The notes under the pieces were generated by a model. That model searched no databases and was not told where the DNA came from. It saw nothing but the letters and a program-made list of their open reading frames with translations. A program made the translations under genes and the position numbers. Shown here piece after piece: positions 1 to 64,000 of a stretch of 64,000 nt of DNA (position 1 is its first letter; each line of letters starts with the position of its first letter). The stretch comes from Synechococcus sp. BO 8801 (GTDB lineage: Bacteria; Cyanobacteriota; Cyanobacteriia; PCC-6307; Cyanobiaceae): the NCBI RefSeq assembly GCF_002252675.1, contig NZ_NQKY01000005.1:62001-126000 (forward strand), in the 5' to 3' direction.

Positions 1-393
1 TGCACCTCCGCCTACCTGCTCGACAGCCATGCCCTGTTGTGGTGGTGGTTCGATCCGGAGCGGCTTTCGGGTGCCGTCCTGGACCTTCTGGTGGATCCCA
101 CCAGCCGGATCCTGGTGAGTGCTGCATCGGTCTGGGAACTCAGCCTCAAGCACCATCAGGGCAAGCTGCCCGAGCTGGCTACAGCCATTGCTGATCTTCC
201 TGGCCTGCTACAGGCCGATGGCTTCCTCCCCCTGCCGATCTCGCTGGCCCATGGCCTCAGGGCAGGCGGCTACAGCCAGCCCCACCGCGATCCCCTTGAT
301 CGGATGCTGGCGGCCCAGGCCGAGCTGGAGCGGCTGGTGCTGCTCACCGCTGATCCGCAGCTTTCCGCCTTTCCCTGTCAGACGTTCTGGTGA
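1..393 (+). CDS. PIN-domain (VapC-type) toxin, 5' truncated by the window
   Basis: The reading frame is open from base 1 and begins in the conserved first strand of a type II VapC PIN toxin (YLLDSHALLWW), so the true start lies outside the window. The PIN acidic residues are visible in order: D in LLDSHALLW, E in SAASVWELSLK, D in HRDPLDRMLAAQA and D in LLTADPQL, which fits an intact metal-dependent RNase of about 130 residues. The family acts as the toxin of a toxin-antitoxin pair; the antitoxin would be expected just upstream. An in-frame TTG at 37 is a poor start because it lies after the first catalytic Asp. Confidence 0.85.
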   Translation, partial: CTSAYLLDSHALLWWWFDPERLSGAVLDLLVDPTSRILVSAASVWELSLKHHQGKLPELATAIADLPGLLQADGFLPLPISLAHGLRAGGYSQPHRDPLDRMLAAQAELERLVLLTADPQLSAFPCQTFW

Positions 394-426
394 GAAGCGG
401 GGCCGGCCAGAAGAGGCCAGCCAGAG

Positions 427-987
427 CTACAGCCCCTCCAGCAGGGGGCGCAGCGCCTCGGCCGGTCCGCGTCCGGGCTCGAACAGGGGGCCATCGCCCT
501 CGATGACCTGGCCGCCTGTCAGGACGATCCGGAAGAGGGCGTCACCCATGGAATCCACCACGATGCACTGGCGGGCCCGCTCGCTGACGATCGGCAGGAA
601 GCCGGCGAGCCACTCCATGGTGCCTCTGATCCGGCGGGCGTCCCGTTCGTTGTCGTCGTCGAACCCCCCGTAGGCCAGCCGCAGGAACAGGCTGCCCCAG
701 GGCTCGCGGCGCTGGTAGTAGAAGGCGTGGCTGTTGAGGCCATGGCCCCAGAAACCCACGCAGAAGGTGCCGAGGGGAGCGGCGCTCAGGAAGGCATCGA
801 TCGTGCTCTGCAGCAGGTAAAGCGGCTCCGTGCCCCGGGCCGTGCCGAACAGGGTCTGCCCCTGCCAGTGCAGCGGCCGATCGGGAGGCAGCAGGCTGAG
901 GGGGAAGGGCCCACCGATCCGCTCGGCGTAGAAGGTCAGAAGGCTGTCGAGCGTTGGCTCCATCGGCGGGTCTGCGGCGGGATCCAT
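427..987 (-). CDS. hypothetical protein
   Basis: I do not recognise this 186-residue protein. It has no signal peptide or membrane segment and is moderately acidic, with aromatic-rich stretches (FWGHGLNSHAFYYQRREPWG) and a DDDNERDARR patch, suggesting a folded cytoplasmic protein. Met9 (base 963) is an equally possible start. It lies between the edge toxin gene and an M28 peptidase gene on the same strand, with 70 bp to the latter. Codon usage resembles the neighbours. Function unknown. Confidence 0.6.
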   Translation of the reverse strand: MDPAADPPMEPTLDSLLTFYAERIGGPFPLSLLPPDRPLHWQGQTLFGTARGTEPLYLLQSTIDAFLSAAPLGTFCVGFWGHGLNSHAFYYQRREPWGSLFLRLAYGGFDDDNERDARRIRGTMEWLAGFLPIVSERARQCIVVDSMGDALFRIVLTGGQVIEGDGPLFEPGRGPAEALRPLLEGL

Positions 988-1057
988 CCTCCCCAGCTCG
1001 TCTGGATCGAGGCGATTTTCCCTGCGAAGGACCAGAGATGACGAGGCGCTGCTGGTG

Positions 1058-1804
1058 TCACAGAGCCCCCAGCCCCGCCTTCAGCCCCTCGGTGACGGCC
1101 GCCAGGAACGGCAGATCCAGCGTGTCGATCGTGTCGCTCATCTGGTGGTAATGCGGGTTGCGCATGAATGAGGTGTCGGTCACCATCACGGCGTCGTAGC
1201 CCGCATCCCAGAACGGGCTGTGGTCGCTGAGGCGCACGTCGGGAATCGCCCGGCCGGCATCGGGCACCGGCAGAACCTTTGTGATCACGTGCTCCCCCAT
1301 GAGGCTGGCGAGGCCAGTCAGCATCTCGGCGACACCCTGATTGCCCACCACGGCGATGAAATCGCCCCGATCGCCATAGATCGCCTGCATTGCCGGGACT
1401 GGATAGATCTGGGTGGCGGCGGTGTAGGCGAGCATCTCCAGGCTCACCATGAGTTTCAACTTCTGGCCGCTGGCCTTGAGTTCACCGGCCAGGGCGGTGC
1501 TGCCGAGCATGCCCCATTCCTCCTGATCGAAGGCCACGATCCACACCGGCCGCCGGGGCGGCTCGGCTGCCCAGTGCTTGCCCAGCTCGATCAGGGCCGC
1601 CAAGCCGGAGGCGTTGTCGTCGGCGCCGATCGAGTGCAGGGGGCCGTCGTAGTGGGCCGCCACCAGCAGAGGGTCGAGCTCCGGGCGCTGGCCGGGGAGC
1701 TTGAGGATCAGGTTGGTGCCCGCATCGATGCCCTCACGGAAGTGGTGCTCCTCCACCGGCCCCAGGACGCCGAGCTGTTCGATCAGGTAGGCGCGCACCG
1801 CCAT
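1058..1804 (-). CDS. M28-family zinc aminopeptidase
   Basis: The protein carries the M28 metallopeptidase signature: AAHYDG (His51, Asp53 region), the bridging Asp in GADDNASG (about residue 62), the catalytic Glu pair in AFDQEEWG (95-96), LSDHSPF, and a C-terminal metal ligand in NPHYHQMSDT. It should act as a di-zinc exopeptidase; no signal peptide is visible from this start. The frame continues upstream from base 1805 to a TAG at 1919-1921, and those 38 codons look like genuine N-terminal M28 sequence (HLARPRHARWDP), yet they contain no ATG, GTG or TTG. The true N-terminus is therefore probably longer, or the start has been mutated. Confidence 0.85.
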   Translation of the reverse strand: MAVRAYLIEQLGVLGPVEEHHFREGIDAGTNLILKLPGQRPELDPLLVAAHYDGPLHSIGADDNASGLAALIELGKHWAAEPPRRPVWIVAFDQEEWGMLGSTALAGELKASGQKLKLMVSLEMLAYTAATQIYPVPAMQAIYGDRGDFIAVVGNQGVAEMLTGLASLMGEHVITKVLPVPDAGRAIPDVRLSDHSPFWDAGYDAVMVTDTSFMRNPHYHQMSDTIDTLDLPFLAAVTEGLKAGLGAL

Positions 1805-1926
1805 CAGACCGATGGGATCCCAGCGGGCGTGGCGGGGTCGGGCCAGGTGCTGCAGGTGCTCCAGCAGGGGCGCGGGGTCGGGGTGGTCGATGGCGGGGCG
1901 GCCGATGGGGCACGAAGCCTAATCGC

Positions 1927-1961
1927 TTGACACCTGCACTGCAAGTGTGGATAATTAGGGA
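1927..1961 (+). promoter_or_regulatory. sigma-70 type promoter of the MerR-like gene
   Basis: A perfect -35 box TTGACA at 1927-1932 is separated by 17 bp from GATAAT at 1950-1955. The initiation codon is at 1962, only 6 bases after the -10 box, so the predicted transcript begins at or next to the ATG and has essentially no leader. The spacer contains a short dyad (TGCACTGCA), a possible operator for autoregulation. Confidence 0.75.
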
Positions 1962-2639
1962 ATGGTCAAGGTCTTCGCCCCAGCTGACGCTCTCTACGGC
2001 CTCGAGGAGCTCCTCCTCGTCGCCGGCAAGCTGCTGGACGAGGAGATCTCGCCGCGCACGGTGCGTCTCTATGCCACCCAGGGGTTGATCGATCGCCCCG
2101 GCAAGGAGGGGCGCAGTGCGGTGTACGGCCACCGGCACCTGTTGCAACTGGTGCTTGTGCGCGCCCTGGCCCGGCGCGGCCTCAGTCTCTCCGCCATTGC
2201 TCCCTTCTGCGTTCTGGCCGACGCCGATCTGGAGCAACAGCTGGAGCAGCTCGATGGGGAGGGGGTGGCGGCCACCGCTCCCTCCGTCGCCACCGGCAAC
2301 GAGGCCCTGCGGTACCTGCGGGATCTTTCGGAGCCGGCCGACGATACCGATGCTCCGGCCGACGGTTCTCCGTCCTTCGCACGAAAAGCCGCGGCCATGG
2401 GCTCCGTCCTTGGGATGCTCAACAAACCCCTGTCCTCCCGCCCCCGTTCCGACCGCACCCCCACCGGATCCCGCTCCAGCGACAACGGCAGCCGCTGGCT
2501 GCGTTTCACCCTCGCCCCAGGCATCGAAGTCCACGTCCGCGACTCCGTTCTGCCTCCTCCTGCCGGCCCTCGGCGCCAGCAATGGCTCCAGCACCTCCTG
2601 GACCGGCTCAACGCCCTGCTCGACGACGCCTCCCGCTGA
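1962..2639 (+). CDS. MerR-like winged-helix transcriptional regulator
   Basis: The first 75 residues form a MerR-type DNA-binding head: a strand and helix (VAGKLLDEEISPRTVRLY), then the wing-like ATQGLIDRPGKEGRSAVYGHRHL segment, then LVLVRALARRGLSLSAI. The rest (about 150 residues) is low-complexity and Ser/Pro-rich before a compact C-terminal part (LRFTLAPGIEVHVRDSVLP). It is 33 bp upstream of the vWA gene on the same strand, and a metallophosphatase follows, so it probably controls that small operon. A strong promoter directly abuts the ATG. The effector it senses is not apparent. Confidence 0.8.
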   Translation: MVKVFAPADALYGLEELLLVAGKLLDEEISPRTVRLYATQGLIDRPGKEGRSAVYGHRHLLQLVLVRALARRGLSLSAIAPFCVLADADLEQQLEQLDGEGVAATAPSVATGNEALRYLRDLSEPADDTDAPADGSPSFARKAAAMGSVLGMLNKPLSSRPRSDRTPTGSRSSDNGSRWLRFTLAPGIEVHVRDSVLPPPAGPRRQQWLQHLLDRLNALLDDASR

Positions 2640-2672
2640 ACCATTCCCCCCGTCCCACCGCTTTCCCCAACC

Positions 2673-3929
2673 ATGACCCGTCCCACCCTGCGCTTCCGGC
2701 CCCTGCGGCCGGCGGTGGCCTCCGATCGCCCCTCGATCCTCGATCTGCTGCTCACGATCACCCCGCCGCCGGTGGCCGCAGAAGCCAGCCTTCGCGAGCG
2801 GCCGCCGCTCAACCTGGCCCTGGTGATCGACCGCTCCGGCTCCATGAGCGGCACCAAGCTCAGCTACGCCCGCAAGGCGGCCCGCTTCCTAGCCGGCGAG
2901 CTCACCGGCCGCGATCGGCTCGCCATCGTCAGCTTCGACGACGAGATGAACGTGGTCGTGCCCTCACGGCCCGTGGCCGATCCCCAGCCCTTCATCGCCG
3001 CGATCAACACGATCCACAGCGGCGGCTGCACGGCCCTGTTCGATGGCTGGCGAGCCGGGGCCACCCAGGTGGCCGAGCACCTCGACCCCGGGGCGATGAA
3101 CCGGGTGCTGCTGCTCTCCGATGGCCAGGCCAACGAGGGCCTCACCAACCAGGAGCAGATCGCCGCCAAGGTGGCGGGCCTCACCCAGCGGGGCATCAGC
3201 ACCAGTGCCTTCGGCCTGGGGGATGACTTCGACGAAGACCTGATGGGGGCGATGGCCGCGGCGGGGGACGGCACCCTGGCCCACATCGAAACCCCCAGCC
3301 AGCTGGCCGACCTCTACGCCTCCGAGCTCCAGGGGCTGGCCAGCACCTTTGGGCGGCGCGTGAGCCTCGGGGTGCGCGGCAAGAACGGCGCCGAGGTGGT
3401 CGATCTGCTCAACGACCTCAAGTCCACCACCGCCGGCAACCACCAGTTGCCCAACCTGCGCGTCGGCCAGGAGCTCAACGTGGGCCTGCAGCTGAAGCTG
3501 CCCGCCTGGATCCCCAACCAGGAGATCCTCAGCGTGCGGCTGGCCTGGGAGGCCCCCGGAAGCAGCGACCGCCAGAGCCTGATCGAGCACCTGCAGTTGC
3601 CGGTGATGGAAAGCGAGGAGCTCAAGCAGCTGGAGCCCGATGACGCGGTGGCCGAACAGCTGGCGCTGCTGCGGGCCAACCGGGAACGCCGGCAAGTGAT
3701 CGCGGATCTGGATCGAGGGGATGTCATCAGCGCCAGCGCCAGCCTGGGCAAGTTGTTCGTCGACCTGTCGGCGATGCCTGCCACCCCGAGGCTCACTCGG
3801 GAGCTCGACCTGCTCAGCGAAAAGCTGGCCCTGCTCAAGAGCGATCCCAAGCGCAGCCGCAAGCGCCTGCGCAACGAATCGCAGCGCTCCAGCCTCAACG
3901 TGTGGGAGAGCGAAGATGAACCCACCTGA
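2673..3929 (+). CDS. von Willebrand factor A (vWA) domain protein
   Basis: A vWA domain spans about residues 48-215 with a complete MIDAS metal site: DRSGSMSG (Asp53, Ser55, Ser57), the later Thr in SGGCTALFDG and LLLSDGQANEG. The C-terminal 200 residues form a beta-rich module and end in helices with a basic tail. No signal peptide is seen, so it is cytoplasmic. vWA proteins of this kind usually mediate metal-dependent protein contacts. It sits between the MerR-like regulator and a phosphatase gene that overlaps its 3' end by 14 bp. A decayed piece of a close homologue lies at 13398-13545. Confidence 0.88.
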   Translation: MTRPTLRFRPLRPAVASDRPSILDLLLTITPPPVAAEASLRERPPLNLALVIDRSGSMSGTKLSYARKAARFLAGELTGRDRLAIVSFDDEMNVVVPSRPVADPQPFIAAINTIHSGGCTALFDGWRAGATQVAEHLDPGAMNRVLLLSDGQANEGLTNQEQIAAKVAGLTQRGISTSAFGLGDDFDEDLMGAMAAAGDGTLAHIETPSQLADLYASELQGLASTFGRRVSLGVRGKNGAEVVDLLNDLKSTTAGNHQLPNLRVGQELNVGLQLKLPAWIPNQEILSVRLAWEAPGSSDRQSLIEHLQLPVMESEELKQLEPDDAVAEQLALLRANRERRQVIADLDRGDVISASASLGKLFVDLSAMPATPRLTRELDLLSEKLALLKSDPKRSRKRLRNESQRSSLNVWESEDEPT

Positions 3930-4548
3930 TGTGGTGGCGATCGGGGATGTGCACGGCTGCGCCTCCCTGCTGGAGCAGGAACTCACCCCGCATCTGGACA
4001 CGGGTGCGGAGCTGATCTTCCCGGGGGACCTGATCGATCGGTCCCCCGAAGCCGACGGCGATCGGAGGGTGCTGGAGCGGGTGTGGCAGCTGCAGGAGAA
4101 CCCCGGCGCCTACGGGCTGGCGGCGGTGACCGTGCTGCGAGGCAACCACGAGCAGATGCTGCTGAAGGCGATGGCACCGAGAGCGCCGGATGAGGACGTG
4201 GAGCTGTGGCTGTGCAACGGCGCCAACCCCGACCTCCTGCCCCTGGCCCGCGAGCGCCAGGCCTGGTTCGAGCAGCTGCCGTACACGGCAATCCGCGGCC
4301 GCTATCTGTTTGTCCATGCGGGCGTGCGCCCCGACATCCGCCTGGAGCACCAGGCCACAGACGATCTGATCTGGATCCGGCGGCCGTTTGTGAGCCGGCC
4401 CCATGGGTTGCCGTACACCGTGGTGCATGGGCACACGTTTCGGCATGACTTCAAGGTGACGCGGCTGCCGCATCGGATCGGGATTGATACGGGGGCTTAT
4501 TTGAGTGGGGTGTTGACGTGTCTGGCTCTGAACCCAGACTCTGAATGA
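3916..4548 (+). CDS. metallophosphoesterase (PPP-type Ser/Thr phosphatase family)
   Basis: The start at 3916 lies inside the end of the vWA gene and places the first motif at residue 10. The PPP-family motifs are all present: GDVHG (10-14), GDLIDR (37-42), GNHE (76-79), a later FVHAG and a HGH (VVHGHTF), giving the two-metal site of a bacterial Ser/Thr phosphatase or diadenosine tetraphosphatase-like hydrolase. Length, about 210 residues, suits the family. The 14-bp overlap points to translational coupling with the vWA protein, and the two may form a phosphorylation-related module under the MerR-like regulator. Confidence 0.87.
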   Translation: MNPPDVVAIGDVHGCASLLEQELTPHLDTGAELIFPGDLIDRSPEADGDRRVLERVWQLQENPGAYGLAAVTVLRGNHEQMLLKAMAPRAPDEDVELWLCNGANPDLLPLARERQAWFEQLPYTAIRGRYLFVHAGVRPDIRLEHQATDDLIWIRRPFVSRPHGLPYTVVHGHTFRHDFKVTRLPHRIGIDTGAYLSGVLTCLALNPDSE

Positions 4549-4670
4549 CATTTATGATATAGTAATAATGAGCCCGATGAATTGGCGGCCTCAGTCTCAA
4601 AGCTTCTCTGAATCAAGTAAAATCCATATTTCTCAAGGCAAATTCTAGTCCAACTTTTTCTTCGTTCTCC
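4549..4670. other. AT-rich intergenic region
   Basis: This 122-bp stretch is much richer in A and T than its surroundings (for example GATATAGTAATAATG near 4556-4570), matching the change in composition that continues into the next gene. It probably carries that gene's promoter (a TATAGT-like -10 box near 4558) and marks a boundary of acquired DNA. Confidence 0.4.
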
Positions 4671-5681
4671 ATGACCGTTGATCTCAGTCTGATCACAAAA
4701 GTTCGCTACATCAAGCTTGGCAACAAAGGCGATCGAGAGTCGGATTGCATTGCGAAGAACCTTTGCTATATTGGGTTTTGCTCGTCGGACCCAGATTGCT
4801 TTCAGCTGATACTAGAAGCTCTGCGACCCAGTAACAATGAGACCAAGAAAGAGGCTTGGAAGAGGGTAAGGCAATTCCATAAAGATAGAGTGTCGGGGAC
4901 TCCCCAAAAGTGCGAATCGGAAGCGACTAAGCAAGTAAACCAATTGAGAGAATTTTTTGAATCTGGAGAGAAAACACTTTGGGTGACTTTTCACGCGCGC
5001 AAGCTCTACTACGCAGTTCTTGATCCCGCTATTCAGCCGAGACGATCTGAGGAAGATGGCGGTAGTTATCGCTCAGTGGTCGACCAGTGGCGCTGTGTCG
5101 ATATCGAAGGCAACGAGCTGTTGGAAGATAAGCTTTCTGGCCGAATAACTCAAACGAAGTCTTTTCGGGGCACTTCTTGTGCCGTCAAGGATGATGTAAT
5201 GGATTATCTTAAAAGGAAGATCGGTTGTCAGCCGCACTCCTATCGGCTCGTGATTGACAACGCAATGGCGGCCCTTCAAAATGGTCTCTCCTCCGCCATC
5301 AAATCTCTTACGCCTGGCGACTTTGAGCTCCTTGTCGAACTCATCTTTTCGCGAACGCTTCGACGGATCAGCACAACTGGAAAGGTTCTGGAGTTCATTG
5401 ATATTGCTTTTGAGAATCCCTTGAACGGAGACTTGGTAAGCGTTCAGGTTAAAGCGAGAACCAATCCAAGGGAGTTTAAGCGATACATGCAATCTGCTGA
5501 TCGTGGTGTCTATGATGCCTTTTATTGGGTCTTCCATTCTTCTGGAAGTACTACCTTGGATGATTTTTATCGTGAGCTTGAGCCTGACGATTCCACTACC
5601 ACCATTCTTGACATATCTAGAATTGCCTCCATGGCAATTGAGGCAGGCCTTGTCTCCTGGGTCATCGACAAAGCTGGCTGA
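4671..5681 (+). CDS. putative Mrr-like (PD-(D/E)XK) nuclease protein
   Basis: The C-terminal part resembles a restriction-endonuclease fold of the Mrr type: a helix with Glu219 in GDFELLVELIFSR, Asp244 in EFIDIAFENP, then the strand VSVQVKAR with Gln259 and Lys261 in the QxK form typical of Mrr/type IV enzymes. The N-terminal 200 residues are of unknown type and may recognise the target. Base composition and codon use are clearly more AT-rich than both neighbours, a sign of recent transfer. The gene ends 20 bp before a nuclease-helicase gene on the same strand, so the two may act together against foreign DNA. The nuclease call rests on a short motif set. Confidence 0.6.
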   Translation: MTVDLSLITKVRYIKLGNKGDRESDCIAKNLCYIGFCSSDPDCFQLILEALRPSNNETKKEAWKRVRQFHKDRVSGTPQKCESEATKQVNQLREFFESGEKTLWVTFHARKLYYAVLDPAIQPRRSEEDGGSYRSVVDQWRCVDIEGNELLEDKLSGRITQTKSFRGTSCAVKDDVMDYLKRKIGCQPHSYRLVIDNAMAALQNGLSSAIKSLTPGDFELLVELIFSRTLRRISTTGKVLEFIDIAFENPLNGDLVSVQVKARTNPREFKRYMQSADRGVYDAFYWVFHSSGSTTLDDFYRELEPDDSTTTILDISRIASMAIEAGLVSWVIDKAG

Positions 5682-5701
5682 TCTAATCACATCTCGCGTT
5701 T

Positions 5702-8700
5702 ATGACCTCTCGCCTGATCACCCCCAGCCAACTCGCCCTCTTCAGCCGCAGCCCGCGGATCGGCGCCTGGTGGGAGGAGCTCAAAGCAAGGGGTCTGTTC
5801 ACGGGCGAGCAACCACCCCCCTCCAGCCTTGATGAGCAACTGTTCGCCGATGGCCTGCGTCTTGAGCAGGTGTTGCTCGACCAACTGGAAGCTGAGGGCT
5901 ATAGCTTCGCCCGCCTCTCGGGCCAGCAGCTTGAGGCCGATTACGCCGCCACCAGGGCCGCCATGGCCGAGGGTTTCGACTTCATCCACCAGGCCTCGTT
6001 GAACAACGGAGAGATCCGCGGCTCGGCCGATGTCCTGCGCAGGATTCCCCAGCCCTCCGATCTCGGCGACTGGAGCTACATCCCGATCGAATGCAAGTTG
6101 GCCAGCAAGCCTCGCACCACCTTTGTGGTCCAGGCCTGTGCCTATTGCGAACTGCTCACTCCCCTGCTGGGACACCGGCCCGATCGCTTCGAGCTGTTTC
6201 TCGGTGGTGGCCGCTTCCAGTCTTTCGACACCGATCGTTTCTGGTCCTGGTACCAACAGCTCCGCCACCGCTACCGCGCTTTCCGCGCCGCCTTCGATCC
6301 CGCCTCACCGCCGGAGGATGAACCCGGTGATCACGGCAGCTGGGGCGCCTTCATCGAGGAGCGCCTGGCCGCCGAGCGGGATCTGGTGCTGGTGGCCAAC
6401 CTGCGCCAGAGCCAGCGCCTCAAGCTCAAAGCCGCCGGCATCCACACGATCGAGCAGCTGAGTGCGCTGGCCCCAGGCACCACCATTCCTGGCCTGGCCC
6501 ACGAGGCACTCCATGAACTGCAGCAACAGGCCGAACTGCAGCTCACACCAGCCGATGCCGCCGGCAGACCGGCCTATCGGGTACGGCCCCTGAGGCCGGG
6601 CAAGGGTCTATCCGCTCTCCCCGACGCCGATGCCGGCGACATCTGGTTCGACATGGAGGGGGTGCACGATGCCGTCGCCGCCAGGAAGCTCGAATACCTC
6701 TTTGGCGCCTGCTATCGCGATACACCCGGCGGCGCACCCCAGTTCAAAGCCTGGTGGGCGCACGCTCCACTGGAGGAAAAGAAGGCCTTCGAGGGATGGG
6801 TCGACTGGGTGGAGGAACGTCGCCGTCAGTTCCCTGGCCTGCGCATCTATCACTACGCCAGCTACGAGAAGACGGCCATGCGCCGGTTGGCCCAGCAGCA
6901 CTCCATCCGGGAGGCCGTGATCGATGAATGGCTGCGCTCAGGGCTGCTGGTGGATCTGCTGCCGGTGGTCACCAACGCGATTGTGCTGGGCGAGGAGAGC
7001 TACTCGATCAAGAAGGTGGAGCACCTCTACATGGAGGCTCGCTCCGCGGAGGTCACCAACGCCGGGGACTCGGTGGTGGCCTACACCAACTGGCAGGCAT
7101 CGGGAGAACCTCCCCGGCCGGGTCCAGCGCCAGAGGCCAGCCCGCAATTGCAGGCGATCGAGGACTACAACCGGGAGGACTGTGAATCCACCGTCTACCT
7201 CCATGACTGGCTGCTCCAGCTGCGCTCCGACCAGGGCCTGCCCGAGCAACCCCTGCAGCTGGAAGACCCAGAAAGGCCCGAGAAAGAACCCTGGCCCCTG
7301 GAGGCCCTTGCCGCAGCGCTGATCGCCGAGCTGCCGGAAACGCTCCAGAGCGATCCCGCCGCCGATGCACCAGAAGCACTGCTGCAGGAGCAGGAGCAAC
7401 GCGGGCCCCGAGGCTTGAGCTGGCGGGTGCAGCGGCTGTTGGCCCAGTTGCTCCCCTTTCACCACCGGGAAGCCAAGGTGGCCTGGTGGGCGTACTTCGA
7501 TCGCAGGCAGAAAGCGCTGGAGTCCCCAGGGGATCTGGAGAGCGACGGCGAGGCCATCGAAGGGGCCTTGTGGGAATCGATGGAGAGCCGCACCAGCGCC
7601 CGCACCGGCGCCGATTACCACAGCTTCCGCTTTGACCCCAGCCAACCGCTCAAGTTGCGCGCCCAACCTGGGCAAAACGGACTCAATCTCGAGATCCCGG
7701 AAGCAGGGCTGCAACTGGGGGTGGACGCACTTGATGCGGAGCAGGGTCTGGTGACGCTGAAGTTTCCCTGGAGCAAGCGGGACCGACGTCTGGCCGAGGG
7801 GCTCAGTGCAGACCTGCCCCGTACGCCGGTCGGCCTGATCAAGGTGCCCGCCGACATCACTGAAAGTCTGCGCGAGCGTCTCGATGAACAAGCTCAGGGC
7901 TGGGTCCACGATCAACAGCCCCTGCCCGAGCCGATCCGTCACCTGTTGGAGCGCGAACCTGTGGCCGAGTTGGTGGCGCTCAACGCATTCGTACGCGCCG
8001 AGCCCTCAGCGGTGGTGGAGCAGCTGGCCTCCTTCCTGGAAGCCAGCAGCGGCAAGACCCTCGCCCTGCAGGGTCCCCCCGGCACCGGCAAGACCACGGT
8101 CACGGCCCAGGTGATCGCCGAACTGGTGCGCCGTGGTCAGCGCGTCGCGATCAGTTCCAACAGCCATGCGGCCATCAACAACCTGCTGCTCAAGACCCAG
8201 GCCGTCATCAGCGAGCAAGGCCTGGCCCGGGCGGTGGTCAAGTGCAGGAGTGACAACGACGACCCAGCCCTGGTGGGCACCCCGATTGCTCTGGTGAAGC
8301 CCGACCAGCTCACAGAAGCCATGGCCGTGGTGGGCGGCACCACCTTCATCCTCTGCCGACCAGAAGTGGCAGGCGCCTTTGACCTGCTGGTGGTGGATGA
8401 GGCGGGCCAGGTCTCCCTGGCCAATCTGCTGGTGATGGCCCGCTGCGCCCGTTCGATCCTGCTGGTGGGCGACCAGCAGCAACTGGCCCAGCCCTCCCAG
8501 GCCGATCACCCTGGGGACAGTGGTGATTCCTGCCTCGCGTACCTGATGCAGGACGCCCATGTCGTCCCTGCCGATCGGGGCGTGTTCCTGGCCACCAGCT
8601 GGCGTATGGAGCCCTCACTCACCGCCATGGTCTCGGAGCTGTTCTATGACGGCCGCCTCCAGGCCAGCCCCGCCAACGTCATCAACCGCATCGACTGGCG

Positions 8701-9247
8701 GGAGCCCTTCACCGCCAGCCATGGCGGGGTCCTGCCCGGCCAGGGGTTGGTGTTCGAGGCGGTGGAGCACTCCGGCCGCAGTGTCAGCTCAGAGGAGGAG
8801 ATCGAGCGCATCGCCCAGCTGGTGGAGATGCTGCTGGGCTCCAGCTACCACCATGCCTCCGGCAGCGGCGAACGCAGCGGGGTGTTGACCCCTGACGACA
8901 TCCTGGTGACCGCTCCCTACAACGTGCAGGTGAACCATCTGCAGCACCGGCTGGGTCATCGTGCGCGGGTCGGAACGGTGGACAAGTTCCAGGGCCAGGA
9001 GGCACCGGTGGCCATCCACTCCCTCACCGCCAGCGATGGTGATGCCGCCCCCCGAGGCCTGGGTTTTCTGCTGGAACCCAACCGACTGAATGTGGCGATC
9101 AGCCGTGCCCATTGTCTCTCGATCGTGGTGGGCTCGCCCGGCCTGGTGAGCGGGATCGCCAGCACGGTGGCGGAAGCGGAGCAGATCAATCGGTTGTGCC
9201 GCTTGGTCCAGGCATCGATGGAAGATGATCGTCGTGATTTCAGCTGA
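5702..9247 (+). CDS. TM0106-family RecB-like nuclease / superfamily 1 helicase
   Basis: This 1181-residue protein has three parts. A RecB-like nuclease at the N-terminus shows Asp110, the E-C-K motif at 130-132 (PIECKLA) and a motif IV QACAY at 144-148. A middle RNase H-like exonuclease-type region starts near DIWFDMEGVHD (about 320). A C-terminal Dna2/Upf1-like SF1 helicase has Walker A GPPGTGKTT near residue 790, Walker B LLVVDEAGQ near 895, and GTVDKFQGQEA near 1090. The family is predicted to unwind and cut DNA or RNA ends. It directly follows the Mrr-like gene. A decayed copy of its last 200 bases lies at 9821-9916. Confidence 0.9.
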   Translation: MTSRLITPSQLALFSRSPRIGAWWEELKARGLFTGEQPPPSSLDEQLFADGLRLEQVLLDQLEAEGYSFARLSGQQLEADYAATRAAMAEGFDFIHQASLNNGEIRGSADVLRRIPQPSDLGDWSYIPIECKLASKPRTTFVVQACAYCELLTPLLGHRPDRFELFLGGGRFQSFDTDRFWSWYQQLRHRYRAFRAAFDPASPPEDEPGDHGSWGAFIEERLAAERDLVLVANLRQSQRLKLKAAGIHTIEQLSALAPGTTIPGLAHEALHELQQQAELQLTPADAAGRPAYRVRPLRPGKGLSALPDADAGDIWFDMEGVHDAVAARKLEYLFGACYRDTPGGAPQFKAWWAHAPLEEKKAFEGWVDWVEERRRQFPGLRIYHYASYEKTAMRRLAQQHSIREAVIDEWLRSGLLVDLLPVVTNAIVLGEESYSIKKVEHLYMEARSAEVTNAGDSVVAYTNWQASGEPPRPGPAPEASPQLQAIEDYNREDCESTVYLHDWLLQLRSDQGLPEQPLQLEDPERPEKEPWPLEALAAALIAELPETLQSDPAADAPEALLQEQEQRGPRGLSWRVQRLLAQLLPFHHREAKVAWWAYFDRRQKALESPGDLESDGEAIEGALWESMESRTSARTGADYHSFRFDPSQPLKLRAQPGQNGLNLEIPEAGLQLGVDALDAEQGLVTLKFPWSKRDRRLAEGLSADLPRTPVGLIKVPADITESLRERLDEQAQGWVHDQQPLPEPIRHLLEREPVAELVALNAFVRAEPSAVVEQLASFLEASSGKTLALQGPPGTGKTTVTAQVIAELVRRGQRVAISSNSHAAINNLLLKTQAVISEQGLARAVVKCRSDNDDPALVGTPIALVKPDQLTEAMAVVGGTTFILCRPEVAGAFDLLVVDEAGQVSLANLLVMARCARSILLVGDQQQLAQPSQADHPGDSGDSCLAYLMQDAHVVPADRGVFLATSWRMEPSLTAMVSELFYDGRLQASPANVINRIDWREPFTASHGGVLPGQGLVFEAVEHSGRSVSSEEEIERIAQLVEMLLGSSYHHASGSGERSGVLTPDDILVTAPYNVQVNHLQHRLGHRARVGTVDKFQGQEAPVAIHSLTASDGDAAPRGLGFLLEPNRLNVAISRAHCLSIVVGSPGLVSGIASTVAEAEQINRLCRLVQASMEDDRRDFS

Positions 9248-9332
9248 ATTGAAAGGAATGCCCTTCTCCATCCATTGAGGAACAGCCCATTCTGATCCAT
9301 TGTGTCTCGGACGTGACCCCTCGGAGGAACCT

Positions 9333-9749
9333 ATGTCGTTCAACGTCAAGTCTTGGTTGGTCGATGCGGTGGTCGATTCTGTACTGGCCAAGCCATCCGG
9401 CTCACGCCACGGAATCACTGGATTCTGGCGCGCATCGCTGGACCGCGTACGCAATGAGCGCATCCTGAGGGTTGGTACGCTCCATGGGCGTCACTTCTTG
9501 CTTGCCGCTGAGATTGACCCGATTGCGACGCACGTGATGGACCTGAAGCGTCTTGATGAGTATGTCGAGCACGAGATCCTCAAGCACTCGAACGACAAGG
9601 ACTCCTATTCCATAGAAGCTGCTCGCGCCCACGTACAGGAATGCGTCGAGAAAGGGCGTATCGTCGTCGCCTTCCGGAATGCTCGTGCCTTCACTGAAGC
9701 ATTCAAGAGCAATGGGCGTAACTCGGTCTGGTATGAGGAAGATCAGTGA
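9333..9749 (+). CDS. hypothetical protein, 138 residues
   Basis: I do not recognise this protein. The ATG at 9333 has a good ribosome-binding site (CGGAGGAAC) about 8 bases upstream; a TTG 11 codons earlier is less likely. It is a small cytoplasmic protein with a mixed-charge C-terminal half (KHSNDKDSYSIEAARAH...NARAFTEAF). It sits between the helicase gene and a decayed duplicate of that gene's 3' end, so it may have arrived with the duplication. It could be an accessory protein of the nuclease-helicase cluster, but nothing in the sequence proves that. Confidence 0.6.
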   Translation: MSFNVKSWLVDAVVDSVLAKPSGSRHGITGFWRASLDRVRNERILRVGTLHGRHFLLAAEIDPIATHVMDLKRLDEYVEHEILKHSNDKDSYSIEAARAHVQECVEKGRIVVAFRNARAFTEAFKSNGRNSVWYEEDQ

Positions 9750-9820
9750 TCTTGAAGCCCAACCCAACAGCCCAAGACCTCACACCCCATGTCCGCCTGA
9801 CATCCATCGGCCCGGATCGC

Positions 9821-9916
9821 CCTCACCGCCAGCGATCGCGACGCCGCTCCCCGGTCCTGGCGACGGGGATCACCAGCACAGTGGCGGAAGCGGAGCCGAA
9901 CAATCGGTTGTGCCGG
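9821..9916 (+). pseudogene. decayed duplicate of the helicase gene 3' end
   Basis: Bases 9821-9860 match 9024-9063, and 9865-9916 match 9151-9202 of the 5702-9247 helicase gene (about 46 of 52 positions by eye in the second block), with roughly 87 bp deleted between the two blocks. The encoded TSTVAEAEPNNRLCR mirrors STVAEAEQINRLCR near the parent's C-terminus. The fragment has no start and is not expected to function. Confidence 0.8.
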
Positions 9917-9917
9917 A

Positions 9918-10544
9918 TCAGGCAGGAAAGCCTTCGTGGTAGCGGCCAGTGGATTGGTAGCGAATCCGCTGATTCATGGAGTCCATACTGAAGTCAAACA
10001 ATTCACCGTCGTTGAGATCGATGAACTGACCGGCAAGGAAGAGGCCGTGTTCGATCGTCTCCACCAGCTGGCCGTAGTCGATTCTGTAGAGGTGTGCGTG
10101 GTTTCCATAGGAGTCCTTGATGGCCGCGAACAACGCGGAAAGGTTCTCGCTGAATTCCTCATCCAACAGCTCCTCGGAGGTCACACCCTTCGGCAGGTTG
10201 TAGGCCGTGGGGCGCAGCAAGGGAATCCCGTCCGGCACCACGACGTCCTCATCCGGTGCGTAGACCATCGGGCAGCTGCCGCGGGTTTCGAGCATCCATT
10301 CCAGAAGCCTGTCCAACCCCTCCGCATCAACGGTCATCAGCGCCACGTCACCGTCCTCGTCCGGCTGGCTCTTCACCCAGTCGATCGCTTCGATGGCGGC
10401 CAGGCCCTGGCCACCGTCCATCCAGGGCAGTAGATCCAGCAGGGAACATCCCTGGAATCCCTCCGCCACGAGGCTGTCGATGCTGCGGGTGCTGGTGATG
10501 AGCTGATCGAGCCACCGCTGGGCCACTGGAGGGAGATCGGTCAT
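9918..10544 (-). CDS. hypothetical acidic protein
   Basis: I do not recognise this 208-residue protein. It is strongly acidic (for example YAPDEDVVVPDG, SEELLDEEFSENLSALF), soluble, and predicted cytoplasmic. It reads as a complete gene with a clear ATG at 10544. Its 3' end touches the decayed helicase fragment, so the last residues may have been altered by that rearrangement. The nearest gene on its 5' side lies about 700 bp away. No function can be inferred. Confidence 0.55.
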   Translation of the reverse strand: MTDLPPVAQRWLDQLITSTRSIDSLVAEGFQGCSLLDLLPWMDGGQGLAAIEAIDWVKSQPDEDGDVALMTVDAEGLDRLLEWMLETRGSCPMVYAPDEDVVVPDGIPLLRPTAYNLPKGVTSEELLDEEFSENLSALFAAIKDSYGNHAHLYRIDYGQLVETIEHGLFLAGQFIDLNDGELFDFSMDSMNQRIRYQSTGRYHEGFPA

Positions 10545-11240
10545 GGGGCGGCCGGGGGAAAGGGGCCGTGGATTCTAACCTGCTTTTACAGTTGCAGTGG
10601 CACTGCTGTCTTCTCCGACGGTGAGGGTCGGGCCTTGCGTGGGTCCTCTGCTCGGATACCAATCAGAATCTGTCGTAAGCCTTGCTCCATACATGCCAAC
10701 ACCTTGGGCATGAGCGACTCCGGCCTCCAGAGTTTTTCTGCAGCGATGATGCTTCCCTCCCAGCTGGCCCATGAAGCACGCGGAATGGTGGCTACTGGCG
10801 CATCTTCCGCGGCATAAGGGCGTCACGCAGGACCCACGGCAGTCCATCCACACCTGATCAACACCGGACCTGATTTCCTTGGAGAGTCCTTCGCCTTCGA
10901 AACCATGGGTCCCTTTGAGTACGGGTTCTTCATCGAGTCCTGCAGCCTCAGCGGTATGCGCGGCAGGATCTGCCCGCCGGTAGACAAGGAGATCAGCTAT
11001 GCCACCAAAGCCGTACGGGAGTTGCTGTTGGAATCGGGTCTCAGCCCCGACGCAGCGGCCGATCTCCTGTTGCGTATTGCCGACCGTATCCACGCCTTGG
11101 AGCCTCAGCTGGCAGCAGATCTGAATGTGACGCGTGGAATTGCAGGTCTGCCGGGCGCGCCGCAAGCGCTCAATGCCCGATCCACAGCTGATCCACACCC
11201 CGCTGTTCAACCTGCTCCCCATCACCCTGTCTCCCCTCTC
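10545..11240. other. long region without a confident gene
   Basis: Two open stretches are visible but neither is convincing. On the minus strand about 75 codons ending at a TAA at 10586-10588 read as plausible protein (AAEKLWRPESLMPKV) but lack an initiation codon near their start. On the plus strand the frame of the next gene is open from an ATG at 10905 (ELLLESGLSPDAAADLLLRI), giving a possible 112-residue N-terminal extension. Both may be remnants of disrupted genes. Confidence 0.4.
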
Positions 11241-12071
11241 ATGACCACCGCTTCCTTCGATGGCCATCTCGTCTTTGTCTACGGCTCCCTCAAGGCTCGC
11301 CACGCCAACCATGGCTACCTCGGCGGCGGAGCCTTCCTCGGCCGCCGGCTGCTGATCGGTGCCCACCTCCACAACCTTGGCGCTTACCCGATGGCCGTTC
11401 TGAATCAAGACAGCGAAGCCGTGCTCCATGGCGAGCTTTACCGAGTCGACACCGCCGGCCTGGCGCAGCTTGACCGTCTGGAGGGCTATCCCGGCTACTA
11501 CAACCGCAGCCGCTGCCGTCTCAGCGACGGCACCGTGGCCTGGGTTTTCCACGGGCAGTCAGATCAGGTGTCGCAGGCCCCGCGTCTTTCTAACGGCGAC
11601 TGGGCCACGACGCCTGTGCTGCACTACGGCTCCAACCTCGATCCCAGCCGGCTGGCACGGCGCTGCCCTGACTGGGACGGCCATGGCCTGGTGGTGGAGC
11701 TGGATGGCTGGAGCTGGGCCATCGACAAGCAGGCTCACGGCAGCACCATCCACGGGTATGCAGGGATCAGGCTCCGTCCCGACTCCTCAACCTGGGGCGT
11801 GGTGACCCACCTCAGTGGAAGCGACATCGAGGAACTTGATGTCTGCGAGGGGGTGAGCGGGGGGCACTACGTCAAGACGACGGTAACCGTGAAAAGCCGT
11901 TGCGGGGCGGCATTTGAGGTGCTCACCTACGTGCCCGGCGATTCCTTCCGCCGTTCCGGACTTGTGGCCGCTGCCGCCTATCGCAACCACATCCTCACGG
12001 GCCTGGATCACTGGGAACTGCCAGCCGCCTGGCGCAGCACGTTGGATGCATCCCTCAGCACTACCGCATAA
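11241..12071 (+). CDS. tandem gamma-glutamylcyclotransferase-fold protein
   Basis: Two AIG2/GGCT-type domains follow one another. The first opens with FVYGSLKARHANHGYLGG and contains LDRLEGYPGYYNRS; the second opens with LHYGSNLDPSRLARRCP and contains LDVCEGVSGGHY. YGSL and YGSN are the substrate-loop signatures of the fold, which in active members releases 5-oxoproline from gamma-glutamyl compounds. The ATG at 11241 sits just before the first domain and is preferred; the frame is open 112 codons further upstream. The 3' end overlaps the convergent neighbour by 64 bp. Two full GGCT domains in one chain is unusual. Confidence 0.75.
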   Translation: MTTASFDGHLVFVYGSLKARHANHGYLGGGAFLGRRLLIGAHLHNLGAYPMAVLNQDSEAVLHGELYRVDTAGLAQLDRLEGYPGYYNRSRCRLSDGTVAWVFHGQSDQVSQAPRLSNGDWATTPVLHYGSNLDPSRLARRCPDWDGHGLVVELDGWSWAIDKQAHGSTIHGYAGIRLRPDSSTWGVVTHLSGSDIEELDVCEGVSGGHYVKTTVTVKSRCGAAFEVLTYVPGDSFRRSGLVAAAAYRNHILTGLDHWELPAAWRSTLDASLSTTA

Positions 12072-13234
12072 GGGGGCTTGAGCCACCACAACACCTCACC
12101 CCGGGTACCGGTGCTGCGAGTGATCACCCTGCGGCCGGGATGATCGGCCAGCTCTGCACTGCTCACCCGTATCCATTGGGGCTGTGAGGCTTCCGGACGG
12201 ATTAGCCGTTCGTCGTCCCACAGCAGAAAGCGGTCCTGCACCGTCGTGGCGAGCATGGGTGCAGGTGCCGCCTGGCCGAGCACCTGCGCCACACCGATCA
12301 GGATCTGGGCCTTGATATTCCCGCCTGCTTCCCTCAGGCGGCTGCCACGCCCGTGTTCACCGGGGAGCGCAACGGTGCTATCGACCAACAGCCAGCCCTC
12401 CTGCCGATACTCCTCCAAGTGGGCTTCCGCCAGCCACTCGCTCAGCTCCACCTTCATGGAATTGCGGACTCCCGAATGGATGCAGAGGGTGAGGCCCGTG
12501 GTGCCATGGCGCGCCTTGGGGTCGTACAGGAGATTGTGCAGATCAGAGGGACTGCCTTGGCTGAGGAGCAGCAGTTCCAGCAGGCTGGTGGTGGGATCCT
12601 GGATCAACACATCCAGGGGCGGCCTCTGACGGCACTCCGCTTGCTCAGCCCTGTGGCAATCGAGAATTTCCACCAGATCGTTCTCCGGGATCCTCCCAAG
12701 GTCTCGCCCCCTGCACACAGCAAGGAAGAGCCGAGCTCGGGTCAGATCGCCTTCGCCGGCAAGCACCACATTCAGCAGGGCTTCTGCGAGGACCCACTCT
12801 CGGTTGCGCATGGCCACATGGGCGAGCCGGTAGCGGAAGCGATCGAGCACAACTCGTGCCGCTGGGGTCAGACCGTGTCTGGATTCCATCGCCACCGCCG
12901 CCAGTTCATCCAGAGACCGGTGGCCGCAGAGGGAGCGGAGGACCTTCGCATCGATCAACTCGACCACCATCGCCTCCAGTTCCCGCTCCGCTTTGCGCCT
13001 CTTCTCCGGGCTCCCGGCATCGACCATGGCCGCCAGCACGGCCGACAGGTTCTGGGCATCCAACATGGCGGCGTTCACAAGGGGGACCGTGGCCCAATCG
13101 AGCAGCAAGCCTCCCAAGCGGGTTGCCAAGCCATGCCCTGTCAGGCAGACCTTTGCCGAGGGTAGAGGCTGCCTCAGGCTCTCTCGGAGGTCAACGACCT
13201 GGGTAAGCCAGAAAGCATTGACTTGATGATTCAT
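12008..13234 (-). CDS. hypothetical protein, 408 residues
   Basis: I do not recognise this protein. The preferred start is the Met beginning MNHQVNAFW at 13234; the frame runs 26 codons further up. It is largely helical in its first two thirds (repeated Leu-rich helices around LAAMVDAGSPEKRRKAERELEAM and VVLDRFRYRLAHVAMRNREW), then has a mixed C-terminal part containing LLVDSTVALPGEHGRGSRLREAGG and ending WWLKPPYAVVLR. No signal peptide or membrane span is evident. It is convergent with and overlaps the cyclotransferase-fold gene. Confidence 0.65.
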   Translation of the reverse strand: MNHQVNAFWLTQVVDLRESLRQPLPSAKVCLTGHGLATRLGGLLLDWATVPLVNAAMLDAQNLSAVLAAMVDAGSPEKRRKAERELEAMVVELIDAKVLRSLCGHRSLDELAAVAMESRHGLTPAARVVLDRFRYRLAHVAMRNREWVLAEALLNVVLAGEGDLTRARLFLAVCRGRDLGRIPENDLVEILDCHRAEQAECRQRPPLDVLIQDPTTSLLELLLLSQGSPSDLHNLLYDPKARHGTTGLTLCIHSGVRNSMKVELSEWLAEAHLEEYRQEGWLLVDSTVALPGEHGRGSRLREAGGNIKAQILIGVAQVLGQAAPAPMLATTVQDRFLLWDDERLIRPEASQPQWIRVSSAELADHPGRRVITRSTGTRGEVLWWLKPPYAVVLRDASNVLRQAAGSSQ

Positions 13235-13397
13235 CCTGGCCCATGACCCTTCTGGTTGCTGTCCGCCAGCGGTAGCAGCACTCCCGGGCCTCTTGCTGTC
13301 TGAAGACAGCAAGCAGCACCGCTGCGAATCATCAGATAGGACCCCTGCTCTGCAGGTGTGGATGCAAGAGCCATGGCACTGATCTGCGCTTCCGGCA

Positions 13398-13545
13398 CCT
13401 TCGGGCGGCGGGTGAACCTTGGGGTGCGCGGAACCGGGTCGTGGGAAGCGACCTTCTCAAGGACCTCAAGCTCACCTGAGCCGGCATCAACCAGCTCCCA
13501 AAACTGCACGCCGGCCAGAAGCTCAACGTGGGCTTGACACTGGGT
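13398..13545 (+). pseudogene. decayed fragment of a vWA gene
   Basis: The plus strand here aligns with about 3342-3495 of the intact vWA gene: GGCACCTTCGGGCGGCG against AGCACCTTTGGGCGGCG, GTGCGCGG, GACCTCAAG and AAGCTCAACGTGGGC match in order. Small indels break the frame soon after the translated GTFGRRVNLGVRG. It abuts the truncated toxin gene on the opposite strand at about 13546, marking a recombination junction. Confidence 0.75.
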
Positions 13546-13548
13546 GGT

Positions 13549-13791
13549 CCCCCTACAGAGAGCACACACGTGATCGCCCAGCAGGTTCGTCACCAGCACC
13601 TGCCATCTGTCCAGCAACGCCCGCTTGCGACGACCCCCCGGCAGCCGGATGAGGCCGTGCAGGATCTCCGCTTCGTTCATCGCCGTGATGCCCACCTCCG
13701 CGGGAACGAGACCATCCGCCCAGGCCAGCACCGCCGGCTCCGGCTGGGGCCGCATCAGCTCGGCAATCACGATTGCGTCAAGAACGATCAG
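13549..13791 (-). pseudogene. truncated FitB/VapC-type PIN toxin
   Basis: The 81 residues resemble the front of a FitB-like PIN toxin (LIVLDAIVIAELMRPQPEP, then AEILHGLIRLPGGRRKRALL). Three defects are visible. The position of the usual ATG, which would overlap the antitoxin stop as ATGA, reads CTGA. The normally conserved Asp-Thr-Asn of the first motif is Asp-Ala-Ile. The protein runs into the decayed vWA fragment after LLGDHV, so the last acidic motif is lost. The toxin is almost certainly inactive. Confidence 0.75.
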
Positions 13792-14006
13792 GCCGGCAGT
13801 TCCAGCTCCACGCCACCAAGCGCAGCGAAGTGGGCGTGGATGCGACTCCCCAGACATGGGCTGTCAGAGGCAGAGGGCTGGGGAAGCACGGCCTGGCGAA
13901 GGATTCTGCGGGCTTCCTCCGCCATCGAGTGACCATGGCGCACGGCCTGCAGACGCAGCTGAACCTTGGTGGTGTCGTCGAGGTTGCGGATCGTGAGGGT
14001 GGCCAT
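13788..14006 (-). CDS. FitA/VapB-type ribbon-helix-helix antitoxin
   Basis: The 72-residue protein starts MATLTIRNLDDTTKVQLRL and continues with HGHSMAEEARRILRQAV, the ribbon-helix-helix pattern of FitA-type antitoxins, followed by a short C-terminal tail that would fold over the toxin. The Met at 14006 is chosen because the domain starts there. It overlaps the degenerate PIN toxin frame, so it survives as an antitoxin without a working partner. It may still bind its own promoter or neutralise a related toxin elsewhere. Confidence 0.8.
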   Translation of the reverse strand: MATLTIRNLDDTTKVQLRLQAVRHGHSMAEEARRILRQAVLPQPSASDSPCLGSRIHAHFAALGGVELELPA

Positions 14007-14104
14007 GTCGACCTCCGAACGGGAGCTGCTGTCAACGCTTGCATCGTTAGCGCTTGCGATCAAGTTCCAGTGGTGGCCCCTGGCAAAACCTGAGCACGCC
14101 CCGT

Positions 14105-14440
14105 TCAGCGCAGCAGGAACACCGCCAGCAGGCCCCAAACCAGGCCGAGCACATGCATGGCGAGGGGGACAGGCTCGTGTGGCGGGTAGGAACTCAGCAG
14201 GCGCGTGCGGCAGAGCTCCTGCTGGGCAAGGAACAGGGCACAGACCAGGGACAGGAGGTAGACCAGCAGCACCCCGAGGTGTTCGAGGGTTTCCGCGATG
14301 GCGTTCGGCGCCGGCCCGATCAGGTGCTGGACGAGGTGGAAGATCTGGCTGGGCAGCTCGGCGCTGAGCATGAACACGAAGAACAGGGCCACCCCTTGGC
14401 GGCCCAGGCGGGCGATCTGCGCGGCTGACGGGTGCGCCAT
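14105..14440 (-). CDS. small membrane protein, three predicted spans
   Basis: The 111-residue protein has three hydrophobic segments: VALFFVFMLSAELPSQIF, HLGVLLVYLLSLVCALFL and PLAMHVLGLVWGLLAVFLL, the last ending the protein with a basic residue. No conserved motif is recognised. The ATG at 14440 precedes MAHPSAAQIARLGRQG. It lies 98 bp upstream of, and divergent from, the FitA gene's far side and is back-to-back with brnT, sharing the region 14441-14539. Confidence 0.55.
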   Translation of the reverse strand: MAHPSAAQIARLGRQGVALFFVFMLSAELPSQIFHLVQHLIGPAPNAIAETLEHLGVLLVYLLSLVCALFLAQQELCRTRLLSSYPPHEPVPLAMHVLGLVWGLLAVFLLR

Positions 14441-14522
14441 CGTTCCGGAGCAGGGGTTGCTGAAGTCTGACCCTGGCATCAGGTGGAGACGACGATCCAG
14501 ATGCCGCTGAGAGCGGAAAAGG

Positions 14523-14539
14523 TATAAAATCAGCTCACA
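14523..14539 (+). promoter_or_regulatory. -10 element of the brnTA operon, nearly leaderless
   Basis: TATAAA at 14523-14528 lies only 11 bases before the brnT ATG at 14540, implying a transcript leader of about 5 bases without a ribosome-binding site. No good -35 box is seen at the expected distance. Related BrnTA operons are autorepressed by the antitoxin, so an operator probably overlaps here. Confidence 0.5.
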
Positions 14540-14803
14540 ATGGATGTGGAGTTCGACCCGGTCAAGAGCGAGGCCAACCTGGCCAAGCACGGCATCGATT
14601 TCGTCGAGGCTCAAGCCCTCTGGAGCGATCCAGCCTTGCTTGAGGTCCCTGCACGCACAACTGGCGAGCCGCGCTTCCTCGTGATTGGCAAGATCCATCG
14701 CAAACATTGGTCGGCAGTGATCACCTACCGCGGCTCGACAATCCGCCTCATTTCCGTCCGTCGCTCCCGCCTGGAGGAGGTCCAGCTCTATGAACAGCTC
14801 TGA
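14540..14803 (+). CDS. brnT: BrnT-family ribonuclease toxin
   Basis: The 87-residue protein has the BrnT pattern: VEFDPVKSEANLAKHGIDF near the start, ALWSDPALLEVPAR in the middle, then the strands RFLVIGKI, WSAVITYRG and IRLISVRRSR, the last being the usual RxISxRxA-like end (here ISVRRSR). BrnT is an RNase of the RelE-like fold that halts translation and is neutralised by BrnA. It overlaps the brnA gene by 14 bp, as expected for the toxin-first arrangement of this family. Confidence 0.88.
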   Translation: MDVEFDPVKSEANLAKHGIDFVEAQALWSDPALLEVPARTTGEPRFLVIGKIHRKHWSAVITYRGSTIRLISVRRSRLEEVQLYEQL

Positions 14804-15068
14804 ATTCGATCGCCGCTTCGATGCCGGTCAATCCGTGCTGGAGGCGCTCGATCTCAACGGCGCCCGTCGAGCCCCCGTGAAACAGAAGCGGGTCAACGTG
14901 GATTTCCCCCTCTGGATGGTCGAGCAACTCGACCGTGAGGCCTCACGCCTCGGCGTGACCCGCCAGTCGATCATCAAGGTCTGGCTCGCGGAGCGACTTG
15001 AGCAAGGGCGTCCTGACGCGTCGTCTCCGGCCAGCAGCGGCCACGCGTCATCGCAGGAGAGCCGCTGA
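14790..15068 (+). CDS. brnA: BrnA-family antitoxin
   Basis: The protein has a central ribbon-helix-helix: KRVNVDFPLWMVEQLDREASRLGVTRQSIIKVWLAERL, typical of BrnA/CopG antitoxins, preceded by an acidic, flexible N-terminal part that would wrap the toxin. It starts inside the end of brnT. The C-terminal tail is Ser-rich and unstructured. BrnA binds BrnT and represses the shared promoter. Confidence 0.88.
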   Translation: MNSSEFDRRFDAGQSVLEALDLNGARRAPVKQKRVNVDFPLWMVEQLDREASRLGVTRQSIIKVWLAERLEQGRPDASSPASSGHASSQESR

Positions 15069-15096
15069 ATCCGCTTGCCCCCAGCACCTGCAGCCG

Positions 15097-15585
15097 TCAG
15101 GGCTTGGGTCCCAGCAGCTCAGCCAGATAGCTGGAAAGGCGGAACCCGGCCGGATGGGCATAGACGATGTCGGCGATCTTCCAGCTGCCGGCAGGGCCGC
15201 GCACCAGCTGATAGCGCAACAGCTGCGGCGCCTCAATGGGGCGGTTGCGCAGGCCTGCCTGCACCGCCACCCGGGCTTCCAGCCCTCCGCCGGGGGCAGC
15301 GGTGCAGCCCAGCACCTTGGCGCCGAAGGTCCCCACCTGGGTGCCGCTGAACAGATCGAAGTCGACAAAGCTGCCGCTGTTCGGATCGAGCCCATAGGCA
15401 CGCCGCAGCTTCTGGTACAGCCCATCGGTGAAGCGGCTTTTCTGGCTCTTGAGCTCGATCGGACCGCTCACGTCCTGCCGAGCCACCTGCCAGCGGTAGA
15501 GGCCATCGAGCTGGGCCTTCACGGGAGCGGGGCAAGGGGCGATCGCCACGGCCGCCAACAGCGGCATCAGCTGGGGCAGGGGCAT
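15097..15585 (-). CDS. exported protein, DUF3828-like
   Basis: The protein begins with a short signal-like segment (MPLPQLMPLLAAVAIAPCPAPVKA) and is probably exported. The body contains SRFTDGLYQKLRRAYGLDPNSG followed by SFVDFDLFSGTQ and a C-terminal pattern GSWKIADIVY typical of small NTF2/DUF3828-like secreted proteins. No catalytic residues are evident. It is flanked by two toxin-antitoxin pairs. The domain assignment is by general resemblance only. Confidence 0.55.
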   Translation of the reverse strand: MPLPQLMPLLAAVAIAPCPAPVKAQLDGLYRWQVARQDVSGPIELKSQKSRFTDGLYQKLRRAYGLDPNSGSFVDFDLFSGTQVGTFGAKVLGCTAAPGGGLEARVAVQAGLRNRPIEAPQLLRYQLVRGPAGSWKIADIVYAHPAGFRLSSYLAELLGPKP

Positions 15586-15634
15586 AACGGCGTTGCTGGC
15601 GTTGCGTTGAATCCTGGCAGCGGGAGCGGCCAGC

Positions 15635-15979
15635 TCAGGGCAGTTCCAGCCAACCCCGCAGGGCCAGATCCAGCTCGATCAGTAGCTGGGGCTCCAGTTG
15701 CCCCACCACCTTGCCCAGGGAGCTGAGCGGCACCGTGAACAGCTTGTCGACCATCAGCTGGGACGGCTTCTTCAGGCCATTGCGTGCCGTTGGCTGGACG
15801 GGAAGCCGGACAAGGGGAGCGTCCACCAGGGTGCTGGTGAGCGGACAGAGGGTGACGCTCGGATGGGCCTGCAACCAGCGATCCGCCTGGACCACCACGG
15901 CGGGGCGTGGTTTGCCGGAGTACGCCCCCGGGCTGGCCACGGTCACCACGGTGCCGCGGCGGAGCGCAGGCAGGCTCAT
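15635..15979 (-). CDS. MazF/PemK-type endoribonuclease toxin
   Basis: The N-terminus LRRGTVVTVASPGAYSGKPRPAVVVQADRW is the hallmark of MazF/PemK toxins (RGxVV, GKPRPxVVVQ), and the central SVTLCPLTSTLVDAPLVRLPV strand pair follows. Length 114 matches the family, which cuts single-stranded mRNA at short motifs. Its ATG overlaps the antitoxin stop by 4 bp, so the pair is translationally coupled. A scar of a close relative of this pair lies near 22963-23033. Confidence 0.9.
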   Translation of the reverse strand: MSLPALRRGTVVTVASPGAYSGKPRPAVVVQADRWLQAHPSVTLCPLTSTLVDAPLVRLPVQPTARNGLKKPSQLMVDKLFTVPLSSLGKVVGQLEPQLLIELDLALRGWLELP

Positions 15980-16203
15980 GCGGTCCAGTCGCTCCAGTCA
16001 GGGAGTTGTTCGCTCCAGTGCTGTTGCGGTTCCCGTTCGGCCAGCCGTTGCGATTGACGGCGGGCTTCCTCGCCATCGCCATGGCGCAGGAGGTACTGGG
16101 TGATGGCGTCGCGCACGCAGGCACTGCGGCTCTTGCCGAGCTGGAGGGCCAGCTGATCGAGCCGCCGCTCGAGTTCCGGCTCCACCCGCACCCCGATCGC
16201 CAT
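15976..16203 (-). CDS. CopG-type ribbon-helix-helix antitoxin of the MazF-type toxin
   Basis: Starting at MAIGVRVEPELERRLDQLALQLGKSRSACVRDAITQYLL, the 75-residue protein is a ribbon-helix-helix protein followed by an Arg/Gln-rich linker and a Trp-rich end (SDWTA), the part expected to bind the toxin. Bases 16200-16203 set the start, since the RHH strand begins immediately after. It is the first gene of the pair and probably represses its own promoter in the 155-bp gap shared with the divergent vapB. Confidence 0.85.
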   Translation of the reverse strand: MAIGVRVEPELERRLDQLALQLGKSRSACVRDAITQYLLRHGDGEEARRQSQRLAEREPQQHWSEQLPDWSDWTA

Positions 16204-16358
16204 GAATCCTGATGTTGAACGTTTCGTTCTACAGCGTAGGGGGGTGGCGGATCTGGGGGCCTCAGGCGTTCGATCGATGCCCGGCCCTGGCCTTGTCGCC
16301 GTGAGACCAGAGCAAGCAGTGGTGGCTACCACTGCTCACTACCGGATCAGGGCCTGCC

Positions 16359-16592
16359 ATGGACACCGCACGTCTGTTCCAGTCGGGCCGCAGCCAGGCG
16401 GTGCGGCTGCCGAAGGCGTGCCGCTTCAGCGGCAGCGAGGTGGTGGTGAAGCATTTCGGCAATGGGGTGCTGTTGCTGCCCATCGATGACCCCTGGCAAA
16501 CCCTGGAGGCCGGGTTGGCCGCCTTCGAGCCGGGCTTTGTGATCACGCGTGGGCAGTCGGAAGAGCAGATCCGGGAAGCGATCAGCCCATGA
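16359..16592 (+). CDS. vapB: VapB-type AbrB-fold antitoxin
   Basis: The 77-residue protein has the swapped-hairpin AbrB/VapB head: TARLFQSGRSQAVRLPKACRF then SGSEVVVKHFGNGVLLLP, followed by an acidic C-terminal region (WQTLEAGLAAFEPGF...EEQIREAI) that would bind the toxin groove. The gene overlaps the toxin frame by 4 bp (ATGA). The pair is divergent from the CopG-MazF pair. The antitoxin appears intact, but its toxin does not. Confidence 0.87.
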   Translation: MDTARLFQSGRSQAVRLPKACRFSGSEVVVKHFGNGVLLLPIDDPWQTLEAGLAAFEPGFVITRGQSEEQIREAISP

Positions 16593-16819
16593 TCCTGCTC
16601 GATACCAACATCTGCATCACCATCATCAACGCCAATCCAGCCGCGGTAGTGGGGCGGTTCAAGCGCTACCGGCTCGGAGAGATTGGCCCCTGTAGTGTGG
16701 TGGCGGCCGAGCTGCGTACGGACCTGGAGCGCCGGGGCACTCCAAATGGCCCACTCGACACGATGATCGCGGCCCATCCCCTGAGCCTGCAGGTTGAAAA
16801 CTGGGTGCCGACGGCCTAG
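16589..16819 (+). pseudogene. vapC: VapC PIN toxin with two internal in-frame deletions
   Basis: The reading frame is open but only 76 codons long, against about 130 in intact VapC. The start MILLDTNICITIIN and VVAAEL are normal, but the protein then jumps to RTDLERRGTPNGPLDTMIAAH, which in the family comes some 45 residues later. It jumps again from HPLSL to QVENWVPTA, omitting the strand with the last acidic residue (usually LVTNN). Both jumps keep the frame. The first two acidic positions and the GPLDTMIAAH Asp remain. Activity is unlikely. The stop lies in CTAG next to the mobile element. Confidence 0.75.
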
Positions 16820-16844
16820 GTGTGCTTTCCCACCAGATTGTTCA
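16820..16844 (+). repeat. left terminal inverted repeat of the IS481-type unit
   Basis: GTGTGCTTTCCCACCAG followed by ATTGTTCA; it matches the reverse complement of 18708-18732 at 21 of 25 positions. The first base directly follows CTAG. Confidence 0.8.
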
Positions 16845-16940
16845 TGCCTGCAGCTGAGCGAGCCGCTGCTGGGGGGTGAGTCCACCCAGGGCCATGGGGC
16901 ACCTGAGGCTGTTCTAGATCCGCAAGTAGGCCGGCAGCAG
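16842..16940 (-). pseudogene. IS481-type transposase, C-terminal remnant
   Basis: On the minus strand the frame reads LLPAYLRI, a stop codon where Tyr is expected, then NSLRCPMALGGLTPQQRL and AQLQA before a TGA at 16842-16844. This is the usual end of IS481-family DDE transposases (AYLRIYN...RPHxALGGxTPQQRL). The right part joins IS5-type sequence at about 16941. Confidence 0.75.
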
Positions 16941-17129
16941 GGCTCGATCAAGGCCAGGAAGGCTTCCCAGGGAACCGTGGCCTCCATCTCATCCAAGAAG
17001 CGCTGGCGACGCGTCCTCTTTTTGGCGTGAGTTTGCTCGTGGTCCGAAAAGCCCAGCTGAGGGGGACGGTCATCCGTTCCAGCCTCAGTCTTGATCTCGG
17101 TTGATTTTAGTACGTTTTTCAGATGTTCC
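16941..17129 (-). mobile_element. IS5-type element, 5' fragment
   Basis: The minus strand encodes QLGFSDHEQTHAKKRTRR followed by FLDEMEATVPWEAFLALIEP, the start of an IS5-family transposase, after which it stops matching. Upstream, 17112-17129 read on the minus strand gives GGAACATCTGAAAAACG, resembling an IS5-type terminal repeat, and it directly follows CTAG at 17130-17133, the usual IS5 target core. The transposase ATG and most of the gene are missing. Confidence 0.6.
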
Positions 17130-17215
17130 CTAGGGTTCAATGCTGCTGGCTCGCTACAACTGTAATCCGCCGTCATTCGCGCTCAATGGTTCACGCTGAA
17201 CCTATGGAGCCACCG

Positions 17216-18415
17216 ATGGAGGTCTCTGCGATCCTCCCATCGAATCAGCTAACCATTCACTTTCAACCCATCGTCTCCCTGAAGCAAACCTCCGTGGTGG
17301 GCCTGGAGGCCCTCGCGCGCCCGGCGCTCATGGGTGTCGGACAGAAGTTCGCCAAGGCCCGCAAGGCTGGGAAGCTGCTGGAGCTGGATCGCCGCTGCCG
17401 CATCCGGGCCATGGAGGCCTACCGGGATCTCAACTTGCCCCGGTCCCTGCGCCCCTTTCTGTTTCTCAACTTTGAAACGTCCTTGATCGACGAGGGAGTT
17501 GAAGGCTCGGGAGCCTTGCTCGAGGCCACCGAGGCCACGGGTCTGGAACCCAGCGACATCGTGATCGAGCTCAACGAAACCAAGGTTCAGGACACGATGA
17601 CCCTGAAACGCTTCGTGGAGCGCCATCGCGAATTGGGTTTCCTGATCGCCATCGACGACTTGGGATCCGGCCACAGCAACCTGCCACGCATCGCCGAATT
17701 GCGGCCCCACATCATCAAGCTCGACCGCAGTCTCATCGCCGGAGTCGACCGCGACTTTGTCAAGCAGGAAATGATGAAGTCGCTGATCTTACTTGGAAAG
17801 ACCATCGGCACTCTGGTGCTGGCTGAAGGGGTGGAAACCAAGGCAGAACTGGACACCTGCGCCGCCCTCGGAGCAGAGTTCTTCCAGGGCTATCACTTTG
17901 CGCGCCCCAAGCCAGCGGCCAACCTGCACCTGGCGGCCCTGCACCCAGCGCTGATGGAAGCCGCCCGCCGGCAACGGGTCAAAGCCGTGGCCGCCATCCA
18001 GGCCCGCCAGATGGAGGGCCTCGATCTGATCAATCTGGCCCGCGCAGGGTGTGCAGGCCTACGCCACATCCCTGCCCAAATGTTCGACGGCGCCCTTGCC
18101 AGCTGGGTAGGCACCAACACCATGATCGAAGCGGCCTACGTGCTCGATGGCGACGGACTGCAGATCAGCAACACGCACCTGGGCCAGGGTCTCCCCCGGT
18201 CGAGGAACCGCCTGTTCACACCCGCCACGCGGGGCACCGACCACGCCAACAAGGAGTATTTCTTCAGCCTGATTGACACGGGTCTCCATGAGCACATCAC
18301 CGACACCTACATCAGCCTGGCCACCGGCCAGCGCTGCCGCACCGTGGCCACGAGGTTGGAGCACGCCAGCGGCGCTTCCTTCGTGCTCTGTATTGATCAG
18401 CGCCTCAAACCCTGA
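17216..18415 (+). CDS. EAL-domain cyclic-di-GMP phosphodiesterase
   Basis: An EAL domain covers about residues 10-250 and keeps the catalytic set: Glu31 in GLEALARP, Asn in FLFLNFET, Glu in IVIELNET, the metal Asp pair in IAIDDLGSGHSN, Lys in IIKLDRSLI, Glu in LAEGVET and Gln in FFQGYHFARP. It should hydrolyse cyclic di-GMP to pGpG. The C-terminal 130 residues form a second, sensor-like domain (AYVLDGDGLQISNTHLGQG, ANKEYFFSLID). The start at 17216 has GGAG seven bases upstream; ATGs at 17186 and 17204 are alternatives. No GGDEF domain is present. The gene lies inside a broken IS481-type element. Confidence 0.85.
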   Translation: MEVSAILPSNQLTIHFQPIVSLKQTSVVGLEALARPALMGVGQKFAKARKAGKLLELDRRCRIRAMEAYRDLNLPRSLRPFLFLNFETSLIDEGVEGSGALLEATEATGLEPSDIVIELNETKVQDTMTLKRFVERHRELGFLIAIDDLGSGHSNLPRIAELRPHIIKLDRSLIAGVDRDFVKQEMMKSLILLGKTIGTLVLAEGVETKAELDTCAALGAEFFQGYHFARPKPAANLHLAALHPALMEAARRQRVKAVAAIQARQMEGLDLINLARAGCAGLRHIPAQMFDGALASWVGTNTMIEAAYVLDGDGLQISNTHLGQGLPRSRNRLFTPATRGTDHANKEYFFSLIDTGLHEHITDTYISLATGQRCRTVATRLEHASGASFVLCIDQRLKP

Positions 18416-18459
18416 TCTGATCGCCAGAAAACCACCAGTCCACGGTCCTGCTGATTCAA

Positions 18460-18641
18460 CGGTCGACTCCAGAGCGCGAGGCCGTGATCGAGCGGTACCG
18501 GGCCAGCCCCTTGTAGGGGCAGCCCAGGCTGATCCCGGCTTGCGCCGCAAGGGTCTTGAGCTGCACGCCCCCATCGAGATGCCGACGAATCAGGCGTTCC
18601 CGACTGATCGGCGTCAGACGGGCCAGTGGGAGGCCATGCAT
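18460..18641 (-). pseudogene. IS481-type transposase, N-terminal remnant
   Basis: From an ATG at 18641 the minus strand encodes a helix-turn-helix head, LARLTPISRERLIRRHLDGG and VQLKTLAAQAGISLG then YKGLARYRS, typical of the beginning of IS481-family transposases. Similarity ends at about 18460, 45 bp after the stop of the EAL gene. It lies 67 bp inside the right terminal repeat, as in intact elements. Confidence 0.75.
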
Positions 18642-18707
18642 GGGGTGTGAGGTCTTGGGAGGAGCAATGACACCCTGACCTTGGCGACCACTCACCCAAT
18701 CGTCTGC

Positions 18708-18732
18708 TGAACAACCTGGTGGGACTACACAC
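18708..18732 (-). repeat. right terminal inverted repeat of the IS481-type unit
   Basis: Read on the minus strand it begins GTGTGTAGTCCCACCAG and continues GTTGTTCA, the partner of 16820-16844. It is followed outward by CTAG at 18733-18736. Confidence 0.8.
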
Positions 18733-18736
18733 CTAG

Positions 18737-18907
18737 CCCCCTGGTCGGGTGGGTGTTGGCGAAGAACAGAGCCGGGTTCTTGTAGAGCTCTGGTGCAGTG
18801 CCCTTGAGCACCTGGCTGAGGTCGGCCGCGAAGTCCTCATCTCGCATACGCCCCTCCAGCACGTCGGACCTTGGCCGGCAGAGCTCGTAGATTGTGGGAG
18901 GGCTCAT
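18737..18907 (-). pseudogene. DUF499-type ATPase gene, 5' fragment cut by the mobile element
   Basis: Only about 57 residues remain: MSPPTIYELCRPRSDVLEG, then EDFAADLSQVLKGTAPELY and ALFFANTHPTRGL, matching the extreme N-terminus of large DUF499 P-loop ATPases (normally near 1000 residues and often found beside DNA methylases in defence islands). The match stops exactly at the CTAG bordering the IS481-type unit. The remainder of the gene is not on the other side of that unit, so DNA was also lost. Confidence 0.7.
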
Positions 18908-19105
18908 GGAGAGGGTTCGTTCACCAGGGCTGGCTGACCTTTTGCGCAATGCCTCCATTGAGGCATTCGCCCAATGTTGCCTGGTTGAAAGCGGGTCTGC
19001 CGAAAACAAGAGCACGCAAGTTGGGTGCCATTGAATGGTTCGCGATGGTTCTTGGCCTTGGGGTGGGTCCCGACCAGATCAGCAGCCTCGATTTTTGCAG
19101 TCCCC

Positions 19106-19651
19106 ATGCCCTTCCGCTTCCGCCGCAGCGCCCGCCTCGGCCCCCTGCGGCTCAATTTCGGCAAGAGCGGCCTCAGCTCCATCTCCCTGGGGGGCCGCGG
19201 GGCGTCCATCAACATCCCGGTGGCCCGCGCCGGTGGCCCCCGCACCACCGTGGGTTTGCCCGGCACCGGGCTTAGCTGGAGCGTGGAGCACGGCGTCGGG
19301 GTGCCCTCGGCGTCGCCGGAGGGCCTGCCCAACAGCCGCCGTTTCCGGCCCGGCCAGCTTGAGGCCTTCCGGCAGGGCTGCCTGGGTGTGCTGCAGGAGC
19401 AGCTGTTCGCGCCCGGCTCCCTAGGCCAGCGGCTCTGGGACCACAACCTGATCACCCGGCTGCTGGCCGATCCCGCCATCGGCAGCCGCACCCAGGGGCT
19501 GCTGGCCGTGATCGAAACGCCGGAGGCGATGCAGGCCTACCTGCTCCGCGCCCAGAGCCAGGACGACGTGAAGCGCCGGGCCCATCGCTGTGTGGAGGCG
19601 GTGCAGGAGGCGCTTCGGCTGGTGAACGCCCGGGGGTGGCTCAGGGACTAG
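19106..19651 (+). CDS. DUF4236-domain protein
   Basis: The first 60 residues are a clear DUF4236 domain: MPFRFRRSARLGPLRLNFGK, SGLSSISLGGRGASIN, RTTVGLPGTGLSWS. Basic beta-hairpins like these are common in small bacterial proteins of unknown role. The remaining 120 residues are helical (GQLEAFRQGCLGVLQEQLF...VEAVQEALRLV) and unassigned. The ATG at 19106 fits the domain start; the frame extends 27 codons upstream. It is divergent from the truncated DUF499 gene. Confidence 0.8.
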   Translation: MPFRFRRSARLGPLRLNFGKSGLSSISLGGRGASINIPVARAGGPRTTVGLPGTGLSWSVEHGVGVPSASPEGLPNSRRFRPGQLEAFRQGCLGVLQEQLFAPGSLGQRLWDHNLITRLLADPAIGSRTQGLLAVIETPEAMQAYLLRAQSQDDVKRRAHRCVEAVQEALRLVNARGWLRD

Positions 19652-19944
19652 GCCGCCAGGCGGCTCATCCAGGAGGGCCGGCGCTGGTCCGGTGCGCGTG
19701 GGTCCGGCAGCCGGGGGCTCTGTCAGGGATGAATGTCTCGGTTGAAATTATGGCCCTGGCATAACCGCCAATAATCTTGAGCGCGGACTTGCGCCGTCGC
19801 CGGCTGGCCGCTGAGCTGGCCTGCCGCCGGGTCAATTCCGGCATCGCGATCGGAGACCTGTGAATCGATTCATGACCGGCCCAAGGCCTGTGCTGGCCAT
19901 CCATCCGTCTCCGGTGCTGTGCTGGAGGTCGTGTCTCTGATCCG
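19652..19944. other. intergenic region, nothing assigned
   Basis: About 290 bp between the DUF4236 gene and a coiled-coil gene. A less GC-rich patch around 19738-19775 (GTTGAAATTATGG ... AATAATCTT) may hold a promoter for the downstream pair, but no box pair with good spacing is seen. No open frame of convincing coding character is present. Confidence 0.35.
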
Positions 19945-20454
19945 ATGACCAATAGCGAGCAAGGGGAGCTGAGCCTCCTCCTGCCAGACCCTGAATCGAC
20001 GCCGGTGGCGTCCGATCCAGCCCAAGCCCCACTGGCCTGCAAAGGCATCCGCTCCACCAGGGATTTCCCCGCCGATCTCAGCGCCCTGAGCCGGGAGCAG
20101 ATTGAGCACCACTACCAGGCGATGCGCAACAGCCACGCCTCCCTCACCCGCTCGAGGGCCCAGCTGCAACGCCGCTCCAGGGAGCTCACGGTGGCTCGCG
20201 AACGGTTTCTGGAGACCCTGCGCAGCTATGAGGGCCGGTTGATGGCCCTGGGCCAGGAGAAGGCGGAGGCCCTCCGCATCGCCCAGGACATGCACCGGGA
20301 GTTGGAGGCCTTCGAAGACAAACAACAGGCCCTCGACGGCCTGTTGCAAGAGCTTGATGCCGCCAAGGATGAGGCCGGCTACTGGAGCATCTTCAGCATC
20401 ACAAGGCTGATCGAGCGCATGCGCCGCCTGCTGCGCGGAGGAAGAGAGGGCTGA
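19945..20454 (+). CDS. coiled-coil hypothetical protein
   Basis: I do not recognise this 169-residue protein. Residues 40-150 are strongly helical with heptad-like spacing (SREQIEHHYQAMRNSHASL, ELTVARERFLETLRSYEGRL, MHRELEAFEDKQQALDGLL), predicting a coiled coil. A short amphipathic stretch (YWSIFSITRLIERMRRLLRG) ends the protein and could bind a membrane or a partner. Its stop overlaps the next gene's start (ATG at 20454), so the two are translationally coupled. Confidence 0.6.
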   Translation: MTNSEQGELSLLLPDPESTPVASDPAQAPLACKGIRSTRDFPADLSALSREQIEHHYQAMRNSHASLTRSRAQLQRRSRELTVARERFLETLRSYEGRLMALGQEKAEALRIAQDMHRELEAFEDKQQALDGLLQELDAAKDEAGYWSIFSITRLIERMRRLLRGGREG

Positions 20455-20933
20455 TGGGGGAACTGAGCGATCGCTTCGGCGAGCTGATGGCGCGCATGGC
20501 CAAGGGCGATGCCGATCTGTTCCGCACCGTGGGCCAACAGAACGCCGCGATCCGCCAGCTGGTGGAGGAAATCGCCCCGGCGGAGGCCATCGGTGCCTTG
20601 AGTGAGTCCCCCCAGCCCTTGCTGCCGAAGGACCAATGCCATCCAGCAGCGCTCAAGGCCCGCTTCCGCACGGCCGCAGCGGCCCATGCCCATCTGGAGG
20701 CCGCCCTGGGACCAGCTCCCACCAAGAAGAAAACCTGGGACCATCTGAGCTCCGTGTTTGCGAATGGCGCTTGGCCCGCCCCTGCACGCTCGCTGTCGGT
20801 AGCGGGAGCTGGTCGTGGCGGCGTCAGCGAGGAAGCTCTGGCCCAAACGGAAGCCCGGCTGTTGCGGCGTATCGATCAGCTGGAAGAACGCCTGATTGGT
20901 TTGATCGAAACGCTGCTGTCAGGCAAGCCCTGA
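20454..20933 (+). CDS. hypothetical helical protein, partner of the upstream coiled-coil gene
   Basis: I do not recognise this 159-residue protein. The start overlaps the previous stop. It has a helical N-terminal half (GELSDRFGELMARMAKGDADL...IRQLVEEI), a Pro/Ala-rich middle and a C-terminal helix with charged heptads (EARLLRRIDQLEERLIGLIETL), so it probably pairs with the coiled-coil protein before it. It lacks a signal peptide. The two-gene unit is isolated from its neighbours by intergenic DNA on both sides. Confidence 0.55.
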   Translation: MGELSDRFGELMARMAKGDADLFRTVGQQNAAIRQLVEEIAPAEAIGALSESPQPLLPKDQCHPAALKARFRTAAAAHAHLEAALGPAPTKKKTWDHLSSVFANGAWPAPARSLSVAGAGRGGVSEEALAQTEARLLRRIDQLEERLIGLIETLLSGKP

Positions 20934-21047
20934 TGACAGCGCAGCCTGAGCCCCGTTCTCAACCACGACGACCAAGGCAAGCGATCCGGCAGCTCAGGAT
21001 CTGCCGGACAAACTGAGACGCGAGGACGTTCTCCCTGGCCGGAAGGC

Positions 21048-21707
21048 TCACCCCTTCAGCACCCCCCTCAGAAACCCATCACTCCAAGCCACCGCCGTCG
21101 CCCAGTTCTCCGCCTCGCTGAGGCCCGAACTCCGGGTGGGCTTGAAACTGTGGTCCCCACTCGGGATCCAGAGCACCTGCAACGCCGGCGAGAGGTCGTA
21201 GGTCTCCACCTCTTCGCGGCGGCCGAACGTGTCCCGTTCCCCCTGCAGGATCAGGGTGGGCGTGTTCAGGGTGGCCAGGTGCTCGGTGCGCAGCTGCAGC
21301 GGCTTGCCGGGCGGGTGGAAGGGGTAGCCCAGGCAGAGGCAGCCCCGCACCCCGTCGCTGGCGGCCAGTTCATCCACCAGCAGGCTGGCCACCCGCCCGC
21401 CCATCGACTTGCCGCCGATGAACAATGGCCGCTGCGGACTCTCGCCCGTCTCCAGCCGCACCTGCTGGCGGAACGCCTCCTGCAGCACCGGCATCCGCTC
21501 GGGCCCCTGGCGCCGGCCCGTTTCCCGCATCCGGGCCATGTAGCCGAACTCGAAGCGCACCACCCGCCAGCCCGCCGCGGCCAGTCCGCCGGCGATCGCC
21601 GCCATGAACGGGCTGTCCATCGGTGCCCCGGCCCCGTGGGCCAGCAGCACGGTGGCCGGCGCGTCGTCGGGGCCGTCGATCAGGCGGAGGTCGGAGCTGG
21701 TGCCCAT
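21048..21707 (-). CDS. alpha/beta hydrolase of the KANL3/Tex30-like type
   Basis: The 219-residue protein starts MGTSSDLRLIDGPDDAPATV and has the alpha/beta-hydrolase triad: oxyanion-side LLAHGAGAPMDSPF, nucleophile Ser in FIGGKSMGGRVAS, acid in LILQGERDTFG and His in SGDHSFKP. This small subfamily usually has unknown esterase substrates. The Met at 21707 is chosen because upstream codons lose hydrolase character. The gene is divergent from an exported protein 11 bp away, so both promoters must overlap the other gene's 5' end. Confidence 0.82.
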   Translation of the reverse strand: MGTSSDLRLIDGPDDAPATVLLAHGAGAPMDSPFMAAIAGGLAAAGWRVVRFEFGYMARMRETGRRQGPERMPVLQEAFRQQVRLETGESPQRPLFIGGKSMGGRVASLLVDELAASDGVRGCLCLGYPFHPPGKPLQLRTEHLATLNTPTLILQGERDTFGRREEVETYDLSPALQVLWIPSGDHSFKPTRSSGLSEAENWATAVAWSDGFLRGVLKG

Positions 21708-21718
21708 ACAGTCAGACC

Positions 21719-22288
21719 ATGACACGCCGGATCGGCCACACGCTGCGTCGCGCTGCACGGCTTGGGGCCCTGGGGGCCATCCTGCTGCTGGCGGCCGGAT
21801 CGGTGACGGCGGCCGGATCGACATGGGCCGATGGGCGCGGACCAAGCCCGGTGCTCCGCCTCGACGGCATCGGCCCGTTGCGTCTCGGCATGGGCCGAGC
21901 CGAAGCCGTCGCCACCGGCTGGCTCTCCGATCCGGGCCCCGGCTGCAAGCTCGGCGGCCCGCCCTATCCGATCGTCTACAAGCTGCAGGGGCCCAAGGCG
22001 CCGGCAGGCATCGACGGCACCGCCCAGTTCGAACGGGGCACGTTGCGGGTCTTCGCCTTCTCGGCCGGTGTTCGGACGACGTTCGGCGTTGCCATTCCCG
22101 GCGGCACCGTGGGCGACCTGCTCAAGCGCGCCCGCGCCGCCGGCCTGTCCGCCACCTCGGTCTACGACGAGACCTTCGCCGGGCGGTTCGTCACGGTGAA
22201 TCGGGGCGGCAAGCAGGTGCTCGGTGCGTTTGCCGAAAAGAGCGCGATCGCCACGCTCGCGGTGCCCTACGTGCCGGTCTGCGAATAG
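21719..22288 (+). CDS. exported hypothetical protein
   Basis: The protein begins with a basic segment and a long hydrophobic core (RRAARLGALGAILLLAAG SVTAAG as two pieces), a good signal peptide ending near residue 35. The mature part has a pattern of strands with VLRLDGIGPLRLGMGRAEA, PGPGCKLGGPPYP and TFGVAIPGGTVGDLLKRA, similar in layout to small periplasmic proteins with paired Cys (CKLG, PVCE). The two remaining Cys could form a disulphide. No family is recognised. Confidence 0.65.
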   Translation: MTRRIGHTLRRAARLGALGAILLLAAGSVTAAGSTWADGRGPSPVLRLDGIGPLRLGMGRAEAVATGWLSDPGPGCKLGGPPYPIVYKLQGPKAPAGIDGTAQFERGTLRVFAFSAGVRTTFGVAIPGGTVGDLLKRARAAGLSATSVYDETFAGRFVTVNRGGKQVLGAFAEKSAIATLAVPYVPVCE

Positions 22289-22328
22289 GGGCGAACCTGC
22301 GGGCGGAGGGCAGGGGCGATTGGCGGCT

Positions 22329-22649
22329 TCAGGGAATCAACAGTTCCCTGTAATCGCCGCTCATGGTGGTCGCAACAGCAGCCCGGATGGCTTGCGTGGC
22401 CCGGCGAATCCTTGGCCAGCTGGTGGTGGTCAGGACCAGGATCGCGATGCTGCGGTCCTGGAGGTTCTGCTGATAACGAAGGTTGGTATCGGTCGTGATC
22501 AGCAGCTCGTAACCCTCCTGCTCCGCCAGCCGGATCAGTTCGCCATTGGTGACGGTGGACCAGCCCAGCTCGTAGGCCGTGGCCACGACGTGGCCTTCCA
22601 TATACCTGCGCAGGGGAACCGGTGTCCCCTGATCAAACAGGATCCGCAC
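22329..22649 (-). CDS. DUF5615 PIN-like toxin
   Basis: The 106-residue protein starts MRILFDQGTPVPLRRYM and continues ELGWSTVTNGELIRLAEQEGYELLITTDTNLRYQQNL, the DUF5615 pattern of a compact PIN-like domain with Asp6 and the TTDTNL motif. Proteins of this type are probable RNase toxins paired with DUF433 antitoxins, exactly the gene lying directly upstream (no gap: the antitoxin stop and toxin start abut at 22649-22650). C-terminal helix SWPRIRRATQAIRAAV fits the family. The function is inferred from the family pairing. Confidence 0.85.
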   Translation of the reverse strand: MRILFDQGTPVPLRRYMEGHVVATAYELGWSTVTNGELIRLAEQEGYELLITTDTNLRYQQNLQDRSIAILVLTTTSWPRIRRATQAIRAAVATTMSGDYRELLIP

Positions 22650-22889
22650 TCAGACCACCGTCGCCGCCGTGCTCCGGGCAACATGCTCCAGAACCAGCCG
22701 GGCCTGCGCGACGCTGACGCCAGGAAAGAGCTCGACGAACTCCTCAAGGGAAACGCCGTCTTCCAGATTTTCGAACAGGGCCGCCACCGGAATCCGGGAG
22801 CCGCGAAACACCCAGGCACCACTAACGCGCAGTGGATCGTGCTCCACGGCTGAACAATCCGCCCAGTCCAGATCCGATCCAGTGGCCAT
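22650..22889 (-). CDS. DUF433-family antitoxin
   Basis: The 79-residue protein shows the DUF433 winged-helix pattern: VSGAWVFRGSRIPVAALFEN, then LEEFVELFPGVSVAQARLVLEH. It would bind DNA and its cognate DUF5615 toxin. It is the first gene of the pair. Just upstream (22963-23033) lies a scar of another toxin pair, showing that this site has collected such modules. Confidence 0.87.
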   Translation of the reverse strand: MATGSDLDWADCSAVEHDPLRVSGAWVFRGSRIPVAALFENLEDGVSLEEFVELFPGVSVAQARLVLEHVARSTAATVV

Positions 22890-22962
22890 GGGTCCAGCCG
22901 GCAGCCGACGTCTTCAGGGTAAACAGCTCGCCCGTGGGTGGTCGTGGCGCGGCTGTCTCTTC

Positions 22963-23033
22963 ACGGCAGCTCCAGCCAATCCCGCAGGGTCAGATCCAGA
23001 GGGTCATGCCGTCCAGTCGTTCCCCCCTGGCAC
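22963..23033 (-). pseudogene. scar of a CopG-MazF toxin-antitoxin pair
   Basis: Bases 22965-23003 on the minus strand would encode LDLTLRDWLELP and a stop, matching the last residues (LDLALRGWLELP) of the MazF-type toxin at 15635. Bases 23007-23029 (GTCATGCCGTCCAGTCG) match the other end of that toxin together with the antitoxin stop (CTCATGCGGTCCAGTCG at 15977). The whole body of the toxin between them is gone. Confidence 0.65.
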
Positions 23034-23060
23034 CAGAATCCGAGAGCCTTCCTTCCAACC

Positions 23061-23321
23061 ATGGGCGCGATCCTGCTCACCGTTCTGACCGTGCTGCTGG
23101 GCTATGGCCTCGGCAAGGGCGTCCCCCGGCTGGTGCAGGGCTCGGGCCGTCTGGCGCGCCGCTCCCGCTTCAGCCAGTTGGCCTTCGGCTGCCTGCTGCT
23201 GGTCCCCTGGCTGGTGGGGATCGTTCTGGTGGTGCAGATCCCCCTGAACCCAGGGCTGCTGCTGCCGGCCATCGGCTACGCGGCCGGCATGGCCTGGGGG
23301 CGCCGCAAGGTGGGGCTGTAG
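23061..23321 (+). CDS. small two-span membrane protein
   Basis: The 86-residue protein has two hydrophobic spans: AILLTVLTVLLGYGLGKGV near the start and FGCLLLVPWLVGIVLVVQI in the middle, with a third weaker stretch (LLLPAIGYAAGMAWG) and a basic tail. No motif is recognised. The ATG at 23061 is the only good start. It lies between two toxin-antitoxin pairs; a role with them is not supported by the sequence. Confidence 0.55.
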   Translation: MGAILLTVLTVLLGYGLGKGVPRLVQGSGRLARRSRFSQLAFGCLLLVPWLVGIVLVVQIPLNPGLLLPAIGYAAGMAWGRRKVGL

Positions 23322-23403
23322 GCGGGCGCCACTGGCCCCTGGCTCAAGCCCATGGCAAGAGGCCATACCATTGTCCTATCGGTTCTTCCCTGCAGGAATG
23401 GCC

Positions 23404-23766
23404 ATGCGTGCGGTAAGCGTCAGCGGCCTCAAGAACAATCCGGCCGAGGCGCTGCGGCAGGCCAAGAGCGACATGGTGGTGGTGCTGAACCGCGATCACC
23501 CCGATGCCCTGCTGGTGGGCCTCGACCAGGGGGGACTGCTGCAGGCACCCGGTGTCAGGGCCGCCCTGGCCACGGCCCTGTTCCGCGACGGTGAGCTCTC
23601 CCTGGCCAGGGCCGCCCGCGTGGCCGACATGGACACCGCCACCTTCATCGCCCATCTCTCGCGCCTCGGCATCGCGGCGATCCGCCTGACGGAAGCCGAA
23701 ACCCGCGCCGATCTCGACACCCTGGAGCAGTGGCTGCAATCGTCATCAGCGACGCCAGCCCCCTGA
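23404..23766 (+). CDS. UPF0175-type antitoxin
   Basis: The protein starts MRAVSVSGLKNNPAEALRQA, a Phd-like dimerising head, and ends with a UPF0175 helix-turn-helix (ELSLARAARVADMDTATFIA then HLSRLGIAAIRL) and an acidic tail. The ATG at 23404 has AGGA six bases upstream; 23398 and 23371 are alternatives. Its 3' end overlaps the PIN-type toxin gene by 37 bp, the standard arrangement of UPF0175-DUF3368 pairs. Confidence 0.83.
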   Translation: MRAVSVSGLKNNPAEALRQAKSDMVVVLNRDHPDALLVGLDQGGLLQAPGVRAALATALFRDGELSLARAARVADMDTATFIAHLSRLGIAAIRLTEAETRADLDTLEQWLQSSSATPAP

Positions 23767-24239
23767 TCGGCCTGGCCCAGGTCAACGGGATCGGCTGGTT
23801 GCGGGAACTGTTCGGAACCGTGCTGCTCCCCGCCACCGTGGCCGATGAGGTGCTCACCGGCAGGTTCACCGATCAGGAAGCCAGGATCACCGCCGCCGTT
23901 GAGGCCGGCTGGCTGACGATCACGCCGGACCCCCAGCAGGGTCTGGAGTTGCCCGACCTCGACGAAGGCGAAGCGGCCAGCATCCGCCTGGCCCTCTCCA
24001 GACCCGGACCGGTGCTGCTGTTGATCGATGAACGGGCCGGAAGGGCCGTTGCCCACGAGCTCGGCCTGAAGGTTGCCGGCACCGCCGCAGTGATTGGCCT
24101 GGCCCGTCTGCGGGGCCTGATTCCATCGGCCCGGGCGGTGTTTGATGCGCTGCACAAAAGTGATTTCCGCATCGCTCCGGCCGTGATCACGACGGTGCTG
24201 AAGCGCTGTGGCGAGATCGACGACGACTCCGCCAGCTGA
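23730..24239 (+). CDS. DUF3368 PIN-domain toxin
   Basis: Starting at GTG 23730, the protein reads AAIVISDASPLIGLAQVNGI, the DUF3368 form of the PIN first motif, then TVADEVL, DLDEGEAASIRLAL, LLLIDERAGRAVAHELGL and TAAVIGLARLRGLI in the order seen in intact toxins. All four acidic positions appear present. Length about 169 fits. It should be an RNase neutralised by the overlapping UPF0175 protein and seems to be the one clearly complete PIN toxin of the window with a complete partner. Confidence 0.87.
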   Translation: MAAIVISDASPLIGLAQVNGIGWLRELFGTVLLPATVADEVLTGRFTDQEARITAAVEAGWLTITPDPQQGLELPDLDEGEAASIRLALSRPGPVLLLIDERAGRAVAHELGLKVAGTAAVIGLARLRGLIPSARAVFDALHKSDFRIAPAVITTVLKRCGEIDDDSAS

Positions 24240-24243
24240 AACC

Positions 24244-24555
24244 TCACCGCGGCAACTGCGATTCCAGCTCCCGTAGCCGCCCTTCGAGGGCCTCGATCCG
24301 CTCCAGGTAGGTGAGGGCCAGGGCCATCCCGGACACGTTGAGGCCGAAGTCGTCGCGCAGGCGGGCGGCGCGGCGGGCCAGGCTCACCGTGTGGACGTGG
24401 AAGGTCCACACCGGCGCGTGCTGGGCGCAGCGGAACACCCCGAACTGCACCAGTTCGATCACCTCCTCGTGGCCCAGCCCGGAGGCGGCCAGCAACTCCT
24501 CGAGGGCCACGGTGCACCCCTCGTCGTCGTCGGGGATCAGCAGATCGTCAGCCAT
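24244..24555 (-). CDS. cbpM: CbpM-like modulator of the DnaJ-type chaperone
   Basis: The 103-residue protein has the CbpM/MerR-head pattern: [28 protein letters not shown], then [30 protein letters not shown] and a C-terminal leucine-rich helix. CbpM binds the J-domain of CbpA and blocks its work with DnaK. Its ATG overlaps the stop of the upstream cbpA gene by 8 bp, so the pair is co-transcribed. The identification rests on the neighbour as much as on the sequence. Confidence 0.82.
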
Positions 24556-25525
24556 CGGTGGAGGGTCCTTCGAGGTGGTGGCGGGGGCTAAAGGCGGAGG
24601 CTTCGGCGAGTTCGCGGTAAAGCGCCTGCTCCCGTTCGCCGATCTTTTCGGGCAGCACGATCTGAATCACACCGTAGAGATCGCCCGCCCCCTCGCGCCG
24701 CTGGGGCAGACCCTTGCCGGCCAGGCGCAGCTTCTGGCCGCTGCGCATCCCCGGCTTAAGGGTCACCGCCACCGGTCCATCGAGGCTGGGCACGCTGATC
24801 TCGGCCCCCAGGGCCGCCTCCCAGGGGGCGATCGGCAGCTCCAGGTAGAGGTCGTGGCCCACGGCCTTGAAGCGGGGATGGGGCGCCAGCCGCACCTCCA
24901 GATAGAGATCGCCGGGGGCACCGCCGGCGATGCCGTCGCCCCCCTTGCCCGGCACCCGCAGCCGCTCCCCCTCCACCACGCCGCGGGGCACCCGGATCCG
25001 GCCGCTGCGGCTCTGTTTCTCCACCCGGCCATCGGCCCCCAGCACCGGAACGCTCAGCGAGAACGACACCTCCGTCCCCCGGGCGGCCTGCTCCAGGCTC
25101 AGCTCGGTGGCCACCTCCACGTCCTGGCCGCGGATCGGGAAGTCCGCCCCCTGTCGCCGGGGTCCGCCGGTGCCGCCAGCGAAGCCGCCGAAGCCGCCAC
25201 CGCCGAAGCCCATCCGCTCGAACAGATCGGCCAGGTCCACCTCCTGCTGGCTGCCGCCGCGCGAGAAGCGGCTGTCCCATTCCGGGGAGGGATGGAACTC
25301 TTCGCCGGGGCCATGGCGGCCGAGGTCGTCATAGGCCTGGCGCTTCTCCGGATCCGAAAGCGTCTGATAGGCCTCGCTGATCTCCTTGAAGCGCTCCTCG
25401 GCGCCCTCCTCCTTGGCCACATCGGGGTGGTATTTCCGCGCCAGTTTTCGGTAGGCCTTCTTGATCTCCTCGGCGCTGGCCTCGCGCTCCACCCCCAGGC
25501 TGGCGTAGTAGTCCTTGAACTTCAT
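24548..25525 (-). CDS. cbpA: CbpA-type DnaJ co-chaperone
   Basis: The N-terminal J-domain ([20 protein letters not shown]) carries the HPD motif in [12 protein letters not shown] that stimulates DnaK ATPase. A G/F-rich linker follows ([17 protein letters not shown]), then the two C-terminal substrate-binding beta domains (for example [20 protein letters not shown]). There is no Cys-rich zinc-finger region, so it is CbpA rather than DnaJ. Length of 325 residues is standard. It is followed by its modulator CbpM and is divergent from the disrupted TauE-type gene. Confidence 0.93.
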
Positions 25526-25568
25526 CGCAGCGTCCCTGCCCGGTGCCCGGGATCGGGGCCATCCTCCT

Positions 25569-26204
25569 ATGCCCCTGCTGATCGCCCTGGCGGCGGTGGC
25601 TTTTCTCTAGGCCTCGGTGGGCCATGCCGGCGCCTCCGGCTACATCGCCGTGCTGGCCCTGGCGGCTGTGCCGGCACCCGAGATCCGCGCCATCGCCCTG
25701 GTGCTGAACGTGCTGGTGGCGAGCGTCGGCACGCTGCAGTGCGTCGTCGCCGGTCACTTCCGCCGCGATGTCTTTGTGCCCCTGGCCCTGGCGTCGGTGC
25801 CCGCGGCCCTGGTCGGCGGGGCCATCACCCTGCCGGCCGTTCTGCTGCGCCAGCTGATCGGGGCGGTGCTGCTGTTCTCCGCCTGGCGACAGGTCGGCCA
25901 GCTGCCCGCCGACCCGGGGGCGATGCGGCCCTGGGCCTGCTGGCGGGGCTCACCGGCACCGGCGGCGGCCGTGTCGGTGGCCTTCATCCTGGTGAACTCG
26001 ATCGCCGGCCTGGCCGGCCTGGTGCTGCGCCATGGCGTGGCCGCCATGCCGGATCCTGGGGCCCTCGCGCCGCTGGTGGGGGTGGTGCTGGTCGGCGGCA
26101 CGTTGGGGGCCTACGGCGGCAGCCGGCGCTTTCCATCGCCCTGGATCCGCCGGTTGCTGGCGGTGGTGCTGGTGATCGCCGCCTGGAAACTGCTGGCCTG
26201 CTGA
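25569..26204 (+). pseudogene. TauE/SafE-family membrane transporter with an amber codon
   Basis: The frame from the ATG at 25569 encodes [13 protein letters not shown], then TAG at 25608-25610, then ASVGHAGASGYIAVLALAAV, which is exactly the TauE/SafE N-terminal motif (normally FLYxSVGHAGASGY), so Tyr TAC/TAT has become TAG. Downstream the frame is open for about 200 codons with seven hydrophobic spans. TauE/SafE proteins export small anions such as sulfite. A GTG at 25617 could restart translation after the first span. A sequencing error cannot be excluded. Confidence 0.75.
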
Positions 26205-26219
26205 GCCTGAGGCGGCCGT

Positions 26220-27281
26220 TCAGCCGATTGCCCGGGCCGGGAAGCGGCGCCGCAGCCACAGCGACACGTAGACCAGCGCCACCAGCACGGGCACCTCGAT
26301 CAGGGGCCCGATCACCCCGGCCAGGGCCTGGCGGGAGCTGACCCCCCAGACGCTGATGCTGACGGCGATGGCCAGCTCGAAGTTGTTGCCGGCGGCGGTG
26401 AACGCCAGGGTGGCCGTTTTCGGGTAGCTGAGCCCGTTGCGGCGGCCCACCGCGAACGCCACGCTCCACATGATCGCGAAGTAGAGCAGCAGGGGCACGG
26501 CCACGGCGGCCACCGTGAGCGGATCGGAGGTGATCGCCTGGCCCTGCAGGGCGAACATCACCACGATCGTGAACAGCAGACCGTAAAGCGCGAACGGGCT
26601 GATGAACGGGATGAAGCGCCGCTCGTACCAGCGGGGTCCCTTGAGCCGCAGACCGATGCGGCGGCTGAGGTAGCCCGCGGCCAGAGGCAGCCCCAGGAAC
26701 ACCAGCACCGCCGCGGCGATCTCCGCCATCGAAAAGGCCACGTCCTGGGTGGCCAGCCCCAGCCAGCCGGGCAGGACCTTCAGGTAGAAGCCGCCCAGCA
26801 GGGCATAGGCCAGCACCTGGATGATCGCGTTGATCGCCACCAGCAGGGCGGCCGCCTCCCGGTCGCCCCGGGCCAGATCGATCCAGATCAGCACCATGGC
26901 GATGCAGGGGGCCAGGCCGATCAGGATCAGGCCGGTGCGGAACTCCGGCTGGCCGGGCAGGAACAGCCAGGCCAGGGCGAACATCAGGGCCGGCCCCAGG
27001 CCCCAGACCAGCAGCAACGACAACCGCAGCAGGCGCCGATCCCGCGCCGCCCGCCCCAGCTCCTCGTAGTGCACCTTGGCCAGCACCGGGTACATCATCA
27101 GCAGCAGCCCCAGGGCGATCGGCAGGGAGGTGTTGCCGAGGCGCACGGCATCGAGCCAGCCCTGGATGGCCGGGAACCAGCGGCCCAGCAGCAGGCCGCC
27201 GGCCATGGCCAGCAGGATCCAGAGCGGCAGGTAGCGGTCGAGCAGCGACAACCGTGCCAGCACGGCCCTGTCCTCGTCCAT
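26220..27281 (-). CDS. acr3: Acr3/ArsB-type arsenite efflux transporter
   Basis: This 353-residue protein has ten hydrophobic spans of the Acr3 family: LPLWILLAMAGGLLLGRWFP at the start, PIALGLLLMMYPVLAKVHYEE, GLAPCIAMVLIWIDLARGD with the Cys needed for arsenite recognition, and a TAAGNNFELAIAVSI motif near the end. It should export As(III) across the cytoplasmic membrane. No ArsR or ArsC gene is adjacent. Directly upstream (27298-27320) TGATTAG occurs twice, a possible operator. Confidence 0.92.
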   Translation of the reverse strand: MDEDRAVLARLSLLDRYLPLWILLAMAGGLLLGRWFPAIQGWLDAVRLGNTSLPIALGLLLMMYPVLAKVHYEELGRAARDRRLLRLSLLLVWGLGPALMFALAWLFLPGQPEFRTGLILIGLAPCIAMVLIWIDLARGDREAAALLVAINAIIQVLAYALLGGFYLKVLPGWLGLATQDVAFSMAEIAAAVLVFLGLPLAAGYLSRRIGLRLKGPRWYERRFIPFISPFALYGLLFTIVVMFALQGQAITSDPLTVAAVAVPLLLYFAIMWSVAFAVGRRNGLSYPKTATLAFTAAGNNFELAIAVSISVWGVSSRQALAGVIGPLIEVPVLVALVYVSLWLRRRFPARAIG

Positions 27282-27316
27282 GCGATGGCCCCGCTGATTA
27301 GATCAACGCTACTTGA

Positions 27317-28141
27317 TTAGCCCGTTGGGCCTGGCTCCGCCACCCGCCTGAGCCGCTGTGCGGCATGGGCGACGGGGTGCAGCGAGACGTTCTCCACCGA
27401 CTGCGCCTGGCTGGCCCCGAACGGGTTGTCGAGATCCGTGATCAGCAGCAGCAGCTTGATCAACAGCAGCGAGATCACCCCGATGAAGAACAGGGATTCG
27501 GCGAAGGGCTCGATCCGGGAGAGCACCAGCCCGACGATGAGCACCCCGGTGCCGATGTAGGCGACTCCATAGACGGAGGGGACGAACGTGGTGGAGCGGA
27601 TCACGTCGATGCGCTGCACGCCGCGGCGGATGTGGGCCAGCTCCAGCAGCAGGCGCGCCTGCAGCGGGGCTGGATTCCAGACGCCCAGCCGTTCAATCGA
27701 CAGCTGCAGCGTGTCCAGCCGCTCCAGCAGCAGCAGGGTCGGCCCGGCCTCCCGCATCCAGGCCAGCAGCGATTCGCTGAAGTCCGCCAGCCGGGCCAGG
27801 GTTCCCTGCACCTCGGCCTCCGGCTGCCGCAGCCCCAGGCCCTGCACCTCGAGGGCGAGGCATTCCAGGGCGGCGGCCAGTTCACCGGGCAGCTTCTCCC
27901 CTTCCTTGTAATCCGTCAGCACCCCATTCAGCAGGAAGCCCAGCAGGAACACCTCCGAGGCCACCAGGGCGGAGAACAGGGGATTCGGTGTCAGAACCTC
28001 CCAGTGCTCCTGGTGCACCAGCACCCGGCAGGCTTCGATGGCCAGCAGCACCAGGCCCACCCGGCCAAAGAACCAGAGGCGCCGCAGCAGGGGCCTGGGG
28101 TCCGGCTTGGTGGCCGGATCCCTGGAACTCGCGCTCATCAC
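27317..28141 (-). CDS. hypothetical membrane protein
   Basis: The 274-residue protein has four hydrophobic spans: WFFGRVGLVLLAIEACRVL and LFSALVASEVFLLGFLLNGVL near the N-terminus, then GVAYIGTGVLIVGLVLSRI and LFFIGVISLLLIKLLLLITDL near the C-terminus, around a cytoplasmic helical middle rich in Leu (LLLLERLDTLQLSIERL). The layout is like DUF4239/bestrophin-like proteins, though no signature residue is certain. It lies between the arsenite transporter and pstS on the same strand. Confidence 0.6.
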   Translation of the reverse strand: MMSASSRDPATKPDPRPLLRRLWFFGRVGLVLLAIEACRVLVHQEHWEVLTPNPLFSALVASEVFLLGFLLNGVLTDYKEGEKLPGELAAALECLALEVQGLGLRQPEAEVQGTLARLADFSESLLAWMREAGPTLLLLERLDTLQLSIERLGVWNPAPLQARLLLELAHIRRGVQRIDVIRSTTFVPSVYGVAYIGTGVLIVGLVLSRIEPFAESLFFIGVISLLLIKLLLLITDLDNPFGASQAQSVENVSLHPVAHAAQRLRRVAEPGPTG

Positions 28142-28186
28142 GGCAAACCGAACCGATGCCAGTCTCGGCGGCGATACCGGCCTGGA

Positions 28187-29245
28187 TCAGTCCTTGATCT
28201 TGGCCACCTCATCCCGGGCCCGCTTCAGCACATCGCCGCTGAGGGGGACGAAGCCCAGCTCGGCCGCCTGCTTCTGGCGCTCTTCCTCCAGGGCCCAGAG
28301 CAGGAAGGTGCGCACGGCTTCCGCCTTCTGCTCTCCCTGTCCGCTCTGGTAGGCCAGGATCCAGGTGAAGGCCACGATCGGGTAGCTCTCCGCCCCCTCG
28401 GGGTTGCAGTCCTCGCCAGCCAGGCGCTCATCGAGCTTGATGTTGTTGAGGGCCGCCGCTCCGGAGCTGGCGTCCGGCAGAACGAACTTTCCGGCCTTGT
28501 TCTGCAGCGCCGCCGGCTTCACGGTGCCCCGCAGGTACGCCTGGTTGACATAGCCGATTGTTCCGGCGGTGTTCTGGATCACACCGGCCACGCCTTCGTT
28601 CCCCCGGCCCGCGAGCCCGACGGGCCACTGCACCGCCTTGCCGACGCCCACCTTCTTCTTCCATTCCTCCGAGAAGCAGGCAAGCGCGTTGGTGAAGTTG
28701 AAGGTGGTGCCGGAGCCATCGGAGCGGTGCACCACCGCCAGGGGCCGGTCGGGACAGCCCAGGGCACTCCAGTTGGTGATCTTGCCCAGGAAGATGTCGG
28801 CCAGCTGGGCCTGGGTCAGCTTGAGACCGGGGCAGTCGGGATTGTTGTAGGCCGGGCTGATCGTGCCGCCCAGCATGGGGATCTGCACGGCGCCGCGCTT
28901 GCCGGCCGTGCCGGCCTTGAAGTCTTCGTCGCTGAGCGACTCGTCGGTGGCGCCGAAATCCACCGAGCCGGCCAGGAACGAGCGCACCCCCTGCCCGGAC
29001 CCCACCGACTGGTAGTTCACCAGCGAGCCTTTGGCGGTCTTGTAGTCGGCGGCCCAGCGCTGGTAGGCGGGCGCCGGGAAGGAGGCTCCGGCCCCGTTCA
29101 GCGAGGGCAGACCGCCGCCGCCGGAGCCGCAGGCACTGAGGCCGAGCGCCAGGACGCCGAGCCCCCCCGGGAGGCCGGCGCGACGCAGGCGTGCGAGGGT
29201 CCGCTGGTGGGGAAGGGGCACGGGGCTGGCAACGTGTTGTTCCAT
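28187..29245 (-). CDS. pstS: phosphate ABC transporter substrate-binding lipoprotein PstS
   Basis: A lipobox (LALGLSAC) places the lipidated Cys at about residue 39. The mature protein has the PstS pattern: GAGASFPAPAYQRW, VNYQSVGSGQGVRSFLAGSV with phosphate-binding Ser residues, DFGATDESLSDEDF, VVHRSDGSGTTFNF and GVAGVIQNTAGTIGYV. It binds inorganic phosphate outside the cytoplasmic membrane for the PstCAB permease, which is not in this window. A DUF389 gene lies 11 bp upstream on the same strand. No clear cyanobacterial Pho box (repeated CTTAACCT) is seen. Confidence 0.93.
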   Translation of the reverse strand: MEQHVASPVPLPHQRTLARLRRAGLPGGLGVLALGLSACGSGGGGLPSLNGAGASFPAPAYQRWAADYKTAKGSLVNYQSVGSGQGVRSFLAGSVDFGATDESLSDEDFKAGTAGKRGAVQIPMLGGTISPAYNNPDCPGLKLTQAQLADIFLGKITNWSALGCPDRPLAVVHRSDGSGTTFNFTNALACFSEEWKKKVGVGKAVQWPVGLAGRGNEGVAGVIQNTAGTIGYVNQAYLRGTVKPAALQNKAGKFVLPDASSGAAALNNIKLDERLAGEDCNPEGAESYPIVAFTWILAYQSGQGEQKAEAVRTFLLWALEEERQKQAAELGFVPLSGDVLKRARDEVAKIKD

Positions 29246-29256
29246 ACATTTACTGC

Positions 29257-30384
29257 TTACTGGGACGTCGGGCCGGCCCCCTCCGGTGTGTCCTCAGGGG
29301 CCTCTACCTCCTGTCCGCGCGGCAGCGGCGGCACGGTCGGCGGCGGCAGCACCTCCAGCTCGGGGGGGTTGGGTGGGGTGTCCGGGCCGATCAGATCCAC
29401 CGCCGTGCGTTGCATCACCAGCCGGAAGCGCAGCGGTGCCTGGGTTTTGTTGATGAATTCCTGCACGGCGGACACCTGCCCTGCCGTCGGCAGGTCCGGA
29501 TCGGTCACCCGCACCCGGGCCCGGATCAGCGGTGGGTTCTGCTGCCAGTCGATGCTGAGGCCCACCATGTCGATGGCGGGATCGCCGCCGAGGGTGATCG
29601 TGCTGCTGCGCAGTCGTTGCTCGATGGCGGCCTCCAGCTGCTGGGCCTTGTTCTCCTGGCGGGTCTGGTTCACCAGGCGGAAGAAGCTGCTGCCCAGGGG
29701 AATCACCAGCAGGGCGGTGAGCGCCACGCTGGTGAGGCCCAGGCGGCTGTGGAACAGCCGGCGCCGGTACACCTTCTCGAGGGTCCCGAGGGACGCCATC
29801 GCCCCCACCATGATCCCGAGCAGGTTGGTGGCGAACAGCAGCAGCGCGCCGTAGGCCTGCATCCAGTCGGAGGAGGCCAGCAGGATCCCCACCACGCACA
29901 TGGGCGGCACCAGGGCCACGGCGATGGCCAGGCCGGCCAGGGCCGAGATGGCGTCCCTGCGCAGCTTGGCGTACATCGCCACCGCCCCGGCCACCAGGGC
30001 CACCCCCAGATCCAGCAGGTTGGGGCTGGTGCGGTTCATTACCTCGCTGCCGAAGCTCGGGAACGCCACCAGATGGCCCACCGCCATCGCCAGCAGCACG
30101 CAGATCACCACCCCCAGCATCAGAGTGCGCAGGGCCCGCAGGAACATCGGCAGCCGCCCCCGCAGGATCTCGAAGGCCATCGCCTGCAGCGGCATGATCC
30201 AGGGGGCCACGACCATGGCGCCGATCACCACCCCGGGGCTGTTGGCCAGCAGGCCGAGGGTGGCGATCAGGGTGGCCCCCACGGTGAGCACCACGAACAC
30301 CTGGCTGAAGCTGGCGTCGTGCTCGAACTCCTGCTGCAGCGCGGCCAGCCGGTCGTCGGCCGCTGGGGCGGGGGGGGAGGTCAT
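29257..30384 (-). CDS. DUF389-family membrane protein
   Basis: The 375-residue protein has about six hydrophobic spans and the DUF389 signature: GATLIATLGLLANSPGVVIG, AMVVAPWIMPLQAMAFEIL and VALVPPMCVVGILLASSDW. A soluble C-terminal domain starts near residue 240 (LEAAIEQRLRSSTITLGGDP) and ends in a Pro/Glu-rich tail. The role of DUF389 is unknown; a transport or regulatory role is often guessed. Its stop is 11 bp before pstS, so the pair is probably one transcription unit. Confidence 0.85.
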   Translation of the reverse strand: MTSPPAPAADDRLAALQQEFEHDASFSQVFVVLTVGATLIATLGLLANSPGVVIGAMVVAPWIMPLQAMAFEILRGRLPMFLRALRTLMLGVVICVLLAMAVGHLVAFPSFGSEVMNRTSPNLLDLGVALVAGAVAMYAKLRRDAISALAGLAIAVALVPPMCVVGILLASSDWMQAYGALLLFATNLLGIMVGAMASLGTLEKVYRRRLFHSRLGLTSVALTALLVIPLGSSFFRLVNQTRQENKAQQLEAAIEQRLRSSTITLGGDPAIDMVGLSIDWQQNPPLIRARVRVTDPDLPTAGQVSAVQEFINKTQAPLRFRLVMQRTAVDLIGPDTPPNPPELEVLPPPTVPPLPRGQEVEAPEDTPEGAGPTSQ

Positions 30385-30469
30385 GGCCGTAGCGGGCTAT
30401 CGCAGCGCACCCCATCCTGATGGCCCGCTGAGATACGTTCCACAGCCACGGCCACCTGCACACGCTTGG

Positions 30470-31012
30470 ATGACACGGCGGAAGCCGGGACCCTTCACCC
30501 TCTGGCCGCTGGCCATGGCCCTGCTGGCTCCCTCGGCTGCCCAGGCGAACAGCTGGACCTACCAGCGGCTGGTGGAGGCCTTCGAGCAGCGCGGCTTCAG
30601 CGTGCTCGGTAGCCACCCCCGCTGCGCCGAGCGAGGGCTGTACGGGCTCTATCTGCGCGAGAGCCGTCGCATCGTGGTCTGCCCCCGCGGCAACCTCGCC
30701 GACACCCTGCTGCACGAGGGGTGGCACGGGGTCCAGTCCCGCTGCCTGCGGGGCGCCCCGTTCCTGGGCGAGGAGGACCTGCGCCGGGGCCTGAGCCGCC
30801 GCGACCAGCGCGACCTGGCCCGGCTCTACGACGGGGCCCGCTGGCAGCGCGAGGCCGAGGCCCGGGTGATGGCCCGCCGTGATCCCGCCGCCTATTTCCG
30901 CCTCGTGGACGAGCTCTGCGGTTCAGCCGCTCCCCCACCGGCCGTCCCGCCGGCCCCGGCGTCACCGGAGAGCGCGCCTCAGGGCCAGGCGGTGAAGCGC
31001 ACCGGCTCATAG
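30470..31012 (+). CDS. exported putative zinc metalloprotease (HExxH)
   Basis: A signal peptide is likely (FTLWPLAMALLAPSAAQANS, cleavage after AQA). The mature protein has NLADTLLHEGWHGVQSRC with a perfect HExxH zincin motif (HEGWH), preceded by RESRRIVVCP. A third ligand is not obvious, though downstream Glu residues (FLGEEDLRRG, QREAEARV) are candidates. It is short, about 180 residues, with a Pro-rich tail. It is divergent from the DUF389 gene and overlaps a convergent gene by 34 bp. Protease activity is an inference from the motif. Confidence 0.6.
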   Translation: MTRRKPGPFTLWPLAMALLAPSAAQANSWTYQRLVEAFEQRGFSVLGSHPRCAERGLYGLYLRESRRIVVCPRGNLADTLLHEGWHGVQSRCLRGAPFLGEEDLRRGLSRRDQRDLARLYDGARWQREAEARVMARRDPAAYFRLVDELCGSAAPPPAVPPAPASPESAPQGQAVKRTGS

Positions 31013-31383
31013 CGGGCGATCGACACCCGCCAGCCCCGGATCGCCAGGGCGGCCAGTTCCGTATGGAAATCGGCCGTGGCGCCGCCGCCGACCCAGCGGG
31101 CCTTGAGCCGGGGCAACGGCTCCTGCAGGGCCTCCAGCGGCAGCTCCACCAGCAGCAGGCTGCCGTCCCCGGCGGCCCGCCGCAGGGCGCCCTCCTCGCT
31201 GCGCTGCCAGAGGCGCAGCAGCAGCTCCAGCAACAGGGTGCGGCCGTCGTCGCCGGGTTCCGCCGCTTCAGCCGCCGCCACGGCCAGGGACTTGCCGTTC
31301 AAGGGCAGGGCCCGCGTCCCTTCCTGCTCCAGCAGGGCCAGCGCCACCAGATAGGGAGCATCCGCCATGACCATCGCCCGCAC
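30979..31383 (-). CDS. conserved-type hypothetical protein
   Basis: I do not recognise this protein. The likely start is one of three close Met codons (31383, 31374 or 31368). It has an alternating Ala/Leu-rich sequence (PYLVALALLEQEGTRALPLNGKSL, LLLELLLRLWQRSEEGALRR) and ends RGWRVSIARYEPVRFTAW. No membrane span is clear. It is convergent with the exported metalloprotease-like gene and overlaps it by 34 bp. Confidence 0.55.
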   Translation of the reverse strand: MRAMVMADAPYLVALALLEQEGTRALPLNGKSLAVAAAEAAEPGDDGRTLLLELLLRLWQRSEEGALRRAAGDGSLLLVELPLEALQEPLPRLKARWVGGGATADFHTELAALAIRGWRVSIARYEPVRFTAWP

Positions 31384-31444
31384 AGAGCCCCCAGCCTGCT
31401 GGATCGTCTGGAACCGGGGCTGATGCCACCGACAGAAGCCGGGG

Positions 31445-32464
31445 ATGTCCTGTAGGAATGACGTCGAAAGTGATCAGACCATGGGCCCTGGCGACGTCAC
31501 GGTGGTTGTCGTTCCCCGTGAACGGTTCAGCGATGCGCTGCGATCGCTCGATTCCATCGAACGGAACACCGACCGTCCGTACGAGCTGATCTACATCGAC
31601 GGGAACTCACCGGCCGACCTGGCCGGGGCACTGCAGCGTCGCGCGGCGCAAGGGAACTTCCGCCTGATTCGCAGCGAGCAGCACCTCTCCCCCAATGCCG
31701 CCCGCAACCTGGCCCTGCCCCACATCACGACCCGGTACCTGGTCTTCGTCGACAACGATGTGATCGTCACCCCCGGCTGGCTCGGGACCCTGGTGGCCTG
31801 CGCCGAGCGCCACGGCTGCACCGCCGTCTGCCCCCTGACGTTTGAGGATGAGGCCTTCAGCGTCGTCCACCACGCCGGTGGCGAACTCCTGTGGAGGTCC
31901 ATGGGGCAGGGGCGCCGCTGGCTCACCGAACGGCGCCCCTGGAACCATCTGCCGCTGGCCAAGGTGAACCAGCCCCTGGTGGCCGGTCCCACCGAACTCA
32001 ATGAGTTCCACTGTGTTCTGGTCCGGACGGACTTCTTCGCGCAGAACGGGCCCCTCGACGAGGCGCTGCTGAGCATGGCCGAGGAGACGGACTTCTCGAT
32101 CGCCGTGGCGGAAAGCGGTGGCTCGATGGTGTTCGAGCCGGCCAGCCGGGTGAGCTACATCCCCCCCTCCCCCGAGAACCTGCTTCCGTCCGACAGGCCG
32201 TTCTTCGAGCTCCGCTGGTCCAGTGACTGGGTCAGGAGAAGCGTTGACCACATGGTGGCCAAGCACAACCTCGACCCGCTGTCGCCGGTGGCCAAGCACT
32301 GGCTGCGCTTTGTGTTCCAGCACCGCCATGCCTGTGCCACCGGCTCCAGGACGATGCCGACGCTGGACATCCTGTTCGGCGATTTCGGCTCCACCCTCGG
32401 CAAGCGGGAGAAGTGCGACCAGCTGCTGCGCCGGCTCTCGCCAGGCTCAGGCGGCGGCCGCTGA
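31445..32464 (+). CDS. family 2 glycosyltransferase
   Basis: The 339-residue protein shows the GT-A fold of family 2: the nucleotide-binding start VTVVVVPRERFSDALRSLDS, YELIYIDGNSP, ARNLALPHITTRYLVFVDND, where VDNDV takes the place of the metal-binding DxD, and an acidic acceptor region MAEETDFSIAVAESG. It should move a sugar from a nucleotide sugar to an unknown acceptor. The Met at 31481 (MGPGDVTVVVV) is an alternative start. It stands alone between hypothetical genes. Confidence 0.85.
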   Translation: MSCRNDVESDQTMGPGDVTVVVVPRERFSDALRSLDSIERNTDRPYELIYIDGNSPADLAGALQRRAAQGNFRLIRSEQHLSPNAARNLALPHITTRYLVFVDNDVIVTPGWLGTLVACAERHGCTAVCPLTFEDEAFSVVHHAGGELLWRSMGQGRRWLTERRPWNHLPLAKVNQPLVAGPTELNEFHCVLVRTDFFAQNGPLDEALLSMAEETDFSIAVAESGGSMVFEPASRVSYIPPSPENLLPSDRPFFELRWSSDWVRRSVDHMVAKHNLDPLSPVAKHWLRFVFQHRHACATGSRTMPTLDILFGDFGSTLGKREKCDQLLRRLSPGSGGGR

Positions 32465-32582
32465 GCGCCGCCACCGTCCCCCTCGCCTGGGGCCCTGTCG
32501 ACGAGGGCCCTGTCGACAAGCCGGAAAGCTCCGGCGAGCATGGCGGTTCGTGGGCCCGTCCCACGCCACCCGCCCCGGAGCC

Positions 32583-34007
32583 ATGGACAGCGTCGACGGC
32601 AAGATCATCGTGGGCAGCGAGGAGTGGTGCAGCTTCCCGGACGCCGGGCTGCCGGCGATCAAGGCCCGGGTGGATTCCGGTGCCGCCACCTCCGCCCTCC
32701 ACGCCACCAACATCGTGCCCTTCGAGCGCGACGGGTGCCCCTGGGTGAGCTTCGAGGTGCATCCCCTGCAGGGTGATCGGGTCGTGGTGGTGCGCCACGA
32801 GGCCCCGGTGGTGGCTCGGCGGGAGGTGCGCAACACCAGCGGCGTCTCAGAGAACCGCTACGTGATCCGGGAGCGGCTGGTGCTCGGCGAGCAGAGCTGG
32901 GAGGTGGAGCTGACCCTCGCCAACCGGGATGCCATGGGGTATCGGATGCTTCTCGGTCGCCAGGCGATGGTGGGCCGGATCCTGGTGGACCCGGAAGGCA
33001 GCCACCACCTGCGCAGCCTCAGCACCGAGGAGAGCCGGGCCCTCTATGCCCATGTCTGCCCGCGCGATGCCGGCCTGCGGATCGTGCTCCTGGCCAGCGA
33101 CCCCGATCTCTACAGCAACCGGCGCCTGATCGAGGCGGGCGAGGAACGGGGCCACCACATGCGGTTCCTCAACATCCGTCAGTGCTACATCCGCCTGGAT
33201 CCCCGCAACCCGGAGGTCCACTACCGCGGCGGTGACGTGCTCGGCGCGGTGGATGCGGTCATCCCCCGCATCCGTCCCAGCGTCACCTTCTACGGCTGCG
33301 CCGTGACGCGGCAGTTCGAGTCGATGGGGGTGCCGTCGCTCAACAGTGCCCAGGCGATCACCGCCTCCCGCGACAAGCTCTTTGCGTCCCAGGAATTCGT
33401 CCGCGCCGGGCTCAACACCCCCGTCACGGGCTTCGCCGATTCCCCCCTCGACACGGTGGATCTGATCCGCATGGTGGGCGGCGCCCCCCTGATCGTGAAG
33501 CTGCTGGAGGGGGCCCAGGGCAAGGGCGTGGTGCTGGCCGAAACCCAGAAGGCGGCCGAGAGCGTCATCAATGCCCTCCAGAGCCTCGACGCCAACCTGC
33601 TGGTGCAGGAGTTCATCAAGGAGGCCGGCGGCACGGATCTGCGCTGCTTCGTGGTCGGCGGCAAGGTGGTGGCCGCCATCGAGCGCACGGCCGCCGAGGG
33701 CGAGTTCCGGGCCAACCTCCACCAGGGGGGAACGGCCCGGACGGTGCAGCTGGAAGCGGCGGAGAAGCAGATGGCCGTCAAGGCCTGCAAGGCCCTGGGG
33801 CTGGATGTGGCCGGCGTCGACATCCTGCGTTCCCACCGCGGCCCCCTGCTGCTGGAGGTGAACTCCAGCCCGGGACTCGAGGGGATCGAGACCGCCACAG
33901 GCCTGGACCTGGCCGGCAAGATGATCCGCAAGCTGGAACGCAAGCTCGGCTGGGGACGGCCCCCGGCCGATGGCGCCATGGAGGCCCAGCCCGCGGCCCC
34001 GGCATGA
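32583..34007 (+). CDS. rimK: retropepsin-like protease fused to a RimK-type ATP-grasp ligase
   Basis: Residues 1-145 are a retropepsin-like aspartic-protease domain of the RimB/DUF785 type: KARVDSGAATSALHA with Asp31 as catalytic residue, then GYRMLLGRQAMVGRILVDP. Residues 155-465 are a RimK ATP-grasp ligase: VDAVIPRIRPSVTFYG, LNSAQAITASRDKLFASQ, PLIVKLLEGAQGKGVVLAET and the metal-binding LLLEVNSSPGLEG. RimK adds Glu residues to proteins such as ribosomal S6; RimB-type proteases process its products. Here both activities are in one chain, apparently intact. Confidence 0.9.
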   Translation: MDSVDGKIIVGSEEWCSFPDAGLPAIKARVDSGAATSALHATNIVPFERDGCPWVSFEVHPLQGDRVVVVRHEAPVVARREVRNTSGVSENRYVIRERLVLGEQSWEVELTLANRDAMGYRMLLGRQAMVGRILVDPEGSHHLRSLSTEESRALYAHVCPRDAGLRIVLLASDPDLYSNRRLIEAGEERGHHMRFLNIRQCYIRLDPRNPEVHYRGGDVLGAVDAVIPRIRPSVTFYGCAVTRQFESMGVPSLNSAQAITASRDKLFASQEFVRAGLNTPVTGFADSPLDTVDLIRMVGGAPLIVKLLEGAQGKGVVLAETQKAAESVINALQSLDANLLVQEFIKEAGGTDLRCFVVGGKVVAAIERTAAEGEFRANLHQGGTARTVQLEAAEKQMAVKACKALGLDVAGVDILRSHRGPLLLEVNSSPGLEGIETATGLDLAGKMIRKLERKLGWGRPPADGAMEAQPAAPA

Positions 34008-34031
34008 TCGCTCCGGCATGAGCGCCGCCCC

Positions 34032-34829
34032 ATGAGCACCCCCCCATCGGCCTACCTGGAGCTGGAGGCCGTCGAGGCCTGGCTGGGGCCCCGCCGCGTC
34101 TTCGAGGACCTCTCTCTGCGGCTCTACGGCGGCGAGCACACCGTGGTGCTGGGCCCCAACGGCTCCGGCAAGAGCTCCCTGGTCAAGCTGCTCAGCCGCG
34201 AGCTCTACCCCGTCGTCAAGCCCGGCTCCTGCCTGCGGATCTTCGGCAGCGAAACGGTGAATCTCTGGCAGCTGCGCGGCCGCATCGGTCTGGTGTCCCA
34301 GGATCTTCACGCCGCTTACGTCGGTCGGGTTCCAGCTGACGATGTGGTGCTCTCCGGCTTCTTCGGTTCGGTGGGCATCGGCCGCAGCCAGGTGGCCACC
34401 GAAGCCCAGAGGCGGCGCGTGGCAGACCTGATGCAGCAACTGGGGCTGGCCTATCTGGCAGAGCGCCCCTACGGCCAGCTCTCCGAGGGGCAGCGGCGGC
34501 GCCTGCTGCTGGCCCGGGCCCTGGTGCACGGCCCCGAGGTGCTGGTGCTGGATGAACCCACCAACGGGCTTGATCTGAAGGCGAAACACCAGCTGCTGGC
34601 GATCCTGCGCGAGCTGGCCCGCGGCGGCACCACCCTGCTGCTGGTGACCCACCAGATCGAGGCGGTGCTTCCCGAGATCCGCCGCTGCGTGCTGCTGCGC
34701 GAGGGCAAGGTGGTGGGCGACGGCCCCACCGACGCCCTGCTGCAGGACGCCCCCCTCAGCGCCCTGTTCGACACCCCCCTGCGGGTGTGCGAGGCGAACG
34801 GTTACCGGCAGGTGTTGCCGGCGGGCTGA
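34032..34829 (+). CDS. ABC transporter-type ATPase (ModF-like, orphan)
   Basis: The 265-residue protein is a single ABC ATPase: Walker A GPNGSGKSS, Q-loop region LVSQDLHAAYVG, signature LSEGQRRRLLLARAL, Walker B VLVLDEPTNGLD and a switch His in LLVTHQIEAV. The nearest type is ModF-like, with one ATPase domain and no obvious permease partner. It lies 24 bp after the RimK fusion and 9 bp before the MscS gene on the same strand, so it may be co-transcribed with both. Its transported substrate, if any, is unknown. Confidence 0.88.
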   Translation: MSTPPSAYLELEAVEAWLGPRRVFEDLSLRLYGGEHTVVLGPNGSGKSSLVKLLSRELYPVVKPGSCLRIFGSETVNLWQLRGRIGLVSQDLHAAYVGRVPADDVVLSGFFGSVGIGRSQVATEAQRRRVADLMQQLGLAYLAERPYGQLSEGQRRRLLLARALVHGPEVLVLDEPTNGLDLKAKHQLLAILRELARGGTTLLLVTHQIEAVLPEIRRCVLLREGKVVGDGPTDALLQDAPLSALFDTPLRVCEANGYRQVLPAG

Positions 34830-34838
34830 GCCGCCATC

Positions 34839-37067
34839 ATGCGGGACATGTGCCGCGGCTTCCGGATGCCCCGTCCGATCCGTCTGCCCCGTCCGGTCCG
34901 CCTGCTGCTGGCGTTCCTGATCGCCTGCCTGCTGCCGCTGACGGGCCTTGCGACGGCGGCCTTATCCGCGGGGCCGGGGGCCCCAGCTGCCGCCCAGCTC
35001 CGGGCCACCTACGTACCCCTGGAGAGCCAACCGTTCCATGGCCAGCTGCTGGAGCTGAAGCAGCAATGGACCGATGCCCCCCTCAACCAGGTGGTGGGGG
35101 ACAGCCCGCGGGCCACCCTGCTCAATTTCTACGTGGTGATGGCCCAGGTGAACCGGGACATCGCCCGGATCGAGGCCAAGGCTGAGGCGACACCCGGGCT
35201 GTTGTTGTCCAGCGCCTTGCGTCACGAACTGGCGCTGATCAACAGCTACTTCGAGGAGGCGGTGAAGGCCCTGGATGTGTCAGAGATTCCCCAGAGCATC
35301 CGGGCGGATTTCGCCGATGAATATGCCCTCAAGCTCAAGGTGATTCTCGATTACGTCTTCACCCACAGCCGCAAGCCTTTCGAGATTCCTGATGCGGCCG
35401 GGATGAAGGCCCTGAACGATGGACGGGTGAACCCCAGCGCCAGCTGGACCATCCCGGGCACCTCCATCACCCTGACGGATGAGGAGCCGGAGGATGGGCG
35501 TGATCGCGGCTACCGGTTCTCCGCCTTCACGGTGGCCCAGATCCCCAGCCTCTACGAGGAGATCAAGGATCAGCGAGCGCCATCTGCGGGCCCCTCGAGC
35601 CTGCTGACGCCAGCCATCTATGACGCCTTCAGCCTCCGGCCCGGCCATCTTCTGCCACCGAAGTGGTATCTGAGCATTCCCCGGAGCCTCCGGCAAACGG
35701 TGCTGGAGTCCCATCTCTGGGACCAGACCCTGTTCCAGATCGTGCTGGGTCTGCTGGCGCTGGTGGCCTTCGCCTTCGTTCAGTTCCGTCTGGTGCTGGC
35801 CCTGCTGGCCACCTACCGGATGACCGAACGGGCCGCCAGCCAACCACGCACACCGATGCAGATCTGGCAGGTCGACAACATCGCCTGGCAACGGGTGTTG
35901 CTGGCGGCCGTGGCCCTGCCCATGGCCCGTGTGGTGGAACTGCTGCTGGACCACTACGTCAACGTCACCGGCCTGCCCCTGCAGGTGTTGATGTACCTGC
36001 TCTACACGCTCTACTTCTGCTGGGCGGGGTTGTTCAGTTTCTTCCTGATGGAGGCCCTCGGCCGCAGCCTGGCCGAATGGGTCACGATCCTGCGCGGGCG
36101 GCGCAACGCCCTGCAGCTGAGCCGTGTCAGCAATCTGGTGATGCCCGTCTGCCGGGTCATGGGCGCCATCATCGGCGTCTCCCTGATGTACCGGCTGCTG
36201 ATCCTGCTGGGCCTGCCGGGCTCCACCGTCCTGGCCTTCTCTGCGGTGCCCGGCCTGGCCATCGGCCTCGGGGCCTCCAAGCTGCTGGGCAACCTGTTCG
36301 CCGGCCTGTCGATCCAGACCGACCGCCCCCTGCGGGTGGGGGAGTTCTGCCGCATCGGGAGCAATCTCGGCTACGTCACCAAGATCGGCCTGCGCTCCCT
36401 GGAGCTGCAGACCCACGAGAGCCGCATCACCATCCCTAATTCGGTCGTCGATGAGGAGACGATCGTCAACTACTCCCTGCGCTCGGATCAGGCGCAGGAT
36501 GCGGTGCAGCATGTCTTCGAGCTGCACCTGCCCCTGCCGGCCGAGCTCACCCCCGACCAGCTGGACGACCTGGTGCATTACGGCCGCCTGTACCTCACCG
36601 ATCTGCCGGGATTGTCCGCCGCCCAGGTGTTCCTTGACCAGGCGACAGCCGATGGGGAGCTGCTGCTGCGCTGCTGCGGTCAGATTCACGCCCCCAACTG
36701 GACCGACTACCTCACCCTGCGGGAAGCGGTCCTGCTGCGGCTGCGGCAGATCCTCGATCAGGTGATCCGCTCCCGCATGGTGATCGGCGTGGCCTACGAC
36801 ACCAGCCCCGAGCAGCTGCAGCGCATTCCGGAACTGATCGCCTCGCTGTTCGATGCCGAGCCCCTGGCCGCTTTCCGGGCCTGTCGGCTGATGGCCATCA
36901 ACGACTTCAGCTACGACTTCACCTACGACTACCGCTCCTCCCAGCCCACCTATGCGGCGTTCAAGGATGAGGTGGCCCGCCTCAACCGGGCCCTGCTGGC
37001 CCTGTTCGCCGCCGAGGGAATCGAGATCCCCTACCCCACCCAGGCGGAGGTCCAGCTGAATGGCTGA
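34839..37067 (+). CDS. MscS-family mechanosensitive ion channel
   Basis: The 742-residue protein has an N-terminal signal-like segment (VRLLLAFLIACLLPLTGLA), a periplasmic helical region to about residue 280, then several spans (FQIVLGLLALVAFAFVQFRL, VLLAAVALPMARVVELLLD, LLYTLYFCWAGLFSFFLME). The MscS core is clear: AVPGLAIGLGASKLLGNLFAG, the pore helix with its Gly/Ala pattern, then IQTDRPLRVGEFCRIG and ITIPNSVVDEETIVNYS. It opens under membrane tension. The start could be Met10 (34866). Its stop overlaps the next gene by 8 bp. Confidence 0.9.
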   Translation: MRDMCRGFRMPRPIRLPRPVRLLLAFLIACLLPLTGLATAALSAGPGAPAAAQLRATYVPLESQPFHGQLLELKQQWTDAPLNQVVGDSPRATLLNFYVVMAQVNRDIARIEAKAEATPGLLLSSALRHELALINSYFEEAVKALDVSEIPQSIRADFADEYALKLKVILDYVFTHSRKPFEIPDAAGMKALNDGRVNPSASWTIPGTSITLTDEEPEDGRDRGYRFSAFTVAQIPSLYEEIKDQRAPSAGPSSLLTPAIYDAFSLRPGHLLPPKWYLSIPRSLRQTVLESHLWDQTLFQIVLGLLALVAFAFVQFRLVLALLATYRMTERAASQPRTPMQIWQVDNIAWQRVLLAAVALPMARVVELLLDHYVNVTGLPLQVLMYLLYTLYFCWAGLFSFFLMEALGRSLAEWVTILRGRRNALQLSRVSNLVMPVCRVMGAIIGVSLMYRLLILLGLPGSTVLAFSAVPGLAIGLGASKLLGNLFAGLSIQTDRPLRVGEFCRIGSNLGYVTKIGLRSLELQTHESRITIPNSVVDEETIVNYSLRSDQAQDAVQHVFELHLPLPAELTPDQLDDLVHYGRLYLTDLPGLSAAQVFLDQATADGELLLRCCGQIHAPNWTDYLTLREAVLLRLRQILDQVIRSRMVIGVAYDTSPEQLQRIPELIASLFDAEPLAAFRACRLMAINDFSYDFTYDYRSSQPTYAAFKDEVARLNRALLALFAAEGIEIPYPTQAEVQLNG

Positions 37068-37647
37068 GCTGAGGCTCCAGACCCTGGCGGGCTGCGGCCT
37101 GGCGATCGGCGCCTATCCCCGCTTCCGCTACGACGCCCGAGGCGGCGGCGGGCTGGGCGAGCTCACCGCGGCGGATCCCGCCGGTATGGGCATCGGCCCT
37201 GGCACCGGCAGCCTCTGCTTCGATCCGGCTGGCCTGAGGATCCCGCCGCTCGACTGGCGCACCACCCGCTTCCTGGGGTTGCCGTTGCCCCCCGGACTGG
37301 CGATCACGATCCACCCGGAGCGGCTCGAGGGCCGCATCGACGGCGCCACCGGGGCGATGGCGCTGCACTTCCAGGCCCGCTTCCGCTTCGCCATCGGCTC
37401 CCTCTACCGCGCCCCCGACCTGATCGTCGCCACCACCCTCAGCACCGGTCCGGTGCAGGGCCGCCGCCACCGGGCCAGCGGCCAGCCCCTCGACGGCGAC
37501 GGCCGGGCGCTGCTGGTGGGGGTGGCCACCATCGCCCCCAGCGGCGACCCCTGGCTCGACCGGTTTCTGGGCTTGCCCGACGAGGCCCTCGCCCTGCTGC
37601 GCTGCCGCCTGGTGCCCAGGGCAGCAGAAGCCCAGGACTTACCTTGA
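37060..37647 (+). CDS. hypothetical protein
   Basis: I do not recognise this 195-residue protein. It starts inside the end of the MscS gene (8-bp overlap). It is beta-rich and soluble (LRLQTLAGCGLAIGAYPRFR, LGLPLPPGLAITIHPERL, ALHFQARFRFAIGSLYRA, LIVATTLSTGPVQG) and ends in a helical region. No signal peptide or catalytic motif is apparent. The coupling suggests it may act with the channel or its regulation, but this is only positional. Confidence 0.65.
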   Translation: MAELRLQTLAGCGLAIGAYPRFRYDARGGGGLGELTAADPAGMGIGPGTGSLCFDPAGLRIPPLDWRTTRFLGLPLPPGLAITIHPERLEGRIDGATGAMALHFQARFRFAIGSLYRAPDLIVATTLSTGPVQGRRHRASGQPLDGDGRALLVGVATIAPSGDPWLDRFLGLPDEALALLRCRLVPRAAEAQDLP

Positions 37648-37671
37648 CCCCCTGCCACGCCCGATCCCGCC

Positions 37672-38322
37672 ATGCACCCCCTGCCGCTGCATCTCGGCCC
37701 GGGCAGTGATCTGCGAGCCAGCCTCGAGCAGCTGGCGATCGAAGCCGGCGCCTCCGGCTTCGTGCTCGGCGTCGTCGGGGACCTCTCCCAGGCGGCCTTC
37801 CAGTGCCCGGGGCTGGAGGAGCCCACCGTGCTGCAGGGCCACCTGGAGATCATCACCCTGCAGGGCACCGTGGCGCCCCAGGGGGTGCACCTGCACCTGA
37901 GCCTCTCCGACGGCGACTGCCAGGTGTGGGGCGGCCACCTCGAGCACGGCAGCGTCGTGCTGCGGGGCGCCGACCTGCTGGTGGGCTTCCTGCCGCAGCC
38001 CGGAGCACCCCAGGATCCGGCGCAGGCCGCCGTGGCGACCGCAGCGGCCCGGCCCACCGTGCCCGCATCCCCGGCCCAGCCCCGGGTGGAGATCGCCGTG
38101 CGCAGCGGCTGCCCCTATTCGGCCCGAGCCCTGCGCATGCTGCGCACCCTCGGCATCCCCCATGGGGTGCAGCTCGCCGACGACGACGCGGCGCGGGCGG
38201 CGGTCGCCGAGCGCAGCGGCCTGACCTCCATGCCCCAGGTGTTCATCGATGGCCAGCCCATCGGCGGCTACGACGCCCTGGCCGATCTCCACGGCCGCGG
38301 CGAGCTCGACCACCTGCGCTGA
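37672..38322 (+). CDS. PCC/DUF296 domain fused to a glutaredoxin domain
   Basis: Residues 1-115 form a PCC (DUF296) domain: LHLGPGSDLRASLEQLA, GASGFVLGVVGDLSQAAF, LEIITLQGTVAPQGVHLHLS and WGGHLEHGSVVLRGADLLV, where HLHLS and GGHL are the domain's conserved loops. After a Pro/Ala-rich linker, residues 140-216 are a glutaredoxin: VEIAVRSGCPYSARALRML with a CPYS active site and LTSMPQVFIDGQPIGGYDAL as the glutathione loop. It should bind or reduce a thiol partner using glutathione. The PCC role here is unknown. The two-domain chain is unusual. Confidence 0.85.
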   Translation: MHPLPLHLGPGSDLRASLEQLAIEAGASGFVLGVVGDLSQAAFQCPGLEEPTVLQGHLEIITLQGTVAPQGVHLHLSLSDGDCQVWGGHLEHGSVVLRGADLLVGFLPQPGAPQDPAQAAVATAAARPTVPASPAQPRVEIAVRSGCPYSARALRMLRTLGIPHGVQLADDDAARAAVAERSGLTSMPQVFIDGQPIGGYDALADLHGRGELDHLR

Positions 38323-38331
38323 AGGGGCCCC

Positions 38332-38955
38332 CTAGCGGGACAGCTCTGGAAACTGCTCCTTCAGCCGGGCCAGCTTCGGCTGGTCATGGGCGACCACGTA
38401 GGGATGGGTCGGGTTGCGGGCGACGAAGTCCTGGTGGTAGGCCTCGGCCGGGGTGAAGCCCCGCCAGACCTCCACCGTGGTGGCGATCGGCCGGGGCAGC
38501 GCGCCGGAGCGATCCAGCTGGGCGATGGTGGCCTCAGCCACCCGGCGCTGTTCCGGGTCGGTGGGGAAGATCGCTGAGCGGTACTGGGGGCCCACATCCG
38601 GACCCTGGCGGTTGAGCTCGGTGGGATCGTGGGCCACGGAGAAGAACACCTTCAGCAGCTCCCCGTAGCTCACCCGGGCTGGGTCGTAGGTGATGCGGAT
38701 GCCCTCGGCGTGGCCGGTGTCGCCACCGCTCACCCGTTCGTAGGCGGCGGTGGCCGGGCTGCCGCCGGCGTACCCGGTCACCACCTCGGTGACGCCCCGC
38801 ACCTGTTCGAACACCGCTTCCATGCCCCAGAAGCACCCTCCTGCCAGCACCGCCGTGGCGCGTGGCGGTACGGCCGCAGACAGCGGCAAGGCCAGCAGGC
38901 CGGCAGCCACAGCACCGATGGCGGCGGCTGAGGTGAGGTGTGGTGGCAGTCGCAT
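38332..38955 (-). CDS. msrA: exported peptide methionine-(S)-sulfoxide reductase
   Basis: A signal peptide is visible (IGAVAAGLLALPLSAAVPPRA). The mature part is a full MsrA: GGCFWGMEAVFEQVRGV with the nucleophilic Cys, TEVVTGYAGGSPATAAYERV, GDTGHAEGIRITYDP and ILT/VEVWRGFTPAEAYHQDF. It repairs oxidised methionine in exported or lumenal proteins. Recycling Cys residues usual near the C-terminus are not seen, as in some one-Cys forms. It is convergent with the PCC-glutaredoxin gene, just 10 bp away. Confidence 0.92.
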   Translation of the reverse strand: MRLPPHLTSAAAIGAVAAGLLALPLSAAVPPRATAVLAGGCFWGMEAVFEQVRGVTEVVTGYAGGSPATAAYERVSGGDTGHAEGIRITYDPARVSYGELLKVFFSVAHDPTELNRQGPDVGPQYRSAIFPTDPEQRRVAEATIAQLDRSGALPRPIATTVEVWRGFTPAEAYHQDFVARNPTHPYVVAHDQPKLARLKEQFPELSR

Positions 38956-39041
38956 CCTTCGGTACCCGGTGGCTGGAAGGATTACCGGCCGGGGCCCTTG
39001 ACGGATTTACCCGTAAGGTCGATCAGAGCGAAGGAACCTCC

Positions 39042-39323
39042 ATGGCTGCCCGCCTCGCCATCGGCCCGGTGGACGTGAGTCCGGAGGTGCGCGAGTGGGT
39101 GGATGCCGAGACCCTGCAGCGGCTGGTGGCTCGACACCGCCGGGGCGACTGGGGCGTGGTGGATTCCCGCGATGCCCGCGACAACACCATCGCCGCCTAC
39201 CGGCAGCAGGGGTCGCTGCGCAGCGTCTTCGATCTCGGCCAGGGGCTGCAGGTGTGGATCCTCACCCATGACCTCGGCACCGATCGGCTGCACACCCTGG
39301 TGCTGCTGCCCAGCGACGAGTAG
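39042..39323 (+). CDS. small hypothetical protein, 93 residues
   Basis: I do not recognise the family. The ATG at 39042 has AAGGAACC just upstream and the protein (MAARLAIGPVDVSPEVREWV, RLVARHRRGDWGVVDSRDA, GLQVWILTHDLGTDRLHTLV) reads as a complete two-layer small domain. Several picocyanobacterial small proteins look like this, but no motif gives a function. It lies divergent from msrA. Confidence 0.6.
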   Translation: MAARLAIGPVDVSPEVREWVDAETLQRLVARHRRGDWGVVDSRDARDNTIAAYRQQGSLRSVFDLGQGLQVWILTHDLGTDRLHTLVLLPSDE

Positions 39324-39457
39324 CCCGCTGGTGGGCTGTCGGTCCCGTACGAATGTCGCCGCTGCCCCGTGGCCTTGCCTTCACAATTTCTTTCGTCAGC
39401 TTGTGTTGCCTCCCCTCTGGACGTTGCGGCTGGATGATGTACAAGGGTGGATAGGTC

Positions 39458-39730
39458 GTGGGAAGAATGGTGACGATCGAGCTCCCGCAGCCCAGGCGTC
39501 AGGCCCGCTCCTCCGGCGAGGTGCGCTCTTCCGCTGAGGGCTGGTCTCCGGCTGACGAACTGGCCGCCCTTGAAACCGTCTGGGCCAGCCTCTGCCAGGA
39601 CGCGGCGAGCCCCGCCCCCTCCCTCCAGCTGCCGGTGATTTCCCGCTCCAACCCCAGCCTTGCGGCTGATGGTCGGCCCCAGCGCCAACGCCAGCCTCGC
39701 CGAATTGATTCCGAGCGGATCGCCTCCTGA
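39458..39730 (+). CDS. possible small protein, weak evidence
   Basis: A 90-codon open frame starting at GTG 39458 (or ATG 39467). The sequence (MVTIELPQPRRQARSSGEVR, LAALETVWASLCQDAASP) is basic and low in structure, with no recognised domain. It could be a conserved small protein or chance. The frame ends about 290 bp before the phycobilisome linker gene. Confidence 0.35.
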   Translation: MGRMVTIELPQPRRQARSSGEVRSSAEGWSPADELAALETVWASLCQDAASPAPSLQLPVISRSNPSLAADGRPQRQRQPRRIDSERIAS

Positions 39731-40016
39731 AGAGCTTGTTGCTCTTTCGCAATCTTTTTCTTTCGCAATCATTCGGGCGAAGGTGCAAACCTTCGTGGTG
39801 AAGGAATGTATGGATCCTTTTCCAGGCACTGAGCGCTGTAACGATTCTGTTTGTTTTCCCAGGAATCGGCTGAGAATCGCTGCTTGACATCGCCGGCGGG
39901 CAAGGCCTTCCGGGGAATCCCTTTCCGTTGGTCTCCCGCACCGGTACCTGCCTGAATCCGCCAGGCGGGCCGCCCGCGGCGATGCTCCTCCCTCTGCCCT
40001 TTGCGTTGTTTCCACC
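39731..40016. other. upstream region of the phycobilisome linker gene
   Basis: This region of nearly 290 bp is less GC-rich in its first half (TTGCTCTTTCGCAATC TTTTTCTTTCGCAATC as a direct repeat unit near 39738-39772, with TTTCGCAATC twice). It probably contains the promoter and leader of the linker gene. The direct repeat could be a regulatory site, but no known light-response motif is recognised. Confidence 0.4.
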
Positions 40017-40952
40017 ATGGCCCTGGTCCAAGCCCCTTCCCTTGGTATCGAGCGTTTCGCGGATGACCGCAACAAGGAGAACTGGTCAAAAGCCTCCCAG
40101 CAGGATCGCGATGGCATCATCCGTCTGGTGTATCAGCAGGTGCTGGGCCAGCAGTATGTGATGCAGAACGAGCGCCTGGTCGGTGCTGAATCTCTCTTCC
40201 GAAACGGTTATCTCACCGTGCAGGAATTCGTGCGCACCCTTGCCAGGAGTGGTCTGTATCGCTCCCGTTTCTTCGAGTCCTGCAATCCCTACCGCTTCAT
40301 CGAGCTCAACCACAAGCATCTCCTCGGCCGGGCTCCCCACAACAAGGCCGAGATGCTGCACCACTTCACGATCCTGCAGGAACAGGGCTACGACGCCGAG
40401 ATCGATTCCTACATCGACAGCCCCGAGTACCAGGAGCGCTTCGGTTCCGACGTGGTGCCCTATCTGCACGGCTGGGACTATTCCGCCGGCCACCAGGGGC
40501 AGCAGTTCTCCTGGCTGATGCAGCTGGCCGGTGGGGCGGCGGCGTCGGTGAAGGGAGACAGCGCCGGCACCCGCTTCAAGCTGGGTCGGGCCCTGCACCA
40601 GGACCGGGCCGTGACGGTGACGGTCCTCCGTCCCCGCTTCAGCGGTGAATCCTTCTTCCAGGCCAACCTGGCCCAGGGCGGCGCCAGCGTTGATGGTCCG
40701 GTCTCCCGCAGCGGTCAGCCCACCGATCCTTCCCGCGGCCATCGGGAGGAGGCCCTGGTGGTGTCGGCCGGGGTGCGCGGCACCAGCTCCCCCAGTGGCC
40801 GGGTGGCCACCATCACCGCCACCGGGCTGGTGAACAACGCCGTGGTGCGCAGCGGTGCCTACGTGATGCGGGTGCCCTACAGCCGCATGAACGAGGCCCT
40901 GCAGCGGGTGCAGCGTCTGGGCGGCCGGGTGGTGCGCGTCAGCGTCAACTGA
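40017..40952 (+). CDS. phycobilisome rod linker polypeptide with CpcD domain
   Basis: Residues 1-165 are a Pfam-type phycobilisome linker domain (IIRLVYQQVLGQQYVMQNER, FVRTLARSGLYRSRFFES, YRFIELNHKHLLGRAPHNKA). Residues 215-311 carry a CpcD-like capping domain (ITATGLVNNAVVRSGAYVMRV, YSRMNEALQRVQRLGGRVVR). It should join phycobiliprotein hexamers within a rod and tune their absorption. Whether it serves phycocyanin (CpcC-type) or phycoerythrin (CpeC-type) cannot be told from the sequence alone. No phycobiliprotein genes lie near it, so it is a dispersed linker. Confidence 0.92.
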   Translation: MALVQAPSLGIERFADDRNKENWSKASQQDRDGIIRLVYQQVLGQQYVMQNERLVGAESLFRNGYLTVQEFVRTLARSGLYRSRFFESCNPYRFIELNHKHLLGRAPHNKAEMLHHFTILQEQGYDAEIDSYIDSPEYQERFGSDVVPYLHGWDYSAGHQGQQFSWLMQLAGGAAASVKGDSAGTRFKLGRALHQDRAVTVTVLRPRFSGESFFQANLAQGGASVDGPVSRSGQPTDPSRGHREEALVVSAGVRGTSSPSGRVATITATGLVNNAVVRSGAYVMRVPYSRMNEALQRVQRLGGRVVRVSVN

Positions 40953-40969
40953 GCTGACGCTTCGGGGGG

Positions 40970-42529
40970 TCAGGGCCGCAGGTCCACCCCCCGCCCGGCC
41001 AGCAGCTGGCGGCAGGCCATCAGGGCCGAAAGGCTCACCCCGGCGGTCCCCTCGCCGGGGTGGATGGCATCGCCGCACAACCACAGACCCGCCAGGGGGC
41101 TGCGGCTGGCCAGGCCGAAGGGCCCGAAGCGGCTGGGGTGCTGGCCCAGGCCGCCCACATAGCCCCAGGGTCTGCCGGTCCAGCCGGCAAAGCCCCGGGG
41201 GGTGGCCAGCTCACCGTGCAGCCAGTCGGCCGGTCCCACCCCCAGCAGCCGCTCCAGGCCCCGCTGGATGGCGGCCATCGCCTGCTGCTTCTGGGCCTGG
41301 TACTCGGCCTCGTCCCCGCCGAACCAGGGGCGGGCCGGGGTGAACACGCTGGCGATCACCGTGGCGCGCCCGGCGGGGGCCCGGCCGTCCCCCTCCTGGC
41401 TCACCGAGACGAACAGGGAGCCTGGGTCAGGGGCCTCCAGCTGCAGGTGGCTGGGGCACCCAGGCGGCAGCCTCTCCCTCTCGACGGCCCCGTAGAACAC
41501 CAGGGCGCCGCTGGGTTCGCTCAGGGTCTCAAGCCGCCTGCGGTAGCCGCCGGCCAGGGCCTCCCCCAGCAGGGCCGGCAGGGTCTGGGGGGGCAGGCTG
41601 ACCACCACGTCCGGGGCGCTCAGGTGGAACGCCTCCCCTAGTGGTCGCCTGTCACCTGGCGGAGCCCCGCCGCGATGGCCCGTGATCCGCCAGTCGCCCC
41701 CGGGCTGCTCCGGTGGCTGCAGCCGCTCCACCCGGTGCCGCAGCCGCAGCCGGCCGCCGTGCTTGCTGAGGGCGCTCTCCAGGGCCTCGCTGAGGGCCTG
41801 CATCGACCCCTCCAGGTGCCAGAGCCCAAGCGGTTCCTGCACCATCGCCAGCACCGTGGCCCCGTAGAGGGCGGCGGTGCGATCCGCCGGTTCCTGGGAA
41901 TAGAGCCTCAGCTGCAGATCCAGGAAACGCCGCAGCCGCCCGTCGGCGGCGCAGCCGGTGAGCCGCAGCAGGTCGGCGATGGTGGCGGTGGTGAGCAGGC
42001 CGCTGGCCAGAGTCCCTGCCCCCAGGGCCCCCAGCAGCTGGGCCACATCCCACCAGGAGCGCGGCGGCAGCACCGGATCCCGCGACGCGAAGGCCCAGTT
42101 GCTCCGGTGCAGGGCATCGCAGAGGGCCCAGAAGCGTTCACTGCCTGGGAACTGGCGCAACCGTTCCTGCCGCCAGCGCTGCGGATCGCGCCAGATCGCC
42201 ACCGGCTCGAGGCCATCGGCCAGGTCCACCACACAGCCCGGATCCAGGGGCACAGCCGCCGGCGGCGCCACCCCCAGATGGCGGAACAGCCGGGCATGGA
42301 TGCCGGCGGGGGCGCCGTCGCCCTCCTCCAGCCCCGCCACCTGGGTGGCCCCCACATCGAACACGTACGGACCGCGCCGGAAGGTGCCGGCGCAGCCGCC
42401 GCTCTGGTGATGGGCTTCGAGCAACTCCACCCGCAGCCCCTGTTTCGCCAGCAGGGCCGCCGCCGTCAGGCCGGCGATGCCGGCGCCCACCACCACCACG
42501 TCCACCTGGTCTCTTCCGCTGGGAGGCAA
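40970..42529 (-). CDS. crtD: C-3',4' carotenoid desaturase CrtD-type
   Basis: The 519-residue flavoprotein has a dinucleotide-binding start VVVVGAGIAGLTAAALLAKQG, GGCAGTFRRGPYVFDVGATQ, RWRQERLRQFPGSERFW and RDPVLPPRSWWDVAQLL, then LWLCGDAIHPGEGTAGVSLS near the C-terminus. This order matches cyanobacterial CrtD (the Synechocystis slr1293 type), which adds the 3',4' double bond in myxol-glycoside synthesis. Carotenoid isomerase CrtH is a relative but lacks the WDVAQLL region. It is divergent from the rod linker and has about 420 bp upstream before the PEP-CTERM gene. Confidence 0.85.
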   Translation of the reverse strand: MPPSGRDQVDVVVVGAGIAGLTAAALLAKQGLRVELLEAHHQSGGCAGTFRRGPYVFDVGATQVAGLEEGDGAPAGIHARLFRHLGVAPPAAVPLDPGCVVDLADGLEPVAIWRDPQRWRQERLRQFPGSERFWALCDALHRSNWAFASRDPVLPPRSWWDVAQLLGALGAGTLASGLLTTATIADLLRLTGCAADGRLRRFLDLQLRLYSQEPADRTAALYGATVLAMVQEPLGLWHLEGSMQALSEALESALSKHGGRLRLRHRVERLQPPEQPGGDWRITGHRGGAPPGDRRPLGEAFHLSAPDVVVSLPPQTLPALLGEALAGGYRRRLETLSEPSGALVFYGAVERERLPPGCPSHLQLEAPDPGSLFVSVSQEGDGRAPAGRATVIASVFTPARPWFGGDEAEYQAQKQQAMAAIQRGLERLLGVGPADWLHGELATPRGFAGWTGRPWGYVGGLGQHPSRFGPFGLASRSPLAGLWLCGDAIHPGEGTAGVSLSALMACRQLLAGRGVDLRP

Positions 42530-42948
42530 CGCTGCACAGATGGTTCAAACGGGATGCTGGCAGATCGGAGCTGGACGCCGGCCGGATCGATCAAGACCGG
42601 GGCTCCGATGCAGTTGTGGTGCGGATGTACATCACAAGAGCAGCGATCCAATGTTGGCACTTATGAATTTCTTGACCGCCCTGTAATCGCAAAGGGCTCA
42701 GAGGAGGCGAAATCCCCTCCTTTCGAGGTGATGGTCCTCGCCACTGCGACCATCGCATCCTCTATGAACCCTTGTGCGGCAGTGGGTCTGCCTTGAAATC
42801 CATGCGCTTAGCACGCCATTGAATGCATCAGCACTGTCTGCCCTGAATTGTTCCCTGCCCAAGGGCTGGTGGTGATTTGGCCTAAGTCAGACCGTGATAC
42901 GGTGAATAGTGGTTGAATGTCACATTGGTCCTCGTTCCGTATACAGCC
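42530..42948. other. intergenic region, 419 bp
   Basis: The DNA falls to a lower GC content than the flanks. No convincing frame is found; those present overlap crtD in antisense. It probably holds the promoters of crtD (minus) and of the PEP-CTERM gene (plus). A TGATACGGTGAATAG-like patch near 42894 precedes the latter. Nothing else was recognised. Confidence 0.35.
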
Positions 42949-43638
42949 ATGAAAATTCCGCCCATCGCCTTACGTGCATTTGCACGCGATGATCAGCGAT
43001 TGATCCTGTCGAAGTCGCTTTTCGGCGCTGCGGTTGTTGCGGCCGCTGTCACTGGTCTGTCTGCCGGTTCGGCGGAGGCCGTGCAAACAACCACTTGTGG
43101 ATTAGCCGGTAACTTGACATTCGGCGATAAGACCGTCAGCAACATCGTATGTACTGGTGTGGGTGCTGATACAGAAATCCGATTCAATAACTTCGATCTT
43201 GCCTATGACTTCGGCAGTGTTATTGATCCTCCAACCCAGGCTGGAAAAATCTCCTACACCATCTCGATCACTGATCCAGCGTTCGAATTCGCTGCAGTTG
43301 GACTTGACTCCGGCTGCATCTTCCCGGCCCTTGGAGGCTGTACGGTGACGAAGAACTTGAGCTGGAGCGGTGGGTCCACTTCCTTGGTTTCCAGTAACGG
43401 GAACCCTGCCCCTGTGGATTATCTGTTCGCTGCTGGAGTCACATCGCTCAACGTTGAAGATATCTTCCTGGCGACGGGCAACTCCGCGGTTTCGACGGCG
43501 AACAACTTCTTCAGCCAGAGGCCCGGGGGTGGTCCTGAGCCTGTTCCCGGCCCCCTTCCCATTCTTGGTGCTGGCATGGCCTTCGGCTTGAGCCGTCGGT
43601 TGAGGTCCCGGATCAAGGCATCTTCGACTGCAGTCTGA
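42949..43638 (+). CDS. PEP-CTERM-type exported protein
   Basis: A signal peptide is evident (SLFGAAVVAAAVTGLSAGSAEA), and the C-terminus ends with the cyanobacterial PEP-CTERM sorting tail: EPVPGPLPILGAGMAFGLSR then RLRSRIK. This tail targets the protein to an exosortase pathway that anchors or secretes extracellular material. The mature middle is Thr/Ser/Gly-rich and contains four Cys in two pairs (TTCGLAG, NIVCTG; SGCIFPALGGCTV). The Met at 42949 starts the protein just before the signal. Composition is less GC-rich than its neighbours. An intrinsic terminator follows. Confidence 0.85.
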   Translation: MKIPPIALRAFARDDQRLILSKSLFGAAVVAAAVTGLSAGSAEAVQTTTCGLAGNLTFGDKTVSNIVCTGVGADTEIRFNNFDLAYDFGSVIDPPTQAGKISYTISITDPAFEFAAVGLDSGCIFPALGGCTVTKNLSWSGGSTSLVSSNGNPAPVDYLFAAGVTSLNVEDIFLATGNSAVSTANNFFSQRPGGGPEPVPGPLPILGAGMAFGLSRRLRSRIKASSTAV

Positions 43639-43681
43639 ACTGGATTGGAGCTTCCTGGTTGAGGCCAGAGCTGTCCTTCTC

Positions 43682-43709
43682 AATCCCTGGCCCTGGCCAG
43701 GGATTTTTT
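43682..43709 (+). terminator. rho-independent terminator after the PEP-CTERM gene
   Basis: The stem is AATCCCTGG (43682-43690) with CCAGGGATT (43697-43705), a 6-base loop, then a T-run to 43709. It lies 43 bases after the stop of the gene and points in its direction. Confidence 0.8.
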
Positions 43710-43923
43710 CTTGGCTGGTCTCGATGAGCAAGGTTGTCTGGAGGATGGGTCGGCTGGCTATCTCCGGCATCCGATGGCCAGCACACGTTCAGAAGCACGA
43801 CGTTGATCGGCCGTTGTCCTGCCCTGGTGGTGGATTTTCTGCGGTGGCACCTTGATTGTGCCCCGTCGCCGTCGAAACGATTAGGTCTGCCGATGCCGCT
43901 TTGCACCTGAGGTAGGTCTGTTG

Positions 43924-44766
43924 CTATCGGCTATGGATGTGATCCTTTTCAACCTCGATCCACTCTTGATCAATCACACCATCAAAATGATGGCGCCTGT
44001 GCAAATGACCTTTCCCCATCTTTCCTTGACGGCGGCCGAGGAGACTCTGCAACAGAGTGGCGTGATAGGGGGATCGGCGACCGATGGCGGCAAAGCCCAG
44101 GCAAAGGATCAGCATCCTCAGCGTGTTCCCAAAAGCCAGTCCCAGAGAGCGTTGCCACACGCTGGACATGTTGTTGCCGAACTCATATTCGGCGCGTTTG
44201 GTGTTGGCGCTGATGGCTTCCGCCAGGCGCTCCCTGATCACGGGGAAGGGTTGGGGAAACGACTCAGGAAGTGGCGCCTTGTTACCCGGGACCTGGGCGT
44301 AGGCCCGGCGTAGCTCCGCGGGTGTTTCGGCTTTTCTGATCGCCTCGACGGCTCTCGATGCCTGGGTGAGGAGTTGGGTTGATTCCTGGTTTCTTGTCTG
44401 CAGCAGTTTCGCACCAGAATAGATCTGAACGGGGATCAGTAGCAGATACCCCAACGCCACCCAGGTGGCCAGACGCCGCAGCAGTTCCGCACGGTTGGTC
44501 AGTGGTTTGGATTGGGGATTCAGTGCGGCAGCGGCTGCCACCAACAGCGCTCCGGTGAGTGGTGTGATGCCTCGGCTGACAAGAAATCCAATCATGACGT
44601 CCAGCCAGGCCGGCTTGAGGAGGGCTACGGGCCAGGCCTGAAAGGCCAGTTCGACCAGGAAGTAGGCCAGGATGGCGACACCCACCCAATGAAGAACAGT
44701 TGCAAATTCAACCTGCAGCTCGCGGGATGATTCGCGAGAGTTCCGGGCGCTTGTGGTCGGGGTCAT
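43924..44766 (-). CDS. HpsJ-like membrane protein
   Basis: The 280-residue protein resembles HpsJ family proteins of cyanobacteria: LQVEFATVLHWVGVAILAYF, VSRGITPLTGALLVAAAAAL, RLATWVALGYLLLIPVQIYS, then a coiled middle (ESTQLLTQASRAVEAIRKAE) and another span GNTLRMLILCLGFAAIG. HpsJ proteins are linked to polysaccharide secretion and motility in filamentous species; here the role is unknown. The last about 30 residues are His-rich and not typical of the family. The ATG at 44766 begins MTPTTSARN. Confidence 0.6.
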   Translation of the reverse strand: MTPTTSARNSRESSRELQVEFATVLHWVGVAILAYFLVELAFQAWPVALLKPAWLDVMIGFLVSRGITPLTGALLVAAAAALNPQSKPLTNRAELLRRLATWVALGYLLLIPVQIYSGAKLLQTRNQESTQLLTQASRAVEAIRKAETPAELRRAYAQVPGNKAPLPESFPQPFPVIRERLAEAISANTKRAEYEFGNNMSSVWQRSLGLAFGNTLRMLILCLGFAAIGRRSPYHATLLQSLLGRRQGKMGKGHLHRRHHFDGVIDQEWIEVEKDHIHSR

Positions 44767-44946
44767 CGTTGTCTTTCCTGTCTCTACTGTGATCTGAATA
44801 TCGGATGGATTCTTCAGTCTGGTCAAGCGAGTTTCACATGACTTGCTGGACGGGGCCGGATCGATGTGTTGGGATTGAAGCTTCGGCCGTGTGGGACGCG
44901 TCAGCTCCCTTTGGGAACGGCAACAACCATTGATTTCCACATTTCC

Positions 44947-45888
44947 ATGGCCCACCCCGCCACCCTTATCCCCTGGCTGGCCGAGCAGCTCGGTGTCGAG
45001 CCGGTCGGCTGGAGCGCGGTGGGTGGTGGCTGCATCCACAGCGCCTGGCGACTGGATCTGGCCGATGGCCGCCGGCTGTTCGCCAAGGCCAACGGGGCCT
45101 CCGCCCTGCCGATCCTGGAGGCCGAGGCCGAGGGTCTGCGGGGCCTGGCGGCGGCGGCGGGCGAGGAGGGCCCACGGGTCCCTGTCCCCCTGGCCTGCGG
45201 GGTGGCGGGATCGTCGGCCGTGCTGGTGCTCCCCTGGCTCGACCTGGCGCGCGGCCGTTCTGCGGCTCATGAGCCGCAGTGGCGCCGCCTGGGTGCAGCG
45301 CTGGCGGCTCTGCACCGCCAGAGCCTGACCCGCACCTGCGTCGTGGGGGATCGGGCCGGGGAGGCCTTCGGCTGGCCCCGGGACAATGTCATCGGCTCCT
45401 TCCCGCAGCGCAACGGCTGGGAGGCGGACTGGGGCCGGTTCTTCGTGGAACGGCGGCTGGCCCCCCAGCTGGAGCACCTGGCCAGCAGCGGCCACCCCCT
45501 GCGGCGGGCCGCCGCGCTGCTGGAGCGCGCCGGCCAGTGGCTGGGGGCACACCGTCCGGAGCCCTGCCTGGTGCACGGTGATCTCTGGAGCGGCAATGCC
45601 GCCGTCACCAGCGAGGGCCAGGGGGTGATCTTCGATCCGGCGGTCTACCGGGGCGACAGGGAGGTGGACCTCGCCATGGCGCGGCTGTTCGGGGGCTTCC
45701 CCGAGGCGTTCTTCGAGGGGTACCAGGAGACCTGGCCCCTGCCCTCAGGGCACCGCCCGCGACGCGAGCTCTACAACCTGTACCACCTGCTCAACCACGC
45801 CAACCTGTTCGGCGGCAGCTACGTGGGACAAAGCGAGGCCTGCCTGGACTCCTTACTGGAGCGGGGCGAGGGCCAGGGGTGGGGCTGA
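44947..45888 (+). CDS. fructosamine kinase-like protein
   Basis: The 313-residue protein has a phosphotransferase fold like FN3K/APH: SAVGGGCIHSAWRLDLADGR, RLFAKANGAS (ATP-binding Lys), LVHGDLWSGNAAV as the catalytic loop with Asp, and VIFDPAVYRGDREVDLAMARLFGG. Members phosphorylate sugar-amine adducts to repair glycated proteins, or act on ribulosamines. The ATG at 44947 fits the family start. It is divergent from the HpsJ-like gene. Confidence 0.9.
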   Translation: MAHPATLIPWLAEQLGVEPVGWSAVGGGCIHSAWRLDLADGRRLFAKANGASALPILEAEAEGLRGLAAAAGEEGPRVPVPLACGVAGSSAVLVLPWLDLARGRSAAHEPQWRRLGAALAALHRQSLTRTCVVGDRAGEAFGWPRDNVIGSFPQRNGWEADWGRFFVERRLAPQLEHLASSGHPLRRAAALLERAGQWLGAHRPEPCLVHGDLWSGNAAVTSEGQGVIFDPAVYRGDREVDLAMARLFGGFPEAFFEGYQETWPLPSGHRPRRELYNLYHLLNHANLFGGSYVGQSEACLDSLLERGEGQGWG

Positions 45889-45940
45889 GAAAGGACACGG
45901 GGACGTCGCGACGCCCCCGGAGTTGCTGACGCTCAGGTGC

Positions 45941-46315
45941 TCAGCTGAGGTATTCCTTGCGCAGCGACTGGAGCTTCGCCATCACGGCGGAGCGCTTCTC
46001 ACCGGTGGTGAGGTTCTTCCAGCTCCAGCTGCCGACCACCACCAGGCCAAGCAGTTCCAGCAGGCCGGGGACGATCGGCAGCAGGTTGATGGTGTCGAGC
46101 ACGCCCTTGATCAGGATCTGGGCCACGATCACGGCCAGCAGCACGCCGGAGGCCTTGCCGATCCGGCCCACCTGGCTCCAGTCCACCTTGTCGAGGGTTT
46201 CGTTGACCTTGCCGATCACTTCGCTGTAGCGCTCGCTGAAATCCACCTCGGGGGCGCTGCTGGTGGTGCTGTCATCCTGCATGGTCTCCTTCACTTTGGT
46301 CGTGCTGTCGATCAT
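45941..46315 (-). CDS. CAAD/CURT1-type membrane protein
   Basis: The 124-residue protein has an acidic N-terminus, an amphipathic helix (RYSEVIGKVNETLDKVDWSQ), two close spans (KASGVLLAVIVAQILIKGVL and LLPIVPGLLELLGLVVVGSW) and a basic C-terminal helix. This is the CAAD domain, known as an addition to aminoacyl-tRNA synthetases and, as a separate protein, as CURT1, which bends thylakoid membranes. It most probably acts in thylakoid curvature. Met at 46282 is an alternative start. Confidence 0.82.
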   Translation of the reverse strand: MIDSTTKVKETMQDDSTTSSAPEVDFSERYSEVIGKVNETLDKVDWSQVGRIGKASGVLLAVIVAQILIKGVLDTINLLPIVPGLLELLGLVVVGSWSWKNLTTGEKRSAVMAKLQSLRKEYLS

Positions 46316-46358
46316 GGAAGGAGAGGTCTCCTGACGGAATGATGCATAACGTACCGGT

Positions 46359-46826
46359 GTGACCCCAGAGACGCCAGAGCAGCTCGGCCTCGGTCGGCAG
46401 GCGCTGACGGTGCTGGAGGCCGTCCTGCTGGCGGCCGCCCCCGAGGAGGGCTGTGCCCTGCTGCTGGGTCGCCGCGACCCCTGGCGCGTCGAGCAGGCCT
46501 GGCCCTGCCTCAACGTCTGGGAGCCGCCGCCGGAGCGTCGCCGCCGCTTCGCCCTCGATCCCCGCGAGCAGCTGCAGGCGCAGAAATGGGCCCGGGCCCG
46601 GGGGCTGACGGTCCTGGGCTCGGCCCACAGCCACCCGCTCTCGGCGCCGGTGCCCTCGGCGCTGGATCGCTCCCTCGCCTTCGCCCCCACCCTGATGCTG
46701 ATCCTGGGGCAGGCCGATGGCCCCGCCGCGTCGGCAGCCGCTGGGGACGGGCCGTGGTCCCTGGCCTGCTGGTGGTTGCCGGAGCAGGGCAGCCCCCGGC
46801 CGCTGGCGTGGAGAATGGACGGTTAG
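46359..46826 (+). CDS. JAMM/MPN+ (M67-type) metalloprotease
   Basis: The GTG-started 155-residue protein has a JAMM motif: Glu in PEEGCALLLGRRD, then LGSAHSHPLSAPVPSALDRS with HxH, Ser and Asp as metal ligands. Such proteases, next to a ThiF/MoeB-type activating enzyme, usually trim small ubiquitin-like sulfur carriers (as Mec+ does for CysO). A MoeB-type gene follows 22 bp later on the same strand, supporting this. No small carrier gene was found in the window. Confidence 0.87.
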   Translation: MTPETPEQLGLGRQALTVLEAVLLAAAPEEGCALLLGRRDPWRVEQAWPCLNVWEPPPERRRRFALDPREQLQAQKWARARGLTVLGSAHSHPLSAPVPSALDRSLAFAPTLMLILGQADGPAASAAAGDGPWSLACWWLPEQGSPRPLAWRMDG

Positions 46827-46848
46827 TGCGTCGTGGATCTCCACCGCC

Positions 46849-48018
46849 ATGCTTCCTCCCGACACCAGCGCCGTCCAGCTCAGTCCCGATGAGGTGGTGC
46901 GCTTCTCCCGCCACCTGATCCTGCCGGAGATCGGCATGGAGGGGCAGAAGCGGCTCAAGGCGGCCTCGGTGCTGTGCGTCGGCACCGGCGGTCTCGGCTC
47001 TCCCCTGCTCCTCTATCTGGCCGCCGCCGGCGTCGGTCGCCTGGGCATCGTCGACTTCGACGTGGTGGACCACAGCAACCTGCAGCGCCAGGTGATCCAC
47101 GGCACCAGCTGGGTGGGCAAGCCCAAGATCGAATCCGCCAAAGCCCGGATCCACGAGATCAACCCCCACTGCCAGGTGGATCTCTACGAAACGGCGCTCA
47201 CCAGTGAGAACGCCCTCGAGATCATCGCCGGCTACGACATCGTCTGCGACGGCACCGACAACTTCCCCACCCGCTACCTGGTCAACGACGCCTGCGTCCT
47301 GCTCGACAAGCCGAACGTCTACGGCTCCATCTTCCGCTTCGAGGGCCAGGCCACGGTGTTCAACTACCAGGGCGGGCCCAACTACCGGGATCTGTTCCCC
47401 GAACCGCCGCCGCCGGGCATGGTGCCCTCCTGTGCCGAAGGCGGCGTGGTGGGGGTGCTGCCCGGAATCATCGGCGTGATCCAGGCCACCGAGGCCGTCA
47501 AGCTGATCACCGGCATCGGCACCAGCCTCAGCGGCCGCCTGCTGCTCTTCGATGCCCTCAAGATGAGCTTCCGGGAGCTGAAGCTGCGCCCCAACCCGGA
47601 GCGTCCCGTGATCGACAAGCTGATCGATTACCAGGAGTTCTGCGGCGTGGGTGGCTCGGCCCCCGGCCAGGAGGAGGCGGGCAGCGTGGCCACCATCAGC
47701 GTGAGCGAACTCAAGACGCTGCTCGATGGCCCCCAGGACGACCTGCTGCTGCTTGATGTCCGCAATCCCCCCGAGGCGGAGATCGCGGTGATCCCCGGCG
47801 CCGTGCTGGTGCCCCTCGATCGCATCGAGAGCGGCGAGGCGATCGAAGAGGTGCGGCGGCTGGCGAGCGGCAAGCGGCTCTACGTGCACTGCAAGCTGGG
47901 CGGCCGCTCCGCCAAGGCCCTGATCGCCCTCGGACGCCACGGCATCGACGGGGTGAACGTGCAGGGCGGCATCGACGCCTGGAGCCAGGAGGTGGATCCT
48001 GACGTTCCGCGCTACTGA
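46849..48018 (+). CDS. moeB: MoeB/ThiF-type adenylyltransferase with rhodanese domain
   Basis: Residues 1-260 are the E1-like enzyme: VLCVGTGGLGSPLLLYLAAA (nucleotide-binding loop), NLQRQVIHGTSWVGKPK, CDGTDNFPTRYLVNDAC and PSCAEGGVVGVLPGIIGVIQ. Residues 285-389 are a rhodanese domain with catalytic Cys in YVHCKLGGRSAKA. It adenylates the C-terminus of a sulfur carrier and transfers sulfur to it, for molybdopterin, thiamine or cysteine routes. The zinc-binding CxxC pairs usual for MoeB are not obvious. The JAMM protease gene lies directly upstream. Confidence 0.92.
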   Translation: MLPPDTSAVQLSPDEVVRFSRHLILPEIGMEGQKRLKAASVLCVGTGGLGSPLLLYLAAAGVGRLGIVDFDVVDHSNLQRQVIHGTSWVGKPKIESAKARIHEINPHCQVDLYETALTSENALEIIAGYDIVCDGTDNFPTRYLVNDACVLLDKPNVYGSIFRFEGQATVFNYQGGPNYRDLFPEPPPPGMVPSCAEGGVVGVLPGIIGVIQATEAVKLITGIGTSLSGRLLLFDALKMSFRELKLRPNPERPVIDKLIDYQEFCGVGGSAPGQEEAGSVATISVSELKTLLDGPQDDLLLLDVRNPPEAEIAVIPGAVLVPLDRIESGEAIEEVRRLASGKRLYVHCKLGGRSAKALIALGRHGIDGVNVQGGIDAWSQEVDPDVPRY

Positions 48019-48136
48019 TCCCCTCTCCCCCGCCAGGCAGCGGTGGCTGGAGCGCCGCCGCCTGGAAGCCCGGCGTCTGATCGCCCTCGAGAAGCGCTTC
48101 CTGCCGCTTCTGGTCTCGGCCCTGCTTCCGATCCTG

Positions 48137-48811
48137 GTGATGCCCATCACGGCCACGCGGGGCTGGCCGGCCAACGTTCTTCTGGCGGTGGTCTTCAATC
48201 TGCTCATCCTGCAGTCGATCCTGACCCTGCCGGTGATCGCCGGGGTGACCTACTCCCGCCTGCGCCAGGAGATCTTCCGCTGGGTCGGGGTGGTGGCCGG
48301 CCTGGGGCTCTGGGTGCCGGTGGCCCTGGGCACCTGGCCCGGCGGTGCGTTCCGCGGCGTGGAGATGGTGCTGCTGAGCCTCTTCTTCCTGGCCACCTCG
48401 ATCCGGCTAGTGCGCCTGCTGGCCCGGGTGCCGCGGGTCAATGTGCAGGTGATGGCCGGCGCCGCCGCGGGCTATCTGCATCTGGGCCTCACCGGTGGGG
48501 TGCTGGCCACGGCCACCCAGGTGCTCGTGCCCGGCAGCTTCAGCCTCGGGGCGGCCGCCAGCAACCAGCTGATGCTCGACCGGCTCACCTACTTCAGCTT
48601 CGTGACCATCGCCGGCGTCGGCTACGGCGATGTGCTGCCGGCCAATGCGGTGGGGGAGCGCTTCGTGATCCTGCTCAGCGTCGCCAGCACCCTTTACGTG
48701 GCCCTGCTGGTGGGCCTGCTGCTGGGACGCTTCATCGCCTCGGAGGAGGTGGAGATGCTGGAGGACGACGCCCTGGGCCTCGAGCAGGTCGATCAGTCCG
48801 GGCCACCCTGA
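48137..48811 (+). CDS. two-pore-segment potassium-channel-like protein
   Basis: The conserved core is at the C-terminal half: FSFVTIAGVGYGDVLPAN, a potassium-channel pore loop with a GYGD selectivity filter, between spans (AAGYLHLGLTGGVLATATQV and FVILLSVASTLYVALLVGLLLG). Earlier spans (VLLAVVFNLLILQSILTLPV, FRWVGVVAGLGLWVPVALG) make a four- or five-span channel. The frame is open upstream of this GTG and reads as a genuine N-terminus (RWLERRRLEARRLIALEKRF then LPLLVSALLPILV) without any ATG, GTG or TTG, so the real start is probably a CTG near 47999 or 48047 that overlaps the end of moeB. Confidence 0.8.
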   Translation: MMPITATRGWPANVLLAVVFNLLILQSILTLPVIAGVTYSRLRQEIFRWVGVVAGLGLWVPVALGTWPGGAFRGVEMVLLSLFFLATSIRLVRLLARVPRVNVQVMAGAAAGYLHLGLTGGVLATATQVLVPGSFSLGAAASNQLMLDRLTYFSFVTIAGVGYGDVLPANAVGERFVILLSVASTLYVALLVGLLLGRFIASEEVEMLEDDALGLEQVDQSGPP

Positions 48812-48850
48812 CCGGCAGCCTCCGGGTCGGCAGCCCTCAGGTCGGCAGCT

Positions 48851-50014
48851 TCAGTAGTCGACGCCGCGCTTGAGGTCGACGCCCCGCTCGGCGTAGTGCT
48901 TGTGGCACACCATCTCCGAGTGGACGCTGGCCAGGTCGAAGTAGGCCGGCCGGCTCTTGCAGCGGCCCGTGATGATCACCTCGGTCTCGGTGGGTTTGCG
49001 CAGCAGGGTCTGGACGATCGGCTCCACCGGCAGCAGCTCCAGATCCACGGTGGGGTTGAGCTCGTCGAGGATCACGGTCTTGTAGAGGCCGCTGGCGATG
49101 GCGGCCCGGGCGATCTCCCAGGCCCGTTCCGCCTCCACGTAGTCGATCGGCTGCTGCTGGCCGCGCCAGACGATGGCGTCGCGTCCCGAGCGCAGGTGAT
49201 CCACCAGGTGGGGGTAGCTCTCCCGCAGGGCGGCGATGGCTGCATCCTCGGTGTAGCCCGCCCCGCCCTTGAGCCACTGCAGGATCAGCACCCGGTGGCT
49301 CTTGTCCTGGCTGATGCCCCGGCCGATGGCCTGCAGGCCCTTGCCCAGGGCGCTGGTGGATTTGCCCTTGCCTTCGCCGGTGTAGATCTCCAGGCCCTCC
49401 AGCCCCTGCTGGGGGCCGCTGTGGGCCCGCATCTCCGAGTGCAGATCGGCCAGCTGCACCAGCTGGCGCGGTGCCCCCCGGCCGGTGCAGATGATCTCCA
49501 TCCCCGCCGGCTTGGTGGCCAGGGTGCGCACCACCTCCTCGGTGTCGAGCAGGCCTAGGTCGAGCACGGGGTTGAGCTCATCGAGCACCACCACCGAGTA
49601 GAGGTTGCTGGCGATCGCCCCCTTGGCGATGTCCCAGCCCCGCTGGGCCTCCTGATGGTCGAAGCGGGTGGCTTGCTCAGCGCTGAAGTGGTCGCCGCGG
49701 CCGGTGCGCACCTGGTCGATCAGGTGGGGGAAACCCTGCTGCAGGGCCTCGATGGCGCTGTCCTCGTCGTAGGCGCGGCCGGGGCCCTTGAGGAACCGCA
49801 GCAGCAGCACCCGGGTGCGCTTCTGCTCGCAGATGCCCAGCCCGATGGTGCGCAGCACCACCCCCAGGGCCGCCTGGCTCTTGCCCTTGCCTTCCCCGTC
49901 GTAGACGTGCAACTGCCCGTGGGCCCGCTCGTCGCTGCCGGCGGCGGTGCGGATGCCGATGCCCCGTCCGGTGCCGCGCTGCGGGGTCTGGGTGCTGCGG
50001 GCGGCGGGGGTCAT
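48851..50014 (-). CDS. cobO: tandem corrinoid adenosyltransferase (CobO/BtuR, two domains)
   Basis: Two corrinoid-adenosyltransferase domains lie in one 387-residue chain. The first has P-loop YDGEGKGKSQAALG and SVVVLDELNPVLDLGLL; the second has P-loop YTGEGKGKSTSALG and KTVILDELNPTVDLELL. Each would adenosylate cob(I)alamin or cobyrinic acid diamide using ATP. The fusion mimics the dimer of single-domain CobO. It ends 40 bp before a channel gene on the opposite strand. No cobalamin riboswitch was recognised nearby. Confidence 0.92.
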   Translation of the reverse strand: MTPAARSTQTPQRGTGRGIGIRTAAGSDERAHGQLHVYDGEGKGKSQAALGVVLRTIGLGICEQKRTRVLLLRFLKGPGRAYDEDSAIEALQQGFPHLIDQVRTGRGDHFSAEQATRFDHQEAQRGWDIAKGAIASNLYSVVVLDELNPVLDLGLLDTEEVVRTLATKPAGMEIICTGRGAPRQLVQLADLHSEMRAHSGPQQGLEGLEIYTGEGKGKSTSALGKGLQAIGRGISQDKSHRVLILQWLKGGAGYTEDAAIAALRESYPHLVDHLRSGRDAIVWRGQQQPIDYVEAERAWEIARAAIASGLYKTVILDELNPTVDLELLPVEPIVQTLLRKPTETEVIITGRCKSRPAYFDLASVHSEMVCHKHYAERGVDLKRGVDY

Positions 50015-50065
50015 CGGCGGGTGGTACCGGTCCGGATGCTACCGAGCCTTGCCAGGATCTACGCC

Positions 50066-50938
50066 ATGCCCGCCACCCGCCGCCTCAGCCTGCTCGAAGC
50101 CCTGCCGGCCCCGCTGGAGCGGGGCCTGGAGGCCCTCTGCCGCCAGCTCGACGCCTTCCCGCAGGTGGTGGTGGCCTACTCCGGCGGTGTCGACAGCGCC
50201 CTGGTGGCCGCCCTGGCCGGCGACCGGCTCGGGGAGCGGGCCCTGGCGGTCACCGGCGTCTCGCCGGCCCTGGCCCCCCACCTGCGCCGGGAGGCCAGCG
50301 ACCAGGCCCGCTGGCTGGGCCTGCGCCACCGGGAGGTGCCCACCACGGAACTGGCAGACCCCGCCTACACCAGCAACCCCCAGGATCGCTGCTACGCCTG
50401 CAAGCGGGAGCTGCACCGGCTGCTGGCCCCGATCGCCGCCGCTGCCCGGGGGGCCCAGGTGCTGGACGGGGTCAACCGCGACGACCTCGGCGACCACCGG
50501 CCCGGGATCCGGGCCGCCCGGGAGTTCGGTGTGCGTTCACCCCTGGCGGAGGCCGGCATCGACAAAGCCGGTGTGCGCCAGCTCTCCCGTGCCCTCGGGT
50601 TGCCCTGGTGGGACAAGCCGGCCCAGCCCTGCCTTGCCTCCCGTTTCCCCTACGGCGAACCGATCAGCGCCACGCGGCTGGCCCGGGTGGCCGCCGCCGA
50701 GGACTGGTTGCGCCAGCACGGTTTTCCAGAGCTGCGGGTACGCAGCCAGGGGGAGACGGCCCGCATCGAGATCCCTGCGGCCGGATTGCCTGCGGCGCTG
50801 GAGAGTCTGGCCCAGGGTGAGCTGCGCCCCGAGCTGGTGGGGGCGTTCAGGGGGATGGGGTTCACCGCCGTCGCCCTCGACCTGGAGGGGCTGGTGAGCG
50901 GCAAGCTGAACCGTGCCCTGGCACAGGAGCTGCCGTGA
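50066..50938 (+). CDS. larE: LarE-type ATP-dependent sulfur transferase
   Basis: The 290-residue protein has the PP-loop VVVAYSGGVDSALVAALAG, PQDRCYACKRELHRLLAPI, VLDGVNRDDLGDHRPGIRAA and QPCLASRFPYGEPI with the Cys that gives sulfur in LarE of Lactobacillus. LarE makes the dithio pincer nickel cofactor of lactate racemase-type enzymes. LarB and LarC genes are not in the window. The ATG at 50066 is chosen because the family sequence begins there. Confidence 0.88.
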   Translation: MPATRRLSLLEALPAPLERGLEALCRQLDAFPQVVVAYSGGVDSALVAALAGDRLGERALAVTGVSPALAPHLRREASDQARWLGLRHREVPTTELADPAYTSNPQDRCYACKRELHRLLAPIAAAARGAQVLDGVNRDDLGDHRPGIRAAREFGVRSPLAEAGIDKAGVRQLSRALGLPWWDKPAQPCLASRFPYGEPISATRLARVAAAEDWLRQHGFPELRVRSQGETARIEIPAAGLPAALESLAQGELRPELVGAFRGMGFTAVALDLEGLVSGKLNRALAQELP

Positions 50939-50952
50939 GTGCACGCAGGAAA

Positions 50953-50978
50953 GCCGCCGGAGAAAGGTCCCCGGCGGC
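50953..50978. terminator. hairpin between larE and speD
   Basis: GCCGCCGG (50953-50960) pairs exactly with CCGGCGGC (50971-50978) across a 10-base loop. It lies between the convergent ends of larE and speD, so it may stop transcription from both sides. There is no long T-run, so efficiency is uncertain. Confidence 0.5.
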
Positions 50979-50998
50979 TGGATGTGGTTCACCGGCGC

Positions 50999-51493
50999 TC
51001 AGGCGCTGGCGAGGTGGGGCTCCCTCTGACTGTCGATCAGGGCCTCGGGCGTCTCGCGCCGGAAGCTGGTGAGCTTGTGGCGGCCGGCGCCCAGCTCCTC
51101 CCACAGGACCTGGCAGGCCTTCTCCGGCATGGTGTGGTCACCGCAGGTGAACACGTCCACCGCCGCATAGCCCGACTCGGGCCAGGTGTGGATGGAGATG
51201 TGGGACTCCGCCAGCAACGCCAGGCCCGTGACGCCCTGGGGTTCGAAGCGGTGGGTGATCAGGTTGAGCAGGGTGGCACCAGCGCGTCTGGCTGCTGTCG
51301 TGATGGTGTCCCTGAGGAAAGCTTCGTCGTCGAGCCTTGCGCAATCGCAGTCGTAGAGCTCGAGGATGCAGTGTTTCCCTACCGCGTCGGTGGTGTCGCC
51401 AGGGGCGGAGACGGGGCTTGCAATGGCGTGGGTGGGGGAGGCGGCGGGCTTCCATCCCGGGTTGGGATGCAGGCTGGAAAGGGTCTGGTTCAT
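50999..51493 (-). CDS. speD: S-adenosylmethionine decarboxylase proenzyme
   Basis: The protein has the SpeH-type core: [20 protein letters not shown], then [20 protein letters not shown], where the Glu-Ser pair is the self-cleavage site that makes the pyruvoyl group, and DVFTCGD. It supplies decarboxylated SAM for spermidine synthesis. The N-terminal 40 residues are a low-complexity extension before the core. It is convergent with larE, separated by a hairpin. Confidence 0.93.
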
Positions 51494-51581
51494 CGAATCC
51501 GGTCAAACAGGTCTCACCATACGCGCCGGAGCGCGGAACTGAGGTTCGCCAGGCTGCCTGCGGCAGCAGGGAGTTCGGGCC

Positions 51582-52733
51582 TCAGGGCACCAGCGCTCCG
51601 CTGCGCAGTTCCACCACCTGGCTGCGGGCCCGCCAGCCCGTGCTGAAGGCCTCCAGGTGGGTGGCGCTGACCAGACACTGGTGGCCGTCCCCCACCGCCT
51701 CCAGCAGCAGCTGCTGGCGCCCCGGGTCAAGTTCGGCCAGCACGTCGTCGAGGAGCAGCAGCGGCGGCTGACCCACCACCTGGCCCACCAGCTCCAGCTC
51801 CCCCAGCTTCAGGGCCAGCACCAGGGTGCGCTGCTGGCCGGCGGAGCCGTAGCGCCGGGCGGCCTGGCCGCCGATCAGCAGGGCCACCTCGTCCCGGTGG
51901 GGACCCACCTGGCACTGGCCCAGCCGCTCCTCCTGGGGCCGCTGCTGGCGCAGCTGCTCCTCCAGGGCCTGGCGCCAGGGGCCCTCCTCGTCGCTGGCCT
52001 CGGCCAGCACGGTGCCGCTGATGTAGTCGAGCTGGAGCGGTTCGGCGGCCCCGCCGATGCGCTGCTGCCAGGCCGCCGCCAGCGGCTCAAGGCGCCGCAG
52101 GGCCCGCTGGCGGCGGCGGTGCAGGCGGGCCCCGACCAGGGCCATCTGGGCATCGAAGGCCTCCAGCAGCTCCGGCTGTTGGCCGGCGCCCAGGCCGCGG
52201 CGCAGCAGCTGGCTGCGCTGCCGCAGCAGCCGCCCGTAGCGGCTCAGCAGGGAGCCGTAGACCGGCTCCAGCTGCAGCACCACCCGGTCCAGCCACTGGC
52301 GCCGCAGGGCCGGCTCGCCCCGCACCAGGTCCAGGTCGAGGGCGCTGAAGCCGACGCAGCGCAGGGGGCCGATCAGGTCCAGCTGCCGCTCCAGCCGCTT
52401 GCCGTTGCGGAACGCCTGGCGTCCGCCGCTGCGCCGCAGCTCCAGCTGCAGGCTGTCGGCTTCATCGGTGAGGGCCCCCAGCCGGCTGAAGGGGTGACCG
52501 TGGCCGATCAGATCCCGGTCGACGCTGCAGCGGTGCGAGCGCAGGCTGGTGAGCAGTTCCACCCCCTCCAGCAGATTCGACTTGCCCTGGCCGTTGCTGC
52601 CGATGACGAGCAGACGGGGCGCCTCCAGTGTCAGCTGCAGGCCGTCGATGTTGCGGAAGTGCCGGAGGTCCAGGCGGTGCAGCCGGATGGTTCTGGGGCG
52701 GTCAGCCGCTAAGGTACCGCCATCGGAGGCCAA
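51582..52733 (-). CDS. recF: DNA replication and repair protein RecF
   Basis: The 383-residue protein is Rec[18 protein letters not shown] near the start, the P-loop [52 protein letters not shown] as ABC-type signature, and [15 protein letters not shown] as Walker B. It helps load RecA at single-strand gaps. The ATG at 52733 lies 30 bp from the tRNA on the other strand. No dnaN or gyrB is adjacent. Confidence 0.95.
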
Positions 52734-52764
52734 GGTTCCCCAGGGGGCCGGAAGCGCCGTGGCA

Positions 52765-52838
52765 GGGCATGTAGCTCAGTTGGATAGAGCGTCAGATTCC
52801 GGTTCTGAATGTCGGGGGTTCGAGTCCCTCCATGCTCG
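52765..52838 (+). tRNA. tRNA-Arg (anticodon CCG)
   Basis: A full cloverleaf is visible: acceptor GGGCATG (52765-52771) with CATGCTC (52831-52837), D-stem GCTC/GAGC, anticodon stem TCAGA/TCTGA with loop TTCCGGT giving anticodon CCG, and T-arm GGGGG TTCGAGT CCCTC. The discriminator base is G. The 3' CCA is not encoded. The GNAT gene's stop begins at the very next base on the other strand. Confidence 0.93.
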
Positions 52839-53318
52839 TCAGCCCAGCCCCTCCTCTCGTCCGCTCCGCAGGTCGAGACCCATGGCCCGGATCCCTCCGG
52901 GGTCGACCACGAACCCGGCCCGGGTGAGGGCCGTCACCGCTTCGGGCGGGGCGGACAGGGAGATGCTGCAACCGCTCAGTTCCCGCCGCAGGCGGGCCAG
53001 GGCGGCCTGAACCAGGGCGCCGATCACCTCATCCCGGCAGGGGTCGCCCGGATCGGCCACCAGGTCCCAGAGGTTGGCATTGAGGGCCTGGTCACTGGTG
53101 GCGCGCACGAAGCCCACCAGCTGGCCGCCGGGGTTGAGCACCACCAGATGCCAGGTGCTGCGGGCCAGTACCCGTTCCCATCGGTCCGGGCTGCGGGGGG
53201 CATCCCCGCAGGCCACCAGCAGGCGGTTGAGGCAGGCCGGATCGGGGTCGTGCTGCTGCAGCAGGGCGTAGCCCTCCCGCAGGCGGGGAGTCGGGGGCTG
53301 GCTGCGGAAAGGGATCAA
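52839..53318 (-). CDS. GNAT-family N-acetyltransferase
   Basis: The 159-residue protein has a GNAT layout: WHLVVLNPGGQLVGFVRATSD, then ANLWDLVADPGDPCRDEVIG, where RDEVIGALVQAALARL resembles the acetyl-CoA-binding turn (R/Q-x-x-G-x-G/A), and SLSAPPEAVTALTRAGFVVD, ending GLDLRSGRE. It would acetylate an amino group of an unknown substrate. Its stop abuts the tRNA end. A gap of 16 bp separates it from the ppc stop on the same strand, so it may be last in that operon. Confidence 0.78.
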   Translation of the reverse strand: MIPFRSQPPTPRLREGYALLQQHDPDPACLNRLLVACGDAPRSPDRWERVLARSTWHLVVLNPGGQLVGFVRATSDQALNANLWDLVADPGDPCRDEVIGALVQAALARLRRELSGCSISLSAPPEAVTALTRAGFVVDPGGIRAMGLDLRSGREEGLG

Positions 53319-53334
53319 CAGAGAGTCCAGGGAA

Positions 53335-56300
53335 TCAGCCCGTGTTGCGCATGCCGGCGGCGATGCCGTTGATGGTGAGCAGGGCGCCGCGCAGCAGCTC
53401 GCTGCGGCTGTAGGTGCGGCCGTCGCCGCCTGCCGGCCCGTCGCCGGGCCCCTCGCTCATCGGCGGCTGCCGTTTCTGCTCCCGCAGCCGGCGCAGCAGC
53501 GCCACCTGCAGGTAGCCCAGGGGGATGATCGTGCGGTTGCGCAGGTCGACCGAGAGCTGCAGGGCCGGGTCGCCGTCGAGGAGCCGGCTGTGGTTGCTGA
53601 TGCGCAGCACCAGGGAGTGGGTGAGGGCGAACTCACTGGCGATCGCCTCGAAGATCTGGGCGAACACCTCCTTGTTCTGGGGACGCCCCAGGGAGGTGAC
53701 GTAATGGCCCGCCAGCTCCAGGTCGACCTTGGAGAGGGTCATCTCCACCTTGGAGATCAGCATGCGGAAGAACGGCCAGCGCTGGTAGAGCAGCTGCAGC
53801 AGCTCCATCTGCTCGCCGTCGGCATCGAGCTCGGCCTGCAGGGCCGTGCCCACCCCGTACCAGCTGGGCAGCAGGAAGCGGCTCTGGGTCCAGCCGAACA
53901 CCCACGGGATGGCCCGCAGGCTGGAGAGATCCTTGGCGCCGCTCTTGCGCCGGGCCGGCCGGCTGGAGATCTGCAGCTTGCTGATCTCCTCGATCGGTGT
54001 GACCTGCTGGAAGAAGGCCACCAGGTCGGGGTTGTCGTGCACCAGGGCCCGGTAGTGGTCGCGGGAGCGGGCCGCGAGCCGCTCCATCAGCACGTTCCAG
54101 GTGGGGGTGTCGTCCACCGGGGTGCTGACCATGCTGTTCTGGAGCACGGCGGTGGTGACCGTTTCCAGGTTGTAGAGGGCCAGTTCCGGCAGGGAGTACT
54201 TGGAGGCCAGCACTTCCCCCTGCTCGGTGATCTTGATGCGTCCCTTCAGGGTGCCGCTGGGCTGGGCCAGGATCGCCTGGTAGGCGGGGCCGCCGCCCCG
54301 GCCCACCGAACCGCCGCGGCCATGGAAGATGCGCAGGGCGACGTCGTGGGCATCGGCCAGCGACTGCAGGGCGATCTGGGCCCGGTGGATCTCCCAGTTG
54401 CTGGAGAGGAAGCCGGAATCCTTGTTGCTGTCGGAGTAGCCCAGCATCACCTCCTGGAGGGGCTGCTCGCCGTCGCTGTTGCTGATCAGCAGCTGGCGAT
54501 AGAAGGGGTCGGCGAACAGCCGCCCCATCACCGCCGGGGCCCCCTGCAGGTCTTCGACCGTCTCGAACAGGGGGATCACCAGCAGGGCTGATTTCTGGGC
54601 CATCGGATCCACCAGCCCGGCCTCCTTGGCCAGGAGCACCACCTCCAGCAGATCCGACACCGTGTGACTCATGGAGATCACGTAGGTGCGGCAGATGCGC
54701 CGGCCGAACTCCTGCTGCAGCCGCTGCAGCATCCGGAACACGGCGAAGGTCTCGGCGGTGGGGGCGCTCCAGCGGGCCGCCGGCGGCAGCAGGGGCCGGC
54801 GGGTCTTGAGTTCGCTCAGCAGCCATTCCACCCGCTGCTCCTCGTCCATCTCCCCGTAGGGCACCGGCAGCAGCAGGTAGCGGCTGAGCTCGTCGATGGC
54901 GTCGCTGTGGCGGGTGCTCTCCTGGCGGATGTCGAGGCTGGCCAGGGAGAAGGCGAAGATGTGCACCTGGCTGAGCAGGTCCTGCAGCGCTTCGCAGCTC
55001 AGGCCGGTGGCATCGAGGCTCTCCTTGATCAGCTCCAGGTCGGTGCGGAATTCCTCCACCGAGGCGTAATGCAGTTCCTGGGGGGGGGCCGGCTCCATCA
55101 GGCTGCTCAGTCCGGCCTCGTAGCCGGAAGAGCCGTCGCAGGGGGATTCCCAGCCCGCCTCGGCCAGCTGCTGGTTGCGCTGCTGGGTGAGCCGCAGGCG
55201 CTCGAGGGTGTAGCTCAGCTTGAGCCGGTAGGGCTCGAGCCGGTAGCGGGCGGCGCGCTCCTCGTAGATCTCCGGGAAGCGCAGCCGGTCCATCTCCAGG
55301 GATTCCAGCAGGGCGGGGCTCACCTGGCTCCACTGCATCGAGATGCTGAGCTGGTCGCGCAGGACCGACACCGCCTGGATGTAGCGGGCCAGCATCAGCT
55401 GCCGCTGGAAGCAGGCCGTGCGCCAGGTGACATCGGGGGTGACCGAGGGGTTGCCGTCCCGGTCGGAGCCCACCCAGGAGCCGAAGGTGCAGAAGGCGTC
55501 CTTGGGGGGCTGCACGTCGGGGTAGCTGGCGGCCAGGGCGGCGCGGATGCGCTGGCGCAGCTGGGGCAGGGCGTCGAAGAGCACCTGCTGGAAGTAGTGG
55601 AGGGCGTAGTCGACCTCGTCGATCACCGACGGCTTGAACTGGTGCAGCTCATCGGTGCGCCACCACAGCCGGATCTCCTCCTCCAGCTGCTGGCGCAGCC
55701 GGTCGTTGTCGTCCGGGTTGCCCTGGCCGTTCACCTGCAGCTTCTGGATCAGGGCCGCCACCCGCCGCTGCTTGTGGCGCACGGTGTGGCGCACGATCTC
55801 GGTGGGGTGGGCCGTGAACACCAGCCGGATGTCCAGTTCCCGCAGCAGGCCTTCAAGTTGGCCCGGGGGCACGTTCAGGGCCCGCAGACGCTCGAACAGC
55901 TGGCGGAAGGTGGCCGGATCGCTCTGGCTGGCCAGGGGCGGCAGGAAGGGATCGTTGCTGGCGGGGGCGGGGGCCCGCTTGATGCTTTCGAGGTAGCTGT
56001 CCTCCTCGATGTGCTGCTCGAGGATGTTGACCAGCTGGAAGTAGAGGGAGAAGGCCCGGGCCGCGGCGATCCCCTCCGCCAGGTCCATGGCCTTGATCAG
56101 CGCCACGATGCCGTCGGTGTCGACGGCGGAGCTGGCCTCCGGGTCGAGGCCCGGCGCCACCGGACCACTCAGTTCCTTGAGCCGCAGCAGGCGTTCCACC
56201 TGCTCGGGGGGGCATTCGCTGCGCAGCACCGTCTGCCAGAGATCCTCCACCAGTTCCAGCCGCTCGGTGAGCAGTCGGATCACCCCGGGTGAGGCCTCGG

Positions 56301-56367
56301 CGGGAACGACCGAAGGCTCGGTCAGGTGGAGCCGCATGGGGGCGGTGGGCGCGGGGGTGCTGTTCAT
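53335..56367 (-). CDS. ppc: phosphoenolpyruvate carboxylase
   Basis: The 1010-residue enzyme has the PEPC motifs: [19 protein letters not shown] with catalytic His, [57 protein letters not shown] and the C-terminal [10 protein letters not shown]. It fixes bicarbonate onto PEP to give oxaloacetate for amino-acid and tetrapyrrole synthesis. The Met at 56367 overlaps the gshA stop (ATGA), so the pair is translationally coupled. The frame extends 44 codons further up inside gshA, but those codons lack family character. Confidence 0.95.
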
Positions 56368-57527
56368 GATCCTCCAGGAACCTCGGCTGCTTCTGTCGCC
56401 AGCCATGCGTCCAGCGCCTTCTCCCGGGACGCAAGCGCCACGGCCTCGCTGCCGATGATCGCACCGATGCTTTCGCCGCGCCCATGGCGCGCCAGCCATC
56501 GCATCGCCTGGTTGCCGCCGGCGAGGAGGTCGTGGAGGGGCGCCAGCCAGCGCGTCAGCCCCAGCTCCGCCGCCAGCGGCGCCATCGCCTCCAGCTCGGT
56601 GGCGATCCAGTCGCGGGCCTCCAGCGTTTCCCCGGTGCGCCAGTGCACCAGGCGGGCCTGGAGGCTGGTGCGGGCCGCCGCCCGGTCGTTGGCATCGGCG
56701 ATCGCCTCCAGTTCAGCGGCCCCGAACCGGCTGGCGGCCAGGGGATCCTGGCCCAAGGGATCCTGCAGCAGCTGCTGCAGGCGCAGTTCGGTGAAGGCGG
56801 TGACCGCCAGCAGCAGCAGCGGATCGTCGATCAGGTCGCAGATGCGGATCTCCAGGCGGTTGAGGCCATGGGGCCGGTCGTCGCCATTGGGCCGCACCGA
56901 CGTCCAGAGGTGACGCACGTTGCGCATCGCCCCGGCGGCCAGCTGCTCCTCCATCCAGTCGATGTAGTGGCCGTGGTCCCGGAACAGGGGCACCAGGGGG
57001 GGCGTGATCGGAAACTGCAGCCAGCGCTGGGAGTGGGCCCCTGTGACCTCTCCGTCGAGGAAGGGGGAGCTGGCGCTGAGGGCGAGCAGCAGGGAGGCTT
57101 CGCAGCGCAGCAGGCGCAGGCCCGCGAACAGGGCGTCCATGTCCGTCAGGCCCAGGTTGATGTGGACGCTGGCGGTCACCACCCGGGTGCCGTAGGTGGC
57201 CTCGATGTAGGCGTGGTAAGGGTTCTCGGGGTCGGAGCGCTCGAAGCTGCGGCTGTCCCCCAGGCTCAGGGTGCTGCCCGGCAGCAGGGTGAGCCCACGG
57301 GGCTCCAGCCAGCGGCGCAGGCGACGGCGCGGTTCCAGCAGCAGCTCCAGCTGGGCGGTGTAGGAGGCCTCCGGCGGGGTGACGTACTCGAGGTTGCGGT
57401 GGTCCGGCTCGGTCATGAACCCCGCCAGTGCGGCGGCCGCTTCGGCGGAGCAGCCCACCACCGTGCCGTCGGCCCGACCGGTGTACATCTCGACTTCGAA
57501 GCCCTTCAGCAGCAGGGGAGCGCTCAT
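56364..57527 (-). CDS. gshA: glutamate-cysteine ligase, cyanobacterial type
   Basis: The 387-residue protein starts [20 protein letters not shown] with Glu residues of the active site, then [40 protein letters not shown] and [20 protein letters not shown]. This is the cyanobacterial GshA type, which joins glutamate and cysteine, the first step of glutathione synthesis. Overlaps of 4 bp with trpE upstream and ppc downstream make it the middle gene of a coupled operon. Confidence 0.92.
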
Positions 57528-59092
57528 GGCGTCGCGTCGGCCCCGTCGGCCACGGCCGGCTCCAGGCAGGCCAGGGCCTTGAGCATGCCGCGCGCCTTGT
57601 TGCGGGTTTCCTGGTACTCCGCTTCCGGGCGGGAGTCGGCCACGATCCCGGCACCGGCCTGCACCTGCACCCGCCAGCCGCCCTCGGGGTGGGGCAGCAC
57701 CACCATGGTGCGGATCGTGATGGCCGTGTTGAGGGCTCCGGCCAGATCCACCGCTCCGTAGACGCCCGAGTAGGGCCCGCGGGCATCCGGCTCGAGGGCA
57801 TGGATGAGCTGCATGGCGCGGATCTTGGGGGCTCCGCTCACGGTGCCCGCCGGGAAAGACGCCATCAGCAGGTCCCAGATGTCGTGATCCTCGGTCAGCA
57901 GCCCCTCCACCTCGCTGACGATGTGCATCACGTGGGAGTACTTCTCGATCACCATCAGTTCGGTGACCTGCACCGTGCCGGCCCGGCAGACCCGGCCCAG
58001 GTCGTTGCGGCCCAGGTCGACCAGCATCACGTGCTCCGCCCGCTCCTTCGGATCGGCCAGCAGCTCCTCGGCCAGGGCCGCATCCTGGGCGTCATCGGCG
58101 CCACGGGGCCGGGTGCCGGCGATGGGGCGCAGGGAGGCCTTCACCCCTTCAGCGCAGGGCTCCGCCTTCACCATCACCTCGGGACTGGAGCCGATCAGGT
58201 GCCAGTCGCCGAAGTTGAAGAACGCCATGTAAGGCGAGGGGTTGACCATCCGCAGGCTGCGGTAGAGATCGAAGGGGTCGTGGGTCACCCGGGCCTCGAA
58301 CCGCTGGCTCAGCACCAGCTGGAACACGTCGCCGGCGGCGATGTGCTCGGCCGCGGCCGCCACAGCGCCCTCAAACTCCTCCTGGCCCCGGTTGCTGCGG
58401 GTGGCCAGCTCGGCACCGCTCGCCTCGTGCCAGGCCAGCGGCTTGACGTGGGCCGGCAACGGGGCGTGCATGCGGGCCTCAAGGGCCTCGATGCGGGCCG
58501 CCGCCCGGTCGTAGGCCTCACCGGGATCGGCCCCTGCGGAGAGGTCCACGTAGGCCACCGCCGTGATCTGGCGCTTCACCTGGTCAAACACCAGCAGGCT
58601 GTCGGCCAGCATCCAGCAGCCGTCCGGCGGGGCCCCGTCCGGGGCGTCGTGGACCGGCACGCTGGGCTCGATCCAGCGGATCAGCTCGTAGCCCCAGAAG
58701 CCGAACAGCTGGGCCACCGCCGGCAGGCCCTCCACCGGGCCGGGGCGCAGGGGGGCCAGAGCCTCCCGCAGCAGGCTGAAGGGGCTGCCCTGGAGCTGTT
58801 CGCTGCGGCCATCGCGCCAGCGCCTCTCGCCCCGGTCACCGCGGCAGGTGAGGGTCCAGAGCGGGTCGGTGACGACGAAGCTCCAGCGGCCCAGCTGCTC
58901 GCCCCCCTCCACCGATTCCAGCAGCACCCCATGGCTGCCGCCCGCCCCCACCTTCAGCCAGGTGGTCAGGGGGGTCTCCAGGTCGGCGGGCCAGCGCTTC
59001 CAGAGGGGCAGGAGATTGACGGCCAAGTCAGCGCCTGCCTCCCCACCGGCGATCCGGGCGAGGAAGGCGCTGCGATCAGAACCGGGCATCAC
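57524..59092 (-). CDS. trpE: anthranilate synthase component I
   Basis: The 522-residue protein has the chorismate-binding core: LVLSQRFEARVTHDPFDLYR, RPIAGTRPRGADDAQDAAL, RAEHVMLVDLGRNDLGRVCR and ASFPAGTVSGAPKIRAMQLI. The N-terminal domain keeps the tryptophan-sensing LLES motif (GVLLESVEGGEQLGRWSF), favouring TrpE over PabB. It makes anthranilate from chorismate with the TrpG subunit, which is not in the window. It overlaps gshA by 4 bp. Confidence 0.93.
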   Translation of the reverse strand: MMPGSDRSAFLARIAGGEAGADLAVNLLPLWKRWPADLETPLTTWLKVGAGGSHGVLLESVEGGEQLGRWSFVVTDPLWTLTCRGDRGERRWRDGRSEQLQGSPFSLLREALAPLRPGPVEGLPAVAQLFGFWGYELIRWIEPSVPVHDAPDGAPPDGCWMLADSLLVFDQVKRQITAVAYVDLSAGADPGEAYDRAAARIEALEARMHAPLPAHVKPLAWHEASGAELATRSNRGQEEFEGAVAAAAEHIAAGDVFQLVLSQRFEARVTHDPFDLYRSLRMVNPSPYMAFFNFGDWHLIGSSPEVMVKAEPCAEGVKASLRPIAGTRPRGADDAQDAALAEELLADPKERAEHVMLVDLGRNDLGRVCRAGTVQVTELMVIEKYSHVMHIVSEVEGLLTEDHDIWDLLMASFPAGTVSGAPKIRAMQLIHALEPDARGPYSGVYGAVDLAGALNTAITIRTMVVLPHPEGGWRVQVQAGAGIVADSRPEAEYQETRNKARGMLKALACLEPAVADGADATP

Positions 59093-59105
59093 GGCGACAG
59101 GCAGG

Positions 59106-59136
59106 CAAAAAAAACGGGGCTCTCGGCCCCGCCGTT
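59106..59136 (-). terminator. rho-independent terminator of psaD
   Basis: Read on the minus strand, GCGGGGCC and GGCCCCGT-type arms (GGGGC/GCCCC core) around CGAGA form a stem, followed by eight T residues (the A-run at 59107-59114 of the plus strand). It lies 22 bases after the psaD stop and separates psaD from the trpE operon. Confidence 0.88.
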
Positions 59137-59157
59137 ATAGGTGCTGGCCGGCCAGGC

Positions 59158-59589
59158 TCAGGCCTCGTGGGTGGCCTTGCCGCTGAACTTGAGGCTGGCG
59201 GGGTTGGGGTTGGCGCCGATGCTGCGGGGGGTGTGGCCCACCATGGCGCGGCCTTCGTTGACCTTCTCGGGGAAGACGCCGTCCTTGGGGTGCAGGAATT
59301 CGGTGTCGCCGCCCGGGTAGATCCGGTAGATCTTGTAGTCCTCGATCCGGGGCTTGAACTTGGTGCGCAGCTGGGTGCCGAGGGCCAGGCACTGCTCCTT
59401 GCGGGCGAAGTACATGAGGTTCTCGCCTGCGTTCATTTCAGCGGCGCCACCGGTGGGCAGCTCAAACACCTGGGCCTTGCTGCTGCTCCAGGTGATGGCG
59501 TACTTCTCCTCGGTTTCGGCGGAGTTCAGCAAGCCACCAGTGCTGCCGATGTACTTCGGGAGTTGACCGTTGAGGGCCGTTTCAGGCAT
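59158..59589 (-). CDS. psaD: photosystem I subunit II (PsaD)
   Basis: The 143-residue protein is Psa[80 protein letters not shown] and [18 protein letters not shown]. It is a stromal-side subunit of photosystem I that docks ferredoxin and stabilises PsaC. The gene stands alone with its own upstream region and terminator. It is strong evidence that the organism is a cyanobacterium. Confidence 0.97.
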
Positions 59590-59692
59590 GGCTTGAAGAC
59601 CGTTTCAGGAGGAAGCTAGCACCGTGGTTTTGGGCTTCTGAGTACCCCCGGCGGACTCTTCACACCCGTCAACAAACCTGGCTGTCGCCGCC

Positions 59693-61096
59693 TCAGCCGC
59701 CGCGCTCGGCGGCCGGGAAGAACACGGTCAGGTTGCTGCCGCCCCGCTCGGTGAGCCGGCCCCCCAGCCGGTGGAAGAGCCGCTGGGTGGCCTGGCGGCT
59801 GAGCTGCAGGCTGCCGGTCTCCGGGTTCCAGCTCAGCACCGGGCCCACCGGCATCGGCACGGCCGCCGCCAGCCCATCGGCCTCACGGCTCTCGGGATCG
59901 TCGCTGCTGAGCTGGAGCTTCAGCCGCGAGCCCGCCGGCAGCAGCCGCAGCCGCACTTCACTGCCGCTGGGCAGGCTTCGGCTGAACCGGTCCATCAGGC
60001 CGCCGAGCATGGTCTCCAGCCGGCTGGGATCGCTCATCACCGGCGGCAGGTCGGGGGCGATCTCGAGCACCAGCCGCAGGTCGCGGCGCCCCAGCTGGCG
60101 TTGCCAGAGCTCCTCCAGCTGGACCAGCAGCCGGCTGAGGTCCGTGCGGGCCAGTTCGCTGTCGCTCAGGGGCTGGCCGCTGCCGGGCTGGCGCTGCAGT
60201 TCCGCCGCCAGGAAGATGAGGCCGAAGCGGTCGATCTGTTCGCTGCACTCGCCGTCGATCTGCTCCAGCCGCTGCCGCACCACCGTCGGCAGGTCGGTGC
60301 GACGCAGCAGGGAGCGGATCAGGGTGCGGATCGTGGCCAGCGGGGTGCGCACCTCGTGGGTGAGGGCTTCGAGCAGGGCCAGTTCGCTGCTGACGGCGTC
60401 GCCGCCCTCGCTGCGTTTCTCGCCGTGCACGAGCGGCTGCAGGGTGACACTGGGGGCCATGGCGGCCAGGCGCTGGGCCAGCAGGGGCCAGAAGCGGGTG
60501 CCCAGATCGGGATCGTTGCCGAGCGGGCCCAGCAGCTGCAGGCGGCGGCGCAGCCCTAGGCCCGCGGCCGGATCGTCCTGGGCCAGGCGGCGATCGAGCA
60601 GTTCCAGGGCGGCCGAGAGGACCGGGGCGTCGAAGCGCACCACCAGCCGGCGCTCCTGCGGGGGGCCATCGAGGGCCAGGGCCACCTGCAGCACCGGGGT
60701 GATCAGCACCAGCAGCGGATCGGTGCCGTCGTCCTCCCGCAGGCTGAGGCGCTGGAAGCCCCCCGGCCGGCCCGCCGTTCCCCTGGGAGGCGTGCCGTGG
60801 GTGGCCGGCAGGGGCGCCATCCCCGGCAGCAGCGGCAACCCCGGGGGCATCAGGTTGCCCACCTCGGCGGGCGTCCAGACCCAGCCGTCCAGCCACTCCA
60901 GCAGGGCAGGTTCGTAGAGGGCCGGCAGGGGGGCCGCCAGCCACACCCCCGGCTGGGGAGGGAAGGCCCCGAGCAGGTCCGCCTGCACCGTGGCCAGGGC
61001 GGCCCACCACTGGCGCCGCACGCTGTCCTCATCCCCCCGCCCGGCCGGGACCCCGGCCGCCAGCAGGCGGCGCAGGTCCCCCAGGCTCACCACCAT
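59693..61096 (-). CDS. histidine kinase-like protein with degenerate ATPase region
   Basis: An unknown N-terminal sensor part (about 220 residues) is followed by a DHp domain with a good H-box (LEALTHEVRTPLATIRTLIR). The ATP-binding region is poor: in place of the N-box (normally with an Asn and NLxxNA) it has LGGLMDRFSRSLPSGSEVRL, and no DxGxG or GxGxG loop follows before ATQRLFHRLGGRLTERGG. It may be a non-catalytic scaffold or phosphatase-type partner. It starts at 61096 and overlaps rodA by 10 bp. Confidence 0.7.
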   Translation of the reverse strand: MVVSLGDLRRLLAAGVPAGRGDEDSVRRQWWAALATVQADLLGAFPPQPGVWLAAPLPALYEPALLEWLDGWVWTPAEVGNLMPPGLPLLPGMAPLPATHGTPPRGTAGRPGGFQRLSLREDDGTDPLLVLITPVLQVALALDGPPQERRLVVRFDAPVLSAALELLDRRLAQDDPAAGLGLRRRLQLLGPLGNDPDLGTRFWPLLAQRLAAMAPSVTLQPLVHGEKRSEGGDAVSSELALLEALTHEVRTPLATIRTLIRSLLRRTDLPTVVRQRLEQIDGECSEQIDRFGLIFLAAELQRQPGSGQPLSDSELARTDLSRLLVQLEELWQRQLGRRDLRLVLEIAPDLPPVMSDPSRLETMLGGLMDRFSRSLPSGSEVRLRLLPAGSRLKLQLSSDDPESREADGLAAAVPMPVGPVLSWNPETGSLQLSRQATQRLFHRLGGRLTERGGSNLTVFFPAAERGG

Positions 61097-62355
61097 CGCC
61101 GCAGGCTGCGGCTGCGCCGGGCCACGGAGGCGCAGAGCCCGAGGCTGATGCAGTTGACGAGCATGGCCGAACGGCCGTAGCTGAGGAAGGGCAGCGGAAT
61201 GCCGGTGATGGGTCCGAGGCCGATGGTCATGTTGATGTTCACCACCACCTGGAACATCAGCATGGCGCCGATTCCCACCACCACGAGGGATTCGTAGTCG
61301 CTGGAAGCCCGCCCTGCGATCTGCAGCAGGCGCCAGATCAGCACCACGAAGCCCACCACCACCAGCATCGAGCCGATGAAGCCGGTTTCCTCCCCCAGGG
61401 CGCTGAAGATGAAATCGGTGTGCTGCTCGGGAATGAAGCGCAGCTTGGTGAGGGAGCCGTTCATCAGGCCGGTGCCCCACAGCTGGCCGGAGCCGATCCC
61501 GACCTTGCTCTGCAGCAGGTGGTAACCGCCGCCGAGGGGATCCTGGGCCGGATCGAGGAACAGGGTGAGCCGGGCCCGCTGGTGGGGCCGCAGTCCGTGC
61601 TCCCACAGCCAGGGGGTCCCCACGGCGAACAGTCCCTGGACAGCCAGCACCAGGGCCACCCCGATCCTTTTCCAGGGCAGGGAGCGCCAGGCCACCCAGC
61701 CCATCAGGGGGATCCAGCCCAGCAGCAGCCAGGGCAGGGTGCCGGCCATGATCGCGGTGAACAGGGGCGAGAGCAGCAGCAGCAGCCAGGTGGCGGGCAT
61801 GCCCGACCAGAACAGCATCACCAGCAGCACCGCACCGAAGACCAGCGACGTGCCCAGATCCGGCTGCACGAACACCAGCAGCCACGGCACGCTGATCATC
61901 CCCACAGGTCGGAGCAGATCGATCGGCCGCTCCACCGGGTACTTGGAGAGCACCCCCGCCAGCAGCAGGATCGCCGCCACCTTGGCGAACTCCGAGGGCT
62001 GGACGTAGAAGCCGCCGATGTTGATCCAGCTCTGGGCCCCGAGGGCACTGACCCCGATCACCCGCACCGCGATCAGGCTCACCACCATCAGGATGTAGAT
62101 CGGCCACTGGAACCGGGCGATGCGGTCCAGGGGCACCCGGGCCAGCAGCAGGGCGATGACCAGGCCCACCGCCGCGGTGATCCAGTGCTGGTACCAGTCG
62201 GTGGTGGCCTGCTGGCGCTGGGTGCTGGCGATCAGGGCCCCCGCCAGCAGGGTGAGGGCGATGGGGATGCCCCAGAGGAGGGGGTCGAAGCCGGGGCCCC
62301 GCCGTTTCGGCCCCTTGGCGGCGAACCCACCGCGCCGGGGGCTGAGGACCGCCAT
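61087..62355 (-). CDS. rodA: SEDS-family cell-shape glycosyltransferase RodA
   Basis: The 422-residue protein has about ten spans and SEDS motifs: WINIGGFYVQPSEFAKVAAI, LVFVQPDLGTSLVFGAVLLV, GVSALGAQSWINI and FLSYGRSAMLVNCISLGL at the C-terminus. RodA polymerises peptidoglycan strands with a class B PBP during elongation. The Met at 62355 is preferred because it lies just 4 bases after the mrp stop; the frame runs 13 codons further up. It overlaps the kinase-like gene by 10 bp. Confidence 0.93.
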   Translation of the reverse strand: MAVLSPRRGGFAAKGPKRRGPGFDPLLWGIPIALTLLAGALIASTQRQQATTDWYQHWITAAVGLVIALLLARVPLDRIARFQWPIYILMVVSLIAVRVIGVSALGAQSWINIGGFYVQPSEFAKVAAILLLAGVLSKYPVERPIDLLRPVGMISVPWLLVFVQPDLGTSLVFGAVLLVMLFWSGMPATWLLLLLSPLFTAIMAGTLPWLLLGWIPLMGWVAWRSLPWKRIGVALVLAVQGLFAVGTPWLWEHGLRPHQRARLTLFLDPAQDPLGGGYHLLQSKVGIGSGQLWGTGLMNGSLTKLRFIPEQHTDFIFSALGEETGFIGSMLVVVGFVVLIWRLLQIAGRASSDYESLVVVGIGAMLMFQVVVNINMTIGLGPITGIPLPFLSYGRSAMLVNCISLGLCASVARRSRSLRRWW

Positions 62356-62359
62356 GGCT

Positions 62360-63466
62360 TCAGGCGAGGGCCGGGCTGAGGGCGCAGCCGGCACTCAGCC
62401 GTTCGGCCAGTTCGGTGAAGGCGCGGCCGCTGGCCGAGCCCGGTGCCGACAGCACCACCGGCAGGCCCCGCTCCCCGCCCTCGAGCACGGGCATCTCCAT
62501 GGGCAGCTGGGCCAGCAGGGGCACGCCCGCCTCGTCGGCCAGCCGCTGGCCGCCGCCGCTGCCGAACAGGGCGTAGCGGCGATCGGGCAGATCGGGGGGG
62601 ATGAAGGCGGTCATGTTCTCCACCACCCCGAGCACCGGCACGCCCATCTGCAGGAACATCGCCAGGCCGCGGCGGGCATCCTGGAGCGACACCAGCTGGG
62701 GGGTGGTGACGATCACCGCGCCGGCCATGGGCACGGCCTGGGCGAGGGTGAGCTGGGCGTCGCCGGTGCCGGGGGGAAGATCCACCACCAGCACGTCCCG
62801 TTCGCCCCAGTTCACCTGATAAAGGAACTGGCGGATGATTCCGTTCAACATCGGCCCGCGCCAGACCACCGGCTGGTTCTCCTGGATCAGCAGGCCCATC
62901 GACACCATGACGATGCCGCAGGTCTCGATCGGCTCCAGCACCTGGTCGTTGCCGCTGCCCGACACCTGGGGGCTGCGGTCGGCCACGCCCAGCATGGTGG
63001 GGGCATTGGGCCCGTAGATGTCGGCATCGAGCAGGCCCACCCGCAGGCCGGAGGCGGCCAGGGCGCAGGCCAGGTTCACCGCCACCGTGCTCTTGCCCAC
63101 GCCCCCCTTGCCGCTGCTGACGGCGATCACCTGGCGCACGCCGGGGATGCCCTGCCGTTCCGGCAGCTGGGCCCCGCCGGGGCCGTGGCCGGCGGCACCG
63201 ATCGGGCCCGAGGAGGGGGCGGCGGCGGGCTGGGCCAGTTCGATCTGCACGTCGTTGATGCCCTCCACGGCCAGCAGGGCGCTGCGGGCCTCGGCGGCGA
63301 TGCGCTCCCGCTGGCTGTTGGCGAAACCGGGCAGGGCGAGGCGGAACACGGCCCGGCTGCCCTGATGCCGCAGGTCGCTGATCCAGCCCAGCTCCAGCAG
63401 GCTGCGGCCACTGCCGGCGTCGCGGAGTGGCTGCAGGGCCTCGAGGAGGGTGTCGGCGCTGGCCAT
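62360..63466 (-). CDS. mrp: Mrp/ApbC-type iron-sulfur cluster carrier
   Basis: An N-terminal DUF59-like part (LLEALQPLRDAGSGRSLLEL) is followed by an Mrp ATPase with VSSGKGGVGKSTVAVNLACA, GLLDADIYGPNAPTMLG and DVLVVDLPPGTGDAQLT. The usual CxxC pair near the C-terminus is replaced by IPPDLPDRRYALFGSGGG, as in many cyanobacterial members. It is thought to carry Fe-S clusters. It starts an operon with rodA and the kinase-like gene. Confidence 0.93.
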   Translation of the reverse strand: MASADTLLEALQPLRDAGSGRSLLELGWISDLRHQGSRAVFRLALPGFANSQRERIAAEARSALLAVEGINDVQIELAQPAAAPSSGPIGAAGHGPGGAQLPERQGIPGVRQVIAVSSGKGGVGKSTVAVNLACALAASGLRVGLLDADIYGPNAPTMLGVADRSPQVSGSGNDQVLEPIETCGIVMVSMGLLIQENQPVVWRGPMLNGIIRQFLYQVNWGERDVLVVDLPPGTGDAQLTLAQAVPMAGAVIVTTPQLVSLQDARRGLAMFLQMGVPVLGVVENMTAFIPPDLPDRRYALFGSGGGQRLADEAGVPLLAQLPMEMPVLEGGERGLPVVLSAPGSASGRAFTELAERLSAGCALSPALA

Positions 63467-63659
63467 TCGGCGGCGTCAGGGTCGGGTTGGACGGCGATCC
63501 TAGGGGCGGCCCCCCGGGCCGGTCGGGCCGGCCGCGGGCTCCTGCGGTGGCCCTGCGGCCCCTTCCCGAGCCCGTGACAGACGCTCTCGAACCCTTGTGG
63601 GACCCCCCGACGGGCTGAAAAGGTGTGCGGATGTTCCGCGTCCGCCGCGCTGCCGTTCC

Positions 63660-64000
63660 ATGGAGATGCCACCTGCCGATTCCCGCAGCCGCGCCAAGGC
63701 CCTGCTGATGGGCCTGCAGGACTCGATCTGTGCGGGTCTCGCCAGCCTCGATGGCGGGGCCGATTTCGAGGAGCAGAGCTGGGAGCGACCCGAGGGCGGC
63801 GGCGGCCGCTCCCGGGTGATGAAGGACGGCCGCGTCTTCGAGCAGGGCGGCGTCAACTTCTCCGAGGTGGAGGGCGAGCGCCTGCCCCCCTCGATCCTGT
63901 CCCAGCGTCCTGAGGCGGAGGGTCACCGCTGGTTCGCCACCGGCACCTCGATGGTGCTGCACCCCCGCAACCCCTACGTGCCCACGGTGCACCTCAACTA
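63660..64000 (+). CDS. hemF: aerobic coproporphyrinogen III oxidase, 3' cut by the window
   Basis: The first 113 residues are Hem[59 protein letters not shown], and [20 protein letters not shown] with substrate-contact residues. It oxidises coproporphyrinogen III to protoporphyrinogen IX using oxygen, for heme and chlorophyll. ATGs at 63660 and 63666 are both possible. It is divergent from mrp, 193 bp apart. The frame is open at the window edge. Confidence 0.95.

Follow-up and report, generated by a model that had tools for sequence, protein, structure and literature searches.

The window, a stretch of 64,000 nucleotides from Synechococcus sp. BO 8801 (contig NZ_NQKY01000005.1, positions 62,001 to 126,000 of the forward strand), contains at positions 37672..38322 of the plus strand a single open reading frame (ORF) with an ATG start, encoding 216 amino acids plus a stop codon. 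A sequence-only reading of this DNA had described the gene as a fusion of a PCC (DUF296) domain with a glutaredoxin (Grx), and a Pfam search of the 216-amino-acid protein placed both domains above their curated cut-offs: PCC (PF03479) at residues 4 to 104 (37681..37983, plus strand; E value of 4.1e-19, 69.4 bits with the cut-off at 25) and Grx (PF00462) at residues 139 to 196 (38086..38259, plus strand; E value of 8.7e-13, 48.7 bits against 22.9). With NCBIfam, sub-threshold glutaredoxin models were the only matches, the best scoring 57.2 bits where 129 is required. The CPYS active site named in the same reading is present as C147-P-Y-S150 (38110..38121, plus strand).

A structure prediction of the joined protein, also suggested in that reading, gave an AlphaFold model, built with 27 sequences, that has a mean pLDDT of 86.6 and shows two confidently predicted domains; between them, residues 112 to 134 (38005..38073, plus strand; pLDDT under 50) are of low confidence and form a linker that is variable in length and sequence and is probably flexible. 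The pTM of this model is 0.51, so the relative placement of the PCC and Grx domains is not fixed by it. In structure comparisons, for which Foldseek was also run, the PCC half matched 2p6y (Z of 20.0, rmsd of 1.3, 109 residues aligned), 2hx0 (Z of 18.0, rmsd of 1.9, 113 aligned), 3htn (Z of 16.0, rmsd of 1.7, 107 aligned), and 2h6l (Z of 13.9, rmsd of 1.9, 106 aligned). These standalone prokaryotic PCC proteins, together with 2dt4, have the same fold as the fused domain and differ from it in having no Grx; solved PCC relatives are reported as trimers in the accessible part of one paper (PMC4209074). The Grx half matched Synechocystis GrxA entries (Z of about 14, rmsd of 3.3 to 3.9, 90 to 91 aligned) and E. 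coli Grx3 (3grx; Z of 13.6, rmsd of 1.6, 80 aligned).

Upstream of the fusion, on the same strand, lie a gene for an MscS-type channel (34839-37067) and a gene for a 195-amino-acid protein (37060..37647) that ends 24 bases before the fusion and has no Pfam or NCBIfam family above threshold; downstream, on the opposite strand, is a gene for methionine sulfoxide reductase A (MsrA; 38332-38955). The 195-amino-acid gene adjoins the fusion in 21 of 26 named-genome loci, in three arrangements. Across 60 chosen genomes of the family, it was found in 31 (23 of 35 with the fusion and 8 of 25 without it). We rejected its product as a required partner, since its presence is only loosely tied to that of the fusion and the two genes are far apart in several genomes. 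The model of this protein is beta-barrel-like (pLDDT of 87.2), with NspA as its best match (Z of 10.9, rmsd of 3.0, 141 aligned), followed by the polyisoprenoid-binding protein 1wub (Z of 8.2, rmsd of 4.0, 145 aligned) and PsbO 5xnl_O (Z of 8.0, rmsd of 3.6, 131 aligned). The modeled likeness to outer-membrane barrels, YceI-type proteins, and PsbO chains appears weak, and we make no assignment from it. MsrA was likewise rejected as a partner, as it is next to the fusion in just 8 of the 26 named loci. In the marine-type loci that we examined, the divergent upstream gene encodes a CDP-alcohol phosphatidyltransferase (confirmed by Pfam in three), an adjacency that reflects synteny and not an evident function.

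The sequence-only reading had proposed a search for the same fusion in other cyanobacteria and had taken separate domains in all close relatives as evidence against its idea; we found that close relatives carry the fusion. A scan of named species genomes yielded 58 loci, 26 of which (L006-L031) match residues 1 to 215 or 216 of the query at 48 to 94% identity, and because of these matches we conclude that the fusion is real and no accident of frame. The full-length loci come from records titled Cyanobium, Synechococcus, Vulcanococcus, Prochlorococcus, Aphanothece, and some further names. The remainder comprise one locus cut by a contig start (L032) and 31, mostly from Sphingomonas, that match the Grx part or flank only. 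Some match was found in 395 of 400 genomes of the family, a count that includes separate PCC or Grx genes; among the matches listed for these genomes, nearly all were full-length. In a strongly diverged genus with genomes of about 1.7 Mb (g17), a single-sequence query mostly matched the PCC part, and the whole fusion was present, at 35 to 38% identity, in the seven loci fetched from it. We also used a profile search on 28 of 251 high-quality family genomes, picked by eye for their weak best matches, and found no joined PCC-Grx match in 26 of them. In the other two (G168 and G224), matches are cut by contig ends; we considered fission or loss of one half in these genomes and rejected it, as the lone halves stop where the contigs end and are probably cut fusions. 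Apart from such contig-edge pieces, no lone half of the fused type was found among the loci examined.

Outside the family, a class-level survey of 388 genomes (64 of them in the family), in which the matches listed reach about E 3.7e-15, gave no match spanning both domains in the other 324; among the matches listed, these genomes have PCC and Grx as separate genes only. A phylum-level survey of 146 genomes likewise gave no two-domain match outside the family among the matches listed. A phage origin was rejected, with no full-length match in 50,697 phage records and none confirmed in viral contigs, and there were zero full-length matches in 72,556 plasmid records. Thus, the fusion is an ancient trait of a single family of small cyanobacteria from marine and fresh waters, which includes Cyanobium, Synechococcus, Vulcanococcus, and Prochlorococcus, and it has sometimes been lost.

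We found a pair of cysteines that separates the fused PCC domains from the standalone ones. For this comparison, we took the ORFs with a PCC match from the fetched loci: 98 of them also match Grx, giving 82 unique PCC domains, and 60 do not, giving 58; the standalone set was drawn mostly from the best-scoring matches of the class survey, which favors likeness to the query, and some of its 58 cyanobacterial domains come from genomes that also carry the fusion. Cys45 (codon at 37804..37806, plus strand) and Cys83 (37918..37920, plus strand) are each present in 82 of 82 fused and 0 of 58 standalone domains, position 83 of the latter being Gly in 57 and a gap in 1, and the same 82/82 and 0/58 split holds for P46. 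At a 95%/5% level, 5 of 107 PCC columns divide the two groups (V34, C45, P46, C83, and E91), with C45, P46, and C83 doing so without exception. Pairwise identity among the fused PCC domains goes down to 33%, and 16 of the 107 columns are invariant, C45 and C83 among them. When aligned to the PCC domain of the window, 2hx0 and 2p6y have no cysteine at 45 and 83, and 2dt4 has none at 83, the sole position of the pair that its alignment covers. In contrast, three histidines are common to both groups: the His73-x-His75 motif (37888..37896, plus strand), whose histidines are possible metal ligands, and His89 (37936..37938, plus strand) are found in 82 of 82 fused and 57 of 58 standalone domains, the remaining His73/His75 row being a gap. 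In the AlphaFold model, C45 and C83 are at strand ends or turns, a placement that by itself does not imply that they are in contact. In a tree of PCC domains, made from 108 columns and having several very long branches, the fused and standalone domains fall on opposite sides of one branch with a support of 100/100. Since this one branch holds all of the fused domains, the association of Grx with the cysteines represents a single event retained through long divergence, not many parallel gains.

Class I glutaredoxins are marked by a nucleophilic cysteine, a conserved proline, and the GG of the glutathione groove, and all of these marks are present in the fused Grx domains, with C147, P188, G198, and G199 invariant, along with P148 and Y200, in 85 of 85 unique fused proteins. 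The fold and these residues are shared with Synechocystis GrxA and E. coli Grx3, and P188 is presumably the cis-proline of the glutaredoxin fold. Tyr200 is mostly replaced by serine in 24 standalone Grx rows, most of which are from Sphingomonas. The fused domains further differ from GrxA and Grx3 in that the second active-site cysteine is mostly serine: at residue 150, 64 of the 85 proteins have S and 21 have C, while 23 of the 24 standalone rows have C. The dithiol CPYC motif, which is common but not universal in class I, is absent from the window protein, and most fusions have a monothiol variant (33 CPWS, 19 CPFS, and 12 CPYS, against 18 CPWC and 3 CPYC). Exactly three cysteines in total are found in 50 of the 64 CPxS fusions (and in 24 of the 27 proteins of alignment A1), and exactly four in 15 of the 21 CPxC fusions. 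On the PCC tree, residue 150 has undergone at least five changes among 82 rows (62 S and 20 C). As judged from these sequences, the second Grx active-site cysteine is dispensable in the fusion family, and its switching between serine and cysteine is a pattern that a monothiol mechanism would allow.

The PCC-Grx architecture is not new to science, as a bacteria-specific "DUF296-GRX" arrangement was printed in 2009 with a guess of DNA binding (Alves et al., PMC2679010). The proteins described there resemble the present family in architecture, in being bacterial, and in having a Grx outside the CGFS class; they differ in that the accessible text of that paper names no organism and notes no cysteines in the PCC domain, and in that the active sites of the present family are mostly CPxS, not CPYC. 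In the open-access literature, we found no study of DUF296-GRX after 2009 and no report in print of the conserved C45/C83 pair of the fused PCC domain; for bacterial PCC domains we found solved structures but no demonstrated function. To the known architecture, the present work adds its distribution throughout the family, the conserved cysteines, and the proposal of a switch.

Our preferred reading, to which we assign a probability of about 0.45, is that the fusion is a glutathione-linked redox switch that acts on C45 and C83 of its PCC domain. We propose it because a monothiol Grx, a probably flexible linker, and two extra PCC thiols are the same parts that make up the engineered rxYFP-Grx and roGFP2-Grx sensors. 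The accessible text of PMC10897161 describes how a monothiol Grx that is fused to rxYFP or roGFP2, or that acts on them, equilibrates the dithiol of its partner with glutathione, how fusion speeds this equilibration, and how, for roGFP2, the monothiol route exceeds the dithiol route. One solved YFP-Grx construct, 2jad, was among our structure matches, those of Foldseek included. As in the roGFP-Grx relay, the natural protein couples Grx with a domain that bears a conserved thiol pair (C45 and C83 in 82 of 82), though the sensors are man-made and fluorescent, the natural pair is a putative redox pair, and a shared way of working is a proposal. Another natural Grx fusion to a thiol-bearing domain is the hybrid HI0572 of Haemophilus (1nm3), whose partner, a peroxiredoxin, has known chemistry, unlike PCC.

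In such a switch, C147 alone, as a monothiol catalyst working with GSH/GSSG, would glutathionylate and deglutathionylate, or oxidize and reduce, C45 and C83, which would form a bond between themselves or to glutathione. The target pair could be in the protein's own PCC domain or, if the fusion is a trimer like its solved relatives, in a neighboring subunit, and the long linker would give the Grx the reach to find it. The state of the cysteines would then alter the binding or action of the PCC domain around the His73/His75/His89 site, where the histidines may bind a metal. Points against the switch are that the invariance of the pair traces back to one origin and that a conserved redox partner is absent among the gene neighbors, even counting MsrA. 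Rather tentatively, we further suggest that the fusion is a natural counterpart of roGFP-Grx, with a monothiol Grx relaying the state of the glutathione pool to two cysteines that evolved in the PCC domain across a picocyanobacterial family. If this is true, a prokaryotic PCC domain would have its first assignable biochemical input, in phototrophs that are among the most abundant on Earth, and an effector in Prochlorococcus and Synechococcus would be tied to the redox state of glutathione. A lineage with a fused Grx and two invariant PCC cysteines also points to particular residues for mutation and to glutathione as the input of interest.

C45 and C83 could instead be metal ligands. They might join His73, His75, and His89, or make a site of their own, in a metal or Fe-S protein in which Grx protects the thiols or passes on a glutathione-ligated cluster; the three conserved histidines would fit such a protein, as would the title of the solved relative 2h6l, a metal-containing protein, and the glutathione-coordinated [2Fe-2S] cluster that some monothiol glutaredoxins, such as yeast Grx6, hold (PMC5053157, accessible part). 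However, the histidines are equally kept in domains without the cysteines, which are thus not needed for a histidine site, and the fused Grx is of the CPxS/CPxC and not the CGFS class, and we consider this explanation unlikely, if worth bearing in mind. The same histidine cluster, joined to a glutathione-handling domain and to one invariant thiol pair, would also be consistent with a PCC domain that converts or carries a small molecule containing glutathione, with C45 and C83 catalytic and Grx providing the glutathione-binding or deglutathionylating half-reaction. We hold this to be quite improbable, as the gene neighbors vary among lineages and we found no PCC enzyme activity in the open-access literature.

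The sequence-only reading had in mind a redox-responsive protein with a DNA- or ligand-binding type of domain, the authors of the 2009 paper offered DNA binding as a guess in the accessible text of PMC2679010, and PCC proteins are annotated as DNA-binding. The redox part of that idea gains support from the distribution of C45 and C83 and from the conserved Grx nucleophile, but the DNA-binding part gains none: the protein is acidic (pI of 5.31; the PCC part has a pI of 4.84 and a net charge of -9) and, unlike AHL-type proteins, which combine PCC with an AT-hook, it has no AT-hook core (neither GRP nor RGR), letters that occur in 3 of 27 relatives of the fusion. According to the accessible part of PMC4209074, the plant proteins contact DNA through the AT-hook and not the PCC domain, and the "DNA-binding" label of prokaryotic PCC domains is an analogy with plant AHL proteins; a redox-responsive DNA-binding regulator is therefore very unlikely. 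A passive or chance fusion, in which independent domains share a chain without a functional link, would agree with the variable linker and with the 26 of 28 selected near-complete family genomes that do without the fusion, which is thus not essential. Yet the fusion is retained among proteins whose PCC domains share as little as 33% identity, the Grx-joined PCC domain acquired two invariant cysteines specific to its clade, and halves of the fused type were not seen alone beyond contig edges, so we give a passive fusion hardly any credence and favor the glutathione-linked switch.

Several additional PCC genes were seen in these searches. The genome of the window also encodes a standalone PCC protein of 143 amino acids without C45 or C83 (locus L002, 1495-1926, minus strand); the end of a neighboring gene, apparently atpG, lies within the bounds of its ORF. 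One single-contig family genome (G023, 99% complete) has four standalone PCC places and no fusion. A different genome (G056:C1:211675-212097) has, besides an intact fusion, a further PCC-Grx-like match that is interrupted by a stop codon and is possibly a decayed copy. In two loci from another family of the same class (L132 and L133; family f4, genus g62), the upstream sequence runs in frame into PCC within one open frame of 637 to 648 codons, and this upstream part, which we take to be GlmU-like, would make a possible GlmU-PCC fusion.
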